A stretch of 64,000 bases of DNA from Thermoleptolyngbya sichuanensis A183 (GTDB lineage Bacteria > Cyanobacteriota > Cyanobacteriia > Elainellales > Elainellaceae). Shown in pieces: positions 1 through 64,000 of the stretch (position 1 is its first letter; the number at the start of each line of letters is the position of its first letter). The notes beneath the pieces are model-generated. The model had not been told where the DNA came from. It was given only the letters and a program-made list of their open reading frames with translations, and made no database searches. The position numbers were made by a program, and so were the translations under genes. The stretch is from the NCBI RefSeq assembly GCF_013177315.1, contig NZ_CP053661.1:744001-808000 (forward strand), given 5' to 3'.

Positions 1-1052
1 ACGTCTGCCAGAGTTTCTGTGTCAAAGTCTTCTGTTTTCATGGCGGACTTGATCGCGTTGGCAGCATCGGTGAGGCGGGCGACGGGCTGCGTGACGCGCC
101 GCGACAGGAGCAGCGACCCCAACAGTCCGGCGGCCATGATGCCCGTTGAGGCCAGGGCAACATGATACAGATCGCGCTGGAGGGCGCTGCGAACGGAATC
201 GGTGGATAGATAGACTAGCGTTGCCCCCTGAATCCAGTTGGCGTTGCCCCGAATCGGCACGGCGACCTTGAGCAGGTTTTCGTCTAGGTAGGTTTTGGAT
301 TGTCCAGTCTCTAAAACGTGCAGCAGCTTGGCGCGATCGCCCGCCGACAGACTGACAATATTGCCGTTGCTGGAGGTGACGCTGCGGGCCAGGCTGTTGA
401 GCTGGCGATCGACAATCCGAATACCCACTATCGCATCGCCATCCACCAGTTCATTGGTCAGGCGCTCCAGCCCAATCTGCTGGGGCAGGGTTTTAAGGAT
501 TTCGGCATCGTGCCCGATTTGCACAATACGGGGCTGATCGACCCCCGCCACGGCGACATACTTGAAGATTTTGCCGTCGGTATCCCTCGCTCGCGCATCC
601 ACATCGACCGTGGCCGCCCCCCCCATCAGCAAGGACTGAAAGCTGAGCGCCTGGGGTTGCTGGCTGCCCAGGGCAGACTGGTTTTGGTATTCCACCCTGC
701 CCTCACGATCGGTAATCCAAAATTCGTCGATTGCTGTGGTCTTGGCCAGGTCTTCTAGCTGCTGATTGATTTCAGCGGGGCTGAGGTTGGCTTGCTGGGC
801 GATCGCCACCAGCCGTGCGGTGAGGGCCGCCTGGGCCAGCATTTGGTCGCCCATCATCGTGTCTACATCGGCGGGAACCTGGTTGGCAAATCGCGACATT
901 CGCGCCAAAAACTCCGCAATCAGTAACCCATTGGACTCCGTTTGCGCCAGGATCGACTGGCGAGTCCCCCAGGACAAAACGCCCGTTGTGACTGCGACCG
1001 TCGCCGCCAGCAGCGAGGTCACCATTAGCAAGATGCGGAGTTGGAGCTTCAT
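1..1052 (-). CDS. HAMP-domain membrane sensor (3' part beyond window)
   Basis: Open frame from an ATG at 1052 to the left edge without a stop, about 350 residues visible. An N-terminal hydrophobic helix (about residues 8-27) is followed by a roughly 250-residue extracytoplasmic region resembling a Cache-type sensor (DEFWITDREGRVEY near the middle). A second membrane helix lies near residues 280-300, and a HAMP linker begins after RRVTQPVARLTDAA. The output domain (kinase, cyclase or GGDEF) lies outside the window. Its ATG overlaps the stop of the upstream kinase gene by ATGA, so it is the third gene of a translationally coupled sensory operon. Sensor and HAMP are visible; ligand and output are unknown. 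Confidence 0.85.
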   Translation of the reverse strand, partial: MKLQLRILLMVTSLLAATVAVTTGVLSWGTRQSILAQTESNGLLIAEFLARMSRFANQVPADVDTMMGDQMLAQAALTARLVAIAQQANLSPAEINQQLEDLAKTTAIDEFWITDREGRVEYQNQSALGSQQPQALSFQSLLMGGAATVDVDARARDTDGKIFKYVAVAGVDQPRIVQIGHDAEILKTLPQQIGLERLTNELVDGDAIVGIRIVDRQLNSLARSVTSSNGNIVSLSAGDRAKLLHVLETGQSKTYLDENLLKVAVPIRGNANWIQGATLVYLSTDSVRSALQRDLYHVALASTGIMAAGLLGSLLLSRRVTQPVARLTDAANAIKSAMKTEDFDTETLAD

Positions 1053-3112
1053 AGCGCACTCGACAAATGAAGGAGGACAGCGTCGCGAATCTGGGTGAGA
1101 AAATCGCCCAAAGACCCCGCATCAGGCTGATCATGCTGAAGAAACTGCTCTAGCCGATCATTCAGCCGGGATTGGTCGGCCGGGCTGAGGTCGCGGGTGA
1201 GCAGGCTGATCACCGGGGGAACGCGCCCGCTCATTGTTCGCAGCGGGTAAACATGCTGAAACCCCTCTTTGGCCAGCACCAGCAAGTCCACCAGCAGCAC
1301 ATCCGGCAGCAGCGCATCCACGGCTGAGGATGATTTTGGACTGGGGTGGGGCAGGGTGTCTTGGGGGCGATCGCCCTCCGTCACGCGCCAGCCCGCCCGC
1401 TCTAGCACCTGTCGCAGGATGGAGCGCGTGGCCCGGTCTTGATGCACCAGCAGCGCTCGATTGCCCCCCTTAAGCTGTGGCGCTTGGTAGGTTTGCAGCA
1501 GGGCCGTCAGTCGGGAAAAGTCTGCGGGCCGGGTGAACTGGTCGGCAATGCCCAACACCAGGCCGTTGGGCGCATGAAGTCCGGCGGGGAGTTCGGCTGG
1601 GGGTGTGGCGGTCAGCATAACGGGAACCCCTGCCAGCAGCGGGTCGGCCTTGAGGGTCGCCAGCACGGTCCAGCTATCCAGCGCGGGCATCAGCACATCC
1701 AGCACAATCAGATCTGGCTGTAGCTCCTGCGCTAGCCGCAGCCCTTCCTGCCCACACCAGGCAGTGACCACGCGATAGCCCTCTTGGTTCAGGCTTTGCA
1801 CCATCCAGTCGCGGATGCTCCGGTCGTCGTCGATGATCAGCACCAGCGGGCGATCGCGCGTCGAGGGTTCCTGCGGCTGATAGACCGGGGGAAAGCGGGC
1901 GGGGCGATCGCTACTGACCAGAGGCAGCCGCAGCGTAAACGTAGACCCATGCTCTGGCTCACTCTCCACAGAGATCGTGCCGCCCAGCATCTCGCAATAG
2001 CGATAGCTAATCGACAATCCCAGCCCCGTCCCGCCATAGCGTCGGGTAGAGGACTCGTCGCCCTGAGCAAACGGCTGAAAAATCTTCTCGCGCTGCAATG
2101 GAGCAATCCCAATCCCCGTATCGCTCACCCGAAACTCTACAAACGCTCCGCTGGGGACAGGGAACGCTGCCTCTGCCGCAAATTTCTCTCCGTCCTCCCA
2201 GCCTGCCGCCTCCAGCCCCTTCACCGCCACCGTCAGCGTAATGGAACCCTGTTCTGTGAACTTGGCGGCATTGCTCAGCAGGTTGACCAAAATCTGCCGC
2301 ACTTTCGACAGGTCGCTGTACATTGTGCCCAGATGATCGGAACACTGCACTTGCAGTGTGTTGCCATGCTCCAGAACCAGCGGACGCACCGTGTTTACCA
2401 CTTCTTGCAGCAGTGGGTTCAGCACCACCGTCTCCAGATCCAACGACACCGTGCCTGCCTCCAGCGCGGAAATATCGAGGATATCGTTGATGATGCTCAG
2501 CAGGTGTTGCCCAGAGGTACGGATTTTCCGCAAATCAGGAATCAGATGGGTGATTCCTTCAGCCTGCAAATCTTCCTGCACAATTTCGCTGTAGCCGATG
2601 ATGGCGTTCAGCGGCGTTCGCAGTTCGTGGCTCATGTTGGCTAGAAACACGCTCTTGGCGCGGTTGGCGGCTTCGGCCGACTCTTTTTCTGCCTTGAGCT
2701 GCCGCAGGTAAGATTGCTCTTGGTCGCGGAGCCACTTGCGCTCTAGGCAGGCTCCCGTCCTCGCTTGCAGCAGCACTGCGTTCAGCGGTTTGAGCAGATA
2801 ATCTTCGGCTCCCAGTTCGATGCAGCGCACCACGCTATCCAAGTCATCGGCGGCAGAAATCATAATCACCGGAATGCTCTGAAGCGCCGGGTCCGCCTTC
2901 ATCTTTTCCAGGGTTTGCACGCCGCTGAGGCCCGGCATGATGATATCCAGCAGCACCAGGTCAAACGGCTGGTTTTTCAGCAGTTCTAGCCCTTCTTGTC
3001 CGCTTTCTACGGTTGTCACCGAGGCCACCCGATCGCTGAGGCGACGAGCCACCAGTAGGCGCGTTACTGCTTCATCATCAATGACCAGTACCGATCCCCA
3101 GCCTAACTTCAT
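1049..3112 (-). CDS. hybrid histidine kinase, REC-HisKA-HATPase-REC-degenerate REC
   Basis: Soluble 687-residue hybrid kinase with no membrane segment. An N-terminal receiver (about 7-125) has the acidic pair VIDDE, phospho-acceptor in LLDIIMP and conserved lysine in LLKPL. A short coiled coil follows, then HisKA with the H-box MSHELRTP (about 160) and an HATPase domain (about 250-400; DTGIGI and GTGLGLSIS boxes). A second receiver (about 424-544) keeps IDDD and VLDVLMP, but the usual lysine is arginine (FTRPAD). The last about 135 residues look like a third, decayed receiver (HQD where the acidic pair should be, LLVDLLV at the acceptor). It overlaps both neighbours by 4 bp (ATGA), so it probably forms one phosphorelay with the large PAS kinase upstream. 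Confidence 0.9.
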
Positions 3113-6100
3113 AGGGAAACCTCCCGAACCCTGGTGGGACAGTGGCGAATGCAGGTTAACACCAGATCATGGACTTCGTGCAGCAGTTCGTCGCGGCTGT
3201 AGGTGCCCTTTTGCAAGATTTGCTCTACATAGCCATTGAGCCGCAGATGGTCGGACGGGGTGAGGTCGAGGGCTGTGACGACGATGATCGGGAGCGATCG
3301 CCATTCGGGATTTTCTCGCACCGCGCTGATGAACTGAAAGCCATCCATCTCTGGCATCATCAGGTCGAGCAAGACCAAATCGGGGCGCTGTTGCTGGAGA
3401 ACCTGTAACCCTACGCACCCGTTCTCGGCCTCAGCGACCTGCCAGTGTTCCCGCTCCAGCATTCGTCGAAACATCTGGCGGATGTCGGAGTCGTCTTCGA
3501 CCACCAGCACCCGACGGGTTTGCGCCGCATCCCCTGAGCTATTGGACTGGAACTTTTGCAGCAGGTGGGTAAGCCGCTGATAGTCAATAGGCTTGGTGAG
3601 ATAATCCGCTGCACCCAGCGCAAAGCCCCGGTTTTTGTCGTCCACAATTGTCATCACGACGACAGGAATTTCAGCCAGGTCGGGATCGGCTTTGAAAGCC
3701 GACAGCACGCTCCAGCCGTTTGTGTCGGGCATCAGCACGTCTAGCGTGATGGCATCGGGGCGAATCTGGCGGGCAAGATGCAAGCCTTCTGTGCCGTTGG
3801 CGGCCGTTTCTACCCGAAAGCCTTCTTTGGTGAGATAGCGCTGCACTAGGTCGCGCACGGCGGGGTCGTCGTCGATCACTAGCACGGTTCTGCGCTTCCC
3901 GCAGGGATCGCTTTGCAAATCGCCCAAGTTAGAGGAGGGGTTGTCGCAGGACGGGCGATACTGCTCCGCAAGAGTGCTGCGATCGCCCTTCTGAGGAGTC
4001 TCCTGATCCGTGTCAGCAGCAGGGGTCAGAGCGGGCAGCGCTTCAATCTGCTTGGGATCGACCACCCGCATCGGCAGCCAGATCGTGAAGGTGCTGCCCT
4101 TGCCCACCTCGCTCGACACCGTGATGTCGCCGCCCATCATCTGGCAAAAGCGGCGGCTGATGGCCAGTCCTAGCCCCGTGCCGCCATATTTCCGCGTAGT
4201 CGAAGCGTCCGCCTGGGTAAAGGCCTGGAACACCTTCGCCATCTGCTCGACCGTCATGCCAATGCCCGTGTCGGACACCCGAAACAGGAGGAAGGGGGCA
4301 GGCGCAAGGCTGAGCGGCGCGTCGGGGTTCTCGTAGGCAGGGCTAGTGACTTCGCGCGTTTCGACCGTGAGGGTGACCGTGCCGTTTTCAGTGAATTTAG
4401 CAGCGTTGCTGAGCAGGTTAAACAGTGACTGGCGCACCTTGGTCAGGTCGGCGTGCATGGTGCCCAGGCCGTCGGGGCAGTGAATCGAGAAGGTATTGTG
4501 GTTTTTGGCTATCAGTGGCTCGATGGTCGCCTGCACCTCCAGCAAAAGCAACTCTGGCTCGAAGGTTTCCAGGTACAGCTCCATGCGCCCCGCCTCGATC
4601 TTGGAAATGTCGAGGATGTCGTTGATCAGCGCCAGCAAGTGCTGCCCTGCACCGCGAATTTTTTCCAGATCGGGCACGATGTCGCCATAGCCAAAGTCGT
4701 GGGCATCTTCTTGCAGCATTTCGCTGTAGCCGATGATGGCATTCAGCGGAGTGCGTAGCTCGTGGCTCATGTTGGCAAGGAACTGGCTCTTGGCGCGGTT
4801 GGCCTCTTCGGCGGCTTCTTTGCCCCTGCGGAGGGCTTCTTCCGCCGCTTTGCGATCGCTAATATCCCGCTGCACCGAGATCCAGTGGGTATATTCGCCG
4901 CCTTTGTCGGCAATGGGAACCATCTCGATTTCCACCCAAAACTCGGAGCCGTCCTTGCGATAGTTAATTAGCTCTAGCTGAACCGATTTCCACTGCGCTA
5001 GGTCGGCCCGCGCCCGTGCCACTGTCTCTCGGTCAGTGTTTGCCCCCTGGAACATGGCAGGATTTTTGCCGATGACCTCCTCTGGCGCGTAGCCCGTCAT
5101 GCAGGCAAAGGCTTCGTTGACGTAGACGATCTTGAGGTGGGCCGGGTCGCCCGCCTCCGTGATCATCACCGCGTCATTGGTGTTCACCACGACCGACTCC
5201 AGCAGACGCAGGCGCTCCTCGGTCTGCTTGCGCTCGGTGATGTCAAACAGCACCCCGTCCAGGCACAGCAACTCGCCGTTTTCGTAAATTCCCTGTCCTT
5301 TTTCGTAGACCCAACGGATGCTGCCGTCTTTGTGCTGGATGGGATATTCCAAAACGTAGGGTTGCTTTTGGGCGATCGCCTGTTCCACCGTCTGGGCAAT
5401 GATCAGTTGATACTCCGGCGGAGTAATGTCATTTATGCTCAGCCGTCGATTGCCGATGAACTCCTCTGGCTCATAGCCCGTCAGGTTGCGAATTGGATCG
5501 CTAATGTATTCCATCGTCCAGTGTTCATCGCAGGCGCAGCGATAGACCACGCCCGGAATATTGTTCACTAGGGAGCTAAAGCGGGCTTCTCGTTCGCGCA
5601 GGGCCGCATCGGCCTGGTAGCGAGCGGTAATATCCTGCACAATACACACCAGCCCGCCATCGTCTAGCGCTGTGAGAAATACCTCCTGGGGAAAGGTGCT
5701 GCCATCTTTGCGGGTACCGATTGCTTCGCCGCGCCACTGCCCCGTCCGGGTAAACTCCGGCATGATCTCCTGCTGAAATCTGGCTAACTCCTTGGATTGA
5801 TAGAGCATAGTCCAGGATTGACCGATGAGTTCTGCTGGGTCGTCATAGCCATAGATGGTGGCGTGGGCGCTGTTGAGATAGAGAAATTCGCCTGCTGCGT
5901 TGAGGATGCCCACGCCTGTAGCAGATGCCTCGATTGCTGCCAGTTGTCGCTTCAGGGTTTCTTCAGCCTGCTTGCGCTGGGTGATGTCTTCGATTGTGCC
6001 TTCGTAATACAGCAGGTTGTCTTGGTCATCTCGAACGGCGATCGCATTTTCAGAAATCCAGATAATCTCTCCATCCTGGCGATAAACCTGGGACTCAAAA

Positions 6101-8349
6101 TCCTCCACTGCGCCGTGGGCTGCCATCTGGTCGATAAAATCCTGCCGCCGAGTGGGGTCTACGTATAGCTGATGCTCGATGTCTTGCAGCGCCTCCATTA
6201 GCGCCTCGACAGACTCGTAGCCATAGATTTTCGCCAAGGCGGGGTTGGCGCTGAGATAGCGGCCGTCGGCTGTAGTTTGGAAGATGCCCGTGACCGCGTT
6301 TTCAAAGATGCTGCGGTATTTCTCTTCGGCGGCCCGCAGGCGGCGTTCGCTCTCGGCTAGAGCCAGTTCCGACCGTTTGCGCTCAGTGATGTCCATCGTC
6401 ACGCCGACCAGCCGCGTGGGGTTGCCCTCGGCATCGCGCAGCACCCGACCACGGCTGGCGATCCAGCGCAGACTACCGTCCCGCAAAAGGACGCGATATT
6501 CTGGCGCGTAGTCTGCCCCGTCTTGGAGCGATCGCGCTTGGGCTTCGTTCACCCTGTCGCGGTCTTCAGGATGGATAAATTCAAAGAAGTCGGCATAGGT
6601 TCGGGTAAACTGTCCGGCTTCTAAGCCAAAAATGCGCTCTGCTTCTTCTGACCAGTTTTCCTCCCCTGTGAGGACGTTCCAATCCCACGCGCCCATCTTG
6701 GCCGCACTCAGCGCCATTCGTTGCAGTTCCTCGCTCTGGCGTAGCGCCTCCTCCGACAGCCGAATTTTGATAAACTGCCCCACTTGGCTGCCAATCGTCG
6801 TCATGACCTTGAGCAGGTCGGCATCGGGCCTTTGTGCCTCGCGGCTGAGGAAACACATCACGCCCAACACCTCGTCTCCATTCAAAATGGGGAACCCCAA
6901 CCAACTCCGCAACCCCAGTGCTTCGATCACAGATCGGCGAATGGCTCTTTGCAAAAAGAAATCATCACTAAGGATATCAACCAGCCAAAGCGACTCGCGG
7001 CTTGTGGCGACCTGTCCGATGATGCCTTCGCTTTCGGCAATGGGGCGTTTCCATAAGTCTGACTCAAGCTGGACTGCGTCTAGCTGTGGGCAATGCCAGC
7101 CTGCCACATAGGCCAGTGTTTTGGTTTCTGGGTCGAGGCGGCGCAGTTCACCTACGTCCCAGCGGAAGCTTTCGCAGATCGTCTGTAGGATTTGGGGTGC
7201 AGATTCTTCCAGGGTGGTGGCTTCCGACAGGATGCGGGTGAGGGCGTGTTGGGTGGCGAGGCGAGTCTGCGATCGCCGCTGGCTGACCAAATTGCGGGCA
7301 AGCGAGATGAACACATAGAACACTGTCCCCAGCACCAGCAGCGCAAACGCTTCAACGGTGTAAATCTTGCGGGCAAACCTCTGAATTCGCCGCTCCAGCA
7401 GGCGATCGAGCTGGGCGGAGGTGTCTTGCCAGAAGGCATGGCTGGCGGTGAGCATTTCAGTTGCGGCAGCCTCGTACGCCACGGGATCATACGCCGTGGG
7501 CTGCACCTGCACGGTTTTGGACTGGGCAATAGCCTGCCTCAGCGCTGCCAGAAACCGATCGGTCTGTTGGGTTAGCGTCTGCATCGGCGCTTCCAGGGGA
7601 ATTTGCAGCGCAGGGTTGTTGTGAATGGCCGTGTTCAGGCTGGTGCGGCTGTCTTGCACGATCTCCTGGAGCCGACCCATCAGCACGAGCAGGCGGCCCT
7701 TTTCTTCCGACGAGAGCGATCGCCGCTGCACAACCAACTCCCCAAGCTGCTGCACTTGCGCCATCAGGTCTTGAGCGCTGGGCAACTTGAGCAGAGCCAA
7801 ATCCATCAGGTAATAGCTATCCAGAGCTGGATCAAGAATCAGTTTAGAAACGTCGCCTACCTGGGAGATCAGCCCGCGCACCTGAGCAATCAGATCGGTA
7901 TACCGAGTTTGCACCTCGTCGGGAGGGAGGGGCGTGCCCGTCGCGTCTACCCCAGTCCGAAGCGCGTCCCAGCTTTGCACCAATGCCCTATAGCGCTCTG
8001 GGGTCTGGAGGCGCTGCCCAAACTGCTGTTCAACCGCTTGCAGTTGTGCCAGATCTAGGTCGATCTGACTCTGAAACGCTTCCTGTAACTGGGTTAACGC
8101 CTCCAAGGACGAGTCTTGGGCTGTCTGCTGGGCCAGTCGTCGTCCCTGAGGCAAGTCCAGCATCAACTGCTCTAGGGGGCGCAGGTAGGCGTTGCCGAAA
8201 ATTTCATATTGAGCAAAGTTAATTCGCTGGTTGACTTCCGCCACCAGTTGGTAGACCACCATTGCAAACGGCAGGATAAAAATTAGCAGCAGCGCCACTA
8301 AGTTAATCCGCTCGGTGGTGCGGTTTTGCCCAAGGTTCTCCATATCCAC
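3109..8349 (-). CDS. giant multi-PAS hybrid histidine kinase
   Basis: 1746-residue membrane sensor kinase. Two helices (about 16-36 and 331-351) bracket a helical extracytoplasmic domain. Then come a GAF domain (about 375-525), five PAS/PAC modules (about 530-660, 676-797, 800-915, 920-1043 and 1045-1165; PAC ends such as DITERK and DITQRK are clear), HisKA with MSHELRTP (about 1195), HATPase ([15 protein letters not shown]) and two receivers. The first receiver (about 1486-1600) is canonical (VIDDD, TLDVLMP, TKPI). The second (about 1611-1730) keeps VEDD, LLDLMMP and a lysine in ILQKG. First gene of the three-gene operon. The many PAS units imply integration of several intracellular signals; the signals cannot be read from sequence. 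Confidence 0.92.
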
Positions 8350-8998
8350 CCTCTTTGGTGTGTGCTGGGGTTAGGTGCTAAAGGCGAGAGGCTGAGTTGA
8401 GACTAAGAGTTGAGACTAAAAGCCAGACTGCATTCATTCAGGATTGCCGAACTTGCGAGACTTTTCTATACGCGCTCTGCGACGCGAACAATCCAACCCT
8501 CTGCAAGGGCTGGTGTGAGCCTTTGAGGATGCTAAATGAGGATGCTCAAACGGTAAAAACTGAAGGTTTTACGGTTTGGCTTGGCGTTCGGTGCTAAATT
8601 CGGTTTAACCCAATGGCTTTCTTTTGGCTCTCTTTACTAATTCCCTGATTCGCTTCAAAAATCGAGATTCGGTCTGCGATTGATTTGGTTGGATTTCGTC
8701 TGGCTTTGATGGTCAGGGGTAGACGCTGGGATAAAGCCGTGCCTGAAGGCCGGGCGATCGCCCCTAGTAGTTTTCTATTCCCCAAAAGCCTTCATTTCGC
8801 AACAGCAGTGCCGTTAAAGCTGCTTTTTCAGTAAAAATGCGTGAATGCGGTAGATGAAGTTCTGTATTTACCCAAAGTTGCAGCGAGACTGTCTCTGGGC
8901 TTAATTTTAGAGTGCCCGAAATCTCAGTATTCTCGACTAAGGATCAGAATTTTTAACGCAAAGCATACGCAAGCTTCAAATTAGAACTCGTTGAAAGT
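8350..8998. other. intergenic region, divergent promoters expected
   Basis: About 650 bp between the divergent sensory operon and folP. Two short frames here (plus 8397-8597, minus 8594-8785) have no family resemblance or convincing ribosome site and were not accepted as genes. The region must hold the promoters for the kinase operon (leftward) and folP (rightward), but no strong sigma-70 pair or operator was identified by eye. No tRNA or structured RNA was recognised. Confidence 0.5.
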
Positions 8999-9862
8999 GT
9001 GGAAATGTGGCAGTTTTCTGGCGATCGCCAACTGATTTGGGGCGATCGCACCTATCTGATGGGCGTGTTAAACGTTACGCCCGATAGCTTTAGCGATGGC
9101 GGCCAGTTTGACCAGTTGGACTCTGCGCTCCAGCAAGCCCATCGGCTGGCAAAAGACGGTGCAGACGTGCTGGATATTGGCGGCCAGTCCACCCGTCCCC
9201 AGGCCGAAGATGTGGCGCTGGAGGAAGAGTTGCGCCGGGTGATTCCGGTGATCCAGGCACTTCGCCAGGGGGCTGCCGATTTTGCGCCGCTGGATACGCT
9301 GATTTCCGTTGATACGACCAAGTCCGCCGTGGCCAGAGCGGCGATCGCTGCCGGAGCCAATATTGTCAACGATATTTCGGGAGCGACCTTTGATGACGCA
9401 ATGCTGCCCACCGTTGCTGAACTGGGCGTGCCCATTGTGCTGATGCATATTCGCGGCACGCCCAAAACCATGCAGCAGTTAACCGATTATAAGGACGTGG
9501 TGCAGGAAGTCTACGACTTTTTGGCGAGGCGCGTCGAGATGGCGATCGCCCACGGCATTCCCCACCAGCACATCGCCATCGACCCCGGCATTGGCTTTGC
9601 CAAGACCGCCGCCCAAAGCCTGGAACTGTTGCGCCAGATCGAGGCCTTCAAGCCCCTCGGCTGCCCCATCCTGATCGGCCCGTCCCGCAAGAGCTTCATT
9701 GGGCATATCCTCAACCAGCCTGATCCGAAGCGGCGAATCTGGGGCACGGCGGCGGCCTGCGCGATGGCGATCGCCCACGGAGCCGATATCCTGCGCGTCC
9801 ACGATGTGGCTGAGATGTGGGATGTGTGCCGCGTGGCGGATGCGATTGGGCGGGGAGTGTGA
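8999..9862 (+). CDS. folP: dihydropteroate synthase
   Basis: Condenses 6-hydroxymethyl-dihydropterin pyrophosphate with p-aminobenzoate in cytoplasmic folate synthesis. The first family signature LMGVLNVTPDSFSDGG sits near residues 20-35 and the second, DIGGQSTRP, near 60. Later conserved pieces include SVDTTKSAVA, NDISG, VLMHIRG, DPGIGFAKT and GPSRKSF. The 287-residue length is normal. The frame opens with GTG at 8999; an in-frame ATG two codons on (9005) is an equally good start and changes only two residues. It stands alone, followed after about 80 bp by the nuclease gene on the same strand. The assignment is firm. Confidence 0.95.
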   Translation: MEMWQFSGDRQLIWGDRTYLMGVLNVTPDSFSDGGQFDQLDSALQQAHRLAKDGADVLDIGGQSTRPQAEDVALEEELRRVIPVIQALRQGAADFAPLDTLISVDTTKSAVARAAIAAGANIVNDISGATFDDAMLPTVAELGVPIVLMHIRGTPKTMQQLTDYKDVVQEVYDFLARRVEMAIAHGIPHQHIAIDPGIGFAKTAAQSLELLRQIEAFKPLGCPILIGPSRKSFIGHILNQPDPKRRIWGTAAACAMAIAHGADILRVHDVAEMWDVCRVADAIGRGV

Positions 9863-9943
9863 AGGTTAGAGTGCCAGAGCGGCACAAGGTGAGATAGCGT
9901 GATAGAAATAGCGTGATAGAACACTCATACTCCAGTTCTCCAA

Positions 9944-11245
9944 ATGCCTCGATTTCTCCACATCGCCGATATTCACCTGGGCTTCGACCGCTACGACAAC
10001 AAAGTGCGGACGCAGGATTTCTTCTACACGCTGATGGATGTGGTCGAACGGTATGCGATTCGCGAAGCGCTCCCTTCGGGCATTGCCCCCCAGGTAGACT
10101 TTGTGCTGATTGCGGGCGATCTTTTCGAGCATCGCAACCTCCAGCCGCACATCTTGAACCAGGCACAGGCAGTGCTATCCCTCCTCAAAGACGCAGGCAT
10201 CCCCGTTTTGGCCATCGAGGGCAACCACGACAACCGACCCTACGGCGTGAATACAAGCTGGCTGCGCTATCTGTCAGATTGGGAAATGCTGTACCTGCTG
10301 GAGCCGGGGGACGTGGCGCAGGGCGAACCGTTCTATTCTCCCTGGGATGCAGAGAGGAAGCGCGGCGGCTACATCGACCTGCCCTGCGGCGTGCGGGTGC
10401 TGGGGTCAAGCTGGTATGGCTCGACGGCTCCCAAGGCGATTGAGCAAATTGCCGCTTCTATTGGGGAATTGCCGCCTGCGCCAGGGCCGACGGTGCTGCT
10501 GTTTCACCACGGGCTGGAGGGGCAGATTGCTCGCTATCAGGGGGCGCTGCGCTATAGCGATCTGCTGCCGCTGAAGCAGGCGGGCGTAGACTATCTGGCG
10601 CTGGGGCATATTCACAAAAATTACGAGATAGAGGGCTGGGTGTTTAACCCTGGCTCCCTGGAAGCCAACAGCATAGACGAAGCCCGGTTTGAGCGGGGCG
10701 CGTATGTGGTAGACATTGACCCAGACGGCATCCGGGCAGAACTGAAGCGCGACTATCGCCAGCGGCCAATTGTGCGGCTCAGGCAGTCCCTGCGCGGCTC
10801 GGAAACGGTGGAGGAGGTGGAACAAACGGCGATCGCCCTGGTTCAGCAGGCTATCTCCTTGGGACAACTCCAGCCCGATGCACAGCCAATTGTCGAACTG
10901 CGGCTGGAGGGTGAGGTCGGGTTTGAGCGGACGGAGCTAGACGTGCGATCGCTCCAGCAACAGCTCCAGTCCCTCAGCAACGCGCTGATCTTCCTGCTGA
11001 AATTCGAGGCAGACGTGCTGACGTTTGCCTCCCCTCTGGGGGAAGAGGCCAGCCGCGACCAGGTGGAACGGGAGGTGTTTCTCGACCTGCTGACCGCCAA
11101 CAGCGCCTACAAAAACCGCGCCCCCGCGCTAGCCCAAGGCCTGATCGACCTGAAAAATCGCCAGCTTGAAGGGCGGCCAGAGCCAGATCTGTATGAGCTA
11201 GTGCAATCCTTGCTGACGAGCGAGAGCAGCGAGCGTAGGGATTAA
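9944..11245 (+). CDS. SbcD/Mre11-like metallophosphoesterase (DNA exonuclease)
   Basis: Predicted Mn-dependent DNA repair nuclease of the SbcD/Mre11 branch of calcineurin-like phosphoesterases. All metal motifs are present in order: HIADIHLG near the N-terminus, AGDLFEH, EGNHDN, LFHHGLEG and LGHIHKNYE. The remaining about 200 residues form the capping and C-terminal part. At 433 residues it is a little longer than typical SbcD. No SbcC/Rad50 partner is adjacent, so the ATPase subunit must be elsewhere if it works in such a complex. Same strand as folP upstream. Confidence 0.87.
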   Translation: MPRFLHIADIHLGFDRYDNKVRTQDFFYTLMDVVERYAIREALPSGIAPQVDFVLIAGDLFEHRNLQPHILNQAQAVLSLLKDAGIPVLAIEGNHDNRPYGVNTSWLRYLSDWEMLYLLEPGDVAQGEPFYSPWDAERKRGGYIDLPCGVRVLGSSWYGSTAPKAIEQIAASIGELPPAPGPTVLLFHHGLEGQIARYQGALRYSDLLPLKQAGVDYLALGHIHKNYEIEGWVFNPGSLEANSIDEARFERGAYVVDIDPDGIRAELKRDYRQRPIVRLRQSLRGSETVEEVEQTAIALVQQAISLGQLQPDAQPIVELRLEGEVGFERTELDVRSLQQQLQSLSNALIFLLKFEADVLTFASPLGEEASRDQVEREVFLDLLTANSAYKNRAPALAQGLIDLKNRQLEGRPEPDLYELVQSLLTSESSERRD

Positions 11246-11534
11246 GAGTGGCGGAGTGTGGGAGGAATCGGGTGTTTTTGGGGTGGTGCAGACCGTTGAG
11301 CCATATTGCGCCGCAATGCTGAATTGCACCGCAATGCTGATAATGCTGAGGTCAAGCTCTACCCCCATCACACCGCCATTTGCCCCAATTGCGCTAGTCT
11401 AGCCATTGCAAAAGCTGGGCCCGACACGGTTCAAATACAGACGAGACGTGTGAATCTCTCTGCACCCCCAAAGCTCCAGCCTCAAGCTCCACTCCCAGGC
11501 CCCAACCCCCGATCCCGATTTATTGACACTCGGT
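11246..11534. repeat. intergenic region with an 18-bp tandem duplication
   Basis: About 290 bp before the FAD oxidoreductase. It contains two consecutive 18-bp units (11305-11322 and 11323-11340, pattern ATTGCnCCGCAATGCTGA), with a third truncated unit following. No gene is seen. A promoter for the exported oxidoreductase is expected here but was not identified. Confidence 0.6.
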
Positions 11535-13580
11535 ATGACTCGAAACAAACGCACGCGCTCCTTTGCGGCTTTTCTGGCCTCCCTGGTCGGATTCACGACC
11601 CTGGCCCCGGCGGCATCTGCCCAAGCTCCAGTGTCCGCCAATCGCCCCGCCCCTAGCGAAACCGTGGACTGCGAAATTCTGGTCGTCGGCGGCGGGCTGG
11701 CAGGCGTGGCTACCTCCTACGAGGCGCTGCTGGCCGGGCGCACCGTCTGCATGACGGAACTCACCGACTGGATGGGCGGACAGATCACCTCCCAGGGCAC
11801 GTCGGCGCTGGATGAGGCGCGGCGGCAGCGGCAGTTGCTCTACTATTCCAAGGGGTATCTAGAACTGCGCGATCGCATTCAAAAGAAATATCGCAGGCTC
11901 AGCCCTGGCGACTGCTGGGTGAGCGTTTCCTGCTTTTTGCCCCGCGATGCCGAAAAGATTCTGGAAGACATGCTGCGGGACGCGGCGCGAAAGGGACGAG
12001 GCCGGCTCAAGTGGTTTCCCTCGACCGTGATTAAGGAACTGGACTACACCGCCGACGGCAAGCAGATCGCCGCCGCTACTGCCATCCAGCACAGCCCTGC
12101 CCCCAACACGCCGCCCCTGAATACGGAGCCGCTGTCGCAAATCATCGAAGATGCCTACCGCTACGAAAATTCCAGCCGTTTGAATAAGAAGGTGATCCGC
12201 TTCGTGCCCAAGGCGCGGCGACAGCCCGGTGTGGCGGATTGGTACGTGGTGGAGGCGACGGAAACCGGAGAGCTAATTGCCCTAGCGGACGTGCCCTATC
12301 GGCTGGGCCTTGATCCGCGATCGCACCTCAACCCGTCCCTCCCCACCACCAATGGCGACCCCTACTGCACCCAGGGCTTTACCTACACCTTCGCGATGGA
12401 GCGCACGGCAGAACCCCAGCCCCAGCAAAAGCCGCCTTTCTATGAGCGCTACGAACCCTATTACGGCTATGACCCCAACCCGCGCCTGGCCGACATTGAC
12501 GTGGTGTTTACCTATCGCCGCATCTGGAGTCCAGAGCCTCGTTCCACCGAGCGCGTGTTTGGCGTGTCGCGCCCCAAACCAGGCGATATTTCGATGCAGA
12601 ACTGGGTCTGGGGCAACGACTATCGCCCCGGCACCTCCCGCGACAATTTGATCTATACCCGCCAGCAGTTGCAGGAGCGGGGACAGCTTGCTGCCGGTGG
12701 CTGGCTAGGCGGGCTGCGGACGGAAACCCTGGCGGCGGGCGAAGAACTGGCCCTGGGCTACTACTACTGGTTCACGATGGGCACGACGGATTCGCAACTG
12801 GGGGATGGGGTGAAAAAGCCTGCACCCAATCACCGCTTGCTGGCAGGGCTAGAGTCGCCAATGGGCACGGTTCACGGTCTGTCGAAATATCCCTACATCC
12901 GCGAAGGACGGCGCATTATCGGTCGCCCCACCTACGGCTACCGCAACGGCTTTAGCATGAACGAGTTGGACATCTCTAAGGCTGACTTCCGCGCCGATTT
13001 TTACCGCCAAAATCTGTCGCCAGAGATGTATCGCAACCTGTGGATTGCGCTGGCGGGGCTGGAAACTGTGTCGGCGATCGCCAAAAACACGCCCCCCGAC
13101 CAGATTCAGCGCCGCACCCGCTCGACGATTTACCCCGACGCGGTGGGCATTGCCCAATACGCCATTGACTTTCACCCCTGCATGGCCTATTCTCCACCCG
13201 AAGCACCGGGAAACATCGAGCGACCGGGCACGCGCCAGGGCCACGGGCAGGCCTATCCGGGGCAAATCCCGCTGCAAGCGATGATTCCCCAAAAGCTGGA
13301 TAATTTACTGGTCGCGGGCAAGAGCATCGCCACCAGTACGATGGTCGCTGCTGCCTACCGGGTTCATTCCTTTGAGTGGTCTGTTGGCGCGGCTGCGGGT
13401 ACGACGGCCGCCTTTGCCCTGCGGGAAAACGTCCCGCCCTACCAACTGGTAGACGACCTGCCCCGCCGCGAACCCCAGCTTGAGCAACTCCAGCGCCTCC
13501 TCGTCCGCAACGGCAACCCGATCGAGTTTCCCGACACGTCGATCTTCAACCTCGACTGGGCTGATTGGGCCCCGTGGTAA
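11535..13580 (+). CDS. exported FAD-dependent oxidoreductase
   Basis: About 681 residues. ATG at 11535 is preferred over the TTG at 11523 because it begins a classical Sec signal peptide: basic start, hydrophobic stretch, then AASAQA about residue 30. A dinucleotide-binding fold follows at about 45-60 (VVGGGLAGVATSYEA), with DWMGGQITSQG behind it and a flavin-contacting C-terminal stretch (NLLVAGKSIATS). This matches the FAD-dependent oxidoreductases of the FAD_oxidored type, which are often exported. The substrate is unknown. Its stop is followed at once by a heptanucleotide repeat array. Confidence 0.82.
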   Translation: MTRNKRTRSFAAFLASLVGFTTLAPAASAQAPVSANRPAPSETVDCEILVVGGGLAGVATSYEALLAGRTVCMTELTDWMGGQITSQGTSALDEARRQRQLLYYSKGYLELRDRIQKKYRRLSPGDCWVSVSCFLPRDAEKILEDMLRDAARKGRGRLKWFPSTVIKELDYTADGKQIAAATAIQHSPAPNTPPLNTEPLSQIIEDAYRYENSSRLNKKVIRFVPKARRQPGVADWYVVEATETGELIALADVPYRLGLDPRSHLNPSLPTTNGDPYCTQGFTYTFAMERTAEPQPQQKPPFYERYEPYYGYDPNPRLADIDVVFTYRRIWSPEPRSTERVFGVSRPKPGDISMQNWVWGNDYRPGTSRDNLIYTRQQLQERGQLAAGGWLGGLRTETLAAGEELALGYYYWFTMGTTDSQLGDGVKKPAPNHRLLAGLESPMGTVHGLSKYPYIREGRRIIGRPTYGYRNGFSMNELDISKADFRADFYRQNLSPEMYRNLWIALAGLETVSAIAKNTPPDQIQRRTRSTIYPDAVGIAQYAIDFHPCMAYSPPEAPGNIERPGTRQGHGQAYPGQIPLQAMIPQKLDNLLVAGKSIATSTMVAAAYRVHSFEWSVGAAAGTTAAFALRENVPPYQLVDDLPRREPQLEQLQRLLVRNGNPIEFPDTSIFNLDWADWAPW

Positions 13581-13594
13581 GGGAGGGCGGAAAA

Positions 13595-13675
13595 GAAGAA
13601 CGAAGAACGAAAAACGAAGAACGAAGAACGAAGAACGAAGAGTGAAACTTTTTCTCTTTTCTCTCTTCACTCTTC
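13595..13675. repeat. 7-bp tandem array (GAAGAAC) plus hairpin
   Basis: Seven consecutive 7-bp units (13595-13643, consensus GAAGAAC) lie just after the oxidoreductase stop. The last unit continues into a perfect 10-bp inverted repeat (13637-13646 with 13666-13675), and the whole interval up to the maf ATG at 13707 is almost pure pyrimidine. The segment resembles the short tandemly repeated sequences common between cyanobacterial genes. It could also act as a weak transcription stop or mRNA stabiliser; that is inference. Confidence 0.85.
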
Positions 13676-13706
13676 TTTCTTTCCTTTTCTCTCTTTCCTT
13701 TTGCCT

Positions 13707-14303
13707 ATGCTTCCTCCCTTGGTCCTTGCTTCTGCCTCTCCTGCCCGACGGCGACTGCTGCAACTGGCGGGGATTGAGCCGATTGTCTATCCCAGCGCTT
13801 TTGATGAGGCGCAGGTGCGGGAGCCAAATGCCAGCGTGCTGGTGCAAAAGCTGGCGGAGGGCAAGGCACGGGCAGTTGCGCCCAAGTTTCCCGATGCGCT
13901 GGTGCTGGGCTGCGACTCGGTGCTGGCGCTGAACGGCGAGATCCACGGCAAGCCCGCCCACGCAGAGGAGGCGATCGCCCGCTGGAAACAGATGCGGGGG
14001 CGCGTCGGCGAGCTATATACCGGGCACGCGCTGATCGACGGGACGCAGGGCAAGATGCTGGTGCGGTGCGGCATGACGCAGGTACAGTTTGCCAATGTGA
14101 GCGATCGCCAGATTGAAGCCTACGTTGCCACGGGAGAGCCGATGAACTGCGCCGGATGCTTTGCGCTGGAGGGTCGGGGCGGGCTATTTGTGGAACAACT
14201 GATGGGCTGCCACAGCAACGTCATCGGTCTCAGCCTGCCGCTGCTGCGCCAGATGATCGCCGAGTTGGGCTACGACGTGACGGGCTATTGGTCTGGAGGC
14301 TGA
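13707..14303 (+). CDS. maf: Maf-like nucleotide pyrophosphatase
   Basis: Hydrolyses non-canonical or modified nucleoside triphosphates to monophosphates (house-cleaning; Maf/YhdE family). The N-terminal signature [12 protein letters not shown] is present at once after the start, followed by the catalytic region [10 protein letters not shown] (about 70) and the conserved ending [10 protein letters not shown]. About 198 residues from ATG 13707, normal length. The TTG at 13701 adds two residues without support. It follows the repeat-filled gap behind the oxidoreductase on the same strand. Confidence 0.92.
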
Positions 14304-14510
14304 AGGATGGCGCTTGCTGTAGTTTCATGGCGAGGTGAATCCGATGGACGAAACTGGAACTTGTGCAACACGGCAGATCGTCGGCATACTTCAGCAGCCA
14401 GTCCCCTGTCGCACTCACCTGCCCCTCATTCCACCCCCTTATAGTCCATCCCCTTATATTGAAGACAGCCCACCCTACCCTGGTGCATCCGCCAGACCGG
14501 ATGATTTTGC

Positions 14511-15701
14511 ATGAACCTTGCCAAGCTCTTTGCGTCCAAGCGATTTCGTCAACTGCTGGTGCTCCTGGCGGCGGGCGGATTGACCACCATGACGGGTAGC
14601 GTCGTTACGCCTGTATTTCCAGAAATTGTGCGAGATTTGCAGCTCGATCGCTCCTGGGCAGGCATGTTGACCAGTACTCACGCCCTGACGACGGCGCTGT
14701 TTACGCCCGTGTTTGGCATTTTGGCTGATCGGGTGGGCAAGCGGACGGTGATGCTGCCTGCGCTGCTGTGCTATGCGCTGTTTGGGGTGGCGACGATTTT
14801 CATGACGACGCTGCCGACGCTGCTGCTAATGCGGGGGCTGATCGGCGCGGCCAGCGGGGCGGTGGCGGCGGCTACGATTGGGCTGCTGGGCACGATGTAT
14901 GAAGGCGACGAGCGATCGCGCATTTTGGGCTTTGCCACCAGCGCCATGACCACGGCGGCGATTATCTTTCCGCTGCTGGGCGGCTGGGTCGGGCGAAACC
15001 AGTGGCAGCACGCTTTTTATCTCTACCTGCTGGGGATTCCGCTGATGGCGATCGCCGCGCTGGTGTTTCGGGAGGAACCTCGCAATACAAGCGGTGCGGG
15101 CTTGTCTGATACGGGTGGGCTGTTGCCCGTGGTGCGCCAGCCGTCGGTGCTGATGATTTACTTTTTTTTGGCGGCGGCGGCATTGGTGATGCAAGCCACC
15201 GTGGCCTATGCGCCGATTTACCTGAAAGAAACCATCGGCGCAGACCCGGCGCTCAACGGCGTGGTGCTGGGTCTGCGGGCGGCGGGGGCGGCGGTGAGTT
15301 CGGCGGTGCTGGCCAGTCGGCTGGCGCGACGGTTGAACAATCGACGGGGGGCGATCGCCCTTGGCTTTTGTCTGATGGGGCTGACCATTGCCACAATTCC
15401 GTCGCTCACGCAGATTTTTGTCATCCTTCCCGTTGCGGCCCTGTTTGGCGCGGGTTTCGGCATCATTACGCCAAATCTCTACGATTTACTCGCCGATCAG
15501 GCTCCGGCAGAGCTACGGGCCAGCGTCCTGGCCATTGGTACGGGGTTCAACTCGCTGGGCCTGTTTTCAGCCCCCCTGCTGCTGGGCCCCATTTGGAAAA
15601 ACGTTGGACTCCCGTCTGTGTTTTACCTGGCGGCGGCGATCGCCCTGCTGGTCAGCCTTCTAAGCCTCCGCCGAGAGCGCAAATTGGGAACTAGGGGCTA
15701 A
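14511..15701 (+). CDS. MFS transporter (drug-efflux type)
   Basis: 396-residue inner-membrane protein with about 12 hydrophobic segments. The major-facilitator loop signature GILADRVGKRTVMLPALL lies between segments 2 and 3, and the region near residues 110-125 (AASGAVAAATIGLLG) matches the G-rich segment seen in drug:H+ antiporters. Substrate unknown. About 200 bp separate it from maf. Immediately downstream the first insertion sequence begins, so any genes originally following it may have been displaced. Confidence 0.88.
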   Translation: MNLAKLFASKRFRQLLVLLAAGGLTTMTGSVVTPVFPEIVRDLQLDRSWAGMLTSTHALTTALFTPVFGILADRVGKRTVMLPALLCYALFGVATIFMTTLPTLLLMRGLIGAASGAVAAATIGLLGTMYEGDERSRILGFATSAMTTAAIIFPLLGGWVGRNQWQHAFYLYLLGIPLMAIAALVFREEPRNTSGAGLSDTGGLLPVVRQPSVLMIYFFLAAAALVMQATVAYAPIYLKETIGADPALNGVVLGLRAAGAAVSSAVLASRLARRLNNRRGAIALGFCLMGLTIATIPSLTQIFVILPVAALFGAGFGIITPNLYDLLADQAPAELRASVLAIGTGFNSLGLFSAPLLLGPIWKNVGLPSVFYLAAAIALLVSLLSLRRERKLGTRG

Positions 15702-15806
15702 GAGCTAATTTATGAAGCAAATCTTAAGAAGCCTGAAACTCTTGGCATGTGTGGCTTTGAGGTCATGTTTGCCCAGGAAAAGCGGTTTCTCGGAAATCCT
15801 TGATTA

Positions 15807-15838
15807 CTTTAGTTTGGACTAACTTTAGTTTGGACTAA
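15807..15838. repeat. perfect tandem duplication of the IS left terminal repeat
   Basis: The 16-bp terminal repeat CTTTAGTTTGGACTAA occurs twice head to tail (15807-15822 and 15823-15838). The second copy is the functional left end of IS copy 1. The extra outer copy is absent from the second IS copy at 21548. It looks like the remnant end of an earlier element or of a nested insertion. Confidence 0.95.
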
Positions 15839-17339
15839 CTGGCATCACAATAATGCTCAACAGGATGCCATAAAGAATCTGCTCAACCGTTCATAACAGT
15901 TGAACTTAAGGAATTGGATACAATCCTGCTCGCAGTTAAGCTGCTGTTGCAACCGGACTGTTCAGGGATTGTTCGGATGTCTTGCGTTTCGAGGCTCGTT
16001 TTTTGACCATCGGATAGCAGGGACGAGGAGTTGGCTTGTGCCCCTTGCCTCGTCCTGGCGATTTACCACGAGGTTTAGGCGCAGGAGCAGGGGTGCCAAT
16101 CACTGCCAAAATGCCTGCAAACGCTTGTGCGACCCGACCCGGAGTCAACGTTTCTTGCGGTGCCTGCCAGGGCAAGGGGTGGTCAGTACAGTCCTTTCGC
16201 GCTAACCACAACTGCCAACTGAGCAACGGCATCAGGCTGCTCCACTGTTCGGTTGCCGATACAGAACTGAACTGGGGATGTGTCCAATATAGCCTCTGCT
16301 TGGCAAAGCGATACCAGTGTTCAATGGCAAAGCGACGGAGGTAGTGCAACCACAGGGTTTCTAACGGAGGCATCTGCTCACCCAGCCAAACTAACCACAA
16401 AGGAGCCAAGCGTCGCGTGCTGCTCTGTGTCTCCAGCACCTCCACGCGCAACACTTCCATTGCCCGTTTGGGGGATTTGCGGAAATGGTATGCACTCCAA
16501 CGACTGACCCGCACTCGTCCCCAGTTGGGATCATCGACTTCAACGGTTTCGACCGGGACACTCCAAGTGTCAGGGTCATTGAGTTTCATCTTATGTCCAT
16601 GCTTGGCAGGTGCGCCTCGCCCTCGATACGCTGGGGGCGCGCCATAGACACATCGATTGGATGTAACCCGCAGCAGCAAGTCTGCCTCAATCCCTGCCGT
16701 TTGGTTGACAAAACTGGCATTGCCGTACCCTCGGTCGTAGATCGCCAACGGACGCACCGCTAACTGCCGAGTCACTTGTTTGAGTTGGAATGCCGCTTTA
16801 CTGGCGGGTGTTTCAAAGCTGGTGATGCGCTCATGCCGCAATGGTAATGCCCAACTGCCCCTGTCTTCAGCAATCCAGGCTAAGGTACTGTAGTTTTGTC
16901 CGGCTATCGGGGCATGTCCTGTTCTGCCTGATAAGGTGCGGTCTTTCAAACGCCTGGCAGCAGGACGGTTCCACCGACTCGCATCACCTGCCAACAACGG
17001 TTGCTGCTGAGTCGGTATCTGCTGCACCAACAGCTTCAGCACCTTTGATCGGGGTAGGCGGCTATCGCGCAACGCTTCATAGGTGCTCGACCACTGGCGA
17101 CGAAAGACAGGACTCTGCGATAGCCTCACAAACGACACGATGCACGCACTCACTAACACGGCATCCATCAGATCAAACAGGGCATCTCTGGCGTTTCCCA
17201 AGCTGGCATACAACGTTTGGCGAAATTGCTGAAGTTCGTTGAAAATCATGGGGTCAATGTTGGTTGTACTTCATTGACCTTACGGCAGTCGGTGCTTCTC
17301 ATTGACTGCCTTCCTCTTCACCATTAGTCCAAACTAAAG
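15823..17339 (-). mobile_element. insertion sequence, copy 1 (1517 bp)
   Basis: Complete element bounded by perfect 16-bp inverted repeats (15823-15838 and 17324-17339) with one transposase gene on the minus strand. It is the same length as copy 2 at 21548-23064 and appears almost identical to it. Unlike copy 2 it has no target-site duplication: the left flank reads tgatta or gactaa, depending on which terminal repeat is taken, and the right flank reads acagca. This suggests rearrangement or recombination after insertion. The IS family could not be fixed by eye; a DDE element of the IS4/IS701 kind is most likely. Confidence 0.93.
15936..17249 (-). CDS. DDE transposase, IS copy 1
   Basis: 437-residue transposase filling nearly all of the element. 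Likely catalytic acids are D89 (LLAGDAS), D172 (AIYDRGYGN) and E310 (RFAIEHWYRFAKQ, the Y-R-K pattern after the glutamate typical of IS4-like DDE enzymes). The C-terminus is a basic, proline-rich tail. It differs from the copy-2 protein at residue 383 (Val here, Ala there). Intact, so possibly active. Confidence 0.92.
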   Translation of the reverse strand: MIFNELQQFRQTLYASLGNARDALFDLMDAVLVSACIVSFVRLSQSPVFRRQWSSTYEALRDSRLPRSKVLKLLVQQIPTQQQPLLAGDASRWNRPAARRLKDRTLSGRTGHAPIAGQNYSTLAWIAEDRGSWALPLRHERITSFETPASKAAFQLKQVTRQLAVRPLAIYDRGYGNASFVNQTAGIEADLLLRVTSNRCVYGAPPAYRGRGAPAKHGHKMKLNDPDTWSVPVETVEVDDPNWGRVRVSRWSAYHFRKSPKRAMEVLRVEVLETQSSTRRLAPLWLVWLGEQMPPLETLWLHYLRRFAIEHWYRFAKQRLYWTHPQFSSVSATEQWSSLMPLLSWQLWLARKDCTDHPLPWQAPQETLTPGRVAQAFAGILAVIGTPAPAPKPRGKSPGRGKGHKPTPRPCYPMVKKRASKRKTSEQSLNSPVATAA

Positions 17340-17355
17340 ACAGCATCCAGCAGAG

Positions 17356-18223
17356 GTGCATATGGACGCAAGAAAATGGGCTTGGGGAGGATCGACCAAC
17401 GCTGACCTAGGCCCCAAGATAAAGCATCAGGAGAGTGGACGCTTGGTACTGCAAAGCCCAAGGTGGGAACCGATGGTTGCAGTCTTCATGTCAATGTTTG
17501 TACTTACTGCTCTCTTTTTTGGGGGCAGCAGTCGGCTAACGTGCGATCGCCCCACATTTTCGACAACGCACTGTCAAGTTACGCGCTTCTTTGGGCCAGG
17601 GCTGATTCCCTTGAGAAGCCTTGAACTAGGTTCCTTAACGGACGTGCAGGTCGTTCGTGAATTCCAGCATTCTGATAGCTGCGAATATTTGGTTTACGAT
17701 GTTCAACTCACGGGCACAAAAACTACGACTCGACTGAGGCTGCACAATAATCGAGATATTGAACGGGCCCAGCAGATTGCTGACAATCTTCAGCGATTTC
17801 TCGCGAATCCTGCCCGTTCTGAGATTGCTGTAGATACCATCAATGTACTCGACGACTGGGCCCTCACGTCGATGTCTGTCGGAGGTCTGATAGCAATCAG
17901 GGCCTTGTTGCGTCGCAAGGGCTTTCGCTTCGAGTTTGACCGTTTGGCAGGTACGCTGCAAATCTCAAATCTTTGGGGCTGATGGCCGCCTCAAGCGGCA
18001 GATTTCTTTGAGAGAGATTCAGTCCATCGTGATTGAGCAATCCACTTTGGAAGGCCAGGCCGTGGCTCGAATTGTGTTTGTGATGCAGTCGGGCGATCGC
18101 CTTCCGCTCATACATACCTACAGTGCTGGTGTACCCGGCAAACAAGCGGTAGCCGAGGCGATTCGCGAGTTCTTAGAGTTGCCGCCAGTAGAGATGGAAG
18201 GTGGACTAGCTGCAAGAATTTGA
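17356..18223 (+). pseudogene. frameshifted membrane protein gene
   Basis: Two overlapping frames read as one broken gene. Frame one (17356-17982, 208 residues) has one membrane helix near 38-58, then soluble sequence, another apolar stretch (TSMSVGGLIAIRALL) and FEFDRLAGTLQI. It ends at a TGA at 17980. The second frame (up to 18223) carries on with the expected continuation: FGADGRLKRQISLREIQSIVIEQ, and near the end RLPLIHTYSAGVPGK. This pattern of two similar halves recalls a cyanobacterial membrane-protein family of unknown function. A single-base indel near 17955-17975 would join them. The start lies only 17 bp from the end of IS copy 1, so the native promoter is probably lost. Sequencing error is the alternative. 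Confidence 0.7.
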
Positions 18224-18260
18224 TCGTCGGCCCACCGTGCCTAGTAATCACTAATAATCA

Positions 18261-19049
18261 CTAATAATCATACGGATTCTGGGGTTCCTCAATCGGGGTC
18301 AAGGACGTAGCCTGAATGACCAGTTGGCGCTGACCGTCGAGGGTTTCTGTCGCCATGTCACCGTCTACGCGGAGCCACTGGTCTTGTTCGTAGGCAGTGC
18401 GATCGCCCTTAATCCGCACGGGCAGCCCAACTGGATATACGTCTGCGGCGCAGCAGGTAATCACAAAGCGGGTGATGGTGAAATAGTTGCTGGGCAGGTT
18501 TGGCGAATGGATAACGAACCCCTCGACCGAAGCTTTTTGTCCGGTGTAGGCATCGGGTTCGGGGTAGACATTTAGCAGGCGCACCCAGTCGATTAGCGAG
18601 CGGTCTTCGGGGCGGGTGTTGGTGCGGAAGGACTGGGGCTGCGATCGCGTTAGGGTGAGCGTATCCGCGACGCCGCGCTCGATGGCGACCTGGCTGGCAA
18701 AGGCGCGGGGCGTAAACTGGAGACCAAACAGGGCGATCGCCAGCAGCAGGGCGCTACTCCATCCAGGCGGCAGCAGGTTTGCATGGGACTCTGAGGGCTG
18801 GGTAATGGCGATGCCGCGTCGCGCCAGCCGCAGCGCCTCCCAAAGTTTGGCAACGCCCAACCCCAACAGCGCAAACCCAGCGGTGATCGCCAGCCAGACA
18901 TAATCTGGATGCAGCAGAATGTTGATCCGCCCGGTTAGCCAAAAGCGCAGCATCAGCCCGCCCCACGCTAGCAGCATGACTGCATCCAGCCAGATTAGCC
19001 AAAGCCCTGTCCGATTTTTACGAGTCTGGTTGCCTCTTCTGCTTGCCAT
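18261..19049 (-). CDS. TIGR03943/YcgQ-like membrane protein, permease partner
   Basis: About 262 residues from ATG 19049 (a GTG at 19052 adds one). Three hydrophobic segments in the N-terminal half (about 20-40, 47-70 and 95-115) are followed by a soluble domain with FVITCCAADVYPVGLPVRI, the double-cysteine signature of the putative permease subunit family TIGR03943 (DUF1980). It sits directly downstream of the DUF318 permease gene on the same strand, the usual two-gene pairing. The substrate is uncertain; homologous pairs in Firmicutes have been linked to metal stress. The ATG lies inside the last unit of an 8-bp tandem array. Confidence 0.85.
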   Translation of the reverse strand: MASRRGNQTRKNRTGLWLIWLDAVMLLAWGGLMLRFWLTGRINILLHPDYVWLAITAGFALLGLGVAKLWEALRLARRGIAITQPSESHANLLPPGWSSALLLAIALFGLQFTPRAFASQVAIERGVADTLTLTRSQPQSFRTNTRPEDRSLIDWVRLLNVYPEPDAYTGQKASVEGFVIHSPNLPSNYFTITRFVITCCAADVYPVGLPVRIKGDRTAYEQDQWLRVDGDMATETLDGQRQLVIQATSLTPIEEPQNPYDY

Positions 19050-19050
19050 C

Positions 19051-19138
19051 ACTCCGTCACTCTGTCACTCTGTCACCCTGTCAGTCCGTCACCCTGTCAC
19101 CCTGTCACCCTGTCACCCTGTCACCCTGTCAGTCCGTC
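19051..19138. repeat. 11 x 8-bp tandem array upstream of TIGR03943 gene
   Basis: Eleven consecutive 8-bp units (plus-strand consensus ACCCTGTC, variants ACTCTGTC, ACTCCGTC and AGTCCGTC) fill the space in front of the minus-strand gene. On that strand the last unit reads GGAGTGAT and contains the first two bases of the ATG, so the array replaces the whole ribosome-binding region. Confidence 0.95.
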
Positions 19139-19188
19139 ACCCGACCTCACGTTCTAGCTGATATCTACTGGTATCTAGCTGATAGTAT

Positions 19189-20208
19189 CTAGCTGATATA
19201 TAGATTAATCAGCAAGCAAAACAAAAACGTGAGCTGACCCGCCAGAATAAACAAATAGGCGATCGCCCGACCGCGAAACATCGACAGCAGCAGCGCAATG
19301 TTTTTCAGGTCGATCATTGGGCCAAACACCAGGAACGCCAGCAATGCGCCGCTGGTAAAAGTAGAGGCAAAGGACAGGGCAAAAAACGAATCCACTGTCG
19401 AGCAAATCGACACAATCCACGCCAGCAGCATCATCGCCAAAATCGACGTGACCGGGCCCTGCCCCAGCCCAATCACCCACTCGCGCGGCACAAAGACTTG
19501 AACGATTGCGGCGATCGCCGTTCCCAAAATCAGCACACCGCCCAACTCGCGCATCTCCTGCACAATGTTATTCACCAAAAGCCACAGCTTGTCCGACAGC
19601 GGCTTGGTGAGGACGGGATTGATGGCGATCGCCGACGAAGACAGCGACCCATCGGGGCGAATGGGCTGATCCGCCTGCCCCAGCCAATAGGTTCCTGACT
19701 GCAACAGGGACGACTCACCCGAAGGCTTTGTAGCCGCCCCGCGCACCGCTGGCATGGCCCGCGCCACTCCCGGTTGCATCAGCGGTCGCAGGTCTGCCTG
19801 AGCGCTAAACACCCAGCCCACAATTACTGCCACCACCAGCGACAGCCCCACCCGCAAAAACACAATCTCCGGCTGATCCCGAAAGGCAATCCACGTTGCC
19901 CAAAACACCACCGGATTCACCGTGGGAGCCGCCAGCAAGAAGCCCACCGCCATCGACGCGGGCGCACCCTGCACAATCAGCCGCCGCGCCACAGGCACAT
20001 TGCCGCACTCGCACACGGGAAACAGGAAGCCAATGCCGCCGCCAATCATCGCCGCCAGCAGCGGATGTTTGGGCACTGCCGCAATCAGCCGCCGCTCATC
20101 AACGAATAGCAGCAGCACGCTCGAAAACAGCACGCCCAGCAGCAAAAAGGGCATCGCCTCCACTAGCAGGCTGAAAAACAGCGTCAGCGCATTATTCAAT
20201 CGATCCAT
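19189..20208 (-). CDS. DUF318 (ArsP-like) permease
   Basis: 339-residue inner-membrane protein with about 8 hydrophobic segments. The family signature is clear near residues 55-70: GFLFPVCECGNVPVARRL, with the CxCGN cysteines, followed by APTVNPVVF; the second half has STVDSFFALSFA and FGPMIDLKN. Members are predicted metal- or metalloid-linked permeases and occur beside TIGR03943 proteins, as here. Probably co-transcribed with the downstream gene across about 140 bp occupied by repeats. Substrate unknown. Confidence 0.87.
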   Translation of the reverse strand: MDRLNNALTLFFSLLVEAMPFLLLGVLFSSVLLLFVDERRLIAAVPKHPLLAAMIGGGIGFLFPVCECGNVPVARRLIVQGAPASMAVGFLLAAPTVNPVVFWATWIAFRDQPEIVFLRVGLSLVVAVIVGWVFSAQADLRPLMQPGVARAMPAVRGAATKPSGESSLLQSGTYWLGQADQPIRPDGSLSSSAIAINPVLTKPLSDKLWLLVNNIVQEMRELGGVLILGTAIAAIVQVFVPREWVIGLGQGPVTSILAMMLLAWIVSICSTVDSFFALSFASTFTSGALLAFLVFGPMIDLKNIALLLSMFRGRAIAYLFILAGQLTFLFCLLINLYIS

Positions 20209-20468
20209 GCGGTCTAGCCTAATCCTTCGGTCTAGCGATCCCCGATTGGGTCTGAGAGGCTATTCTACACCGTCCTATCGCAGACGGGTTTTTCAAAAGG
20301 CGGGTTTCCGCCCAAAAAGCGAGGCTTTTGCAGGATCAATCGCGGGGGAAAACTAGCCCAATCCCCCACCGGAATCGCGATAAGGTTGAGTGGGATGAGT
20401 GGTGTTGCCATCGCCACAACCCTCAGCGTTATCCGTTTTCCTGATTCATTCTCCCAATCCATCCTTCC

Positions 20469-20507
20469 GACCCGGCAGCCCGACCCGGCAGCCCGACTCA
20501 GCAGCCC
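20469..20507. repeat. 3 x 13-bp tandem repeat
   Basis: Three 13-bp units (consensus GACCCGGCAGCCC) lie between the permease gene and the acetyltransferase gene, in the leader of the latter. Confidence 0.85.
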
Positions 20508-20610
20508 GACAGGTATTCCAAACGTTCTAATTTCAGACGGCATTTCAGCCAGCTTTCTGCTCTTGCTCTTATTCCTGAAACCCTACTTTCCAATCCTCTG
20601 ACCCCCAACT

Positions 20611-21195
20611 ATGGCTTCCCATTCTGAAACCAATAAAGCTGAGCGGGAACGGGCGATCGCCAACTCCCTGCCCGTCGAGATTCGGGACATGGACATCGAC
20701 GACCTCGCCCCGGTGTTTCATCTGGGGGAAAGCCTGTTTACCAGCGACCTCTATCCCTACCTTTATCGCACCTGGGACGAGTGGGAAGTGATTGGGCAAT
20801 ACAATACAGACCCAGAATATTGCCTGGTCGCAGAGATTGAAGGCGAATTGGCAGGCTTTGTGCTGGGCACTATTATCAGCAAGGCATCCTGGGTCTATGG
20901 CTATATTATCTGGCTAGGAGTCAGTCCCAAGTTTCAGCGGCGCGGCGTGGCGGATAAGCTCGTAGACAAAATCGTCGAGCGCATGATTGAAGAAGGCGCT
21001 CGGTTCATGCTGGTGGATACCGATCCAGCCAACGAACCTGCGATCAAGTTCTTTCGGCGCAAGGGGTTTGGCAATCCGCGTCGCCACGTTTACCTGTCGA
21101 TGAATTTAAGCAAGCACGAAATCTACGGCCGCCTAATCGCCTACGAGCGGGACAAGGCTAGCCGGGTGCGTCATCACCGTCCCAAGCGACCCTGA
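20611..21195 (+). CDS. GNAT family N-acetyltransferase
   Basis: 194 residues. The acetyl-CoA binding loop is visible as VSPKFQRRGVADKLVD (about 108-123), followed by the family's second half (NEPAIKFFRRKGF). An N-terminal stretch of about 25 residues precedes the fold (VEIRDMDIDDLAPVFHLGE). It resembles RimI-type acetyltransferases, but the substrate (protein N-terminus or small molecule) cannot be read. It lies alone between the permease pair and IS copy 2. Confidence 0.85.
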   Translation: MASHSETNKAERERAIANSLPVEIRDMDIDDLAPVFHLGESLFTSDLYPYLYRTWDEWEVIGQYNTDPEYCLVAEIEGELAGFVLGTIISKASWVYGYIIWLGVSPKFQRRGVADKLVDKIVERMIEEGARFMLVDTDPANEPAIKFFRRKGFGNPRRHVYLSMNLSKHEIYGRLIAYERDKASRVRHHRPKRP

Positions 21196-21334
21196 TCAAG
21201 TGACCCTGTTCCCCTGCTGCCGTCTAAGCCGTTCAAGCTGTTTAATCTGTTTAATCTGTCGCCATGGGAGCGCGATCGCCCACGCGATCCCTCTCAACTT
21301 GGCATGGCAACTTTGCGCGACAGCCAACATCTAC

Positions 21335-21376
21335 ACAGGGACTTCAAGACAGGGACTTCAAGACAGGGACTTCAAG
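21335..21376. repeat. 3 x 14-bp tandem repeat
   Basis: Three perfect 14-bp units (ACAGGGACTTCAAG). The whole 21196-21547 interval otherwise shows no gene; short frames there are repeat-derived. Confidence 0.95.
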
Positions 21377-21547
21377 CTTCTCATGCTCCCCTCTTCCCGA
21401 CTTGGGAGAAGCGGTTGGGGGATCAGGGCAGATTGAAAGTTGCACATCGCATCAACATTTAGCAAACAGAGCGATCGCCCACCCAGTCGCGACCCACTCG
21501 GCATGAGTATCTAGCATCGCCACTCAGCAGGGCGATACACATTGTGA

Positions 21548-23064
21548 CTTTAGTTTGGACTAACTGGCATCACAATAATGCTCAACAGGATGCCATAAAG
21601 AATCTGCTCAACCGTTCATAACAGTTGAACTTAAGGAATTGGATACAATCCTGCTCGCAGTTAAGCTGCTGTTGCAACCGGACTGTTCAGGGATTGTTCG
21701 GATGTCTTGCGTTTCGAGGCTCGTTTTTTGACCATCGGATAGCAGGGACGAGGAGTTGGCTTGTGCCCCTTGCCTCGTCCTGGCGATTTACCACGAGGTT
21801 TAGGCGCAGGAGCAGGGGTGCCAATCGCTGCCAAAATGCCTGCAAACGCTTGTGCGACCCGACCCGGAGTCAACGTTTCTTGCGGTGCCTGCCAGGGCAA
21901 GGGGTGGTCAGTACAGTCCTTTCGCGCTAACCACAACTGCCAACTGAGCAACGGCATCAGGCTGCTCCACTGTTCGGTTGCCGATACAGAACTGAACTGG
22001 GGATGTGTCCAATATAGCCTCTGCTTGGCAAAGCGATACCAGTGTTCAATGGCAAAGCGACGGAGGTAGTGCAACCACAGGGTTTCTAACGGAGGCATCT
22101 GCTCACCCAGCCAAACTAACCACAAAGGAGCCAAGCGTCGCGTGCTGCTCTGTGTCTCCAGCACCTCCACGCGCAACACTTCCATTGCCCGTTTGGGGGA
22201 TTTGCGGAAATGGTATGCACTCCAACGACTGACCCGCACTCGTCCCCAGTTGGGATCATCGACTTCAACGGTTTCGACCGGGACACTCCAAGTGTCAGGG
22301 TCATTGAGTTTCATCTTATGTCCATGCTTGGCAGGTGCGCCTCGCCCTCGATACGCTGGGGGCGCGCCATAGACACATCGATTGGATGTAACCCGCAGCA
22401 GCAAGTCTGCCTCAATCCCTGCCGTTTGGTTGACAAAACTGGCATTGCCGTACCCTCGGTCGTAGATCGCCAACGGACGCACCGCTAACTGCCGAGTCAC
22501 TTGTTTGAGTTGGAATGCCGCTTTACTGGCGGGTGTTTCAAAGCTGGTGATGCGCTCATGCCGCAATGGTAATGCCCAACTGCCCCTGTCTTCAGCAATC
22601 CAGGCTAAGGTACTGTAGTTTTGTCCGGCTATCGGGGCATGTCCTGTTCTGCCTGATAAGGTGCGGTCTTTCAAACGCCTGGCAGCAGGACGGTTCCACC
22701 GACTCGCATCACCTGCCAACAACGGTTGCTGCTGAGTCGGTATCTGCTGCACCAACAGCTTCAGCACCTTTGATCGGGGTAGGCGGCTATCGCGCAACGC
22801 TTCATAGGTGCTCGACCACTGGCGACGAAAGACAGGACTCTGCGATAGCCTCACAAACGACACGATGCACGCACTCACTAACACGGCATCCATCAGATCA
22901 AACAGGGCATCTCTGGCGTTTCCCAAGCTGGCATACAACGTTTGGCGAAATTGCTGAAGTTCGTTGAAAATCATGGGGTCAATGTTGGTTGTACTTCATT
23001 GACCTTACGGCAGTCGGTGCTTCTCATTGACTGCCTTCCTCTTCACCATTAGTCCAAACTAAAG
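21548..23064 (-). mobile_element. insertion sequence, copy 2 (1517 bp)
   Basis: Second copy of the same element, with the same terminal repeats (21548-21563 and 23049-23064). It is flanked by a perfect 6-bp direct repeat TTGTGA (21542-21547 and 23065-23070), which is the target-site duplication and fixes the element's true ends. The few differences from copy 1 and the intact duplication indicate recent insertion. Both copies lie in the same orientation 5.7 kb apart. Confidence 0.95.
21661..22974 (-). CDS. DDE transposase, IS copy 2
   Basis: 437 residues, identical to the copy-1 transposase except residue 383 (Ala here), with the same proposed catalytic acids D89, D172 and E310. Intact and within an element that still has its target duplication, so this is the better candidate for the active copy. 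Confidence 0.92.
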   Translation of the reverse strand: MIFNELQQFRQTLYASLGNARDALFDLMDAVLVSACIVSFVRLSQSPVFRRQWSSTYEALRDSRLPRSKVLKLLVQQIPTQQQPLLAGDASRWNRPAARRLKDRTLSGRTGHAPIAGQNYSTLAWIAEDRGSWALPLRHERITSFETPASKAAFQLKQVTRQLAVRPLAIYDRGYGNASFVNQTAGIEADLLLRVTSNRCVYGAPPAYRGRGAPAKHGHKMKLNDPDTWSVPVETVEVDDPNWGRVRVSRWSAYHFRKSPKRAMEVLRVEVLETQSSTRRLAPLWLVWLGEQMPPLETLWLHYLRRFAIEHWYRFAKQRLYWTHPQFSSVSATEQWSSLMPLLSWQLWLARKDCTDHPLPWQAPQETLTPGRVAQAFAGILAAIGTPAPAPKPRGKSPGRGKGHKPTPRPCYPMVKKRASKRKTSEQSLNSPVATAA

Positions 23065-23099
23065 TTGTGAAGAAGTATTGTTTTTTCTGATAAAACGCA

Positions 23100-23123
23100 A
23101 TTCTGTATTTTTAGATACAGAAT
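23100..23123. promoter_or_regulatory. palindromic operator with promoter, upstream of small gene
   Basis: Perfect 9-bp inverted repeat ATTCTGTAT / ATACAGAAT with a 6-base spacer. A TATGAT box at 23131-23136 is spaced about 16 bases from a TTTAGA inside the palindrome, so a repressor bound here would cover the -35 region. It lies 63 bp before the 66-residue protein gene. The binding protein is unknown. Confidence 0.5.
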
Positions 23124-23186
23124 TTATTGCTATGATTAAACAAGAAGCGTCAAGATTCCATCACTTAACACCAGAAGGATTTCACT

Positions 23187-23387
23187 ATGTCTACTCAAGA
23201 TCAAGCCCGCGCCCTGATGATGCGCCACCACCACAACATCAAGAATCGCCAGCAATCGATGCTCAGCCGGGCCGCCGCCGAAATCGGGCTGCCTGCGGAA
23301 GCACCCACCCTCTGGAACCATGTCCAGGGCAAGCCCCACCCATCTTTTGTGCAGAGCTATGACCGCAGCGGCTCGACCATGAGCTAG
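23187..23387 (+). CDS. small conserved cyanobacterial protein
   Basis: 66 residues, starting at an ATG with an AAGGA ribosome site 8 bases upstream. The sequence opens with STQDQARALMMRHHHNIKNRQQ and continues with AAAEIGLPAEA and WNHVQGKP. It is basic, His-rich in the N-terminal third and has no signal or membrane segment. The style matches small conserved cyanobacterial hypotheticals I have seen, without a known role. The overlapping frame 23078-23362 is rejected. A palindromic operator lies upstream. Confidence 0.72.
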   Translation: MSTQDQARALMMRHHHNIKNRQQSMLSRAAAEIGLPAEAPTLWNHVQGKPHPSFVQSYDRSGSTMS

Positions 23388-23615
23388 GTTGCCGGGATAA
23401 ATAGCTCCGCGACACCGTTAGAACTGGAATGGTTAGAACAGCAATTCGGAACCGGAATTCGGTTTTACACGTAGTTTGAAAGCGTGGGCGATCGCCCAAT
23501 CCACCCTTTTTCTCCGCTCCGTCGGGGAGGTATCGACACCGATGCCTCCCTGAATTTTTTTGAATTTTTTTTACAGACCACGCGAGTTTTTTGCAGACCA
23601 AGCCTCATGCCTCAC

Positions 23616-25250
23616 CTAAGCAAAGCCCAGTCGCTTGAACCGACGGCGTTGGGCTTGGGGCTGGGCAGCAGCGGCTTCCAGGCGTTCCTGGCGCTCCAGT
23701 TCTGGCAATTTCAGCACGACTCCAGCAAAAAACCAGTAGTAAACCGCCACTGGATCAACGTCGAGGGGATAGTAGTAGGTGTTGTAGCTAATGAACAGCA
23801 CGAATAGCCACAGCGCTGCGCCATAGCTCCGCAACGTGCGATCGCGCATGGAGCGGTAGGCCAAAAAGGTCAGCGCCGTCAGCATCGTCACCAGCGCCAA
23901 AAACGCCAGCGTCCCCAGCATTCCAATTTCATACAGCAGCTTGGGATAATACGTTTCGATTAGCTCAGTGTCGCCCAGCGTGCGGGCGGCGTTGGTGGCT
24001 CGACCTAGCCCGTTGCCCAAGAAGTTTTGATGATTCAGCGACCACTGAAACTGTTCCAAAATAAACAGATGCGGTGGCGAGGCTTCCCAGCGACTTTGCA
24101 GGCTCTCGAATCGCCGGGATAGGATGTCGGGGTTTCGCAGGGCGGCGTAGCCCAGCACCAAGCCAAGGATGGCCGCACCTGGGATAAAGCGCCTCAGGTT
24201 CACCACCTGCCCCGTCAACACCAGCAGCGTCACGAACACGCTGGGCACCAGAATCAGCGCCACTCGCTGCCCCGATAGCACCGCCATGATGAAGACTGAC
24301 GCAAGAGAAATCAGCCCTGTCGTGCGCCATTGCGCCCTGGGGTCGCTAAATGCCGTCGCAAATGCCAGAAATGCGGCAGAAATCAGGAACCAGCCCCATT
24401 GCCAGGGCGCAACAAAGGTTCCAGGCAAGCGAATCTGATTGTGTTGGGGCGTATAGAGCAACGACCCACCCACAAAGCAGCGGGCATTGAGGGAAGCGCG
24501 GTAGAGGTCTGGCCCTTGGGCAAAGCGTGTGCCAGCGCAGTACCCGGTTTTGAGCAGGACATACTGGATAAACGCGAGGGCGCAGCAGGTGAGGATGATG
24601 ATAACCGTGAGCCGCATCAGGAATAGCAAATCGCGGCGATCGCGCAGCAGATAGTATGCACACACCACCAGCGGCATATAGCCCATTAGCACCTTTAGTC
24701 CTAAAATGCCCATCAAGATAGGCTGCTCTCCAGGCGTGGGGCTAAGCTGCTGCCCTCCGTTCACCACCAGCAGCGTCATCAGACACAGCCCCAGCAAAAT
24801 GCCTACGGGCGCAACCATCTGCCGGGGAATCAGCACGGGCAGCTTTTCGCGGCGGCAGTATTGAATTACGCCGAAGAGGGCAGGGATATAGAACCCGTCT
24901 TTGGCAAGCTGAAGCAGGGGGCTGCTGCCCAGCGCATAGGTGACAGATCCGCTGAGGGGCATGTAGATCAAAAAGGCCCACAGCGCTTGGCGGGGGTATT
25001 TGAACGACAGCGCGGTGCAGAGCGTGCCAATGAAGGTGCCAATGCCCGGACGAACCCCCGCGGCCAGGCCCACGACAAAGCCGACTACCGTCGCAAATAG
25101 CGCCGCAAAAATTGTGAAGATGACCAACTCTTGCCGCAGGCGATTGGCTTTACGGCGCTGAGAAAGACGCTGACGCAGGGTGGGTTGGGGCGATTCAACC
25201 GCTAGACTTGGGCTGGGCTGGGATTTGGACTTGGGCTTGGTTTTAAGCAC
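23616..25250 (-). CDS. hpsL: HpsL-like O-antigen ligase family membrane protein
   Basis: 544-residue polytopic protein with about 11-12 hydrophobic segments. A basic N-terminal tail of about 40 residues is followed by membrane segments, the conserved block FKYPRQALWAFLIYMPLSGSVTYALG and LQLAKDGFYIPALFG, and a large periplasmic loop (about 390-420) as in O-antigen ligases and polymerases. The order and wording of these blocks match what I recall of cyanobacterial HpsL, an export or polymerisation component for hormogonium polysaccharide. No other hps genes are adjacent, so the symbol is tentative while the Wzy/WaaL-like fold is well supported. Confidence 0.75.
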   Translation of the reverse strand: MLKTKPKSKSQPSPSLAVESPQPTLRQRLSQRRKANRLRQELVIFTIFAALFATVVGFVVGLAAGVRPGIGTFIGTLCTALSFKYPRQALWAFLIYMPLSGSVTYALGSSPLLQLAKDGFYIPALFGVIQYCRREKLPVLIPRQMVAPVGILLGLCLMTLLVVNGGQQLSPTPGEQPILMGILGLKVLMGYMPLVVCAYYLLRDRRDLLFLMRLTVIIILTCCALAFIQYVLLKTGYCAGTRFAQGPDLYRASLNARCFVGGSLLYTPQHNQIRLPGTFVAPWQWGWFLISAAFLAFATAFSDPRAQWRTTGLISLASVFIMAVLSGQRVALILVPSVFVTLLVLTGQVVNLRRFIPGAAILGLVLGYAALRNPDILSRRFESLQSRWEASPPHLFILEQFQWSLNHQNFLGNGLGRATNAARTLGDTELIETYYPKLLYEIGMLGTLAFLALVTMLTALTFLAYRSMRDRTLRSYGAALWLFVLFISYNTYYYPLDVDPVAVYYWFFAGVVLKLPELERQERLEAAAAQPQAQRRRFKRLGFA

Positions 25251-25443
25251 GGGGCAGGCAGAGGGCAGGCAGAGGGTGCATCTAGCAGAAGGGCGATCGC
25301 GCGATTGATTCGGGAATCGGGGAGACCTGGCTCAAGTTACACACGCCCTACCCGTAAGCGAAGTGTTTAGAGCATTCCAGCATCCGGTTCACCGCATACC
25401 TATCGTAGCCGAGCGTCCCGTAGCTCTGTTCCAGCGAGCCGAG

Positions 25444-25731
25444 CTAGGCATATTGCAGCGCAACGGCGGCATCTGATGGCAACTCAACCCTCAACTCTGC
25501 CCAAAGTCGATACTGCTGCGGGGAGGTCGTGATGATGGCGGCGGGGTGATCGGCGCTGGAATACTGGAGAAGCTGGCCGCAACACGAATAGGCGCTGTCT
25601 TCCTCGTGTTTCCCAAAGGTTTTGACCAGGCGATACAGCGTATTGCCGTAGCGGATGCCTTCACAGAGGTAGCCGTCCCTATAGAACCGGAACGAGCGGA
25701 CAGAGCGTTCATTTACAACAGTCGGTATCAT
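25444..25731 (-). CDS. hypothetical protein
   Basis: 95 residues from ATG 25731 (an upstream start at 25767 would add 12). A compact soluble protein rich in Tyr, Arg and Cys (RFYRDGYLCEGIRYGNTLYRLV, SCCGQLLQY), ending in VELPSDAAVALQY. No family recognised. The overlapping plus-strand frame 25546-25839 looks less protein-like. It lies alone between hpsL and a 280-bp non-coding stretch. Confidence 0.55.
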   Translation of the reverse strand: MIPTVVNERSVRSFRFYRDGYLCEGIRYGNTLYRLVKTFGKHEEDSAYSCCGQLLQYSSADHPAAIITTSPQQYRLWAELRVELPSDAAVALQYA

Positions 25732-25938
25732 GGCTCGTTCTTGCATAAGATGCATTCGGAATTTCAAGATTGCTGGGTTCAGTGTGAAGCCTGCTTTTTG
25801 ATTGAGAACTTAGTGAAAAAATATACGCTTTGCGCGTAGTTTTACGGAAATCCGCAAACTTCTATAGAATCCAGCAATTTATCCTGGAACCCTGATGGGC
25901 AGTCTCTCTATAAAGACTATAAAGACCGCAACGCCTTA

Positions 25939-25969
25939 GTTGTAGCCCCGGTCGTTTGGTAGCTACAAC
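25939..25969. other. hairpin in the intergenic region
   Basis: Perfect 8-bp inverted repeat GTTGTAGC / GCTACAAC with a 15-base loop, in the non-coding interval 25732-26047. No uridine tract follows on either strand, so it is not a canonical terminator. The rest of the interval shows a short AAAGACTAT direct repeat and no gene. Confidence 0.5.
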
Positions 25970-26047
25970 CGTAAATTCTCGGTGACCGTTGCCCTAATTT
26001 TATGAAAATAAAACATTTCCAGGCGGGCTTTTTTTGACAGACATTGC

Positions 26048-26365
26048 TCAGCGACGACGCGATTTAAAGCTCGGCCCTGGCTGGCGGCTGAAAAAACCAC
26101 GACGCGGACGGGCGATCGCCCTTTCATTTGGCTCTTCTTCAGATTTGCGCCCCAAGCTGAGCCGGGGAATCAGATCGCGCTGGCTCTTTTGCTCTGGGGG
26201 CAGTGGCTTATCCTGTTTGCGGTAGCTGGCGATGAGTGCGCCCGACAGTCCGGCGATCGCCCCCAGCCCAATGCTCAGCGGCACCCAGTAGCCCAGCAGC
26301 GCAAAGCCAATGAGAAACACGATCCATAGCTTGATGCCGACAATCACCGGATCATTCTTGCCCAT
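26048..26365 (-). CDS. small membrane protein with basic tail
   Basis: 105 residues. Two adjacent hydrophobic helices (about 9-27 and 29-47) are followed by a cytoplasmic tail rich in Arg, Lys, Gln and Pro (FFSRQPGPSFKSRRR at the end). Resembles short cyanobacterial membrane hypotheticals. No enzymatic motif. It lies on the same strand as the coiled-coil protein and kinase gene upstream, separated from the former by about 120 bp. Confidence 0.65.
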   Translation of the reverse strand: MGKNDPVIVGIKLWIVFLIGFALLGYWVPLSIGLGAIAGLSGALIASYRKQDKPLPPEQKSQRDLIPRLSLGRKSEEEPNERAIARPRRGFFSRQPGPSFKSRRR

Positions 26366-26484
26366 CGCAATGCCTCAAGCGCAATTCCTTCCAATGCCAT
26401 GAGCCGCAGTCAACGAGAGAGTGCGAATCACGAGAAATCCTACAAGCCTCAACGGTTCTGACTTTCAGCCCCAGCCACCAACCG

Positions 26485-26823
26485 CTATGCGCCTACTCTC
26501 TCCGGAATCAGCCGCTCCAAAATCGTCAGCAGCCGATCGATTTGCTCGTCGCGCTTTTTGGACTGTTCGCGCATTTCTCGAAAGCCTTCGTGCATCTCCC
26601 GAAACCCTGCCCTAATCTCGTCAAAGCCCTCTCGCGTAGAAATTTCTGAGCGAGTGATCTCTTCTGTCATCCGTCCAATTGGGTCAGATAGAATCTGCAC
26701 GCTCTCGGCCAGCGTATCGAGCCGCTGGGTGAGGCGCTGATCCAGCACTTCGATGCGGGTATCTACCGCTGCAACGTGGGAATCGAGGGTGTCTAGCCTT
26801 TCAACAATCAGTTCGTTGGTCAT
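26485..26823 (-). CDS. coiled-coil protein
   Basis: 112 residues with continuous heptad-like spacing of Leu/Ile/Val (LDTLDSHVAAVDTRIEVLDQRL) and a repeated REGFDEIRAGFREMHEGFREM segment, ending in LLTILERLIPE. It looks like an all-helical oligomerising protein of the type abundant in cyanobacteria. No function known. It starts 12 bp after the kinase gene ends, so the two are probably one transcript. Confidence 0.7.
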   Translation of the reverse strand: MTNELIVERLDTLDSHVAAVDTRIEVLDQRLTQRLDTLAESVQILSDPIGRMTEEITRSEISTREGFDEIRAGFREMHEGFREMREQSKKRDEQIDRLLTILERLIPERVGA

Positions 26824-26835
26824 AGCGAGTCTTCA

Positions 26836-28446
26836 TCAAAGCGAATCTAAGAGCGCGTCGAGCGGCTGGGTGGTGTCTACTGTTCTAACGTATTCTGCTT
26901 CGGTGGGCGTAAAGGGTTCAAAGCTCTGCTTCGCCAGGATTTCTGGAGTGGCATCGGCGATGTCGCCTGTGCGCTGGCTAAGTCGCTTAGCAAGAATTTC
27001 TAGGGGAGCCGTGCAGTGGAGAATGTGGAGTGGGATGCCGTGGGCGCTGACCTGGGCGATCGCCCCTTCTCGCAATGCCTGCCGATCGTATTTGGCATCC
27101 AGGATTACCGTATAGCCTTCGGCGGCCAGCGTCGTGCCCAAGTGCAGCAGCCGATCGTAGGTCTGTTGGGTCATTTCTGGCGTGTAGAGGTCGTCGCCGC
27201 CGCGCTCCGTCAGCGCCACGCCGCCCAGATGTTTCCGCACCGCGTCGGAGCGGATGTACACTGCGCCAAGCTTTTGGGCGATCGCCTTAGCAGTCGTGCT
27301 TTTGCCCGATCCCGACAGCCCGCTCATCAGCAGCAGGCGGCCAGTTTTGGGCTGCGTATAGTTCCACGCCAGTTGATAATACAGCGCGGCGGTGTCGTGG
27401 GCTTTGCGCTTTTCCTCCTCTGGCACGCCGGGGTCATTCAGTAAAAAGGACGTGACCTTGGCCCGCACGTAGGTCTGGCGGTTAACGTAGATCGGCAGCA
27501 CCCGCAGCCCGTCCCAGTCGCCCGTCCGCTCTACATACTCGTTTAGAAACACGGTTCGCAGGTCGGGTCGCTGCCGCGCATCCAGATCCATCACAACGTA
27601 GGCAATGTCGAACATGACATCGACAAACCGAAACGGCTCGTTGAACTCGATGCAGTCAAACAGCAAAAACTGCTGGTTCCAGTAGGCGATATTCCGGAGG
27701 TGCAGGTCGCCGTGGCACTCGCGAATCCAGTTTTGCTGAAGGCGCTCGTCAAATAAATCAGCCTTTTCAGCAAAAAAGCGATCGCAGTAGGCCCGCGTCT
27801 CATCGAACTGCTGCTGGGTCTGCGGCCCGCCGATATATTGCGCGGTTTGCGCCCAGTTTTCATCGAAGGCCTGTCGCACGCGCTCGACACGACCGAATTC
27901 GCGGATGTAGTCGCTGGTTTCGGTGGCGAGGTGGAAGGTGGCGATCGCCCCCGCCAGGTCTTTTAGCAAGTCCTCCGTCAGTTCGCCCCGCTCATACAAA
28001 TTGGTCAGCAGGGTGGATTGCGGAAACTGCCGCATCTTCACTGCATATTCCACCACCTCGCCCGGCCCGTCCAAGTGAAAGGTGGGCACGCCCTTGTCCA
28101 AGGTTTGGGTAATCGGCAGCACATCCAGATAAATCGCCGCCGCCGCCCGCTGATTCAGCCGCAGTTCCTCTTTACAAAAATGCTTCCGCTTTTCCAGCGT
28201 GGAATAGTCCAGGAACCCGAAGTTCAGCGGCTTTTTGACCTTGTAGGCATACTCGCCCGTCAGCAGCACGTAGGAAATATGCGTCTGAATCAACTGCACC
28301 GGAGACGCATCCGACGGATAAAAGTCTTCAGGATATTCTGGCGGCTCTCCGGCCACAGTCTGGAGCGGATCGGGCGGCACCGGATGGGGATAGAACTCCG
28401 GCTTCAGCATGTGCTGGATCACGGGCGGCAGGGCAGAGTCGGACAT
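26836..28446 (-). CDS. fused aminoglycoside phosphotransferase-like / P-loop kinase
   Basis: About 536 residues from ATG 28446 (upstream ATG at 28491 is possible). The N-terminal half is an APH/choline-kinase fold with the Brenner motif ECHGDLHLRNI and the metal aspartate in LFDCIEFNEPFR (about 255-280). The C-terminal half is an AAA_33-type kinase with Walker A GLSGSGKST (about 373), then LDAKY and RLSQRTGDIADA. This two-domain architecture is a known bacterial family annotated as bifunctional aminoglycoside phosphotransferase/ATP-binding protein; its true substrate is unknown and need not be an antibiotic. It precedes the coiled-coil gene by 12 bp. Confidence 0.85.
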   Translation of the reverse strand: MSDSALPPVIQHMLKPEFYPHPVPPDPLQTVAGEPPEYPEDFYPSDASPVQLIQTHISYVLLTGEYAYKVKKPLNFGFLDYSTLEKRKHFCKEELRLNQRAAAAIYLDVLPITQTLDKGVPTFHLDGPGEVVEYAVKMRQFPQSTLLTNLYERGELTEDLLKDLAGAIATFHLATETSDYIREFGRVERVRQAFDENWAQTAQYIGGPQTQQQFDETRAYCDRFFAEKADLFDERLQQNWIRECHGDLHLRNIAYWNQQFLLFDCIEFNEPFRFVDVMFDIAYVVMDLDARQRPDLRTVFLNEYVERTGDWDGLRVLPIYVNRQTYVRAKVTSFLLNDPGVPEEEKRKAHDTAALYYQLAWNYTQPKTGRLLLMSGLSGSGKSTTAKAIAQKLGAVYIRSDAVRKHLGGVALTERGGDDLYTPEMTQQTYDRLLHLGTTLAAEGYTVILDAKYDRQALREGAIAQVSAHGIPLHILHCTAPLEILAKRLSQRTGDIADATPEILAKQSFEPFTPTEAEYVRTVDTTQPLDALLDSL

Positions 28447-28587
28447 GATGGATTGGGGATTAGGAGTTAAGGTATGCCGTTTGCTTTTCACTAGAATAAA
28501 TGCGCCCGGAAATCTTCCAAGCGCATTTGCAACCGTATTCTGAAACGAATCATGAACTGCGTGCGCCCCTTAGGTTTTTTTGGGCGT

Positions 28588-29937
<1,350 letters not shown>

Positions 29938-30123
29938 CTAGAATTTTCAGAAATACGCAAACTTCCATTATCAACAGCGCGTGTTCCTGGTGTCAATGCT
30001 TAGGAGCAAGACACTGCTAGTCTGAGTGGAAATGCCCATTTCTAAAGCTCAACTTGAGAAGAATGCAGTGTGTGGCTTTGAGTGAAATGCAGGCGAGTTA
30101 ACAACTAGATTGAGAGGTATCTT

Positions 30124-31227
30124 GTGACGCTATATGCCGAATTGCACCGCCATCTGGGTGGTTCCGTTGTCCCCCGTATTCTCTGGCGCTATTTTCAGCG
30201 CAACCAGGCAGACCTGGCAGAACGATTTGCCGACTATGCCGAGTTTGAGGATTTTTATACGCGCCCGCGCAATACGCTGGCGGAATATCTAGAGCTGCAT
30301 ACGCTGGTGGAAAGCGTGCAGACAGAAGACACCCTGCCCTACTTTATCTATCGTCTGATGCGTGGGGCATATGTGTTTGAGAATTTAGCCTATTTGGAAT
30401 TGCGCTATACGCCGTATTTGCGAACGCCGGAGCATCTCAGCCAGGGCGATCGCATTTCCTTAATGAGCCAAATTGTGGAGGTGGTGGGCCGCGCCAGCCA
30501 GATTGTGGAGTATCCCATCGTCACCAGCCAAATTCTCTGTATGCACTCGCGGCTGCCCTACGAGGTAAACCGGGCGATCGTTGATCTGGCGGCGGCGCGG
30601 CGCGATGTAGTGTGTGGCGTGGATCTGGCGGGTGGAGATGGGCTGTATGGCGATCGCCTCGGTGAGTTCATCCGGCTATATGACTACGCGCGATCGCTCG
30701 GTCTCAACACCACCGGGCACTTGTATGAAACCGAAGAAGGCTGCTATCCCGAACTTTTGCCCTACCTAATGCGGATCGGCCACGGCATCCAGATTCCGCT
30801 AAAGCACCCCGAACTGCTGCCCCAGGTGGCCGCCCAGGGGCAATGCCTGGAGGTCTGTCCCACCACATATCTAAAAACAGGCACGCTGCAAGACCTGCAT
30901 CAGCTCAAGGGGGTATTCGACCGATGTTTTGAGGCGGGGGTGGATATCGCCATCTGCACCGACAACGCGGGACTACATAACGTGCGGCTGCCGTTTGAAT
31001 ATGAAACGCTGCTGACCCACGACATCATTGGCTTTGAGGAGCTAAAAGCCTGCCAGGATGCCGCCTTCCGCCATGCCTTTGCCTGGACTCATCCGCAACG
31101 ACCAGAGCTAATATTGAGTACCATTTTACGGGCTGATGCAGAGCCATCTGAGGAGTTCCCGCGCTCAGGCAATGGCAACGGACAATTCAATGCTGTCGCG
31201 CAAGAGGTAACGGAGTCCTCGCGCTAG
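30124..31227 (+). CDS. adenosine deaminase family protein
   Basis: 367 residues, GTG start with a GAGAGG ribosome site upstream. The metal-binding HxH is at the N-terminus (ELHRHLGG). Then come VVCGVDLAGGDG, the zinc ligand and catalytic region TTGHLYETEEG, IGHGIQIP and CTDNAGLHNVRLPFEYE (metal aspartate in TDNA, about 280). This fits deamination of adenosine or a related adenine nucleoside to inosine; the exact nucleoside is not proven. Divergent from purA, so purine interconversion is a reasonable joint theme. The last about 30 residues are low-complexity. Confidence 0.85.
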   Translation: MTLYAELHRHLGGSVVPRILWRYFQRNQADLAERFADYAEFEDFYTRPRNTLAEYLELHTLVESVQTEDTLPYFIYRLMRGAYVFENLAYLELRYTPYLRTPEHLSQGDRISLMSQIVEVVGRASQIVEYPIVTSQILCMHSRLPYEVNRAIVDLAAARRDVVCGVDLAGGDGLYGDRLGEFIRLYDYARSLGLNTTGHLYETEEGCYPELLPYLMRIGHGIQIPLKHPELLPQVAAQGQCLEVCPTTYLKTGTLQDLHQLKGVFDRCFEAGVDIAICTDNAGLHNVRLPFEYETLLTHDIIGFEELKACQDAAFRHAFAWTHPQRPELILSTILRADAEPSEEFPRSGNGNGQFNAVAQEVTESSR

Positions 31228-31417
31228 CCATTGGTCTGCAAGACTCGCAGCAAAAGCTGGCTGGAGGCAGTAGCAACACCTCCAGCCAGAAACCCCGCAT
31301 CTACAAAAATCCTTCAAAATTCGCAAAACTGGTTTCAACCGCTCAAGTCTAACCCCTTAAAATTTAAGCAACGCTAAACAACGTTAAATAACGCTCTGGC
31401 TCAGGAGTTGATACCAA

Positions 31418-32056
31418 ATGTCACTCACTGCTCAACAGTTAGCTGCTTTGATGCCTGATGCCACTCAATTAGAAAGTGACGAGCCAGAGATGGAGAGTTC
31501 ACTACACTATGCCCAACTAGCCCTGCTGGTTGCTTGTTTAGAGTGGCTTTGGCGCGATCGCTCTGATTTTTTTATTGGGGCAAACTTGACAATTTATTTC
31601 AGCCGGGAGCAGCTCAAAAACAAAGAGTTTCGCGGCCCCGATTTCTTTTTAGTGAAAAACACCGAAAAGCGCCCGCGAAAATCTTGGGTTGTCTGGGAGG
31701 AAGGCGGCAGATACCCGGATTTGATTATTGAACTCTTATCGGACTCAACAGCCCAAATCGATCGAAATTTAAAGAAGGAACTCTATCAAAACCGATTTCG
31801 CACACCAGAGTATTTCTGGTTTTCTCCTGAGACTTTGGAATTTTCAGGCTATCGCCTAGTTAACCAGCAGTATGAACCGATTGCTGAAACTGATTCGGGC
31901 TGGCTGTGGAGTCATACCTTAGGACTCTATTTAGGTATTCAAGCTGGGATGCTGCGCTATTTTACAGAAACAGGTAACCTGGTGCTGTCTCCACAAGAAT
32001 CGGCACAACGATTGACAGAGCAGCTAAGAGCGTTGGGTGTTGAACCGGACGTATAG
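31418..32056 (+). CDS. Uma2 family endonuclease-like protein (DUF820)
   Basis: 212 residues with the PD-(D/E)xK-like core: FRGPDFFLV, then PDLIIELLSDST and the lysine-bearing helix NLKKELYQ, followed by YFWFSPETLEFSGYRL. DUF820/Uma2 proteins are very abundant in cyanobacteria and often considered degenerate or mobile-associated; activity is uncertain. Isolated on the plus strand, followed by a MITE-like palindrome. Confidence 0.85.
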   Translation: MSLTAQQLAALMPDATQLESDEPEMESSLHYAQLALLVACLEWLWRDRSDFFIGANLTIYFSREQLKNKEFRGPDFFLVKNTEKRPRKSWVVWEEGGRYPDLIIELLSDSTAQIDRNLKKELYQNRFRTPEYFWFSPETLEFSGYRLVNQQYEPIAETDSGWLWSHTLGLYLGIQAGMLRYFTETGNLVLSPQESAQRLTEQLRALGVEPDV

Positions 32057-32128
32057 CAACGCGAGAATAAGAAAGGGAGGGCTGGTTCGCTCTCCCTTCT
32101 ACGAATCCCAACTAATTCTCAAACTGAC

Positions 32129-32218
32129 AGGACTTACGCACTTGCGATCAGCTCTTTGGGCTTTGGATGATTTCTCGCAGGCGCAGCCCGATAGAAATCG
32201 TCCAACTGCGTAAGTCCT
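32129..32218. repeat. 90-bp MITE-like palindromic element, copy A
   Basis: Terminal inverted repeats AGGACTTACGCA and TGCGTAAGTCCT enclose a 66-bp middle with an internal stem. It is flanked by 12-bp direct repeats AACTAATTCTCA (32110-32121 and 32219-32230), with 7 further bases between the left repeat and the terminus. A second copy in opposite orientation lies at 48509-48598 and aligns over its full length. No coding capacity. Confidence 0.88.
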
Positions 32219-32238
32219 AACTAATTCTCAGAAAAGCA

Positions 32239-32637
32239 CTATGCTTCCCGCTTTAGTGCAGACTCGACCTGTTTAAATTCCAGTTCCAAACGCTCCTTCA
32301 GCTTGGCAGGAACAGGACGATTGGGATAGGAGCTATAGTGCCCTGCTAGAGAATTCAGCGCTGTCCGCATGGTAGTAAAGGAACCCAGCTTGAGCAGCGA
32401 GTTGTCTCGGCGATATCGGGCTGAGAAGTCGTTGATTAGCTGGCGGGCTTCGGATTGGGCGGCGGCCTTTTCAGGCGTTCCATCGGGCAGTTCTAGTGCG
32501 TTCCGCAAGCTACCGATCAGCGCCAGCGTATCTTGCCGATAGTTGCCACTGAGATTTCCCGACGCACTGGAGCAGCCCGTCAATCCAATGACACACACCA
32601 GCACTAGGGCGAACAGACGAGTTAGAAAAGTCTTCAT
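32239..32637 (-). CDS. psb27: photosystem II assembly lipoprotein Psb27
   Basis: 132 residues from ATG 32637 (the frame extends 9 codons further upstream without support). A lipoprotein signal peptide ends in LTGC with Cys22 as acyl anchor. The mature protein is the four-helix Psb27 fold: NYRQDTLALIGSLRNAL, INDFSARYRRDNSLLKLGSFTTMRTALNSLAGHYSSYPNRPVPAKLKERL. Psb27 binds CP43 and protects PSII assembly and repair intermediates on the lumenal side. It lies between the MITE and a DUF4079 gene, all on the minus strand. Confidence 0.93.
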   Translation of the reverse strand: MKTFLTRLFALVLVCVIGLTGCSSASGNLSGNYRQDTLALIGSLRNALELPDGTPEKAAAQSEARQLINDFSARYRRDNSLLKLGSFTTMRTALNSLAGHYSSYPNRPVPAKLKERLELEFKQVESALKREA

Positions 32638-32773
32638 AGAACCTCGGCAACTAAAAATCGGCAATTTGGAAAGCGACCGTCGAAATCAAAAACTGAAAAA
32701 GCGTCGTTTTTCATCATAACTTGAGTTGGCGATCGCCCCAGCGCAACACGCCAACCCCAGCAACCCTTAGTCC

Positions 32774-33256
32774 TCAGGTGTTACCCGTCATGCGGTTCAC
32801 GACGTTTTGCACAATCTGCATTCCGGTGATAGCCTGCCAGCCAAACAGAGCCAGCAGAATCACGTTCAGCGTGATGTGGGCATAGCGGGCCGCATCGTTG
32901 CCCTTCTGCATAAACGGGGTCAGTGCAGCAGAGGTGGCAATCATGCCCGTCATGCCCAAGCCCACCAGCAGGTGGGGGTTGACGAACAGCTTGCCGCTGT
33001 TGGCATAGGTGGCAGCCATGCCGCCCAGCGTGCCCAGCACCATCGTCGCCAGCAAGATCGAGCCAATCTGGTGATGGCGAATATTGAAACGCCCTTTGAG
33101 CAATGCTTTTTTGACCTCGCCCTCGGCAGATCGCGTGCGCCGAAGCTGAACGCCCAGATACATGGCATAGATCGTTAGCCCAAACAAAACCCACATTAGG
33201 ATCGGATGAACAAACTGGCTGTAAACCTTGAGCGACTGCAAAAGCTCAGGATTCAT
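32774..33256 (-). CDS. DUF4079 membrane protein
   Basis: 160 residues with four hydrophobic segments (about 14-33, 62-82, 90-110 and 127-150), and histidines near membrane ends (FVHPILMW, RHHQIG, NPHLLVG, YAHITLN). Matches the DUF4079 family of cyanobacterial and plastid membrane proteins, which look like cytochrome-b561-like heme proteins; heme binding is inference from the histidines. ATG 33256. Its neighbour psb27 on the same strand fits a thylakoid setting, but no operon is proven. Confidence 0.82.
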   Translation of the reverse strand: MNPELLQSLKVYSQFVHPILMWVLFGLTIYAMYLGVQLRRTRSAEGEVKKALLKGRFNIRHHQIGSILLATMVLGTLGGMAATYANSGKLFVNPHLLVGLGMTGMIATSAALTPFMQKGNDAARYAHITLNVILLALFGWQAITGMQIVQNVVNRMTGNT

Positions 33257-33516
33257 TACGCTCTCCCTCTCTGCGCCTCAAATCTTAAAAAAATCTAACT
33301 GCACTGTAATAAAAATTAGCACAATTAGCATCGTTGGGAAGAGACGAGCAGGATGGACGGGAGGCGGAGGCGGTCAGATCACTTCCGAATCAGATCAGTT
33401 CCGAAAAGGATTACCTCCAAAAAACAAGCCTCCCAGCGAGAACTTGCTTGGAGACTTGTTTGCGGATGAAGGACTGGGCGTAGAGCTGGTAACCCTTCTC
33501 TCAGGGGGCGATCGCG

Positions 33517-33822
33517 CTACATGCCCGGCAAGAGCGAGTCCGTTGCATTGGTCGGCTCGGCCTGGGGCTGTTGGCGCAGGATGATGGGCGGCTCGGTGAC
33601 TAGCCCCACGAGGCGATCGCTCGGAAAGCAGAGAATCGCTTTGCCCTCGGTGATTGGAATCTGGAAAAGGCGCTGAGGGCGGTTTTCGGGTGGCGCAACC
33701 AGCGTCTCAAACAGCTCTTGCAGGAGCATGTTGTTGGACTGAATTGTGACCGTTTGCTGCGTGCCGCCATCGAGAAGGATGGTGACGGCGACTTCTTGGG
33801 GCAGAGGTGCATCAGAAACCAT
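33517..33822 (-). CDS. hypothetical protein, ubiquitin-like or N-terminal regulatory domain
   Basis: 101 residues from ATG 33822; a longer frame to 33987 is judged non-coding upstream. Sequence blocks: VAVTILLDGGTQQTVTIQSNNMLLQELFETL, then RLFQIPITEGKAILCFPSDRLVGLVTEPPI. The stretch resembles the N-terminal region of some cyanobacterial proteins I associate with 2OG-Fe(II) oxygenases, but there is no oxygenase domain here and I cannot confirm the link. Plausibly a small stand-alone domain. Confidence 0.55.
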   Translation of the reverse strand: MVSDAPLPQEVAVTILLDGGTQQTVTIQSNNMLLQELFETLVAPPENRPQRLFQIPITEGKAILCFPSDRLVGLVTEPPIILRQQPQAEPTNATDSLLPGM

Positions 33823-34055
33823 GCGATTACCTAAATATAGAGTGAATGCTGAACAACAGCTTGAGTGAAAACTTAAAACAGGGGGTTCGTGCAAAACAGC
33901 AGCCCGATGGCTGAATCTCGACAAGCCTTCATTTATACTTCCCTCGAAATAAGACGGAAATCGGGAAATTGCTGGAAAGTCGAGCAATGGGCTGCTAATT
34001 GTTATGCAGTCTTTACGACTTGAACATCTGGGCGGCGAAGTGCAATCAGGAAGAC

Positions 34056-35636
34056 CTAGTGCAAGAAATGGCGAACGCCCGTGAAAATCATAGCCAATCC
34101 CAGCTCGTTTGCGGCCTGAATCGACTCGGCATCGCGCAAACTGCCGCCGGGTTGGGCGATCGCTACGATCCCCGCCGCCGCCGCCTGCCGCACCGAATCG
34201 TCAAACGGGAAAAAGCCGTCGCTGGCTAAAATTGCGCCCCTAGCGCGATCGCCCGCCTGCTCCAGCGCCAGCTTCACAGATCCGACCCGATTCATTTGCC
34301 CTGCGCCAATGCCCAGCGTGGTGCGCTGATTCGTGACCACAATTGCGTTGGATTTGACGTGTTTGCAGACTGTCCAGGCAAAGCGCAGTTCTGCCCACTG
34401 GTCGTCGGTCGGTGCTTTTTCGGTCGCCACTTTCCACTGGCTGATGTCGATCGGACGATCATCGGAGGCTTGAACCAGCAGTCCTCCGGCGATCGCCCTC
34501 ACCGCCTGCGCTGGGCCTGCGTGCAGGTCGAGCAGCGTCAGCACGCGCACTTTGGACTTTGCTGCTAGGATTTCTGCCGCTGCCGCATCACACCCCGGCG
34601 CAACCACGCATTCCAAAAAGGTCTGGGTCAAAGCCGCTGCGGTTTCTACATCGATGGGTCGATTCAGCGCCACAATGCCGCCGAAGGCCGAGGTCGAGTC
34701 GGCTTCATAGGCTTTGGTATAGGCCTCCAGCAGCGTATTGCCCAGCGCCACACCGCAGGGATTGGTGTGCTTAATAATCACAGCGGCGGCGGGCGCACCG
34801 GGCGCATCGTCAAACTCCGCCACAATCCGCCGCGCCGCCTCCAGATCGACCAGGTTGTTATAGCTCAACTCCTTGCCCTGGAGCTTGGTTGCCTCTGCCC
34901 AGCCCGTGGGCGATTCCCCAGTTTGATACCAGGCGGCAGGCTGATGGGGGTTTTCGCCATAGCGCAGCGGTTGCAGCAGGCGACCCGTGATGAAAATCGA
35001 AGCTGGATGCTCGCTGCCCGATTCTGCGGCGATGGGTTCGCGGGTTGCCGATTGCGCGGCCAGATAGGTGGCGATCGCCGCGTCATACTTCGCCGTGTGC
35101 GAAAACCCCGCCAACGCGCAGGCTCGGCGAAACTCGAACGACACCTGACCATCCCCCCGCCGCAATTCCGTCAGATATTCGTCATACTGGGCTGGATTGC
35201 ACAGCACGGTGACATGGGCAAAGTTTTTGGCCGAGGCCCGCAGCATTGCCGGGCCGCCGATATCGATCTGCTCCACCGCGTCCGCCAGCGACATACCCGG
35301 TTGGGCAATAGTCTGCTCAAAGGGGTAGAGATTCACCACCACCAAGTCAATTGGCTGAATTTGGTTGGTCTCCAGATCAGTCAGGTCTTGGGGAACGTCC
35401 CGTCGGGCTAGAATGCCGCCGTGAATGCGGGGATGCAGCGTCTTTACGCGCCCACCCAGGATTTCGGGGGAACCTGTGTAGTCAGAAACTTTGGTGACTG
35501 GGATGCCTGCCGCCTTCAGCGCTTCGGCGGTGCCACCGCTACTGATAATGGAAAAATCGAACGTTTCTACGAGCTGGCGGGCAAACGCCACTAGTCCGGT
35601 TTTGTCAGAAACGCTCAGAAGAGCTAAACGGGTCAT
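34056..35636 (-). CDS. purH: bifunctional AICAR transformylase / IMP cyclohydrolase
   Basis: Catalyses the last two steps of IMP synthesis. The N-terminal domain has the MGS-like IMP cyclohydrolase fold (LSVSDKTGLVAFA, IISSGGTAEAL, GGRVKTLHPRIHGGILA). The C-terminal AICAR transformylase has RYGENPHQ, LSYNNLVDLEAA, VIIKHTNPCG (catalytic Lys-His) and DGFFPFDDSV. 526 residues, normal. It follows purA and adenosine deaminase within about 6 kb, but is on the minus strand and not co-transcribed with the latter. Confidence 0.97.
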   Translation of the reverse strand: MTRLALLSVSDKTGLVAFARQLVETFDFSIISSGGTAEALKAAGIPVTKVSDYTGSPEILGGRVKTLHPRIHGGILARRDVPQDLTDLETNQIQPIDLVVVNLYPFEQTIAQPGMSLADAVEQIDIGGPAMLRASAKNFAHVTVLCNPAQYDEYLTELRRGDGQVSFEFRRACALAGFSHTAKYDAAIATYLAAQSATREPIAAESGSEHPASIFITGRLLQPLRYGENPHQPAAWYQTGESPTGWAEATKLQGKELSYNNLVDLEAARRIVAEFDDAPGAPAAAVIIKHTNPCGVALGNTLLEAYTKAYEADSTSAFGGIVALNRPIDVETAAALTQTFLECVVAPGCDAAAAEILAAKSKVRVLTLLDLHAGPAQAVRAIAGGLLVQASDDRPIDISQWKVATEKAPTDDQWAELRFAWTVCKHVKSNAIVVTNQRTTLGIGAGQMNRVGSVKLALEQAGDRARGAILASDGFFPFDDSVRQAAAAGIVAIAQPGGSLRDAESIQAANELGLAMIFTGVRHFLH

Positions 35637-36196
35637 GGCACTCTACTAACTCAAAAACGACTCTAAACCGACTCGAACCTGAATAACGGCGGTATGACGG
35701 CTGAAAACTTCTCGCAAGCGCGTCACCATTTCATGAAAACACTTAACCAGTTCGTCTGGCTGACGCACTTGCGTAAAAGGACTACAGGACTGCTAATAAG
35801 CTGCGGTTGACGCTTCCTCAGAATACTCAGAGTATATGGAAACAATAGGCTGGGAAACTTATGATTTGTATGATTTGATCGAATTGCGCTTGATTTTGAT
35901 GGAACTGTGTTCAGGGCGATCGCCGTCTGGAGGTTTAAACCTGGGTTCGCTAAATTCGCACCCTGGCTGAATGGCTCCGCCAAAGCAGGGTCAGCGCCAA
36001 ACTCCTCTAGTCTTCTAGAGTCGCTGCCCGAAATTACCACGCAAAACTACCACCCGAACTACCACCCAAAACTACCACCCAAAATTACCACTCAAAAAAA
36101 TTACCACCCAAAACTACCATCCAAAGCCACTATCCAGAGTCCACACGCATCGATCCTGATTTACACGCCTGCTGACTTTCTACCAAGAGGAAGACT
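35637..36196. other. intergenic region with a 12-13 bp tandem array
   Basis: About 560 bp between divergent purH and the esterase gene. It contains an array of eight units of 12-13 bp (36031-36135, pattern AAACTACCACCC with variants). About 60 bp after the array comes an AGAGGAAG ribosome site before GTG 36197. The left part must carry the purH promoter; none was resolved. No gene supported. Confidence 0.7.
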
Positions 36197-36859
36197 GTGT
36201 CTCTGAGAGCGATTTCCATTCCGCCTCGCAGCGGCAAATCGCCGGAAGCGCTGCTGGTCATGCTGCATGGCTGGGGAGCCAATGCCCAGGATGTCGCTTC
36301 GCTGGCGCTGATGCTGGATTTGCCGACGATGCAACTGCTATTTCCTGATGCGCCGTTTCCCTATCCCTACGGGCCCACAGGTCGCGTTTGGTACGACTTG
36401 CCCGATGGCTATTCCTTCGAGAGCGATCCAGAATTTGTCCATCAGCCCAAACTGCGGGAGAGCGCTGCCCAACTGACAGACTGGCTGCGATCGCTCTCGT
36501 CGATCACGGGTGTACCGCTAGAAAAAACGCTGCTGGCGGGCTTTTCGCAGGGTGGTGCGATGGCTTTGGAGGTGGGTCTGAGTCTGCCGCTGGCGGGGCT
36601 GCTGGTGCTGAGCGGCTATTTGCACGGGCCACCCCAACTGGGGATCGCGCTGCCGCCGCCCGTGCTGATGGTGCATGGTCAGCAAGATTTGGTGGTGCCG
36701 ATTGGTGCGGCCCGGCGATCGCGCGATGTTCTGCAATCGGCGGGGCTATCGGTGTGGTATCACGAGCTATCAACGGGTCACGAAATTACCCCGGAGGTAC
36801 TGAAATTGGCGCAAAACTTTACAGAAGAAATACGGTTGTCAGCGAGCCGGAGCGAATAG
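36197..36859 (+). CDS. alpha/beta-hydrolase, phospholipase/carboxylesterase type
   Basis: 220 residues, GTG start behind a strong AGAGGAAG ribosome site. LVMLHGWGANAQD near residue 17 gives the oxyanion region. The nucleophile serine is in LAGFSQGGAMALE (about 117), with the acid in VHGQQDLVVPI (about 161) and histidine in STGHEITPEVL (about 194). This is the phospholipase/carboxylesterase (YpfH-like) family. Cytosolic, with no signal peptide. Substrate unknown. Confidence 0.88.
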   Translation: MSLRAISIPPRSGKSPEALLVMLHGWGANAQDVASLALMLDLPTMQLLFPDAPFPYPYGPTGRVWYDLPDGYSFESDPEFVHQPKLRESAAQLTDWLRSLSSITGVPLEKTLLAGFSQGGAMALEVGLSLPLAGLLVLSGYLHGPPQLGIALPPPVLMVHGQQDLVVPIGAARRSRDVLQSAGLSVWYHELSTGHEITPEVLKLAQNFTEEIRLSASRSE

Positions 36860-36999
36860 GATAGGAGATGTAGAGGTCTATGGCTCTCAGCGAAGCCCAC
36901 GCAGGCAGCGAAGCCTGCGGAGGTATGAATGGGAGTCTGCTCTGGAGAATTGCTTTCTAAAGGGTTCTTTCTGACTAGTCGGAATTTGGAGGGCGAGCC

Positions 37000-37212
37000 A
37001 TGCGTACATTGGACTTTTGCGAGCAAGATGTCGCCCAAATGACCGAGGGCGAGGTAGAAAACCTGGCGAAGCGGCTCGAACAAGACGACTATGCAAACGT
37101 CTTTGAAGGGCTGCGCGACTGGCACCTGCTGAGGGCGATCGCCTTCCAGCGCCCCGAACTGGCAGAACCCTACTATTACCTGCTAGATATGGAAGCCTAC
37201 GACGAGTCCTAA
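37000..37212 (+). CDS. DUF2555-like small protein
   Basis: 70 residues, acidic, with the block WHLLRAIAFQRPELAEPYYYLLDMEAYDES at the C-terminus that I associate with the cyanobacterial DUF2555 family. An N-terminal half FCEQDVAQMTEGEVENLAKRLEQDDY fits a helical fold. Function unknown. The upstream sequence to the esterase stop (about 140 bp) holds no gene. Confidence 0.75.
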   Translation: MRTLDFCEQDVAQMTEGEVENLAKRLEQDDYANVFEGLRDWHLLRAIAFQRPELAEPYYYLLDMEAYDES

Positions 37213-37307
37213 GTGCACTTCACGGCTGGAACGCTGCTGTAACACTAGCTCGATGTCATGCTGATCATGCTGAGCCTAGAGGCCCAAGTCCAGCGTTCAC
37301 GTCTAGA

Positions 37308-37370
37308 TTTCACATTCAGGTTTCACAGACAGGTTTCATATTCAGGTTTTCAGGTTTTATGGACAGGTTT
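37308..37370. repeat. 13-bp degenerate tandem repeat
   Basis: Three clean 13-bp units (consensus TTTCAnAnnCAGG, 37308-37346), a truncated 8-bp unit and one further full unit end just before the phosphoribosyltransferase stop. Same class of degenerate array as elsewhere in the window. Confidence 0.85.
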
Positions 37371-37391
37371 TGTAGAACCACGAAATTCAGC

Positions 37392-38084
37392 TTAACGAAG
37401 CCCTGACTCCTGAAGCGTCTGATGATGACGCTTGAGGATATCTAGGGCTTCTTCGGTTTCGACCTGGGGAAACTCGACATAGAAGCGGCTGACGCTGAGA
37501 AAAGAGCGCGGAGCCGCCAACAGGACGATGCGATCGCCCCAATGCTTGAGAAACGGCACAACCCGCGAAGGCGCAACGGGCGCACAAATGATCACTGCCG
37601 CTGGATGCTTGGCTTGCAGGGCACGAGCTGCGGCGGCCATCGTCAGCCCAGTGGCAATGCCGTCATCGACCAGAATGGCGATCGCCCCACGGGGATCATT
37701 CGGCTTCATGCCTCCCGAAAACAAGTCTTGCTGGATACGAGCGCTCGCCTGTGCGGTCTGCACTGCGCTGCGCCATAGCGATGTTCGCGTTTCCATCATC
37801 CCGGCATGGCGCGATCGCATCACCTGACCGTCGGCCGTCACCGCCCCAATCGCCAACTCTGGATTGTCGGGGCGCGTCACCTTTTTGGCTACCAGCACGT
37901 CCAGCGGACAGCGCAAGCTCTGGGCAATCGGCGCTGCCACCGGAATGCCACCCCTAGGCAGCGCGTAGACCAGCGGTTGGGCATTGGGATAGCGAAACCG
38001 CAGCAGGCTCACCTCGGCAGCCACCAGCGGTGCAAGCTGTTGTCCGGCATCCTGGCGATCGTGCAGCGGCAGTAGGTTGGACAT
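37392..38084 (-). CDS. phosphoribosyltransferase family protein
   Basis: 230 residues. ATG 38084 is chosen because a strong GGAGG ribosome site lies just upstream (the frame extends to 38147). ALPRGGIPVAAPIA and the PRPP loop ILVDDGIATGLTMAAAARAL (about residues 145-165) place it in the type I PRTase family. The base specificity cannot be read; it resembles the broad group of cyanobacterial PRTase-like proteins rather than Hpt or UPRT. Monocistronic on the minus strand; psaK is divergent from it. Confidence 0.85.
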   Translation of the reverse strand: MSNLLPLHDRQDAGQQLAPLVAAEVSLLRFRYPNAQPLVYALPRGGIPVAAPIAQSLRCPLDVLVAKKVTRPDNPELAIGAVTADGQVMRSRHAGMMETRTSLWRSAVQTAQASARIQQDLFSGGMKPNDPRGAIAILVDDGIATGLTMAAAARALQAKHPAAVIICAPVAPSRVVPFLKHWGDRIVLLAAPRSFLSVSRFYVEFPQVETEEALDILKRHHQTLQESGLR

Positions 38085-38438
38085 GTTGTCCCTCCGGGGG
38101 TGAGAGGGGGCAGGGGCGAGGGGATCAAGGAGAAATGAGACTATCACTCTCGATCATGACGGATCTTTCCAGGCTTGGTTAGCAAAACGCATAGGACGCA
38201 ACCTGCAACCAGTGCGACGGGGGGCGATCGCCCTTTGTAGAATTTTGTTGCGGCAAACGTTAACTATTGATGCAAACTATGCCAGAGGTTGTCCGTTTTT
38301 TGATACTAGTGCCCTTAAGCTAGTCTTTCGCCCGCCGGAGGTTTCGGGGAGGCAGGTTTGCTGGCCGGGGGCCTGCGGAGCGTGGGAAAGATCAGCATTC
38401 TGATTCATTCCTCTTTTCATGACTTAGGAGATCGAGCC

Positions 38439-38699
38439 TTGTTCATTTCCCCGTTACTTGCTGCCGTGCCCACCACCCTGGAATGGGGCCCCAAAACGGC
38501 AATTGTCATGATCCTGTGCAACATTCTGGCGATCGCCATTGGCAAATTCACAATTCAACAGCCCAGCGTTGGGCCGGAGCTACCCTCCTCTAATATGTTT
38601 GGCGGCATGGGTTTGGGGGCGCTGCTGGGAACGACCTCTCTCGGTCACATCCTTGGCGCGGGAGTGATTTTGGGACTAGCCAGCATGGGCGCACTATAG
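38439..38699 (+). CDS. psaK: photosystem I subunit PsaK
   Basis: Two-helix peripheral subunit of photosystem I. About 86 residues when started at TTG 38439, which has an AGGAG ribosome site 8 bases upstream; the TTG at 38358 would add 27 unlikely residues. Helix one lies in TAIVMILCNILAIAIG; the loop reads IQQPSVGPELPS; helix two is in FGGMGLGALLGTTSLGHILGAG. The PTTLEWGP start of the mature part fits PsaK. The rare TTG start is a noteworthy detail for an abundant photosystem protein. Confidence 0.88.
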   Translation: MFISPLLAAVPTTLEWGPKTAIVMILCNILAIAIGKFTIQQPSVGPELPSSNMFGGMGLGALLGTTSLGHILGAGVILGLASMGAL

Positions 38700-38743
38700 C
38701 CCCAAGACGCTGGCAGAAGCCGCCAAGATCTCTGTAGGCAGGG

Positions 38744-38788
38744 TCTGGCAGTGTTTTATCTGGCAGTGTTTTATCTGGCAGTGTTTCA
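38744..38788. repeat. 3 x 15-bp tandem repeat
   Basis: Three 15-bp units (TCTGGCAGTGTTTTA, last unit with one change) 45 bp after the psaK stop. The interval 38700-38950 otherwise shows no gene. Confidence 0.95.
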
Positions 38789-38950
38789 TAGTTGACGACT
38801 TTGGTGCCTCGCAAGAGTGCCGCAGGCTTGCAGCAAGCCGCGTTAGTCATTGGGGTCATGAAGACTCACGGCGCGTCTTTCCCAATGCTGCTCAACGCTG
38901 CTCTATGATGTACCAGAGTCGTCACCCTTTTACGTTTGCCCAAATCCTGC

Positions 38951-39322
38951 ATGATTGTCTCGCCTGATGAATTGGTTCGTTATCGCGCCGAGCTAGCCGA
39001 AAATCCTGAGGCCCTGGCAGCATTGACCATGCTGGAAGATTGCGAAGGAGATTTGGAAGATGCGGCGATCGCCCTGGCGCTGCGGGAAGGACAGGAACCC
39101 GATCAGTCGGAAGGCTGGCTCGATGGTTTTGCCAAGCGCTGGCGGGTCTACGTTTGCCAGTCCGGTGTTCGAGGTCACCTGGAGACAGGGGCGATCGCCC
39201 TGGGCATCCAGCTTCTAGCAGCCGAAATGGTGCTGCCCGTTGATCTGGCGACGTTGGTTGCCATTTACGTACAAAAAACGGGCGTGGAGACTTTCTGCAA
39301 GCCCCTGGAGGAGCGGCTTTGA
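38951..39322 (+). CDS. conserved cyanobacterial protein
   Basis: 123 residues from ATG 38951 (TTG at 38936 would add five). All-helical soluble protein: SPDELVRYRAELAENPEAL, DAAIALALREG, then VRGHLETGAIALGIQLLAAEMVLPVDLATLVAIYVQKTGVETFC. A family of this type recurs in cyanobacteria with no known role. Its stop overlaps the dacB start as TTGA, implying translational coupling. Confidence 0.7.
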   Translation: MIVSPDELVRYRAELAENPEALAALTMLEDCEGDLEDAAIALALREGQEPDQSEGWLDGFAKRWRVYVCQSGVRGHLETGAIALGIQLLAAEMVLPVDLATLVAIYVQKTGVETFCKPLEERL

Positions 39323-40911
39323 GCGTCGGATGGCAGGGCGGCTGGCAGGGCTGGCACCGCAGCCAGAAGGCCCCGATCGTCTTCGCCGCGCTCTTGGCGC
39401 TGTTGGGCAGTGGGAACCTGTCCACGGCGATCGCCCAAAGCCAAGTTCCTAAACCAGACCTTACCCAAAATCCAAAATCCAAAATCCAAAATCCCCAAAT
39501 CGCCCAATCTCCCGGCAGTTTCTGTGCGACAGATTTGCCAGGGCAACTGGACGCGCTGCTGAATGCAGAGCCTGTGCCGCGATCGCGCTGGGGCGTATTG
39601 GTGCGATCGCTCGACACGGGCAAAACGCTCTATGCCCGCGAAGCAGACCAGTTTTTCATTCCTGCATCCAATGCCAAAGTCTTCACCACAGCGGCCACGC
39701 TGACGGCCCTCGGCCCCGCCTTTCGCATTCGCACCTCTCTCTACCGCGACGCAAGCGACCGCGATGCGGCAGAAGCAGCAGAGGCAGGGCAAGTCCGGCT
39801 GCGGCTAGTGGGGCGCGGCGACCCTACGCTCACCACTGCCCAACTCGATGCGCTGACCACACAACTCAGGGCACAGGGCATCGCCCGCATCGATCGCCTG
39901 ACGGTCGATACCTCCTACTTCCAGGGCGACGAGGTAAACCCCAACTGGGACTGGGAAGATGCCCAGGCGGGCTACGGCGCACCCGTCAGCAGTGTGATGG
40001 TGGATGGCAATGCGATCGCCCTCCAGTTGGTTCCCCAAGCGCTGGGGCAGCCCCTCCGCGTCGTGTGGCGCGACCCGGCCGATGGCGCGGGCTGGGCCAT
40101 CGACAATCGCTCTCGCACTGTCGCCGCCAGCGAAGCCGAATTTACAGCCGTCCGCCGCGCCTTTGACCGACTGCTGCTGCGGGTGGGCGGCCAACTGCGG
40201 GTCGGCAGCGCCGCAGAGCCAGAAATCATCCCCGTCACCGATCCAACCCGCCACTTCATCAACCGACTGCGGCGCTCGCTCCGCAACCAGGGCATCGTGC
40301 TTGGCCCAGTGGCGATCGCCACCACGCCCACCCGCCTCACGGAACCCGAAATCGCCAGCATCGCCTCTGCCCCCCTGTCGGAATTGCTCAAACCCACCAA
40401 CGCCAACAGCGAAAACCTCTACGCCGAGGCAATGCTGAGAATTTTGGGCGCAGAGCAATTGCCCAATCAGTCCGCCAATAGTCTCTCCGCCGGAATCACG
40501 GCTCTCAAAGCAACCCTGACCCAACTGGGCGTATCCGCCGACAGCTACGCCCCTGTCGATGGTTCTGGACTGGCCCGCAAAAATCTGGCCAGCCCAGAAT
40601 CCTTGGTGGAAACCCTGAGGGCGATCGCCCGCACTCCCAACGCCCGCGTGTTTCGCGACTCGCTGGCCGTAGCCGGCAGCAGTGGCACCCTTCAAAACCG
40701 CTTCCGCAATACGCCCGTGCAGGGAAGGCTCTGGGGAAAAACCGGAGCCATCAGCGGCATCGCCTCACTGTCGGGCTATCTAGAGCCGCCCCAGCATCCG
40801 CCCCTGGCGATCAGCATCTTGGTCAATCATTTTGACCAGCCTGTGCGAACCGTCCGCCCAACGATGGACGAGCTGGTGCTGCGAATGGCGCGGGTACAAT
40901 CCTGCGAGTAA
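39319..40911 (+). CDS. dacB: D-alanyl-D-alanine carboxypeptidase/endopeptidase (PBP4)
   Basis: Class C low-molecular-weight penicillin-binding protein that trims peptidoglycan peptides. The TTG start overlaps the upstream stop by 4 bp. An N-terminal hydrophobic export segment ends about residue 39 (STAIAQ). It is followed by a low-complexity Asn-Pro-Lys-rich linker encoded by intergenic-type repeats, then the catalytic motifs: SxxK in IPASNAKVFTTAA, SxN in NANSENLYAEAM, and KTG in LWGKTGAISG. 530 residues, normal length. Acts in the periplasm. Confidence 0.92.
   Translation: MSVGWQGGWQGWHRSQKAPIVFAALLALLGSGNLSTAIAQSQVPKPDLTQNPKSKIQNPQIAQSPGSFCATDLPGQLDALLNAEPVPRSRWGVLVRSLDTGKTLYAREADQFFIPASNAKVFTTAATLTALGPAFRIRTSLYRDASDRDAAEAAEAGQVRLRLVGRGDPTLTTAQLDALTTQLRAQGIARIDRLTVDTSYFQGDEVNPNWDWEDAQAGYGAPVSSVMVDGNAIALQLVPQALGQPLRVVWRDPADGAGWAIDNRSRTVAASEAEFTAVRRAFDRLLLRVGGQLRVGSAAEPEIIPVTDPTRHFINRLRRSLRNQGIVLGPVAIATTPTRLTEPEIASIASAPLSELLKPTNANSENLYAEAMLRILGAEQLPNQSANSLSAGITALKATLTQLGVSADSYAPVDGSGLARKNLASPESLVETLRAIARTPNARVFRDSLAVAGSSGTLQNRFRNTPVQGRLWGKTGAISGIASLSGYLEPPQHPPLAISILVNHFDQPVRTVRPTMDELVLRMARVQSCE
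39466..39500. repeat. short repeat translated inside dacB
   Basis: Three to four units of AAAATCC plus CC variants form a perfect run inside the dacB frame. The same motif occurs in intergenic DNA at about 46.89, 47.83, 59.21 and 63.30 kb. Here it adds about 20 Asn, Pro, Lys and Gln residues between signal peptide and catalytic domain. Confidence 0.85.
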
Positions 40912-41147
40912 AACGCATCCCCCAAAGTGCTTTCAAAGTGCTTTCCCCCATTGCCCCACGAAGCACCCCTGCTCTATCTTCTTGTAAACGAAACCTCTCG
41001 CTTATACTAGAGATCTGTAGCAGGCGAGATGGCTCTGGGGTTTTGACCCATCGGTTAAGAATTCCTGTTTCTTCTTTCCAAGAAAAAATCGTCTCGTATT
41101 TGGTGCGATCGCCACAGCCCTTTAATTAAGTGCCACTTGGTGCGCTG

Positions 41148-43682
41148 ATGAAACTGTTCCGAGGATTTTCCAAACAGTTTGAACCGGGGCGGCAAAGACA
41201 TCGCTCTAAGCCAGGCAGTCTGCGCCCTAGCAAGCAAGCTGGTATCCCGCCGACTCGTTTTTCTAGCGAATATGCCAACCGTCTGTGGCTCCAGGTTTCC
41301 CAAGCGGCTCGGCTAGGGCAAGATTGGCTCTGTCCCCCGGCTCGTCGTCGCAAGTCTTCCTTTTCTTCGACCTGTGCCTATCCCCGGGCCTATGCGCTGC
41401 TGGCCGTGCTGACGCTGACGAGCGTGATTGGCTATCGGTTCTATAACGAGCCTCAGCTTGCCGTGGGCACCGTTGCTCCTCAAACGCTGCGGGCTCCGGA
41501 GAATGCAACGGTGCTAGATAGCAAGTCAACCGAAGAAAAGCGGATGGCTGCCCGCCTGGGTGCGCTACCTGTGCTGATGATCGATCCGGCGGTCAATCAG
41601 CGCATTTATCAATCCATTCAGCGCCTCCTAGACGAAGGGGACGCGCTGCGCCAGATGGCCGGGCCCTTCCCATACATCTCTACAGGTACTTTATCGACTG
41701 CGACGCAATCCTATCTCCGGCAAACCTCAAAGGCAGAGTGGGAATCGATCGTTGCGGCCGTCGAGTCAACTGCAAGCCGCCTGCCCTTGTCTTCTACTCC
41801 GGCAACCTCAAGCGGACGCGAGCCGTCGTCGCGGTCGGCTCAGCAGCTTGCCATTCTGGAACTGCAAAATCAGCGACGCTCGATGTCGGAAGAAGACTTT
41901 TCGGCACTAAAGCGAGTCATCGTGCGGGCCCGCCAAAACTATGCGATCGCCCTAGCGGAGCTGTCAAACACGCCGGAAGCAGGAGCCAGCCTCTATTCTC
42001 CTGCCGTGCTACAACTCTCTGATACCGAATGGCTGGATACCAAAGTCAAAATCCGTCGCGCCCTCGAACGAATCCTCACCCAGGGAGTTGCGCCTGGTCT
42101 GCCAAACAGCATTTTGAAAGATGCCATTCGCATTCAGATGGGAACCGACCTGCCCGCCAACACGTTGCCCCTGGCTAGCACGCTCCTGATTTCTGCCATC
42201 GAGCCAAACCTGATCCAAGACCCAGCCCAAACTCGACTCCAGGCAGAGCAGGCTGCCCAGGCAGTCGAGCCAGTCATGGTGACGATTCGTCGAGGCGAGG
42301 TGATTGTCGATCAGGGCGATGTCATTACCCAGGAAGGCTTTGTGCTGCTCGACCACTTTGGGCTGAGCCAGCGCGGCATTAACTGGTTTGGGCTGACCAG
42401 CTTCGCGGCCCTGGTGAGCGGCGGCGTGGCGGCATTTCTCCTGCTGGAAAGGCGCTTTCACCCCGGCTTTCGACGGCGCGACTATGTGCTGGTCATGCTG
42501 CTGGTGCTGAGTACCCCGGTGCTGCTGGCGTTTGGCGCCTCGACTACGACGCTCCCCGCCGTAGGGCTGCTGGTCAGCACGTTCTACGGATCGCCGCTAG
42601 GCGCAACGGTGGCTGCGTTTCTCAGCCTGGCCCTGCCGCTGGGGATGAATGTGGGCAGTCGCCATCTCTTTGCCAGCTCGGTCAGCAGCCTGCTGGGGGC
42701 GGTGATGGCGGGCCGACTGCGATCGCGCGAAGAACTCGCCCTGCTGGGCGGAGCCATCGGGCTAACGCAGGGATTGGTCTATCTGTTGCTGAGCCTGATC
42801 GTCAGCGGCGGCAGCGGCATTGTCTGGTACACCATCCTCATGGCCTCGTTGACGCAGGGCCTGCTGGGCGTTGCCTGGAGCATCGTCGCGCTGGGCATCA
42901 GTCCCTACCTGGAGCAAGCCTTTGACCTGGTGACCCCGATTCGGCTGGTGGAACTGTCGAACCCCAACCGGCCGCTACTCAAGCGACTGGCCGAAGAAGC
43001 TCCTGGCACCTTTCAGCACACGCTGTTTGTGTCTACGCTGGCGGAGGCAGCGGCCCGCGAACTGGGCTGCAATGTAGAACTGGTGCGGGCAGGAACGCTG
43101 TATCACGACATTGGCAAGATGCACGACCCGCTGGGCTTTATCGAAAACCAGATGGGCGGGCCTAACAAGCACGACAGCATTGACGACCCCTGGGTGAGCG
43201 CCAGCATTATTAAAAAGCACGTCACCGAAGGCGAGGCCATGGCCCGCCGCTATCGCCTGCCCCGCGCCATCCGCGCCTTTATTCCCGAACACCAGGGCAC
43301 GATGCTGGTCGGCTACTTTTTCCACGAGGCCCAGCAGCGCGTCAAAGCCAATCCATCGCTCATCCTTCGCGAGGCAGATTTTCGCTACGATGGGCCGATT
43401 CCTCAATCCCGCGAGACGGGCATTGTGATGCTGGCCGATTCCTGCGAAGCTGCGCTGCGATCGCTCAAGGATGCCACGCCCAAAGACGCGCTGGCGATGG
43501 TCAACCGCATCCTCTACGCCCGCTGGCAAGACAACCAGTTGGTCGATTCGGGCCTAGAGCGATCAGAAATGCCCCGCATTGCCGAAGTCTTTGTGCAGGT
43601 GTGGCAACAGTTTAACCACCAGCGGATTGCCTACCCGAAGGCGATCGCCGCCCCCAAAGCCCCAGCCGCAGAGGTAAAATGA
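41148..43682 (+). CDS. 7TM-HD phosphodiesterase (PgpH family)
   Basis: 844 residues from ATG 41148 (the frame is open to 41130). A first helix (about 75-95) is followed by an extracellular 7TMR-HDED domain of about 300 residues, about seven membrane helices (about 412-594) and a C-terminal HD domain with LYHDIGKMHDP (about 653) and later EHQGT. This is the architecture of c-di-AMP phosphodiesterase PgpH; that activity here is inference. A TATACT box with a weak -35 near 40990-41010 may be its promoter. Confidence 0.88.
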   Translation: MKLFRGFSKQFEPGRQRHRSKPGSLRPSKQAGIPPTRFSSEYANRLWLQVSQAARLGQDWLCPPARRRKSSFSSTCAYPRAYALLAVLTLTSVIGYRFYNEPQLAVGTVAPQTLRAPENATVLDSKSTEEKRMAARLGALPVLMIDPAVNQRIYQSIQRLLDEGDALRQMAGPFPYISTGTLSTATQSYLRQTSKAEWESIVAAVESTASRLPLSSTPATSSGREPSSRSAQQLAILELQNQRRSMSEEDFSALKRVIVRARQNYAIALAELSNTPEAGASLYSPAVLQLSDTEWLDTKVKIRRALERILTQGVAPGLPNSILKDAIRIQMGTDLPANTLPLASTLLISAIEPNLIQDPAQTRLQAEQAAQAVEPVMVTIRRGEVIVDQGDVITQEGFVLLDHFGLSQRGINWFGLTSFAALVSGGVAAFLLLERRFHPGFRRRDYVLVMLLVLSTPVLLAFGASTTTLPAVGLLVSTFYGSPLGATVAAFLSLALPLGMNVGSRHLFASSVSSLLGAVMAGRLRSREELALLGGAIGLTQGLVYLLLSLIVSGGSGIVWYTILMASLTQGLLGVAWSIVALGISPYLEQAFDLVTPIRLVELSNPNRPLLKRLAEEAPGTFQHTLFVSTLAEAAARELGCNVELVRAGTLYHDIGKMHDPLGFIENQMGGPNKHDSIDDPWVSASIIKKHVTEGEAMARRYRLPRAIRAFIPEHQGTMLVGYFFHEAQQRVKANPSLILREADFRYDGPIPQSRETGIVMLADSCEAALRSLKDATPKDALAMVNRILYARWQDNQLVDSGLERSEMPRIAEVFVQVWQQFNHQRIAYPKAIAAPKAPAAEVK

Positions 43683-43718
43683 GAATTCCAGGGATTAGGG
43701 TGTGTTTTATAGCCTTTT

Positions 43719-43795
43719 GATCCCCCTAGTCCCCTTAAAAGCTCCCCCCTTGCCTCCTTAAAAAGATCCCCCCTAGCCCCCCTTAAAAAGGGGGG
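43719..43795. repeat. C-rich interspersed repeat with inverted end
   Basis: Three units of about 22-25 bp (pattern GATCCCCCTAG...CCTTAAAA) end in a perfect palindrome CCCCCCTT-AAA-AAGGGGGG. This is a familiar cyanobacterial interspersed repeat; a diverged relative lies at about 49269-49400. The palindrome after the HD gene could act as a transcription stop; inference. Confidence 0.8.
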
Positions 43796-43945
43796 AACTG
43801 GGCTGGAGCGCTATCGACTTAGGGCAATCAACGACCTAGCTTTCAACCCTGTCCAGGTATCAACGGTGAGGCAATACCTGAATTCAACGCCGCTTCACCA
43901 CCTGTCCCAAGACTCAACCAAACCCTCTTCTACCTCTAAACCCCA

Positions 43946-45071
43946 ATGATCGATTCGTCCGACATCAAGCGCAGCATCGAACAGTTGTCCGATCGCCTGG
44001 GTCATACCCAGGACTATCTTTGACCTGCCTGCCCTCAACGCCAAAATTCAAGACCTAGAGCAGGTCGCCTCGCAGCCCGACTTTTGGGACAACCAGGCCC
44101 AGGCCCAGCGAGTGCTGCAAGAACTCAACGACCTAAAATCCCACGTTGAGCAGGTGCAGCGCTGGAAAACCACCCTGGACGATGCCCAGGCAGTGCTGGA
44201 ACTGTTGGAACTGGAATCTGACGAATCGCTGCTGCAAGAGGCGCAGGACAGCCTCAGCCAGATGAGCCGCGAACTTGACCAGTGGGAGCTTCAGCAGTTG
44301 CTCTCTGGCGAATACGACGACCGGGGTGCCGTGCTGACGATTAACGCTGGCGCAGGCGGCACCGACGCGCAAGACTGGGCCGAGATGCTGCTGCGGATGT
44401 ATACCCGCTGGGGCGAAAGCCACGGCTATAAGGTATCGCTGTCGGAACTGTCGGAGGGCGACGAAGCGGGCATCAAATCTGCCACGCTAGAAATTGACGG
44501 GCGCTACGCCTATGGCTATTTGAAAAACGAAAAGGGGACTCATCGCCTGGTGCGGATTTCGCCCTTCAACGCCAACGACAAGCGGCAGACCAGCTTTGCG
44601 GGCGTGGAAGTGATGCCGATTCTCGACGACTCCGTAGAGCTAGACATTCCCGAAAAAGACCTGGAAATTACCACCATGCGCTCTGGCGGCAAGGGCGGGC
44701 AAAACGTGAACAAGGTGGAAACGGGGGTGCTGGTGCGCCATCTGCCGACGGGGATTTTGGTACGCTGCACCGAAGAGCGATCGCAGCTTCAAAACAAGGA
44801 AAAAGCCCTGGCCCGTCTGAAGGCCAAGCTGCTGGTGATGGCCAAAGAGCAACGCGCCAAAGAAATTGCCGATATCCGGGGCGACATGGTAGAAGCAGCC
44901 TGGGGAAACCAGATCCGCAACTACGTGTTTCACCCGTACCAGATGGTGAAGGACGTTCGCACAAACGTCGAAACCACCGCCGTAACCGATGTCATGAACG
45001 GCGAACTGGATGCCTTTATTGAAGCCAGCCTCAGGCAGGAGAATCAGTTGGTCAGCCAAGCGGAGGTTTAG
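43946..45071 (+). CDS. prfB: peptide chain release factor 2 (programmed +1 frameshift)
   Basis: 374-residue release factor recognising UGA and UAA. Translation starts at ATG 43946. After 25 codons the frame meets CTT TGA (44018-44023), where a +1 shift is needed to continue as GAC at 44022 through to 45071. The SPF recognition tripeptide (RISPFNAND) and the GGQ catalytic loop ([15 protein letters not shown]) are both present. The shift site CTTTGAC is the classical one; an AGGA a few bases upstream may act as the stimulating Shine-Dalgarno-like element. Gene finders that ignore the shift begin too late, around 44112. Confidence 0.96.
44018..44024 (+). promoter_or_regulatory. RF2 autoregulatory frameshift site
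   Basis: The heptamer CTTTGAC: in-frame UGA slowly read when RF2 is scarce, so ribosomes slip +1 on CUU to UUU and make more RF2. Known mechanism in many bacteria; the heptamer is exact here. Confidence 0.95.
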
Positions 45072-45101
45072 GGCAGGTTTTTTGGAGGCAGCAGTCTCCA
45101 G

Positions 45102-46247
45102 CTATCCCTGAGGATTCAGGCTATCCTTCAGGGCATAGACGACCCGCTCCTGTTGCTCTGGGGTCAGTTCGGGGAACATGGGCAGCGATAGGACTTCATG
45201 GCAAAGCTGCTCCGTGATAGGGAAGGAGCCGGGGCCATAGCCCAGCGGTTCGTAGACCTTTTGCAGATGCAGCGGCAATGGATAGTAGATCATTGAGCTA
45301 ACGCCTTGCTGCTGCATAGACTGCCGGACGCGATCGCGGTATTCTCCACCCACAGTTCCCGCAGGCAGCGGCGACAGGCGAATGGTGTACTGATGCCAGA
45401 CGGGTTTGCCGCCAGGAATAGGCAACGGCGGAATCACACCCGGAATCGGGCGGAGCAGTTCTGTATAGCGAGCGGCGATCGCCCGTCGCTGCTCATTCCA
45501 GGTTTCCAGATACCGCAGCTTCACCTGCAAAATGGCCGCCTGCACCGCATCCAGACGGCTGGTGAGGCCGATCTCGTCGTGATAGTAGCGCGTGCGGCTG
45601 CCGTGTTCTCGCAGGGCGCGAATCCGAGCGGCGATCGCCGGATCGCTCGTCGTCACCGCGCCGCCATCACCGCAGGCTCCTAGATTTTTGGTAGGGAAAA
45701 AGCTAAAGCAGCCGACCTGCCCAATGCTGCCCACTCGCTGCCCGTTCCACTCGGCCCCGGCCGCCTGGGCGCTGTCTTCAATCACAATCAGGTTGTGGGC
45801 CTGGGCGATCGCCATGAGCCGCGTCATGTCCACAGGCTGCCCAAACAGATGCACCGGGATAATTGCCCGAGTGCGGGGCGTGATTGCCGCTTCGACCTGC
45901 GCCAGATCCAGGTTAAACGTGGCCGGGTCAATATCCACAAAGACAGGCGTTGCCTGGGCCTGACTAATGGTTTCTGCTGACGCGATAAAGGTAAACGGCG
46001 TGGTGATCACCTCATCCCCCGCGCCGATATCATATGCCCGCAGCGCCAGATAGAGCGCGTCTGTTCCAGAATTGCAGGCGATCGCCTCCGATGTACCAAT
46101 GTACGCCGCAAACGCCTGCTCAAACTGCTGCACCCGCGGCCCGTTGATATATTGACCCGAAGCCAGCACCGTCAGCACTGCTTCATTCACCTCAGCGCTG
46201 ATGGTCTGAAATTGCTGTGTTAGATCCAGAGGGGGAATCACGCTCAC
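45102..46247 (-). CDS. DegT/DnrJ/EryC1 family aminotransferase
   Basis: 381-residue PLP-dependent sugar aminotransferase-type protein. Motifs: CNSGTDALYLALRA, DIDPATFN, VIEDSAQAAGA and the PLP-lysine segment FSFFPTKNLGACGDGGAVTT (Lys about 190). Such enzymes aminate nucleotide-linked keto sugars for cell-surface polysaccharides or natural products; the sugar is unknown here. It converges with prfB across 30 bp and has no polysaccharide gene neighbours. Confidence 0.92.
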   Translation of the reverse strand: MSVIPPLDLTQQFQTISAEVNEAVLTVLASGQYINGPRVQQFEQAFAAYIGTSEAIACNSGTDALYLALRAYDIGAGDEVITTPFTFIASAETISQAQATPVFVDIDPATFNLDLAQVEAAITPRTRAIIPVHLFGQPVDMTRLMAIAQAHNLIVIEDSAQAAGAEWNGQRVGSIGQVGCFSFFPTKNLGACGDGGAVTTSDPAIAARIRALREHGSRTRYYHDEIGLTSRLDAVQAAILQVKLRYLETWNEQRRAIAARYTELLRPIPGVIPPLPIPGGKPVWHQYTIRLSPLPAGTVGGEYRDRVRQSMQQQGVSSMIYYPLPLHLQKVYEPLGYGPGSFPITEQLCHEVLSLPMFPELTPEQQERVVYALKDSLNPQG

Positions 46248-46470
46248 TCGCCTACACCAAAAAGAGATGGACTAGCCTTCAGACTCTATCTTCCCGTAAG
46301 TTCACGGCTGCGAGATCCCCAGATAGGGCAGTTCTTGCAAGTGCCAGGTGCCAGTCAGCGTTTCTTAAAGAAAACTTTCAAACCCCGCCCCCAAAAGCGA
46401 TCGCCCTGCACACCCGCTGATTCAGAGAAAATGCTAGTCTATCTGAACCATTTTGCACCAAGGCTTTGCC

Positions 46471-46704
46471 ATGAACTTGCACTTTCCAGAAGATGCCCTG
46501 ACTCTAGCCCTCATCCTAGGGGCGATCGCCCTCGCACTACCCCTGCTGGGCTGGCTGCTGCGCGTTGCCGGGTCGCTAATTAGCAGCGCCATCTCAATTT
46601 TGATCCTGCTGTTTTTGGTGAAGCTGGTGTTTGGGCTAAACCCTGACCAACTGTGGTATCAAGCTAGCCATGCTGTGCAAAAGCTAATATCCTCTATCGG
46701 GTGA
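46471..46704 (+). CDS. small membrane protein
   Basis: 77 residues from ATG 46471, which has an AAGG ribosome site (the frame opens at 46453). Two hydrophobic stretches: ALTLALILGAIALALPLLG and LISSAISILILLFLVKLVFG. The C-terminal LNPDQLWYQASHAVQKL may be amphipathic. No family recognised. Confidence 0.6.
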   Translation: MNLHFPEDALTLALILGAIALALPLLGWLLRVAGSLISSAISILILLFLVKLVFGLNPDQLWYQASHAVQKLISSIG

Positions 46705-46734
46705 TCAGCGGCATGGGGAAGAGGGAAGGGGGAA

Positions 46735-46935
46735 AGAACGAAGAGGGAAGAACGAAGAACGAAGAGGGAAAGCCTCTATTGGCTGATCAATAACGTTGAT
46801 CAGTGAGATTGATTAGAAGTAGAGGAACGCGGCTGCCCAAGTTTCTCCATGATCGATGGGAATCCCGGCATCTCTTAGCAGGACGATCCAAAATCCAAAA
46901 TCCTAAAATCCCCAATCTAAAATCTAAAATCGACA
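46735..46935. repeat. mixed short tandem repeats
   Basis: Intergenic space before tlyA. It contains GAAGAAC/GAAGAGG-like 7-bp units (about 46735-46768), as in the 13.6-kb array, and a second run of CAAAATC/TAAAATC units (about 46887-46935), as in dacB. No gene. Confidence 0.75.
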
Positions 46936-46959
46936 TGGGCACTCTTGGGGGGCGATTGC

Positions 46960-47775
46960 GTGGCGCGGCAGCGGCTGGACGCACAACTGGTAGAACTGGG
47001 GCTGTGCGAGTCGCGGCAGCAGGCACAACGGCTGATCCGGGCTGGCGAAGTGCGGGTTAACCAGCAGGTGATCGACAAACCGGGCACGGAAATTGACCCA
47101 ACTGCCCAGATCGAAGTCAAAGCGCGATCGCCCTTTGTTTCTCGCGGCGGCGAAAAGCTAGCCAAGGCACTGACAGACTTTCAAATCCCGGTTGCAGGGC
47201 GCGTGTGTTTGGATGGCGGCATTTCCACTGGCGGCTTTACCGACTGCCTGCTGCAAGCGGGCGCGGCGCGAGTCTACGGCATTGACGTAGGCTATGGTCA
47301 GGTCGCCTGGAGCATCCGCCAAGACGAGCGCGTGGTGCTGCGCGAACGCACCAATCTGCGCCACCTCACGCCCGCCGACCTCTACGGCCCAGCCGATCCA
47401 CATCCCGATTTGGGCGTGGTAGACGTATCCTTCATCTCTTTGACCAAGGTGCTACCCGCGCTGTGGAACCTGCTGGAGCCTCCCCGCGACGTGATTTTGC
47501 TGGTGAAGCCCCAGTTTGAAGTGGGCAAAGAAAAAATTGGCAAAAAGGGCGTGGTGCGAGAGGCGGCTGACCAAGCAGGGGCGATCGCCCAGGTGTTGGC
47601 CGCTGCCCAAACCCTCGGCTGGCGCTACGCCAATCTCACCTGGTCGCCCCTCGTCGGCCCCGCAGGCAACCTCGAATACCTGCTCTGGCTCAACCTAGAC
47701 AGCACCGAATCGCCCCCCGATGCCGCCGCCCTCAAAGCGCTGGCGCAAGCTGCACACTCTGCATTGAGGAATTAG
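46960..47775 (+). CDS. tlyA: TlyA family rRNA methyltransferase
   Basis: 271 residues from GTG 46960 with a GGGGGG ribosome site; an upstream TTG at 46945 is less likely. The N-terminal S4 RNA-binding domain (RLDAQLVELGLCESRQQAQRLIRAG) is followed by a Rossmann methyltransferase core with LDGGISTGGFTDCLLQ (SAM loop), YGIDVGYGQ and DVSFISLTKVLP. TlyA proteins 2'-O-methylate cytidines in rRNA; some are also called hemolysins. Same strand as the DUF1232 gene downstream. Confidence 0.9.
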   Translation: MARQRLDAQLVELGLCESRQQAQRLIRAGEVRVNQQVIDKPGTEIDPTAQIEVKARSPFVSRGGEKLAKALTDFQIPVAGRVCLDGGISTGGFTDCLLQAGAARVYGIDVGYGQVAWSIRQDERVVLRERTNLRHLTPADLYGPADPHPDLGVVDVSFISLTKVLPALWNLLEPPRDVILLVKPQFEVGKEKIGKKGVVREAADQAGAIAQVLAAAQTLGWRYANLTWSPLVGPAGNLEYLLWLNLDSTESPPDAAALKALAQAAHSALRN

Positions 47776-48005
47776 GAATCAGCAGGCAGGTTCCAAGAAT
47801 TAGACAGCAAACGAATGCTGCCCAAAATCCCTAATTCAAAATCCCTAATCCAAAATCCAAAATTTCTCGCCCATCCCTCACCCAAAGACTGGTTTTCACC
47901 CCCAAAATAGCCCGATAAACCGCACCTTTAAGCGCTTTCAAAACCCTGGGCAATCCGCGATGATGAATAACGTAAGGTCGTGGTCAAGCGAATCGAGTCA
48001 CTGAA
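47776..48005. repeat. intergenic short repeats of the AAAATCC type
   Basis: About 47820-47865 holds consecutive CCCTAATTCAAAATC / CCAAAATC units, the same repeat family as in dacB. No gene supported. Confidence 0.7.
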
Positions 48006-48260
48006 ATGAAGAAATTTTTTGCTCAGCCGTTTTATGGGTTGCTTCGCAAGCTGGTTGCCAACCCCAAGTACCGCTGGTGGATCGTCGGCGCATCGCTGAT
48101 TTATCTCATCAGCCCCTTCGACTTTTCCCCAGATATGATCCCGTTCTTGGGACAAATTGATGACGCGCTGCTCATCACGCTAGTTGCAACAGAACTGTCT
48201 CAGGCAGTGCTGCAATACAAAGCCAAAAGACAGCAAGAGCCGACCGAAGCGGAAGCGTAA
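48006..48260 (+). CDS. DUF1232 (YkvA) membrane protein
   Basis: 84 residues. One or two hydrophobic helices carry the DUF1232 signature: WWIVGASLIYLISPFDFSPDMIPFLGQIDDALL. The tail is polar and glutamate-rich (KRQQEPTEAEA). Function of the family is unknown. A hairpin with T-tract lies 136 bp downstream. Confidence 0.85.
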   Translation: MKKFFAQPFYGLLRKLVANPKYRWWIVGASLIYLISPFDFSPDMIPFLGQIDDALLITLVATELSQAVLQYKAKRQQEPTEAEA

Positions 48261-48395
48261 TCTAGCTCTGAGATCAGGAATTGGGCAGTTTTTCTCTCCC
48301 AATTCCTGAGGCTGAATGGATCGATGAATGTTTCGCTTATTCCGCTGTTCACTGAGTCCTATTCACTGAGTTATTGTACTGAGTCCTCACACCCG

Positions 48396-48422
48396 AAAGC
48401 GCCCAGTTGATGGCGCTTTTTT
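48396..48422 (+). terminator. rho-independent terminator
   Basis: Stem AAAGCGCC / GGCGCTTT with an 8-base loop followed by T tract (TTTTTTATT), acting on plus-strand transcription. Probably ends the DUF1232 transcript. Confidence 0.8.
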
Positions 48423-48508
48423 ATTAGAACAAGCCTTTCCAAAAACGCACTGACCCGAAAAGCTTTAATGCGTTACGCTGGCGCTAGTACATCCTACAAA
48501 TACTTGCT

Positions 48509-48598
48509 AGGACTTACGCAGTTGGACGATTTTTCGCGGACGCAGCCCGCGAAAAATCGTCCAAAACCCAAAGAGCCTATCGCAAGTGCGTAAGTCCT
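48509..48598. repeat. 90-bp MITE-like palindromic element, copy B
   Basis: Same termini AGGACTTACGCA / TGCGTAAGTCCT as copy A (32129), in the opposite orientation and matching over the whole length with a handful of substitutions. The middle is a strong stem (GGACGATTTTTCGCGG with CCGCGAAAAATCGTCC). A 6-bp repeat ACTTGC flanks it on both sides. Confidence 0.88.
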
Positions 48599-48625
48599 GA
48601 CTTGCAAAGAATTAGGATCATTTAC

Positions 48626-48907
48626 TTAGTGAACCAGGTCATTCCGAAATGCATGGACAACCATTTGCACGCGATCATTCACGCCAAACTTGTTAAAGAT
48701 ATTGCGAACGTGAACCTTTACAGTGTTTTGGCTGAGGTGTAGTCGTTTTGCAATTTCAGATGTGCGGCATCCATCGACGATAAGCTGTAGCACCTCTTGC
48801 TCACGCACCGAAAGGACGCTAGATGCTCGGCGACGGGCCTGCTTGACCGGGAGAAACGCGAGTTTTAGGTTAGGCGTTGCAAGTGGGGACGGACTGATGG
48901 GTTGCAT
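48626..48907 (-). CDS. LuxR-type HTH transcriptional regulator, no receiver
   Basis: 93 residues: a helix-turn-helix of the LuxR/NarL type (LSVREQEVLQLIVDGCRTSEIAKRLHLSQNTVKVHVRNIFNKFGVNDR) preceded by only about 30 residues and no receiver or autoinducer domain. Such single-domain regulators are common in cyanobacteria. An operator-like sequence resembling that of the neighbouring TetR gene lies upstream of its start at 49081-49104. Confidence 0.88.
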   Translation of the reverse strand: MQPISPSPLATPNLKLAFLPVKQARRRASSVLSVREQEVLQLIVDGCRTSEIAKRLHLSQNTVKVHVRNIFNKFGVNDRVQMVVHAFRNDLVH

Positions 48908-49080
48908 AGAAGAACACCTGCTCTTGGAGAAATTTTGTAGCCAATCTTTTGGACAAGGCTGACCGAAAGCAAAACCAGAATTGGGCGAGCCAGCACGGCG
49001 TTACCTTAGGAGCGCACGGGCTTTGGAAAGGGCATCAGCGGGTCGCGGTTAAGCGTGAACGAAAATTGACGAAGCGATTT

Positions 49081-49104
49081 TTTGTATATCGAACGGTCGT
49101 TATT
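49081..49104. promoter_or_regulatory. TetR-type operator candidate near LuxR gene
   Basis: TTTGTATATCGAACGGTCGTTATT, abbreviated here to its key parts TATATC...GTTATT, shares 19 of 24 bases with the operator of the TetR gene (50691-50714), in the same orientation. A partner palindrome CAATCGAACGATTG lies just to the right. It sits 178 bp upstream of the LuxR-type gene on that gene's own coding strand. Confidence 0.45.
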
Positions 49105-49595
49105 TCTAGCATCGACAATCGAACGATTGACATGCAAATCGAGACGCACAAACAAACTCCTCTGCAAGTTCTCTACAAGTTAGAGAGTGTCAGCAAGTCA
49201 TGCAAACCTCTCTAGACAGCCGTTACTGCGTACACCCATCTCGATTGTTTGCATAAGGCCCCGAAAGATCCCCCCAGGTTCTCCTTACCAAGGGGGACTT
49301 CCGATGGTAAGAGGGACTTCCGATCCCGTTCTCCCCGCTTTGGGTCACTCTGGGTTCGGCTCCGGTTCCCCCTTACTTAAGGGAGGTTAAGGGGGGAGCA
49401 AAGCATCGCCGCTCAAGCATAGAAGACTGTGTGTACACAGTAGCTAGACGGTGGGGAAAGGGGGGGTGGCCAAGATTTCCAGGAGGCGAATCAGTGTTGA
49501 TAGAAGTACGGACTGAACACGACTCTCGAACAAGTATCAGACTCTTGAGGCGCGGGCATTAACCCGGTTCCTTAACCAACTTCTTGAAAGCTTGT

Positions 49596-49725
49596 ACTTA
49601 AAAGCTCGGGCACCTCGAAAAATTCAGATCCTCTTGAGAATGGCTACGAGAAAAGGAGGGTTTCAGACTCCTAAAATTCTCAATAAGGCAACTAATCGAG
49701 GTGTCCGTTCGCACTTAAAAGCTCG
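49596..49725. ncRNA. nested palindromic element, candidate structured RNA or miniature mobile element
   Basis: Three nested perfect arms: CACCTCGA with TCGAGGTG (49611-49618, 49696-49703), TTGAGAAT with ATTCTCAA (49634-49641, 49676-49683) and AGGAG with CTCCT (49654-49658, 49668-49672). Perfect 13-bp direct repeats ACTTAAAAGCTCG flank it (49596-49608 and 49713-49725). It could be transcribed as a folded RNA, or be a miniature insertion with a 13-bp target duplication. No known RNA family recognised. Confidence 0.4.
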
Positions 49726-49946
49726 TTAACTTGAAGGTTGATTGACCCGTCGCAGTCCAGTTAGGCAAAACCCAGGCCGGAGCGATCGCCAGGACAATTT
49801 ATATCGAACAGGAGTTATAAAACAATATAGGCGCATTGTTTCAATTTGTCACTCCCTTTTTGAAAAAATTCAGACAAACCACAGGCGGCCATGTTTAGCC
49901 CCAAACTCCACCACCGCAGAAGGTTTCAAGGACGCTTGAGGGTGGC

Positions 49947-50660
49947 TTAGTTGCGCTCCTCCTGGCCCACCAGCGCGGCTGTGTCCAGTTCTTTGCTCAG
50001 CTTTTTTTCTAGGGTTTGCTTAAGGGCTTGGTCAGGGATTTCAACGGGGGGTTCAACAGGAGGTTCAACGGAGGGTTCAGTGGGGGCGGCTTGCTTGGAC
50101 GCGAGATAGGCTTGCAGCATTTCACCGAGCAGCGCGGCCTGGCGCGGGATCGACGTGCGATCGCCCACATACAATCGCCGCAGCAGCAGTCCATCTACAA
50201 AATTGCCCAAAAAGCGCACCAGTTCAATGTCATCAATGCCGAGACAGTGCATTATGCCCTGCTCTGTACCCTCCACCGAGCCTTGCAGCGTTTCGTTGCA
50301 GTTCACCTCTTCCAGGCTGAGTTGGCGGGCAAAGTCCAGCATCATCAGCGTCTGGTGCTGAAAGTATTCCTCCCGCTCCGCCAATAGCTCAAACCCCACC
50401 CTGAGACGCTCTGAAACGCTCTCCAGGTGGGCAGTGCGGGACATAAACTCGAAGGAGTCCTGTTCGCAAACAAAACCCACAAGCTGCTCGAACAGGCTTT
50501 CCTTGCTGGGAAAGTAGTGATAGAGCGTGCCCGTAGAAACCCCGACACGCTGAGCGATTTGTCGCATGGTGACTGCGTTGTAGCCCTTCTCAGCAATCAC
50601 CTCAAAGCATTTGCTCAGCAGCTCTTTGCGATATTCTTCGTGGTCAACAATCTTTGGCAT
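49947..50660 (-). CDS. TetR/AcrR family regulator
   Basis: 237 residues. The N-terminal HTH is typical: IAEKGYNAVTMRQIAQRVGVSTGTLYHYFPSKESLFEQLV (about 23-60). The remainder is the ligand-binding helical domain, ending in a proline- and valine-rich repeat (EPSVEPPVEPPVE) and an acidic coiled tail. The ligand is unknown. An imperfect 20-bp palindrome upstream (50695-50714) suggests autoregulation. Confidence 0.92.
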   Translation of the reverse strand: MPKIVDHEEYRKELLSKCFEVIAEKGYNAVTMRQIAQRVGVSTGTLYHYFPSKESLFEQLVGFVCEQDSFEFMSRTAHLESVSERLRVGFELLAEREEYFQHQTLMMLDFARQLSLEEVNCNETLQGSVEGTEQGIMHCLGIDDIELVRFLGNFVDGLLLRRLYVGDRTSIPRQAALLGEMLQAYLASKQAAPTEPSVEPPVEPPVEIPDQALKQTLEKKLSKELDTAALVGQEERN

Positions 50661-50690
50661 TGACTAAAGTGGGGGATTCAAAACCAGTCT

Positions 50691-50714
50691 TTTGTATATC
50701 AAGCGTTCGATATA
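50691..50714. promoter_or_regulatory. TetR operator candidate, autoregulatory
   Basis: Imperfect palindrome TATATC...GATATA (50695-50714), 16 of 20 bases symmetric, with TTTG before it, about 35 bp upstream of the TetR start. The rest of the 50661-51041 interval shows no gene. Confidence 0.5.
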
Positions 50715-51041
50715 TTTATCGTAGTCCCTTGAATGGCTCGGTTTGTTTCCTTCAGGCCATCAACGGCCTCGGATGCTTACGGAAGAAAAGCCGGGCGATC
50801 GCAACTCGACGCGGCTTCCATAAAAGACTCATGTGATAAGCCTAGCGCGATTAGCCAGAAGCACAAAGCAGGAAACCAGGACAAAGATTCGGAATAAACA
50901 ACGATTGACATCGATTATGACTCTATCCTGCTGCTCAGAAACTGGCTTAAGCTAGCTTAAATAAAAGCATCGAGCAGATTTGGCTATGTCTATGACGATT
51001 TCTGTCCGATGCTCTGAATTTTTGTGGGACTTACGCTGGGT

Positions 51042-51809
51042 TTAGTTGGGGAGGCGATCGCACCTTTCTCGATCATGCTCACAGATAAACGCTCGATACG
51101 CCTCCCGCTCGGTGCTAAACGAGCGAGTTTCCCCTCGACGGGTGCAGTCTGCCTGTTCCCAATAGCGCAGATAATATTGCCTGCTTGATGCCTGGAAGAT
51201 AGCGTAGTTCCAGCGGCTGCTGGCGGAACCCGTGGAGACGCGACGTTCGCCGCTGCGGGGGTTCATCAGGTCTGCACAGTCGTTCCCGCCGCTTCTGTTG
51301 GCGCTGCTGCGGGCGGTGCTGGAGGCTGTTGTGCTGCGTCCTGTGGGGGCGGCGCTCGTCTGGGGGTGGGATGGGCTGGACTGGCGGAATCCGGCGGTGG
51401 CGCGATCCCAGTCGAGCGGCTGGGCACGGGCGACCTGCTGAGCGGCAGCGGCTTGCTGGGCCTGGGCGATCGCCCCTGCACATTCTGGCGTATTGCTCAG
51501 GTCAAAGCTGCTGCGGAGGGTCTGGTATTCCTGAAGCTGCCGACGATAGCGAACCCATTGCTCTCGCAGGGCGGGCGCGGTGCTGGGCGATCCGATCAGC
51601 AAGTTCACCGCGTAAATTGCCTGACTCCAGTCGTTGAGGCACACGGCCTGTTGCAGCATAGCCTGGGCCATCTCTGGACTCACGGACTGGCTGGTGGTTT
51701 GGGCGGTGGCAGCCCATTCGCGGGGTGGCGAAACCAGGGCGATCGATGAGGCGGAAAAAACAGTCAGTGCAAACCAGCGGAGCGGTTGATGAAGCTGGGA
51801 AAAACGCAT
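51042..51809 (-). CDS. secreted hypothetical protein
   Basis: 255 residues from ATG 51809 (frame opens at 51878). A signal-like hydrophobic N-terminus (WFALTVFSASSIALVSPP) precedes a helical segment, a low-complexity Ala/Ser/Gln/Pro-rich middle and a C-terminal domain with four cysteines (CADLMNP, QADCTRRGE, CEHDRERCDRL) and aromatic residues. Probably exported with disulfides. No family recognised. Confidence 0.65.
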   Translation of the reverse strand: MRFSQLHQPLRWFALTVFSASSIALVSPPREWAATAQTTSQSVSPEMAQAMLQQAVCLNDWSQAIYAVNLLIGSPSTAPALREQWVRYRRQLQEYQTLRSSFDLSNTPECAGAIAQAQQAAAAQQVARAQPLDWDRATAGFRQSSPSHPQTSAAPTGRSTTASSTARSSANRSGGNDCADLMNPRSGERRVSTGSASSRWNYAIFQASSRQYYLRYWEQADCTRRGETRSFSTEREAYRAFICEHDRERCDRLPN

Positions 51810-52049
51810 AGAACTTTGTGAAAATAGCAACCCTGAAGCAGCAGTTTCAAAACAGCAGGAGTCCTGAAACGATTGCAACAGCTAATCCGAGGCTAGCTGT
51901 TGCAGGAAAACAAGTGCCTGACGGAATCTACGGAGAGGATTCCGAGAAAATGCGATTACTCGGTGTTTTTGGGGACTTGCGGCGCAGGATTGCAAAAATC
52001 GGGTGGAGTTTTGCCAGGGGCGATCGCTAGATTGAGCTAAGTTTAGTCA

Positions 52050-52170
52050 AGTTTTTGGCAAATTCTCGGCAGGTTCTCGGCCAGGTTTTGGCAAATTCTT
52101 GGCAAGTTCTTGGCAAACTCTCGGCAAATTTTCGGCAAACTCTCGGCAAATTTTCGGCAAATTTTCGGCA
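52050..52170. repeat. 11 x 11-bp tandem array ending at the start codon
   Basis: Exactly eleven consecutive 11-bp units (consensus AATTCTCGGCA, variants at a few positions) run from 52050 to 52170, and the next three bases are the ATG of the AraC-methyltransferase gene. No Shine-Dalgarno sequence precedes that ATG. Confidence 0.98.
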
Positions 52171-53127
52171 ATGAACACGCGCCAACCCCATCCAATCTCG
52201 GTCGCCGGATCAGTCGCAGGATCGGTTGCCGGAGACGATCTGGACGACTATCAGCGCATTGCAGCGGCGATCGCCTTTTTGCGGGCGCACCGGGTCGAAC
52301 AGCCCGACCTGGCCGCCGTAGCCCAGCATCTCCACCTCAGCGAATCCCATGTGCAGCGGCTATTTACTCGCTGGGCAGGCATCAGCCCCAAACGCTTTTT
52401 GCAATATCTGACGCTGGAATATGCCAAGTCCAAAATTGCGGAAACCGAGAACCTGCTGGACTTGAGCCTGGAAGCGGGGCTGTCGAGTCCGGGGCGGCTG
52501 CATGACCTGTTTGTGTCGCTGGAGGCAATGTCACCCGGAGAATATAAGGCCGGCGGCGCAGGACTGGAAATCGTCTACGGTATTCACCCGACGCGGTTTG
52601 GACGGGCGCTGGTGGCGATGACCCCACGGGGCCTATGCAATTTACTGTTTTTGGATGGGTTGGACGCTGCCGAGTCCGCTGGGGAAGCGGAACTGCGACG
52701 GCTTTGGCCGAATGCCGCACTGCGCTACGACCCCACCGCGACCCAGACCGTGGGCGATCGCCTCTTGAACCCGCTCGACAACCCCAAGCCCATCAGCCTG
52801 TGGGTCAAGGGCACCAATTTTCAAATTCAGGTGTGGCGATCGCTGCTCCAGCTTCCCCCCGGCAGCCTGGCCACCTATCGGCAAATCGCCCAGCACCTCG
52901 GTCGCCCCACCGCCAGCCGCGCCGTCGGCAACGCCATCGGCAGCAACCCCGTAGCGCTGCTGATTCCCTGCCATCGTGTCATCCGCGAGTCGGGCGAGCT
53001 GGGCGGCTATCGTTGGGGGCTGTCGCGCAAGTCGGCCTTGCTGAGTTGGGAAGCCAGCCAAACGGATTCTGAAGCAGGACTGACGCAGCAAGACCCCCAG
53101 CCCCCCACCGCTAATCTGCCCTGCTAA
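52171..53127 (+). CDS. AraC-type HTH / O6-alkylguanine-DNA alkyltransferase fusion (Ada-like)
   Basis: 318 residues from ATG 52171. An N-terminal AraC HTH (LAAVAQHLHLSESHVQRLFTRWAG ... PKRFLQYLTLEYAK) is followed by the methyltransferase with active-site cysteine in IPCHRVIRESGELGGY (Cys about 267). It repairs O6-methylguanine. Unlike E. coli Ada it lacks the N-terminal zinc domain that repairs phosphotriesters and triggers activation, so any regulatory role is uncertain. The leader consists of an 11-bp tandem array; the N-terminus has a short SVAG repeat. Confidence 0.88.
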   Translation: MNTRQPHPISVAGSVAGSVAGDDLDDYQRIAAAIAFLRAHRVEQPDLAAVAQHLHLSESHVQRLFTRWAGISPKRFLQYLTLEYAKSKIAETENLLDLSLEAGLSSPGRLHDLFVSLEAMSPGEYKAGGAGLEIVYGIHPTRFGRALVAMTPRGLCNLLFLDGLDAAESAGEAELRRLWPNAALRYDPTATQTVGDRLLNPLDNPKPISLWVKGTNFQIQVWRSLLQLPPGSLATYRQIAQHLGRPTASRAVGNAIGSNPVALLIPCHRVIRESGELGGYRWGLSRKSALLSWEASQTDSEAGLTQQDPQPPTANLPC

Positions 53128-53306
53128 TCTACACCTGGAATAAAATTGAGGAATTGCGTGGGGGTAAATATCGCTGGCTAAGTATTCTGCAATGCTCATG
53201 AAATGCTCATGAAATGCTTGTGCAACGCAGCGGGAGTCCTGCGCTGCAATTCAGGTTTCTAAAGGGGCGATCGCCCTTCTTTTGCCCAAAACGCTCAATA
53301 AAATGT

Positions 53307-53376
53307 CTGACCTCTACAAACTGACCTCTGCAAACTGACCTCTGCAAACTGACCTCTGCAAACTGTCCTCTGCAAC
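53307..53376. repeat. 5 x 14-bp tandem array ending at the start codon
   Basis: Five 14-bp units (CTGACCTCTGCAAA, first and last with substitutions) end exactly where the ATG of the GNAT gene begins (53377). Replaces the ribosome-binding region. Confidence 0.98.
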
Positions 53377-53877
53377 ATGCCCTCTTCCGACGCTGCCTTC
53401 GAGTTCAAGCCCATTGATCTGGCGAAACACCATCAGGTGTGTGTGCAGTTCAGGGCGGATGCGTTTGTGTGCAGCTTTGGGTCGGCGGAGCGGTTTTACG
53501 AGCCAAATGGAGCCGGGGCCGTGCAGTATTTGCGGTGGCTGGAGCAGCGGATTGCGGAGTTGCCCGACGGCTGCGTGCATTTGTGGAAAACCGGGCAAAT
53601 TATTGGGCAAATCGAGCTAGGCTGCTGGAAGCGCGATGCCAGCGTGGGCTATGTGAATTTGTTTTATCTGGCTCCAGAATATCGGGGACAAGGGCTGGGG
53701 GCACGGCTGGATGAATACGCGACTCAGTTCTTTGGGCAGCACGGCTATGGCCGGGCCCGCCTCAGCGCCAGTCCGACCAATCTGGCGGCGATCGCCTTCT
53801 ACCAAAAGCGCGGCTGGGTCGATCTGGGGCAGCGCCGCGACATGCCAGACACCCATTATTTTGAAAAGGTTTACTGA
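53377..53877 (+). CDS. GNAT family N-acetyltransferase
   Basis: 166 residues. The acetyl-CoA loop YRGQGLGARLDEYATQFF is near residue 107, and the ending ASPTNLAAIAFYQKRGW is typical. Substrate unknown. It follows the Ada-like gene on the same strand after about 250 bp. Its leader is a tandem array, so its translation signal is unusual. Confidence 0.87.
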   Translation: MPSSDAAFEFKPIDLAKHHQVCVQFRADAFVCSFGSAERFYEPNGAGAVQYLRWLEQRIAELPDGCVHLWKTGQIIGQIELGCWKRDASVGYVNLFYLAPEYRGQGLGARLDEYATQFFGQHGYGRARLSASPTNLAAIAFYQKRGWVDLGQRRDMPDTHYFEKVY

Positions 53878-53983
53878 GAAGGGTTACTAAAACGGCGAAT
53901 AACGGTATTCCGAGACACCTTTTCGTTAGGCTAGAGGGTGCGACTTAATCTCTTCTTAACCCGTCGCAACCAGAGGAACTGCC

Positions 53984-55687
53984 GTGGCCGTCAAGTCAAA
54001 CCTGCTGAAACCGAATCGCCTGCCAATGCCGGGGCTGCATCGGCTGCGGGCCTATCGCCGCGACTGGCTGCGGGGCGATGTGCTGGCGGGGGCAACAGTG
54101 GCGGCCTACCTGATTCCCCAGTGCATGGCCTATGGCGAACTGGCGGGCGTGGGGCCAGTGGCGGGGCTGTGGGCCATTTTGCCACCCATGCTGATTTACG
54201 CCGTTTTGGGGTCGTCGCCCCAGCTTTCCGTCGGGCCGGAATCCACAACCGCCGTAATGACCGCAGCGGCGATCGCCCCTCTATTAGCCAGCTCGCCCCA
54301 GAGTTATCCCACCCTGGCGGCACTGCTGGCGCTGCTGGTGGGGCTGGTGTGCATAGCGGGTTCGCTGCTGCGGCTGGGCTTTTTGGCCAACCTGCTCTCC
54401 AAGCCGATTTTGATTGGCTACATGGCCGGCGTGGCGCTGATCATGATCGGCGGGCAGTTGGGCAAAATCAGCGGCGTGGCCATCCAGTCGGACAACGTGT
54501 TTGGCCAGTTTGGCGAATTTTTCAGCCAGCTTGACCAGATTCATCGACCCACGTTTCTCCTGTCGCTGCTGGTGCTGGCGTTTTTGTTTGGCATCCAGCG
54601 GCGGTGGCGCACGGCTCCGGGGCCGCTGCTGGCGGTGCTGCTGGCGACAACGGCGGTGGCGCTGCTGGATCTAGAGCGACAGGGCCTGGCCGTGGTAGGC
54701 GAAATTCCCGCCGGATTGCCGCATCTGGCGCTGCCCCTGGCCAGCCTGTCGGAACTGCCTTCGCTGCTAGGGGCGGCGGTGGGGATTGCGGTGGTGGGCT
54801 ACTCGGACAACGTGCTGACGGCCCGCGCCTTCGCCACGCGCAACGGCTACGAAATTAACGCAAATCAGGAATTGCTGGCGCTGGGCGCGGCCAACCTGGG
54901 CACAGGGCTGATGCAGGGCTTCCCCGTCAGCAGCAGCGGCAGCCGCACGGTAATTGGCGATTCCCTGGGCAGCAAGTCGCAGTTGTTTTCGCTGGTGGCC
55001 TTCGGAGTCGTTATTGTTGTACTCCTATTTTTGCGGCCGCTGCTGGCGCTGTTTCCCAAGGCGGCGCTGGGGGCAATCGTGATTTATGCCGCCACCAAGC
55101 TGATTGAAATTCCCGAACTGAAGCGGCTGAGGCGGTTTCGCCAGAGCGAGTTTTTGCTGGCGATCGCCACTTTATTCGGCGTATTGCTCACGGATATTTT
55201 GGTCGGCGTGGCGATCGCCGTCGGGCTATCGGTGATCGACCTGTTTGCCCGCATCACGCGGCCCCACGATGCCGTTTTGGGAACCGTGCCCGATGTGCCT
55301 GGCCTGCACGACATCGACGACTGGCCCGGCGCAGTCACGATTCCTGGTCTGGTCATCTATCGCTACGATGCGCCGCTCTGCTTTGCCAACGCCGAAGACT
55401 TCAAGCAGCGGGCCCTGGGGGCGATCGCCGCAGAGCGGGTTCCCGTCGAGTGGTTTGTGCTGAACACGGAGGCGATCGCCGAAATCGACATCACCGCCGC
55501 CGACATGCTCTCGGAATTTTGCGACGAGCTAGCCAGCCGCCACATCACCTTCGCCTTGGCGCGGGTGAAGCAAGACCTCTACGCCCAACTGCGGCGATCG
55601 GGGCTGCTGGAGAAAATCGGAGCCGACCGAATTTACCTGACGCTACACACGGCGATCGCCGGATTTGAGGGCAGAAAGAGCCGCTAA
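53984..55687 (+). CDS. SulP family anion transporter with STAS domain
   Basis: 567 residues, GTG start with an AGAGG ribosome site. About 12 membrane helices with the SulP signature in the first part (AYLIPQCMAYGELAGVGPVAGLW). Then come GYSDNVLTARAFA and SSSGSRTVIGDSLGSKSQ, followed by a cytoplasmic STAS domain (from about 450; EIDITAADM). Likely transports sulfate or another oxyanion; differs from the BicA bicarbonate branch. About 106 bp after the GNAT gene. Confidence 0.9.
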   Translation: MAVKSNLLKPNRLPMPGLHRLRAYRRDWLRGDVLAGATVAAYLIPQCMAYGELAGVGPVAGLWAILPPMLIYAVLGSSPQLSVGPESTTAVMTAAAIAPLLASSPQSYPTLAALLALLVGLVCIAGSLLRLGFLANLLSKPILIGYMAGVALIMIGGQLGKISGVAIQSDNVFGQFGEFFSQLDQIHRPTFLLSLLVLAFLFGIQRRWRTAPGPLLAVLLATTAVALLDLERQGLAVVGEIPAGLPHLALPLASLSELPSLLGAAVGIAVVGYSDNVLTARAFATRNGYEINANQELLALGAANLGTGLMQGFPVSSSGSRTVIGDSLGSKSQLFSLVAFGVVIVVLLFLRPLLALFPKAALGAIVIYAATKLIEIPELKRLRRFRQSEFLLAIATLFGVLLTDILVGVAIAVGLSVIDLFARITRPHDAVLGTVPDVPGLHDIDDWPGAVTIPGLVIYRYDAPLCFANAEDFKQRALGAIAAERVPVEWFVLNTEAIAEIDITAADMLSEFCDELASRHITFALARVKQDLYAQLRRSGLLEKIGADRIYLTLHTAIAGFEGRKSR

Positions 55688-55909
55688 TCCGTAGGGTGCT
55701 GTTGTTGATATCAAGTTACAGAAATTTGGAGAATTTTTGGGGTTTGATACTTGCGTTCTACGAGAGTTTGGTCTGTCGTATCTGGCACTGGAATTAAATT
55801 CTCTCAGTTCCAGTAGAGGTTGTCCGGTTCAGGGTGAAGGCTCTGATTAGCCGTGTAACCAGCACGAACTAACCAGCTAACCTAACTCCTGTCGGGGCAG
55901 GAGCCAAGC

Positions 55910-55928
55910 TTTGATGATTATCATTCGC
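55910..55928. promoter_or_regulatory. Fur-box candidate
   Basis: TTTGATGATTATCATTCGC matches 14 of 19 positions of the Fur consensus, with a continuous 12-base core ATGATTATCATT. It lies about 130 bp upstream of the small gene at 56057. No other gene is near on the plus strand. Confidence 0.4.
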
Positions 55929-56056
55929 CTCGCAAGTGCTGACAAGTGGTTGGGAAACCGCCACACCCTGAGCCTTTCCCTCCCATCGGATGCCTTTCCG
56001 GTGGGTAACCTGTTTGTTTCCCAAACCCGCTTCCAATCACAAGCGAGGAAAAGCCT

Positions 56057-56392
56057 ATGTCTCCCGAACGCAACGACGGGCTGCACGCGCAGCAACCCGT
56101 TTTCGCTGCGGATTTTTCTGCAAGTTCCGCAAGTTCCGCAGCCAACTCCACTGACCGCGCAACCGCCAGCGTTTCTGTAACCCCGCCCATGTCCGAATCC
56201 CACGGCGGCGCGGCTCCCCGGTCTTCCCTGGACGAGCGCCCGCAGGTCTGAATCATCGGCACACGCGACCAAGTCATTCACCTGATGAACGAGTTCTACG
56301 TGAAAAAGATCGCAAACGATCGGGTAAAGTTCACGCCCATCGTACCCGCGCCCTTTGCCAAAGATAAGTTCATGACGGTGCTGGTGCGCTAG
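56057..56392 (+). pseudogene. small conserved gene with in-frame TGA
   Basis: ATG with a GAGGA ribosome site starts a 64-residue reading (polar, Ala/Ser-rich, ending DERPQV) that stops at TGA 56249-56251. The same frame then continues with protein-like sequence for 46 more codons (IIGTRDQVIHLMNEFYVKKIAND ... VPAPFAK) to a TAG at 56390. The second half resembles a motif I recall in small cyanobacterial proteins (xIGTRxxVxHxxxEFYV). So the TGA is probably a nonsense mutation, for example from TGG, or else a readthrough codon. Two shorter proteins are another possibility. Confidence 0.6.
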
Positions 56393-56558
56393 GCAGCAAA
56401 TTGGGGATGACGGGGGCAGGAGCGTTCGAGCCTGCTCCCTCGCCCTTCTTGGTCAGAGCAATAGAAGCAGTAAGAGCAACAAGAGCAGAACCAGGTCTTG
56501 CAGAATTCGTTACCCTTTCGTTGCTCTGTCGCTAACGTATCTTGTTGGACTACCAGCC

Positions 56559-57773
56559 TCAGTGCGTCGTATTCAGGCTTTGTTCCAGTTTGCGGCTGCC
56601 CCAGGACATGGCGTAGCACAGCACCCAGAAAATCAGCCCGATGAATAAATACACCTCGGCATAGCGCCCGATAAACTGCGGGTTTGCCAAAATTGCGCGG
56701 CTGATGCCCAATAGCTCAAACAGTCCGATGATCAGCAACAGCGTTGTGTCTTGCAGCAGGCTGATGAATAGACCCACGATCGCCGGAATCGACACCTTCA
56801 GCGCCTGCGGCAGGATAATCAGCCCCAGCGTCAGCGGCGTGCTGAGTCCCAGGGCGCGGGAGGCTTCGGTTTGTCCGCGAGGGATGGATTGCAGCCCGCC
56901 GCGAATGGTTTCCGCTAGATAGGCCGCCGTGAATAGTGTTAGACCGATAATGGCGCGAATTACCAGATTTAGCCGAATATTGCCCGGAATAAACAGCGGC
57001 ACCATGACTGATGCAAAAAACAAAATTGACAGCAGCGGCAGCCCGCGCACCACTTCGATGTAGGCCGTAGACAGCCAGCGGATCACGGGTAGCGTGCTTT
57101 GACGGCCCAGCGCCAGCAAAATGCCTAGCGGAAACGACAGCAAAATGCTGATGACCGACACAAACACCGTCAGCAGCATCCCGCCCCAATCGTTGATGTT
57201 CACCGGGCGCAGCCCAAAGCCGCCTAATAGTAACCACAACGCAATTGGTAGGGCGATCGCCCAGGCCAGCGCCAGCCACTTGCCAAAGCCGGGGGTCTTG
57301 CTGCCGATTTGCCAGCCGATCCAGGCGCTCGCGGCCACCAGCAGCACAACGCCCAAAATCAGCAGACGATAGAGGGGCGGCGTGGGAAAAATGACGGCAG
57401 TCAGCGCGGCGATCGCCAGCCCAATCAGCACGGGACGGCTAAACAAACGCGGAGCCGCCTTTGCCAAAATGCCCCAGGTCTGCCCCGCCAGCGCCGCCAG
57501 TAGCGCCACCAACACCCAGACCCGCCAATACTGACTCGCGGGGAATCGCCCCACAAAGTACAGCGGCAGGTTTGCCGGAATCACCTCCCACTGCGCCAGC
57601 GAAAAGGCCCAGCGCACGAAGTTAATCACCGTGCTGCCCAAAAGCCACACCAGCAGAATCGTGAGAATGCTGTTGAACCAGCTATTGAACAGGTTCTTTC
57701 GCATCCAGGCGACAGGGCCGACCTGGGCGATGGGTGGGGGGGAAGTAGAGGCGGGGGGGTAGCTGGTGGTCAT
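56559..57773 (-). CDS. natH: amino-acid ABC transporter permease
   Basis: 404 residues, about 8 hydrophobic segments, with the permease loop EVVRGLPLLSILFFASVM and, in the cytoplasmic domain, RGGLQSIPRGQTEASRALGLS. Matches the larger permease of general/neutral amino-acid systems (AapM/BztC/NatH type), with the cyanobacterial N-II system as nearest known arrangement. It follows natG on the minus strand after 92 bp. Symbol tentative. Confidence 0.82.
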   Translation of the reverse strand: MTTSYPPASTSPPPIAQVGPVAWMRKNLFNSWFNSILTILLVWLLGSTVINFVRWAFSLAQWEVIPANLPLYFVGRFPASQYWRVWVLVALLAALAGQTWGILAKAAPRLFSRPVLIGLAIAALTAVIFPTPPLYRLLILGVVLLVAASAWIGWQIGSKTPGFGKWLALAWAIALPIALWLLLGGFGLRPVNINDWGGMLLTVFVSVISILLSFPLGILLALGRQSTLPVIRWLSTAYIEVVRGLPLLSILFFASVMVPLFIPGNIRLNLVIRAIIGLTLFTAAYLAETIRGGLQSIPRGQTEASRALGLSTPLTLGLIILPQALKVSIPAIVGLFISLLQDTTLLLIIGLFELLGISRAILANPQFIGRYAEVYLFIGLIFWVLCYAMSWGSRKLEQSLNTTH

Positions 57774-57865
57774 GGTCTAGAACTTGGGAGTAAGAAAGGG
57801 AGTTTTGGCGATCGCCTTCTAAATCAGATATCTAAATCAGATACCAGGGACATCAGGCGCAGCGG

Positions 57866-59050
57866 CTAGCGTTCCTTAAGCTGGACAGCGCGGTTGAGCA
57901 GGTTCATCAGCGTCGTGATCGCTAAGTTGATGATGAGATACACCGCCATCAGGATGAGAATCATCTCAACGGCGCGTCCCGTCTGGTTTTGCGTGGTTTG
58001 AAAGGTGGAGAAAAAATCGGGATAGCCGATCGCCAGCGCCAGGGTCGAGTTTTTGGCCAGGTTTTGGTACTGGCTATTGAGGGAGGGGATAATCACCCGC
58101 AGGGCCTGGGGCAAGACAACAAGCTGCATCGCCAGCCCAGTATGCAGCCCCAAGGCGCGGGCAGCTTCCCACTGTCCTTTCGACACCGACTGGATGCCCG
58201 CTCGAACGATCTCCGCAATGAACGCGCCCGTGTAAAACGACAGCCCAGCCAGCACAGCAGCGTATTCCAGCGAAATTCTCAAGCCGCCGGTAATTCTGTT
58301 GTTTTCGCCCAGGGCCGGTGTTTCCCACTCCATGCCAAACAGCAGAACCAGCAGACCGGCGATCGCCAGCCCAATCAAAATCCACTGCTGCGTTTTGCCC
58401 GATGCGCCAGCAGTTTCCATCAGCTTGATGCGCCAGCGCCAGATGAAGAAAGCGGCGATCGCCCCCAGCACAACCCCCAGCAGCGCCAGCCAGTCGCCTG
58501 CATTGTTTGCGGGCCAAGGAATAAACAGCCCGGCCTTATTAATAAAGCCCTTGCCCAGCAGCGGAGTCGGCGGGTCGTTGAGGCTACGCTGCGGCGCAAG
58601 GCTGTAGAACACCACAAAAATCCAGAAAAAAAGCTGGAGTAGCAGCGGCACGTTCCGCACAATTTCCACGTAAAACACGTTGAGCTTACGCAACAGCCAG
58701 TTGTCAGAGAAACTGGCGATTCCTGCCAGCACCCCAATCACCGTCGCCAGCACAAAGCCCACCAAAATCAGCCGCAGCGTGTTCAAAAAACCCACCACCA
58801 GCGCCCACCAGTAGCGATCGTTGGTCTGGTAAGGCACGATGGTTTCGCCAATGTTGAAGCCGGCCTGGTTTCTTAGGAACCCAAAGTCAAACTGCCGCCC
58901 CAACTGCGCTAGGTTGCGGAACATATTGCCAAGCAGGATCGACCCGATTAGCACTACAACACCCAGCACAACCAACTGGATAATGATTCGCCAGACCCGG
59001 TCGTCTCGCCAAAAGGGAATCTTTTCGGTGCCGTCAGAAGAGTGCGTCAT
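57866..59050 (-). CDS. natG: amino-acid ABC transporter permease
   Basis: 394 residues, about 8 hydrophobic segments. FVEIVRNVPLLLQLFF-like loop (VEIVRNVPLLLQLFFWIFVVFY) and the EAA region RAGIQSVSKGQWEAARALGLHTG with PQALRVIIP. AapQ/BztB/NatG type. Adjacent to natH and downstream of natF on the same strand. Symbol tentative. Confidence 0.82.
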   Translation of the reverse strand: MTHSSDGTEKIPFWRDDRVWRIIIQLVVLGVVVLIGSILLGNMFRNLAQLGRQFDFGFLRNQAGFNIGETIVPYQTNDRYWWALVVGFLNTLRLILVGFVLATVIGVLAGIASFSDNWLLRKLNVFYVEIVRNVPLLLQLFFWIFVVFYSLAPQRSLNDPPTPLLGKGFINKAGLFIPWPANNAGDWLALLGVVLGAIAAFFIWRWRIKLMETAGASGKTQQWILIGLAIAGLLVLLFGMEWETPALGENNRITGGLRISLEYAAVLAGLSFYTGAFIAEIVRAGIQSVSKGQWEAARALGLHTGLAMQLVVLPQALRVIIPSLNSQYQNLAKNSTLALAIGYPDFFSTFQTTQNQTGRAVEMILILMAVYLIINLAITTLMNLLNRAVQLKER

Positions 59051-59372
59051 GCCGACCTGCTCTGTTTCTGGAAACTTGGAGAAAATACGCGAGGAAATGC
59101 GCTTGAGAAACTACGTCATCAAATGGACTGACCGGAGCGTCTATCAATTCTTCTAAGTGGCGCTACGAATGAAATTGCCAGCAGCCCCGCAGCCCCTTAG
59201 CTGGCAATCCAAAATCGCAAACCCAAAATCGAAAATCAATATCGCCCCTCAGAATTCGCCCTTTGCAGAAAAGATACCAGGAAGGGCAGGCTTTGCAACA
59301 TAGCCGCCTGCTGTGACGGATTGAATGTTGACGAAACCTGCCCTCCAGCGTGTTTGAAAAACGGCGCAGACT
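59051..59372. repeat. intergenic region with AAAATC repeats
   Basis: About 320 bp between natF and natG on the minus strand. About 59209-59240 has CCAAAATCGCAAACCCAAAATCGAAAATC-type units. No gene and no ATPase-coding sequence. Confidence 0.7.
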
Positions 59373-60476
59373 TTAGCGGAATGGCGGAGAGTACATCAGA
59401 CCGCCATTGGTCCACAGTTCGTTGGGGCCGCGAGAAATGTTTAGCTCAGAGCCGCTGCCCACGTTGCGCTCGTAGATTTCGCCGTAGTTGCCAACCGCCT
59501 TGATAACGTGAACCATGAAATCGGCAGGCAGACCCAGCTGGCTACCCAATTCACCCTGTGCCCCCAGGAAGTTTTGAATGTCGGGGTTCGGGTCTTGCTT
59601 CATTTGATCGACGTTGGCCTGGGTAATGCCAAACTCCTCTGCCTGAATCAGCCCAAACGTCACCCACTTCACCACGTCATACCAGCGAGAGTCGCCGTTG
59701 ATGGTCACTGGGCCCAGAGGTTCCTTGGACATCACCACGTCGAGCAGCACATAGTCGTCAGGGTTGGGCAGGGAGGTGCGCTTGGCGGCAAGCTGAGAAC
59801 GGTCAGACGTAAAGGCATCGCAGCGACCCTCCGAGAAAGCGGCGATCGCCGCATTAGAGTCCTGGAACTTTACTTCATTAATCGTCACACCTGCTTCTTT
59901 GGTGCGGCTGGCCAGGTTTAGCTCGGTCGTCGTTCCCGTTTCCACACACACCGACTTGCCTGCTAGACCGGCCACATCTTGGATGCCGCTGGCCTTACTC
60001 ACCAATAGCCCTTGACCGTCATAGAAAGTGGTCGGCGCAAACTCCAGACCGTTTCCGCCCGCCGCATCTCGGCTAGCCGTCCAAGTGGTGTTACGAGACA
60101 GCATATCCACTTCGCCGTTCTGCACCGCTGGGAAACGAGCCGTAGAATCGAGGTTTCGATATTCAATCTTGCTGTCGATATCTTCCGATGTGCCAAAAAC
60201 CGCAGCGGCCACGGCGCGGCAGACATCCACATCTAGCCCAGAGTAGTTGCCGCTGGGGTCAACGAAGCTAAATCCAGGAATCGTCCCCTCAACGCCGCAG
60301 ATCAATTTACCCCGCTCCTTCACCATGTCAAGTCGGCTTCTGCCCGCAGCAGTTGCCGCTGGAGATGCGCCTTCAGCACCGGGCGAGCTTGCAGTATTCG
60401 TAGGCGCTGAGGTACAGGCAGAGATTGCGGCTACCGACAGACTGGCTGCCAGCAGCAAAGAACCCCACTTACGCAT
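59373..60476 (-). CDS. natF: amino-acid ABC transporter substrate-binding lipoprotein
   Basis: 367 residues from ATG 60476 (GTG at 60491 possible). Lipoprotein signal with lipobox ISAC and a Ser/Ala/Pro-rich tether. Then the family-3 solute-binding fold: KLICGVEGTIPGFSF, YSGLDVDVCRAVAAAVFG, MLSRNTTWTASRD, VCVETGTTTE and DAFTSDRSQLAA. Likely binds neutral or glutamate-type amino acids (AapJ/BztA/NatF type) and passes them to the two permeases downstream. No ATPase in the window; in Anabaena the shared BgtA is encoded elsewhere. Symbol tentative. Confidence 0.88.
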   Translation of the reverse strand: MRKWGSLLLAASLSVAAISACTSAPTNTASSPGAEGASPAATAAGRSRLDMVKERGKLICGVEGTIPGFSFVDPSGNYSGLDVDVCRAVAAAVFGTSEDIDSKIEYRNLDSTARFPAVQNGEVDMLSRNTTWTASRDAAGGNGLEFAPTTFYDGQGLLVSKASGIQDVAGLAGKSVCVETGTTTELNLASRTKEAGVTINEVKFQDSNAAIAAFSEGRCDAFTSDRSQLAAKRTSLPNPDDYVLLDVVMSKEPLGPVTINGDSRWYDVVKWVTFGLIQAEEFGITQANVDQMKQDPNPDIQNFLGAQGELGSQLGLPADFMVHVIKAVGNYGEIYERNVGSGSELNISRGPNELWTNGGLMYSPPFR

Positions 60477-61025
60477 AGTTGTCTCACTCACTTCAATCAG
60501 AACTTCAACAGAACTTTAGGAAAACGTCAGGGTAGCAATCTGCGTGGAAGAAGCACATCCATAGTCAAAACCTGGCATCTGCCAGGACGCAGATCAACGC
60601 TCTTCCAACTTACTGCTTTGAACTTTCTTAACAGTCTACTGCTTCCGGAATTCCGTTTGTATACTACTATACGTTTAGTGGGGTTGTCATGGGTTCGTAA
60701 AACGGGAGACAACTTGCTGACAGAATCGGGTATTTGGTACCTGAAACTAAGCCCACCTGCGACTGAAAGCTTCAGGCTAGGGCTAACACACTTAACTCAG
60801 TCCTACAGAGTCCTACAGAGCGATGTTGGGATGGCTGTAAACTACTTCTCTATAGAGCCTTGGGGCAGAAGAGCCTTGGGGCAGATGGTCTGCATCTGGC
60901 AGCGTTTGGTCAGTTTAGGGGCGATTTCGATTAGATCGCTGAGATTAACGACCGAGGTTAACAACCCATGAGCGCGAGATGGGTTAAGCAGTAGGTCGTT
61001 AAGCAGTAGGTCAATGACGGGTCGC
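60477..61025. other. intergenic region, natF promoter side
   Basis: About 550 bp between natF and the 69-residue gene on the same strand. Small direct repeats occur: two units of AGTCCTACAG near 60790, and two 15-bp units GTTAAGCAGTAGGTC near 60984-61013. The frame 60618-60971 has no support as a gene. The natF promoter should be here, unresolved. Confidence 0.5.
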
Positions 61026-61235
61026 CTAGCGTCCTTGCGCCATCTCACGAATGAGCGGAATGCGTGTGCGAATGTATTCGCTGAGGAGGTCAGATTCGCT
61101 GGGGCTGAGCGATCGCCCCTGATAAAACTGCCCGATTAACCACTTGGTGAGGCTGTGGTCATCCAAGCTAAGCAATACGCTCGACTGCGCTTCGTCTACA
61201 ACCATCCAGAGATGCCGGAGCATTAGAGGACTCAT
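61026..61235 (-). CDS. small conserved hypothetical protein
   Basis: 69 residues with a near-perfect TAAGGAGG ribosome site upstream of ATG 61235. Sequence: MVVDEAQSSVLLSLDDHSLTKWLIGQF followed by LSPSESDLLSEYIRTRIPLIREMA, predicted helical. Seen in cyanobacterial genomes in style, role unknown. Divergent from gvpK. Confidence 0.75.
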   Translation of the reverse strand: MSPLMLRHLWMVVDEAQSSVLLSLDDHSLTKWLIGQFYQGRSLSPSESDLLSEYIRTRIPLIREMAQGR

Positions 61236-61381
61236 ACCGCCTCCTTAAGGTTTTCTTCATTTTCTATACCATACCCACCCGGTTTGTCGCTGGTGCATTG
61301 TGAACACAAGACGACACAGATTGTGACGGATGCCGTAACAATTGACGGAGAAACTTGATAAATTTTGGGCATGATGAAGGC

Positions 61382-61993
61382 ATGGAATCTGTCAATTTTG
61401 TGCCTAATTCTGCATCTGCTTCGGCATCCACCTCTACGGGTTCGATGTCCGACTCGGCATCTCCTGATGCTGCGACGGATTCTCCTCCATCAGATGCTCT
61501 ATCTGAGGATGCCCTATCTGGGGATGCTCTATCTGGGGATTTGGCGGCGCTGCCTGCGGAGGTTTCCCTGATGCCTGCGGGCAAGTCGGACGCGGGACTG
61601 GCTCCGCTGCTGCTGACGGTTGTTGAGCTAGTGCGACAGTTGATGGAGGCGCAGGTAATCCGCCGCATGGAAGAGGGGCTGCTGAGCGACGGCGACCTAG
61701 ATCGCGCTGCCGAAAGCCTGCGGAAGCTGGAAGAACAGGTTGTGCAGCTTTGTGAAATTTTTGAGATCGATCCGGCAGATCTCAATATCGACCTGGGCGA
61801 AATTGGCACGTTGCTGCCCAAGGCGGGCGGCTACTATCCCGGCGAACAGTCTGCCAATCCGTCAATTCTGGAACTGCTGGATCGCCTGTTGAATACGGGC
61901 GTAGTGATCGAGGGCGATGTGGATTTGGGGCTGGCGCAACTGAGCCTGATCCATGCCAAGCTTCGCCTGGTGCTTACATCCAAGCCGCTGTAG
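61382..61993 (+). CDS. gvpK: gas vesicle protein GvpK with GvpA/J-like tail
   Basis: 203 residues from ATG 61382 (TTG 61355 also in frame). An acidic Ser/Asp/Ala-rich N-terminus (about 1-65) precedes the GvpK block: LAPLLLTVVELVRQLMEAQVIRRMEEG ... QLCEIFEIDPADLNIDLGEIGTLLP. After a short linker with YYPGEQ, the C-terminus reads SILELLDRLLNTGVVIEGDVDLGLAQLSLIHAKLRLVL, closely patterned on GvpA/GvpJ (LxxxxDRxLxxGxVV...). So both parts are in one protein; this may be the usual cyanobacterial GvpK form. Followed by gvpF/L and gvpG. Confidence 0.88.
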   Translation: MESVNFVPNSASASASTSTGSMSDSASPDAATDSPPSDALSEDALSGDALSGDLAALPAEVSLMPAGKSDAGLAPLLLTVVELVRQLMEAQVIRRMEEGLLSDGDLDRAAESLRKLEEQVVQLCEIFEIDPADLNIDLGEIGTLLPKAGGYYPGEQSANPSILELLDRLLNTGVVIEGDVDLGLAQLSLIHAKLRLVLTSKPL

Positions 61994-62150
61994 TTTTTGC
62001 AGGGGGTTTGTAACGCTGTGTCGCAATTTCGCAAAATTGGCGATCGCCCCTGCCAAACTGGGCACTCTCAGCGAGTAGGCAAGTTGGGCCAGCAAAACCC
62101 CCGACGATTTGCGCCCATTCGCTTCCAGTGGCCCTGTTTCCCCGCGCATC

Positions 62151-62897
62151 ATGGCATACGGTTTTTATCTCTACGGCATCTTCCCCACCCCCGGCCCTGT
62201 CGGGCTGGCCCTCGAAGGTCTGGACGCGCAGCCCGTTCATTCCCACGCCATTGGCGATTTCGTATTTCTCTATTCCGAGGCGCAGCAAAAGCGCTATCTC
62301 TCTAGCCGCAAAAACCTGCTGGGCCATGAGCGCGTGCTGGAGCAAGCGATGGAGAAGGGCTATCGTACCCTGCTGCCACTTCAGTTTGGCCTGGTGATTA
62401 AGAACTGGACCAGCGTCGAGGAGCAACTCATCGTGCCCAAGGGAGAGGCGCTGCGGCAGTTGTTTCAGCGGCTAGACGGTCGCCGGGAGGTAGGCATCAA
62501 GCTGGTGTGGAACCAGGAGGCGGAGCTAGAGGCGCTGATGCAGGAAAACGATCTGTTAAGAGCAGAGCGCGATCGCCTCGAAGGAAAAACCCTCAGCATG
62601 GACGAAATCGTTCGCATTGGGCAATCCATCGAACATGCTATGACCGTCCGCAAAGACGCGATTATTCAAACCTGCCGCGATCGCCTCAACACCCATGCCG
62701 TTGAAATTGCCGAAAACGATCCCCTGCCCAGCGTTCCCGGCATGATCTACAACGCCGCTTACCTGATTCCCTGGGATGCCGAACCCGCCTTCGGGCAGCA
62801 GGTCGATCAACTGGACACGCAGTTCAGCGGCCGCCTGACCATCCGCTACAACAACTTCACCGCACCCTACAACTTTGCCCAGCTAGAAGCAGAGTAA
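62151..62897 (+). CDS. gvpF: gas vesicle protein GvpF/GvpL
   Basis: 248 residues from ATG 62151 (frame open from 62109). GvpF/L family: FYLYGIFPTPGP, DFVFLYSEAQQKRYLSSRKNLLGHERVLEQAMEKGYRTLLPLQFG, then a coiled region and a conserved ending (YNAAYLIPWDAEPAF, FSGRLTIRYNNFTAPYNF). Helps assemble the vesicle; F and L are hard to tell apart. 157 bp after gvpK and 42 bp before gvpG. Confidence 0.9.
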   Translation: MAYGFYLYGIFPTPGPVGLALEGLDAQPVHSHAIGDFVFLYSEAQQKRYLSSRKNLLGHERVLEQAMEKGYRTLLPLQFGLVIKNWTSVEEQLIVPKGEALRQLFQRLDGRREVGIKLVWNQEAELEALMQENDLLRAERDRLEGKTLSMDEIVRIGQSIEHAMTVRKDAIIQTCRDRLNTHAVEIAENDPLPSVPGMIYNAAYLIPWDAEPAFGQQVDQLDTQFSGRLTIRYNNFTAPYNFAQLEAE

Positions 62898-62939
62898 GAT
62901 AGCACCCGCCTTTATTACCTTTTCACTCCCAACCCCGCT

Positions 62940-63194
62940 ATGATCTTTGACCTCCTCCTCGCCCCCGTCACCGCGCCCATCAACGGCATGAACTGGATTG
63001 CCAGCAAGATCTTGGAGCAGGCAGAGCCGCTGCTGGATGAAAAAGAAAATCTGAAAAAGGAACTGCTGGCGCTGCAACTCGCCTTTGATATGGGCGAACT
63101 GTCCGAAGACGAGTTTGAGGAGCGGGAAGAGGCGCTGCTGCTGGCGATTCAGGCGCTCGAAGACGAGGATCTGGACACAGAAGACGAAGATTAG
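62940..63194 (+). CDS. gvpG: gas vesicle protein GvpG
   Basis: 84 residues: MIFDLLLAPVTAPINGMNWIASKILEQAEP, then a charged helix and a glutamate-rich tail (LEDEDLDTEDED). Matches GvpG, an accessory assembly protein. Last gene of the visible gvp group; gvpA, gvpC, gvpN, gvpV and gvpW are not in the window. Confidence 0.9.
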   Translation: MIFDLLLAPVTAPINGMNWIASKILEQAEPLLDEKENLKKELLALQLAFDMGELSEDEFEEREEALLLAIQALEDEDLDTEDED

Positions 63195-63316
63195 TCGTTG
63201 ATTAATCAACGATTAATCAACGCCCCTAGTGGCAATTCTCCTGAGGGCTGCTGCGAATGAAATTTTGAGACGCTCCGCAGGTGCTTGACTGGCAATCTAA
63301 AATCGCAAATCCAAAA

Positions 63317-64000
63317 TCAGCCCAGCATTAGCCCCTTGGACTGGAGTTTTTGCTCAATTTGCTGCATCTCCTCCAGGGTTTCGCCCGCGACGATGCCGTA
63401 AAGTTCGGTGTAGATCTTGCCGTACTTTACTTTTTCTAGGGCGGAGAGGATCAGGAAATCCTTACGCGCCAGCTCGGGCCTAAGTTCCACCAAGATCGAA
63501 TCGAGCGTGCCGTCCATGCGGTAATCGGTGGAATATTTGGCGATCGCCTTTCCTTCCTTCAGCAAGGGTTGCCGTTGCAAGCACAGCGGAGTAGAGCCAT
63601 TGACCCGAAAGTTGGCATCGATGGCGTGGAGTTGTCCGTCGTTGTCTTCCAGCACGTCGCAGCCGATGATGCCGAAATAGCCCTGCTGGTGGGCATAGCG
63701 GGCGATCGCCAGAATATGCGGCGCGAACCGTTCCACGGGCGTATTTTGGTAGTCAATCAGCCCGCCCAGGTAGCCGCCTTCCTCTGTGACCAACTGCCCC
63801 GTCACGCCGATCAGTTCCACCGCGCCCGTCTTACTCACGTAGAACTGCATACAGTAGTTTTGCACTGCATTTTTCACAAAATCCGACACCACAATGCTGC
63901 GAAGCAAATTGATTTCTCGATATTTGCGGATTTCCCGCAGGCAATAGTCCAGGTCGCTGGAGTTCTGAATAATATAGGTTCCCTCACCCGATAGCCCGTG
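63317..64000 (-). CDS. ATP-grasp domain protein (5' part beyond window)
   Basis: The frame is open from the right edge to the stop at 63317, about 227 residues visible. An ATP-grasp glycine loop HGLSGEGTYIIQNSSDL starts at the edge. Later come VELIGVTGQLVTEEG, GIIGCDVLED and the metal-ligand segment DANFRVNGSTPL. The C-terminus (KVKYGKIYTELYGIVAGETLEEM) is a helical appendage. Probably a carboxylate-amine ligase type enzyme; substrate unknown. The gas-vesicle genes converge with it. Confidence 0.78.
   Translation of the reverse strand, partial: HGLSGEGTYIIQNSSDLDYCLREIRKYREINLLRSIVVSDFVKNAVQNYCMQFYVSKTGAVELIGVTGQLVTEEGGYLGGLIDYQNTPVERFAPHILAIARYAHQQGYFGIIGCDVLEDNDGQLHAIDANFRVNGSTPLCLQRQPLLKEGKAIAKYSTDYRMDGTLDSILVELRPELARKDFLILSALEKVKYGKIYTELYGIVAGETLEEMQQIEQKLQSKGLMLG

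Follow-up and report, generated by a model that had tools for sequence, protein, structure and literature searches.

A dispersed 99-bp palindromic repeat of Thermoleptolyngbya sichuanensis A183, very probably an IS5-type MITE

Among the MITEs of cyanobacteria, Nezha of Anabaena variabilis reportedly belongs to another insertion-sequence family than the element described here and makes another target duplication; the two can be likened by description, not by sequence. In Anabaena sp. 90, 147 complete or partial MITEs of 77-541 bp were found; one group carries three sets of inverted repeats (A, B and C), and MITEs of "type II" are those without a matching insertion sequence in the same genome (PMC3542288). 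These MITEs resemble the 99-bp element in being short, gene-free and mostly intergenic, with inverted-repeat ends and nested inverted repeats (PMC3542288); the comparison is one of description, and for the 99-bp element an insertion sequence sharing its ends was found. Microcystis aeruginosa PCC 7806 harbors a 187-bp MITE of the ISL3 family with the ends GGCTCTTCG and 8-bp duplications (PMC11448079). It is likewise non-autonomous, has an insertion-sequence partner recognizable by shared inverted repeats and contains a stem-loop; however, it represents another family, since its ends, its 8-bp duplication and its ISL3 affiliation all differ from those of the 99-bp element (PMC11448079). Similar elements have already been described in cyanobacteria, and their ends, wherever stated, differ from those found here (PMC3542288, PMC11448079). 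In a literature search for the end GGGCACCTCGA, no paper on cyanobacteria or transposons was found among titles and the starts of abstracts; ISfinder lay outside this search, and the element may have a prior name.

The window analyzed here is a stretch of 64,000 nucleotides from the genome of T. sichuanensis A183. An earlier note on this DNA drew attention to a nested three-arm palindrome between 13-bp direct repeats in a non-coding kilobase and offered two readings of it, namely a transcribed structured RNA or a miniature mobile element that measures about 104 bp and has duplicated 13 bp of its target. It was found that positions 49608-49706 are very probably one copy of a 99-bp IS5-type MITE; the features of the site are collected in Table 1.

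Table 1. Features of the element and its insertion site (window coordinates)
Feature	Position	Strand	Remark
MITE, 99 bp	49608..49706	+ (family orientation)	very probable assignment; left end AAAAATTCAG, right end AATTAATCG; homology bounded here, 18 other matches in the genome
Left terminal inverted repeat GGGCACCTCGA	49608..49618		ends shared by L057, an IS5-family insertion sequence
Right terminal inverted repeat TCGAGGTGTCC	49696..49706		consensus TCGAGGTGCCC; one substitution in the window copy
Inner stem, 5' arm (CCT.TTGAGAAT)	49630..49641	+	
Inner stem, 3' arm (ATTCTCAA..AGG)	49676..49688	+	
Left copy of 4-bp duplication, GCTC	49604..49607		
Right copy of 4-bp duplication, GTTC	49707..49710		one mismatch to the left copy
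Left part of 14-bp tandem repeat (ACTTAAAAGCTCGC), probably split by the insertion	49596..49607		13-bp repeat of the earlier note extends into the element by one base
Second tandem-repeat unit ACTTAAAAGCTCG	49713..49725		
Palindrome, outer 8-bp arm CACCTCGA / TCGAGGTG	49611-49618 / 49696-49703		
Palindrome, second arm TTGAGAAT / ATTCTCAA	49634-49641 / 49676-49683		
Palindrome, third arm AGGAG / CTCCT	49654-49658 / 49668-49672 (span 49654..49672)	+	private to the window copy
13-bp direct repeats ACTTAAAAGCTCG	49596-49608 and 49713-49725		

Copies and borders of the element in its own genome

When window positions 49560-49760 were searched against the genome (5,525,100 bases in one contig; E <= 1e-3), 19 places were recovered, the window itself included. 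Fifteen of the others are 90-94% identical to the query over about 87-109 bp, one is 91% identical over 89 bp, and the remaining two are 73-74% identical. The earlier note had proposed a search for dispersed copies with differing flanks, and such copies are indeed present at 18 other places; it had also considered the order of the palindrome unlikely to be due to chance, of which these 18 matching places are the strongest sign. On alignment, the copies share one common unit that starts with GGGCACCTCGA and ends with TCGAGGTGCCC, while their flanks are unrelated, as is characteristic of MITEs. The similarity between the two ends of the element runs on to about 17 bp as AAAAATT. No open reading frame of 60 or more amino acids is listed inside the 99 bp, which is a further property of MITEs.

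Of the 18 copies with both ends, 14, including that of the window, are exactly 99 bp long, and the others measure 97, 98, 113 and 114 bp. One further copy (L026) is devoid of the left end, and a relative 107 bp in length (L053), whose ends agree with those of the copies, is located at 1582368-1582474. Between 2 and 8 positions of each 99-bp copy deviate from the consensus of these copies, and two copies at different sites (L008 and L016) are identical. The element is of an ordinary kind, with a rather constant length.

Several copies have peculiarities of their own. In L023 and L024, the right end is lengthened by 15 or 14 bases through a short tandem duplication, and L020 (G000:C1:2279822-2279920) lies inside what is left of an older copy. 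The flanks of L015 and L018 contain further multi-copy repeats, with many matches in G001 for the former and in G032, G016 and G013 for the latter. A second dispersed repeat family occupies window positions 49224-49446 in the same gene-free kilobase; it has 63 matches in the genome, which are often clustered.

When the sequence was re-read, all arms of the palindrome were located exactly where the earlier note had placed them, and the outer arm proved to be longer than the 8 bp given there, extending over 11 positions (GGGCACCTCGA/TCGAGGTGTCC) with one G-T pair. Among the 18 two-ended copies, the outer 8-bp arm is perfect in 14 and the second arm in 13. The third arm occurs in a single one of them, where it arises from two substitutions relative to the family consensus. 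Hence, the nested palindrome is composed of the inverted ends of the element and an inner stem common to the family, the innermost arm being an accident of the window copy.

Target duplication and insertion site

Elements with both ends from this and other genomes were compared with respect to the duplication of target DNA. From 106 candidates, 101 elements remained after five overlapping alternates had been dropped; the loci of G043 were taken from the top of the list, so that the 101 are a non-random sample. An exact 4-bp duplication borders 52 of them, against 2.2 expected when the flanks of different copies are paired, and 10 of the 19 elements of the own genome (the 18 copies and L053) against 0.5 expected. 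With at most one mismatch allowed, the 4-bp duplication is found in 73 of the 101 elements (14.1 expected). Matches of 3 bp and of 5 bp occur twice each, controls at shifted positions gave 0-1, and none of the 101 elements has a matching 6-bp or 8-bp duplication at its ends. The target duplication is fixed at 4 bp, the sole length in excess. In the window, it is imperfect (three of four bases agree), and four of the 18 own two-ended copies (L003, L007, L018 and L025) differ at two or more of the four positions.

On removal of one duplication copy in silico, ACTTAAAAGCTCGC is followed directly by ACTTAAAAGCTCG, giving a 14-bp tandem repeat. Most likely, the element entered this tandem repeat when it already existed; such an insertion explains the 13-bp direct repeats without any 13-bp duplication. 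Under the alternative proposed in the earlier note, the mobile element would span about 104 bp and have duplicated 13 bp of its target. This alternative draws on the perfect 13-bp direct repeats at both sides, but it is next to impossible: positions 49707-49712 (GTTCGC) are found in no other copy, the homology stops at 49706, and 4 bp is the only duplication length in excess. The borders of the copies and the family-wide 4-bp duplications thus rule out this version for the family; the note was right in the kind of element, whereas its borders have to be corrected to 99 bp and its duplication to 4 bp.

Joined sites, as they would appear without the element, were built for 18 insertions (3,960 bases), of which 2,823 bases were searched; an exact empty site was not encountered, there being no junction-crossing match among those listed for 12 sites and most of a 13th in 12 genomes. 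Direct repeats of at least 11 bp lie within 60 bp at 8 of the 18 own sites, compared with 11.9% of 1,080 control windows (binomial p 0.0006), with a threshold that was chosen after seeing the data; a Mann-Whitney test on all values gave p 0.12. In other genomes, direct repeats accompany 12 of 76 sites and 20 of 304 controls (p 0.013), the controls including coding DNA. A preference of the element for insertion into tandem repeats is only hinted at by these counts.

One copy, L010 (G000:C1:2910642-2910740), has no duplication; on its right side, the flank shares 96% identity with the terminal part of a HepT-like gene, and its left flank is unrelated. The gene is intact in G001, and the element marks a breakpoint of it.

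The IS5-family partner and distribution of the element

At the end of a contig of G042, an end of the GGGCACCTCGA type adjoins a transposase gene, the N-terminal piece of which matches Pfam DUF772. A close relative of this piece was detected in 4 of 291 genomes of the phylum (E <= 1e-20), among them G317, which contains an intact insertion sequence of 1,249 bp (L057:704-1952) with the ends GGGCACCTCGAATAATC/GATTTTTCGAGGTGCCC and the 4-bp duplication TTAT, as seen in one intact copy only. Its single gene encodes a transposase of 347 amino acids, which scores 267.6 bits with NCBIfam NF033581 (IS5 family; cut-off 140 bits) and also exceeds the cut-offs of Pfam DDE_Tnp_1 and DUF772. The 99-bp element resembles this IS5 group (IS5_4), as exemplified by L057, in its GGGCACCTCGA terminal inverted repeats and in its 4-bp duplication; unlike L057, with its 1,249 bp and its transposase, it is gene-free, and only the terminal 16-22 bp are common to both. 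Judged from the ends and the duplication length shared with L057, the element appears to be derived from the IS5 family.

The same limit of 16-22 terminal bp was observed in a comparison of the element with seven insertion-sequence pieces; one longer match in that comparison was a neighboring copy of the element inside the slice. The element is therefore not a simple deletion derivative of the insertion sequences found, as its interior is unmatched beyond the terminal bases.

A mechanism may be proposed on this basis. An IS5-family DDE transposase, supplied in trans, would bind the GGGCACCTCGA ends and cut the element out or copy it. The element would then be joined to AT-rich target DNA at a cut staggered by 4 bp, and the filling of the gaps would generate the 4-bp duplication. 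The window copy would have been inserted in this manner in the 14-bp tandem repeat, in the spacer between the TetR-type and the LuxR-type gene. In the own genome, the transposase has one relative (67748-68407), which contains a stop, is truncated and lies behind an end GGGAACCTCGAAAAATT, beside a 99-bp copy. Since this relative is broken, the copies in the genome are probably immobile now, unless a source of transposase comes from outside.

Of 23 genomes tested, 5 contain a relative of the L057 transposase (E <= 1e-15), and of the 20 tested genomes that bear the element, only G000, G317 and G327 hold one. G043, with 138 matches to the element, has none at this threshold.

With the DNA query, matches were obtained in 9 of 60 relatives, the weakest of these at the ends only. 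A covariance model was built from 17 copies; it matched 14 of 386 genomes of the phylum at E <= 1e-4, under stricter filters and with at most 10 candidates scored per genome, and 19 of 22 genomes picked for earlier matches. The 138 matches of G043 represent at least 110 distinct places among the matches listed, and the 23 matches of G327 at least 17; the model can match both strands of one place (8 of 27 in one case), and numbers of matches are not numbers of copies. A scan of named genomes for the exact pattern yielded four stretches, three in cyanobacterial assemblies (Leptolyngbyaceae, Synechococcaceae and Synechococcus) and one in Nitrosomonas sp. Nm34. The last of these (L049 1175-1334), outside the cyanobacteria, is a 160-bp element with the same ends. 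The element was not matched in collections of plasmids and phages (E <= 1e-3), nor was its exact pattern in viral contigs. At loci L111-L137 of G043, either orientation of the central hairpin can be found (GGCTTCGCC and GGCGAAGCC), which gives the impression of a flipped loop.

The regulator locus and the interior of the element

The element lies between a LuxR-type and a TetR-type regulator gene, both on the minus strand, and the earlier note considered that it might be transcribed as a structured RNA, either a regulatory RNA or an attenuator. Such an attenuator or small RNA would regulate one of the two genes. Besides the position, the folding of the 99-nt stretch would agree with this: as RNA it reaches -31.3 kcal/mol (z -3.35), better than all of 200 dinucleotide shuffles, and as DNA it folds better than 199 of 200; the inner stem, moreover, has pairs changed on both sides across genera. 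However, when 17 bases are removed from each end of the window copy, 67 of 200 shuffles fold as well as the remaining 65 nt (z -0.25). As this trimmed inner part folds like its shuffles, the excess in folding resides in the outer arms.

The same sequence is, furthermore, dispersed at unrelated loci with 4-bp duplications. An Rfam scan of the window gave nothing at gathering score, its one sub-threshold match lying outside the element, and in positions 48900-50000 no terminator-like site and one promoter-like site were detected, neither above the level of shuffles. In G001, the one same-genus genome searched, the LuxR side and the TetR side share a contig and keep their order (identities of 78% and 76%), the stretch between them lacks the element, and neither the DNA query nor the covariance model revealed a copy of the element in this genome; the spacer at the locus is too diverged for an empty site to be defined at base level. 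Hence, the idea of a regulatory RNA of the TetR/LuxR pair is not supported. An RNA specific to this locus was rejected on the grounds of the dispersed copies, the absence of an Rfam match and the scan of 48900-50000, and regulation of either gene by a transcribed structure here is highly improbable. The location of the MITE between two regulator genes is a matter of chance.

Two other features of the spacer were observed. To the right of the element, downstream of the TetR-type gene, a non-coding block of 75 bp (49795-49868) is 92% identical in G001, where the rest of the spacer has diverged; it is possibly a regulatory site. The sequence TATCGAACGGTCG occurs upstream of the LuxR-type gene, with a near-copy (two mismatches) upstream of the TetR-type gene (49087-49099 and 50700-50712), and a similar palindrome, CATATCGACCGTTCGATAT, is present in G001. 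Two matches stand against 0.85 expected, which is a weak signal; these sites might be operators.

The inner stem varies between genomes. The letters of TTGAGAAT/ATTCTCAA are retained in 13 of the 18 own copies and in none of 83 others, the other genomes having other pairs. In an alignment of 46 copies, reduced from 62 rows by dropping 15 opposite-strand matches and the truncated L026, changes affect both sides of all eight inner-stem pairs, with 72% of the cells pairing; in an alignment of 17 copies from 16 genomes, this applies to six of eight pairs, with 67.6% of the cells pairing. Both results exceed shuffled and slid controls, though both alignments were fitted to the structure. When the outer pairs are counted as well, the covariation score of the whole structure in the 46 copies is higher than in each of 500 shuffles and in every slid version. 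In an unfitted alignment (A1), the score is likewise above all shuffles, despite both-sided changes in only 2 of 11 inner pairs, which is no more than in shuffles (336 of 500). The earlier note would have withdrawn its readings if there were neither compensatory pairs nor a transcript nor a second copy; second copies and two-sided changes of the inner stem both exist.

These observations raise the question of whether selection acts on the internal stem and the length themselves, rather than the interior being passive filler; the stem might, for example, form a hairpin in the DNA while the element is transposed or replicated, or one in RNA that renders insertions in transcripts harmless. In this direction point the both-sided changes, the lengths (of the 101 elements, 62 measure exactly 99 bp and 85 fall within 96-100 bp, with a 99-position search model that favors 99) and the folding of the inner part in 30 representatives: in seven of them, no more than 10 of 200 shuffles fold as well, with 1.5 expected, but in the other 23, the window copy included, the inner part is not clearly better than shuffles. 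In quasi-palindrome mutation, one arm is copied from the other during replication, and both-sided changes can result without selection. Selection on the interior is, in view of the fitted alignments, the behavior of A1 and such arm-to-arm copying, doubtful. The middle of the element (positions 51-62, TCAatGgTTTCAGcC-like) is slightly more conserved than the adjoining arms (1.16 versus 0.79-0.95 bits). A constraint on the interior is a real but unproven hint, which copying between the arms could mimic.

With the assignment as a MITE, a palindrome of the non-coding kilobase that had lacked an explanation can be annotated as a repeat, and its other copies need not pass for regulatory RNAs or attenuators. 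It would be a bolder and rather unlikely proposition that one old lineage of IS5-ended elements of about 99 bp has persisted and been amplified across many cyanobacterial families, mostly in genomes without a detected relative of its transposase, and has preserved its length, a TTTCAGCC-like motif in the center and the covariation of the inner stem. If this were true, the interior would be functional and not filler; it might serve as a DNA hairpin during transposition, for example, or form an RNA hairpin that does no harm in transcripts. Should the wider pattern of constant length, covarying interior and many copies in genomes lacking a transposase relative be borne out, the family would lend itself to testing whether movement of a bacterial MITE depends on its interior as well or on the ends alone.
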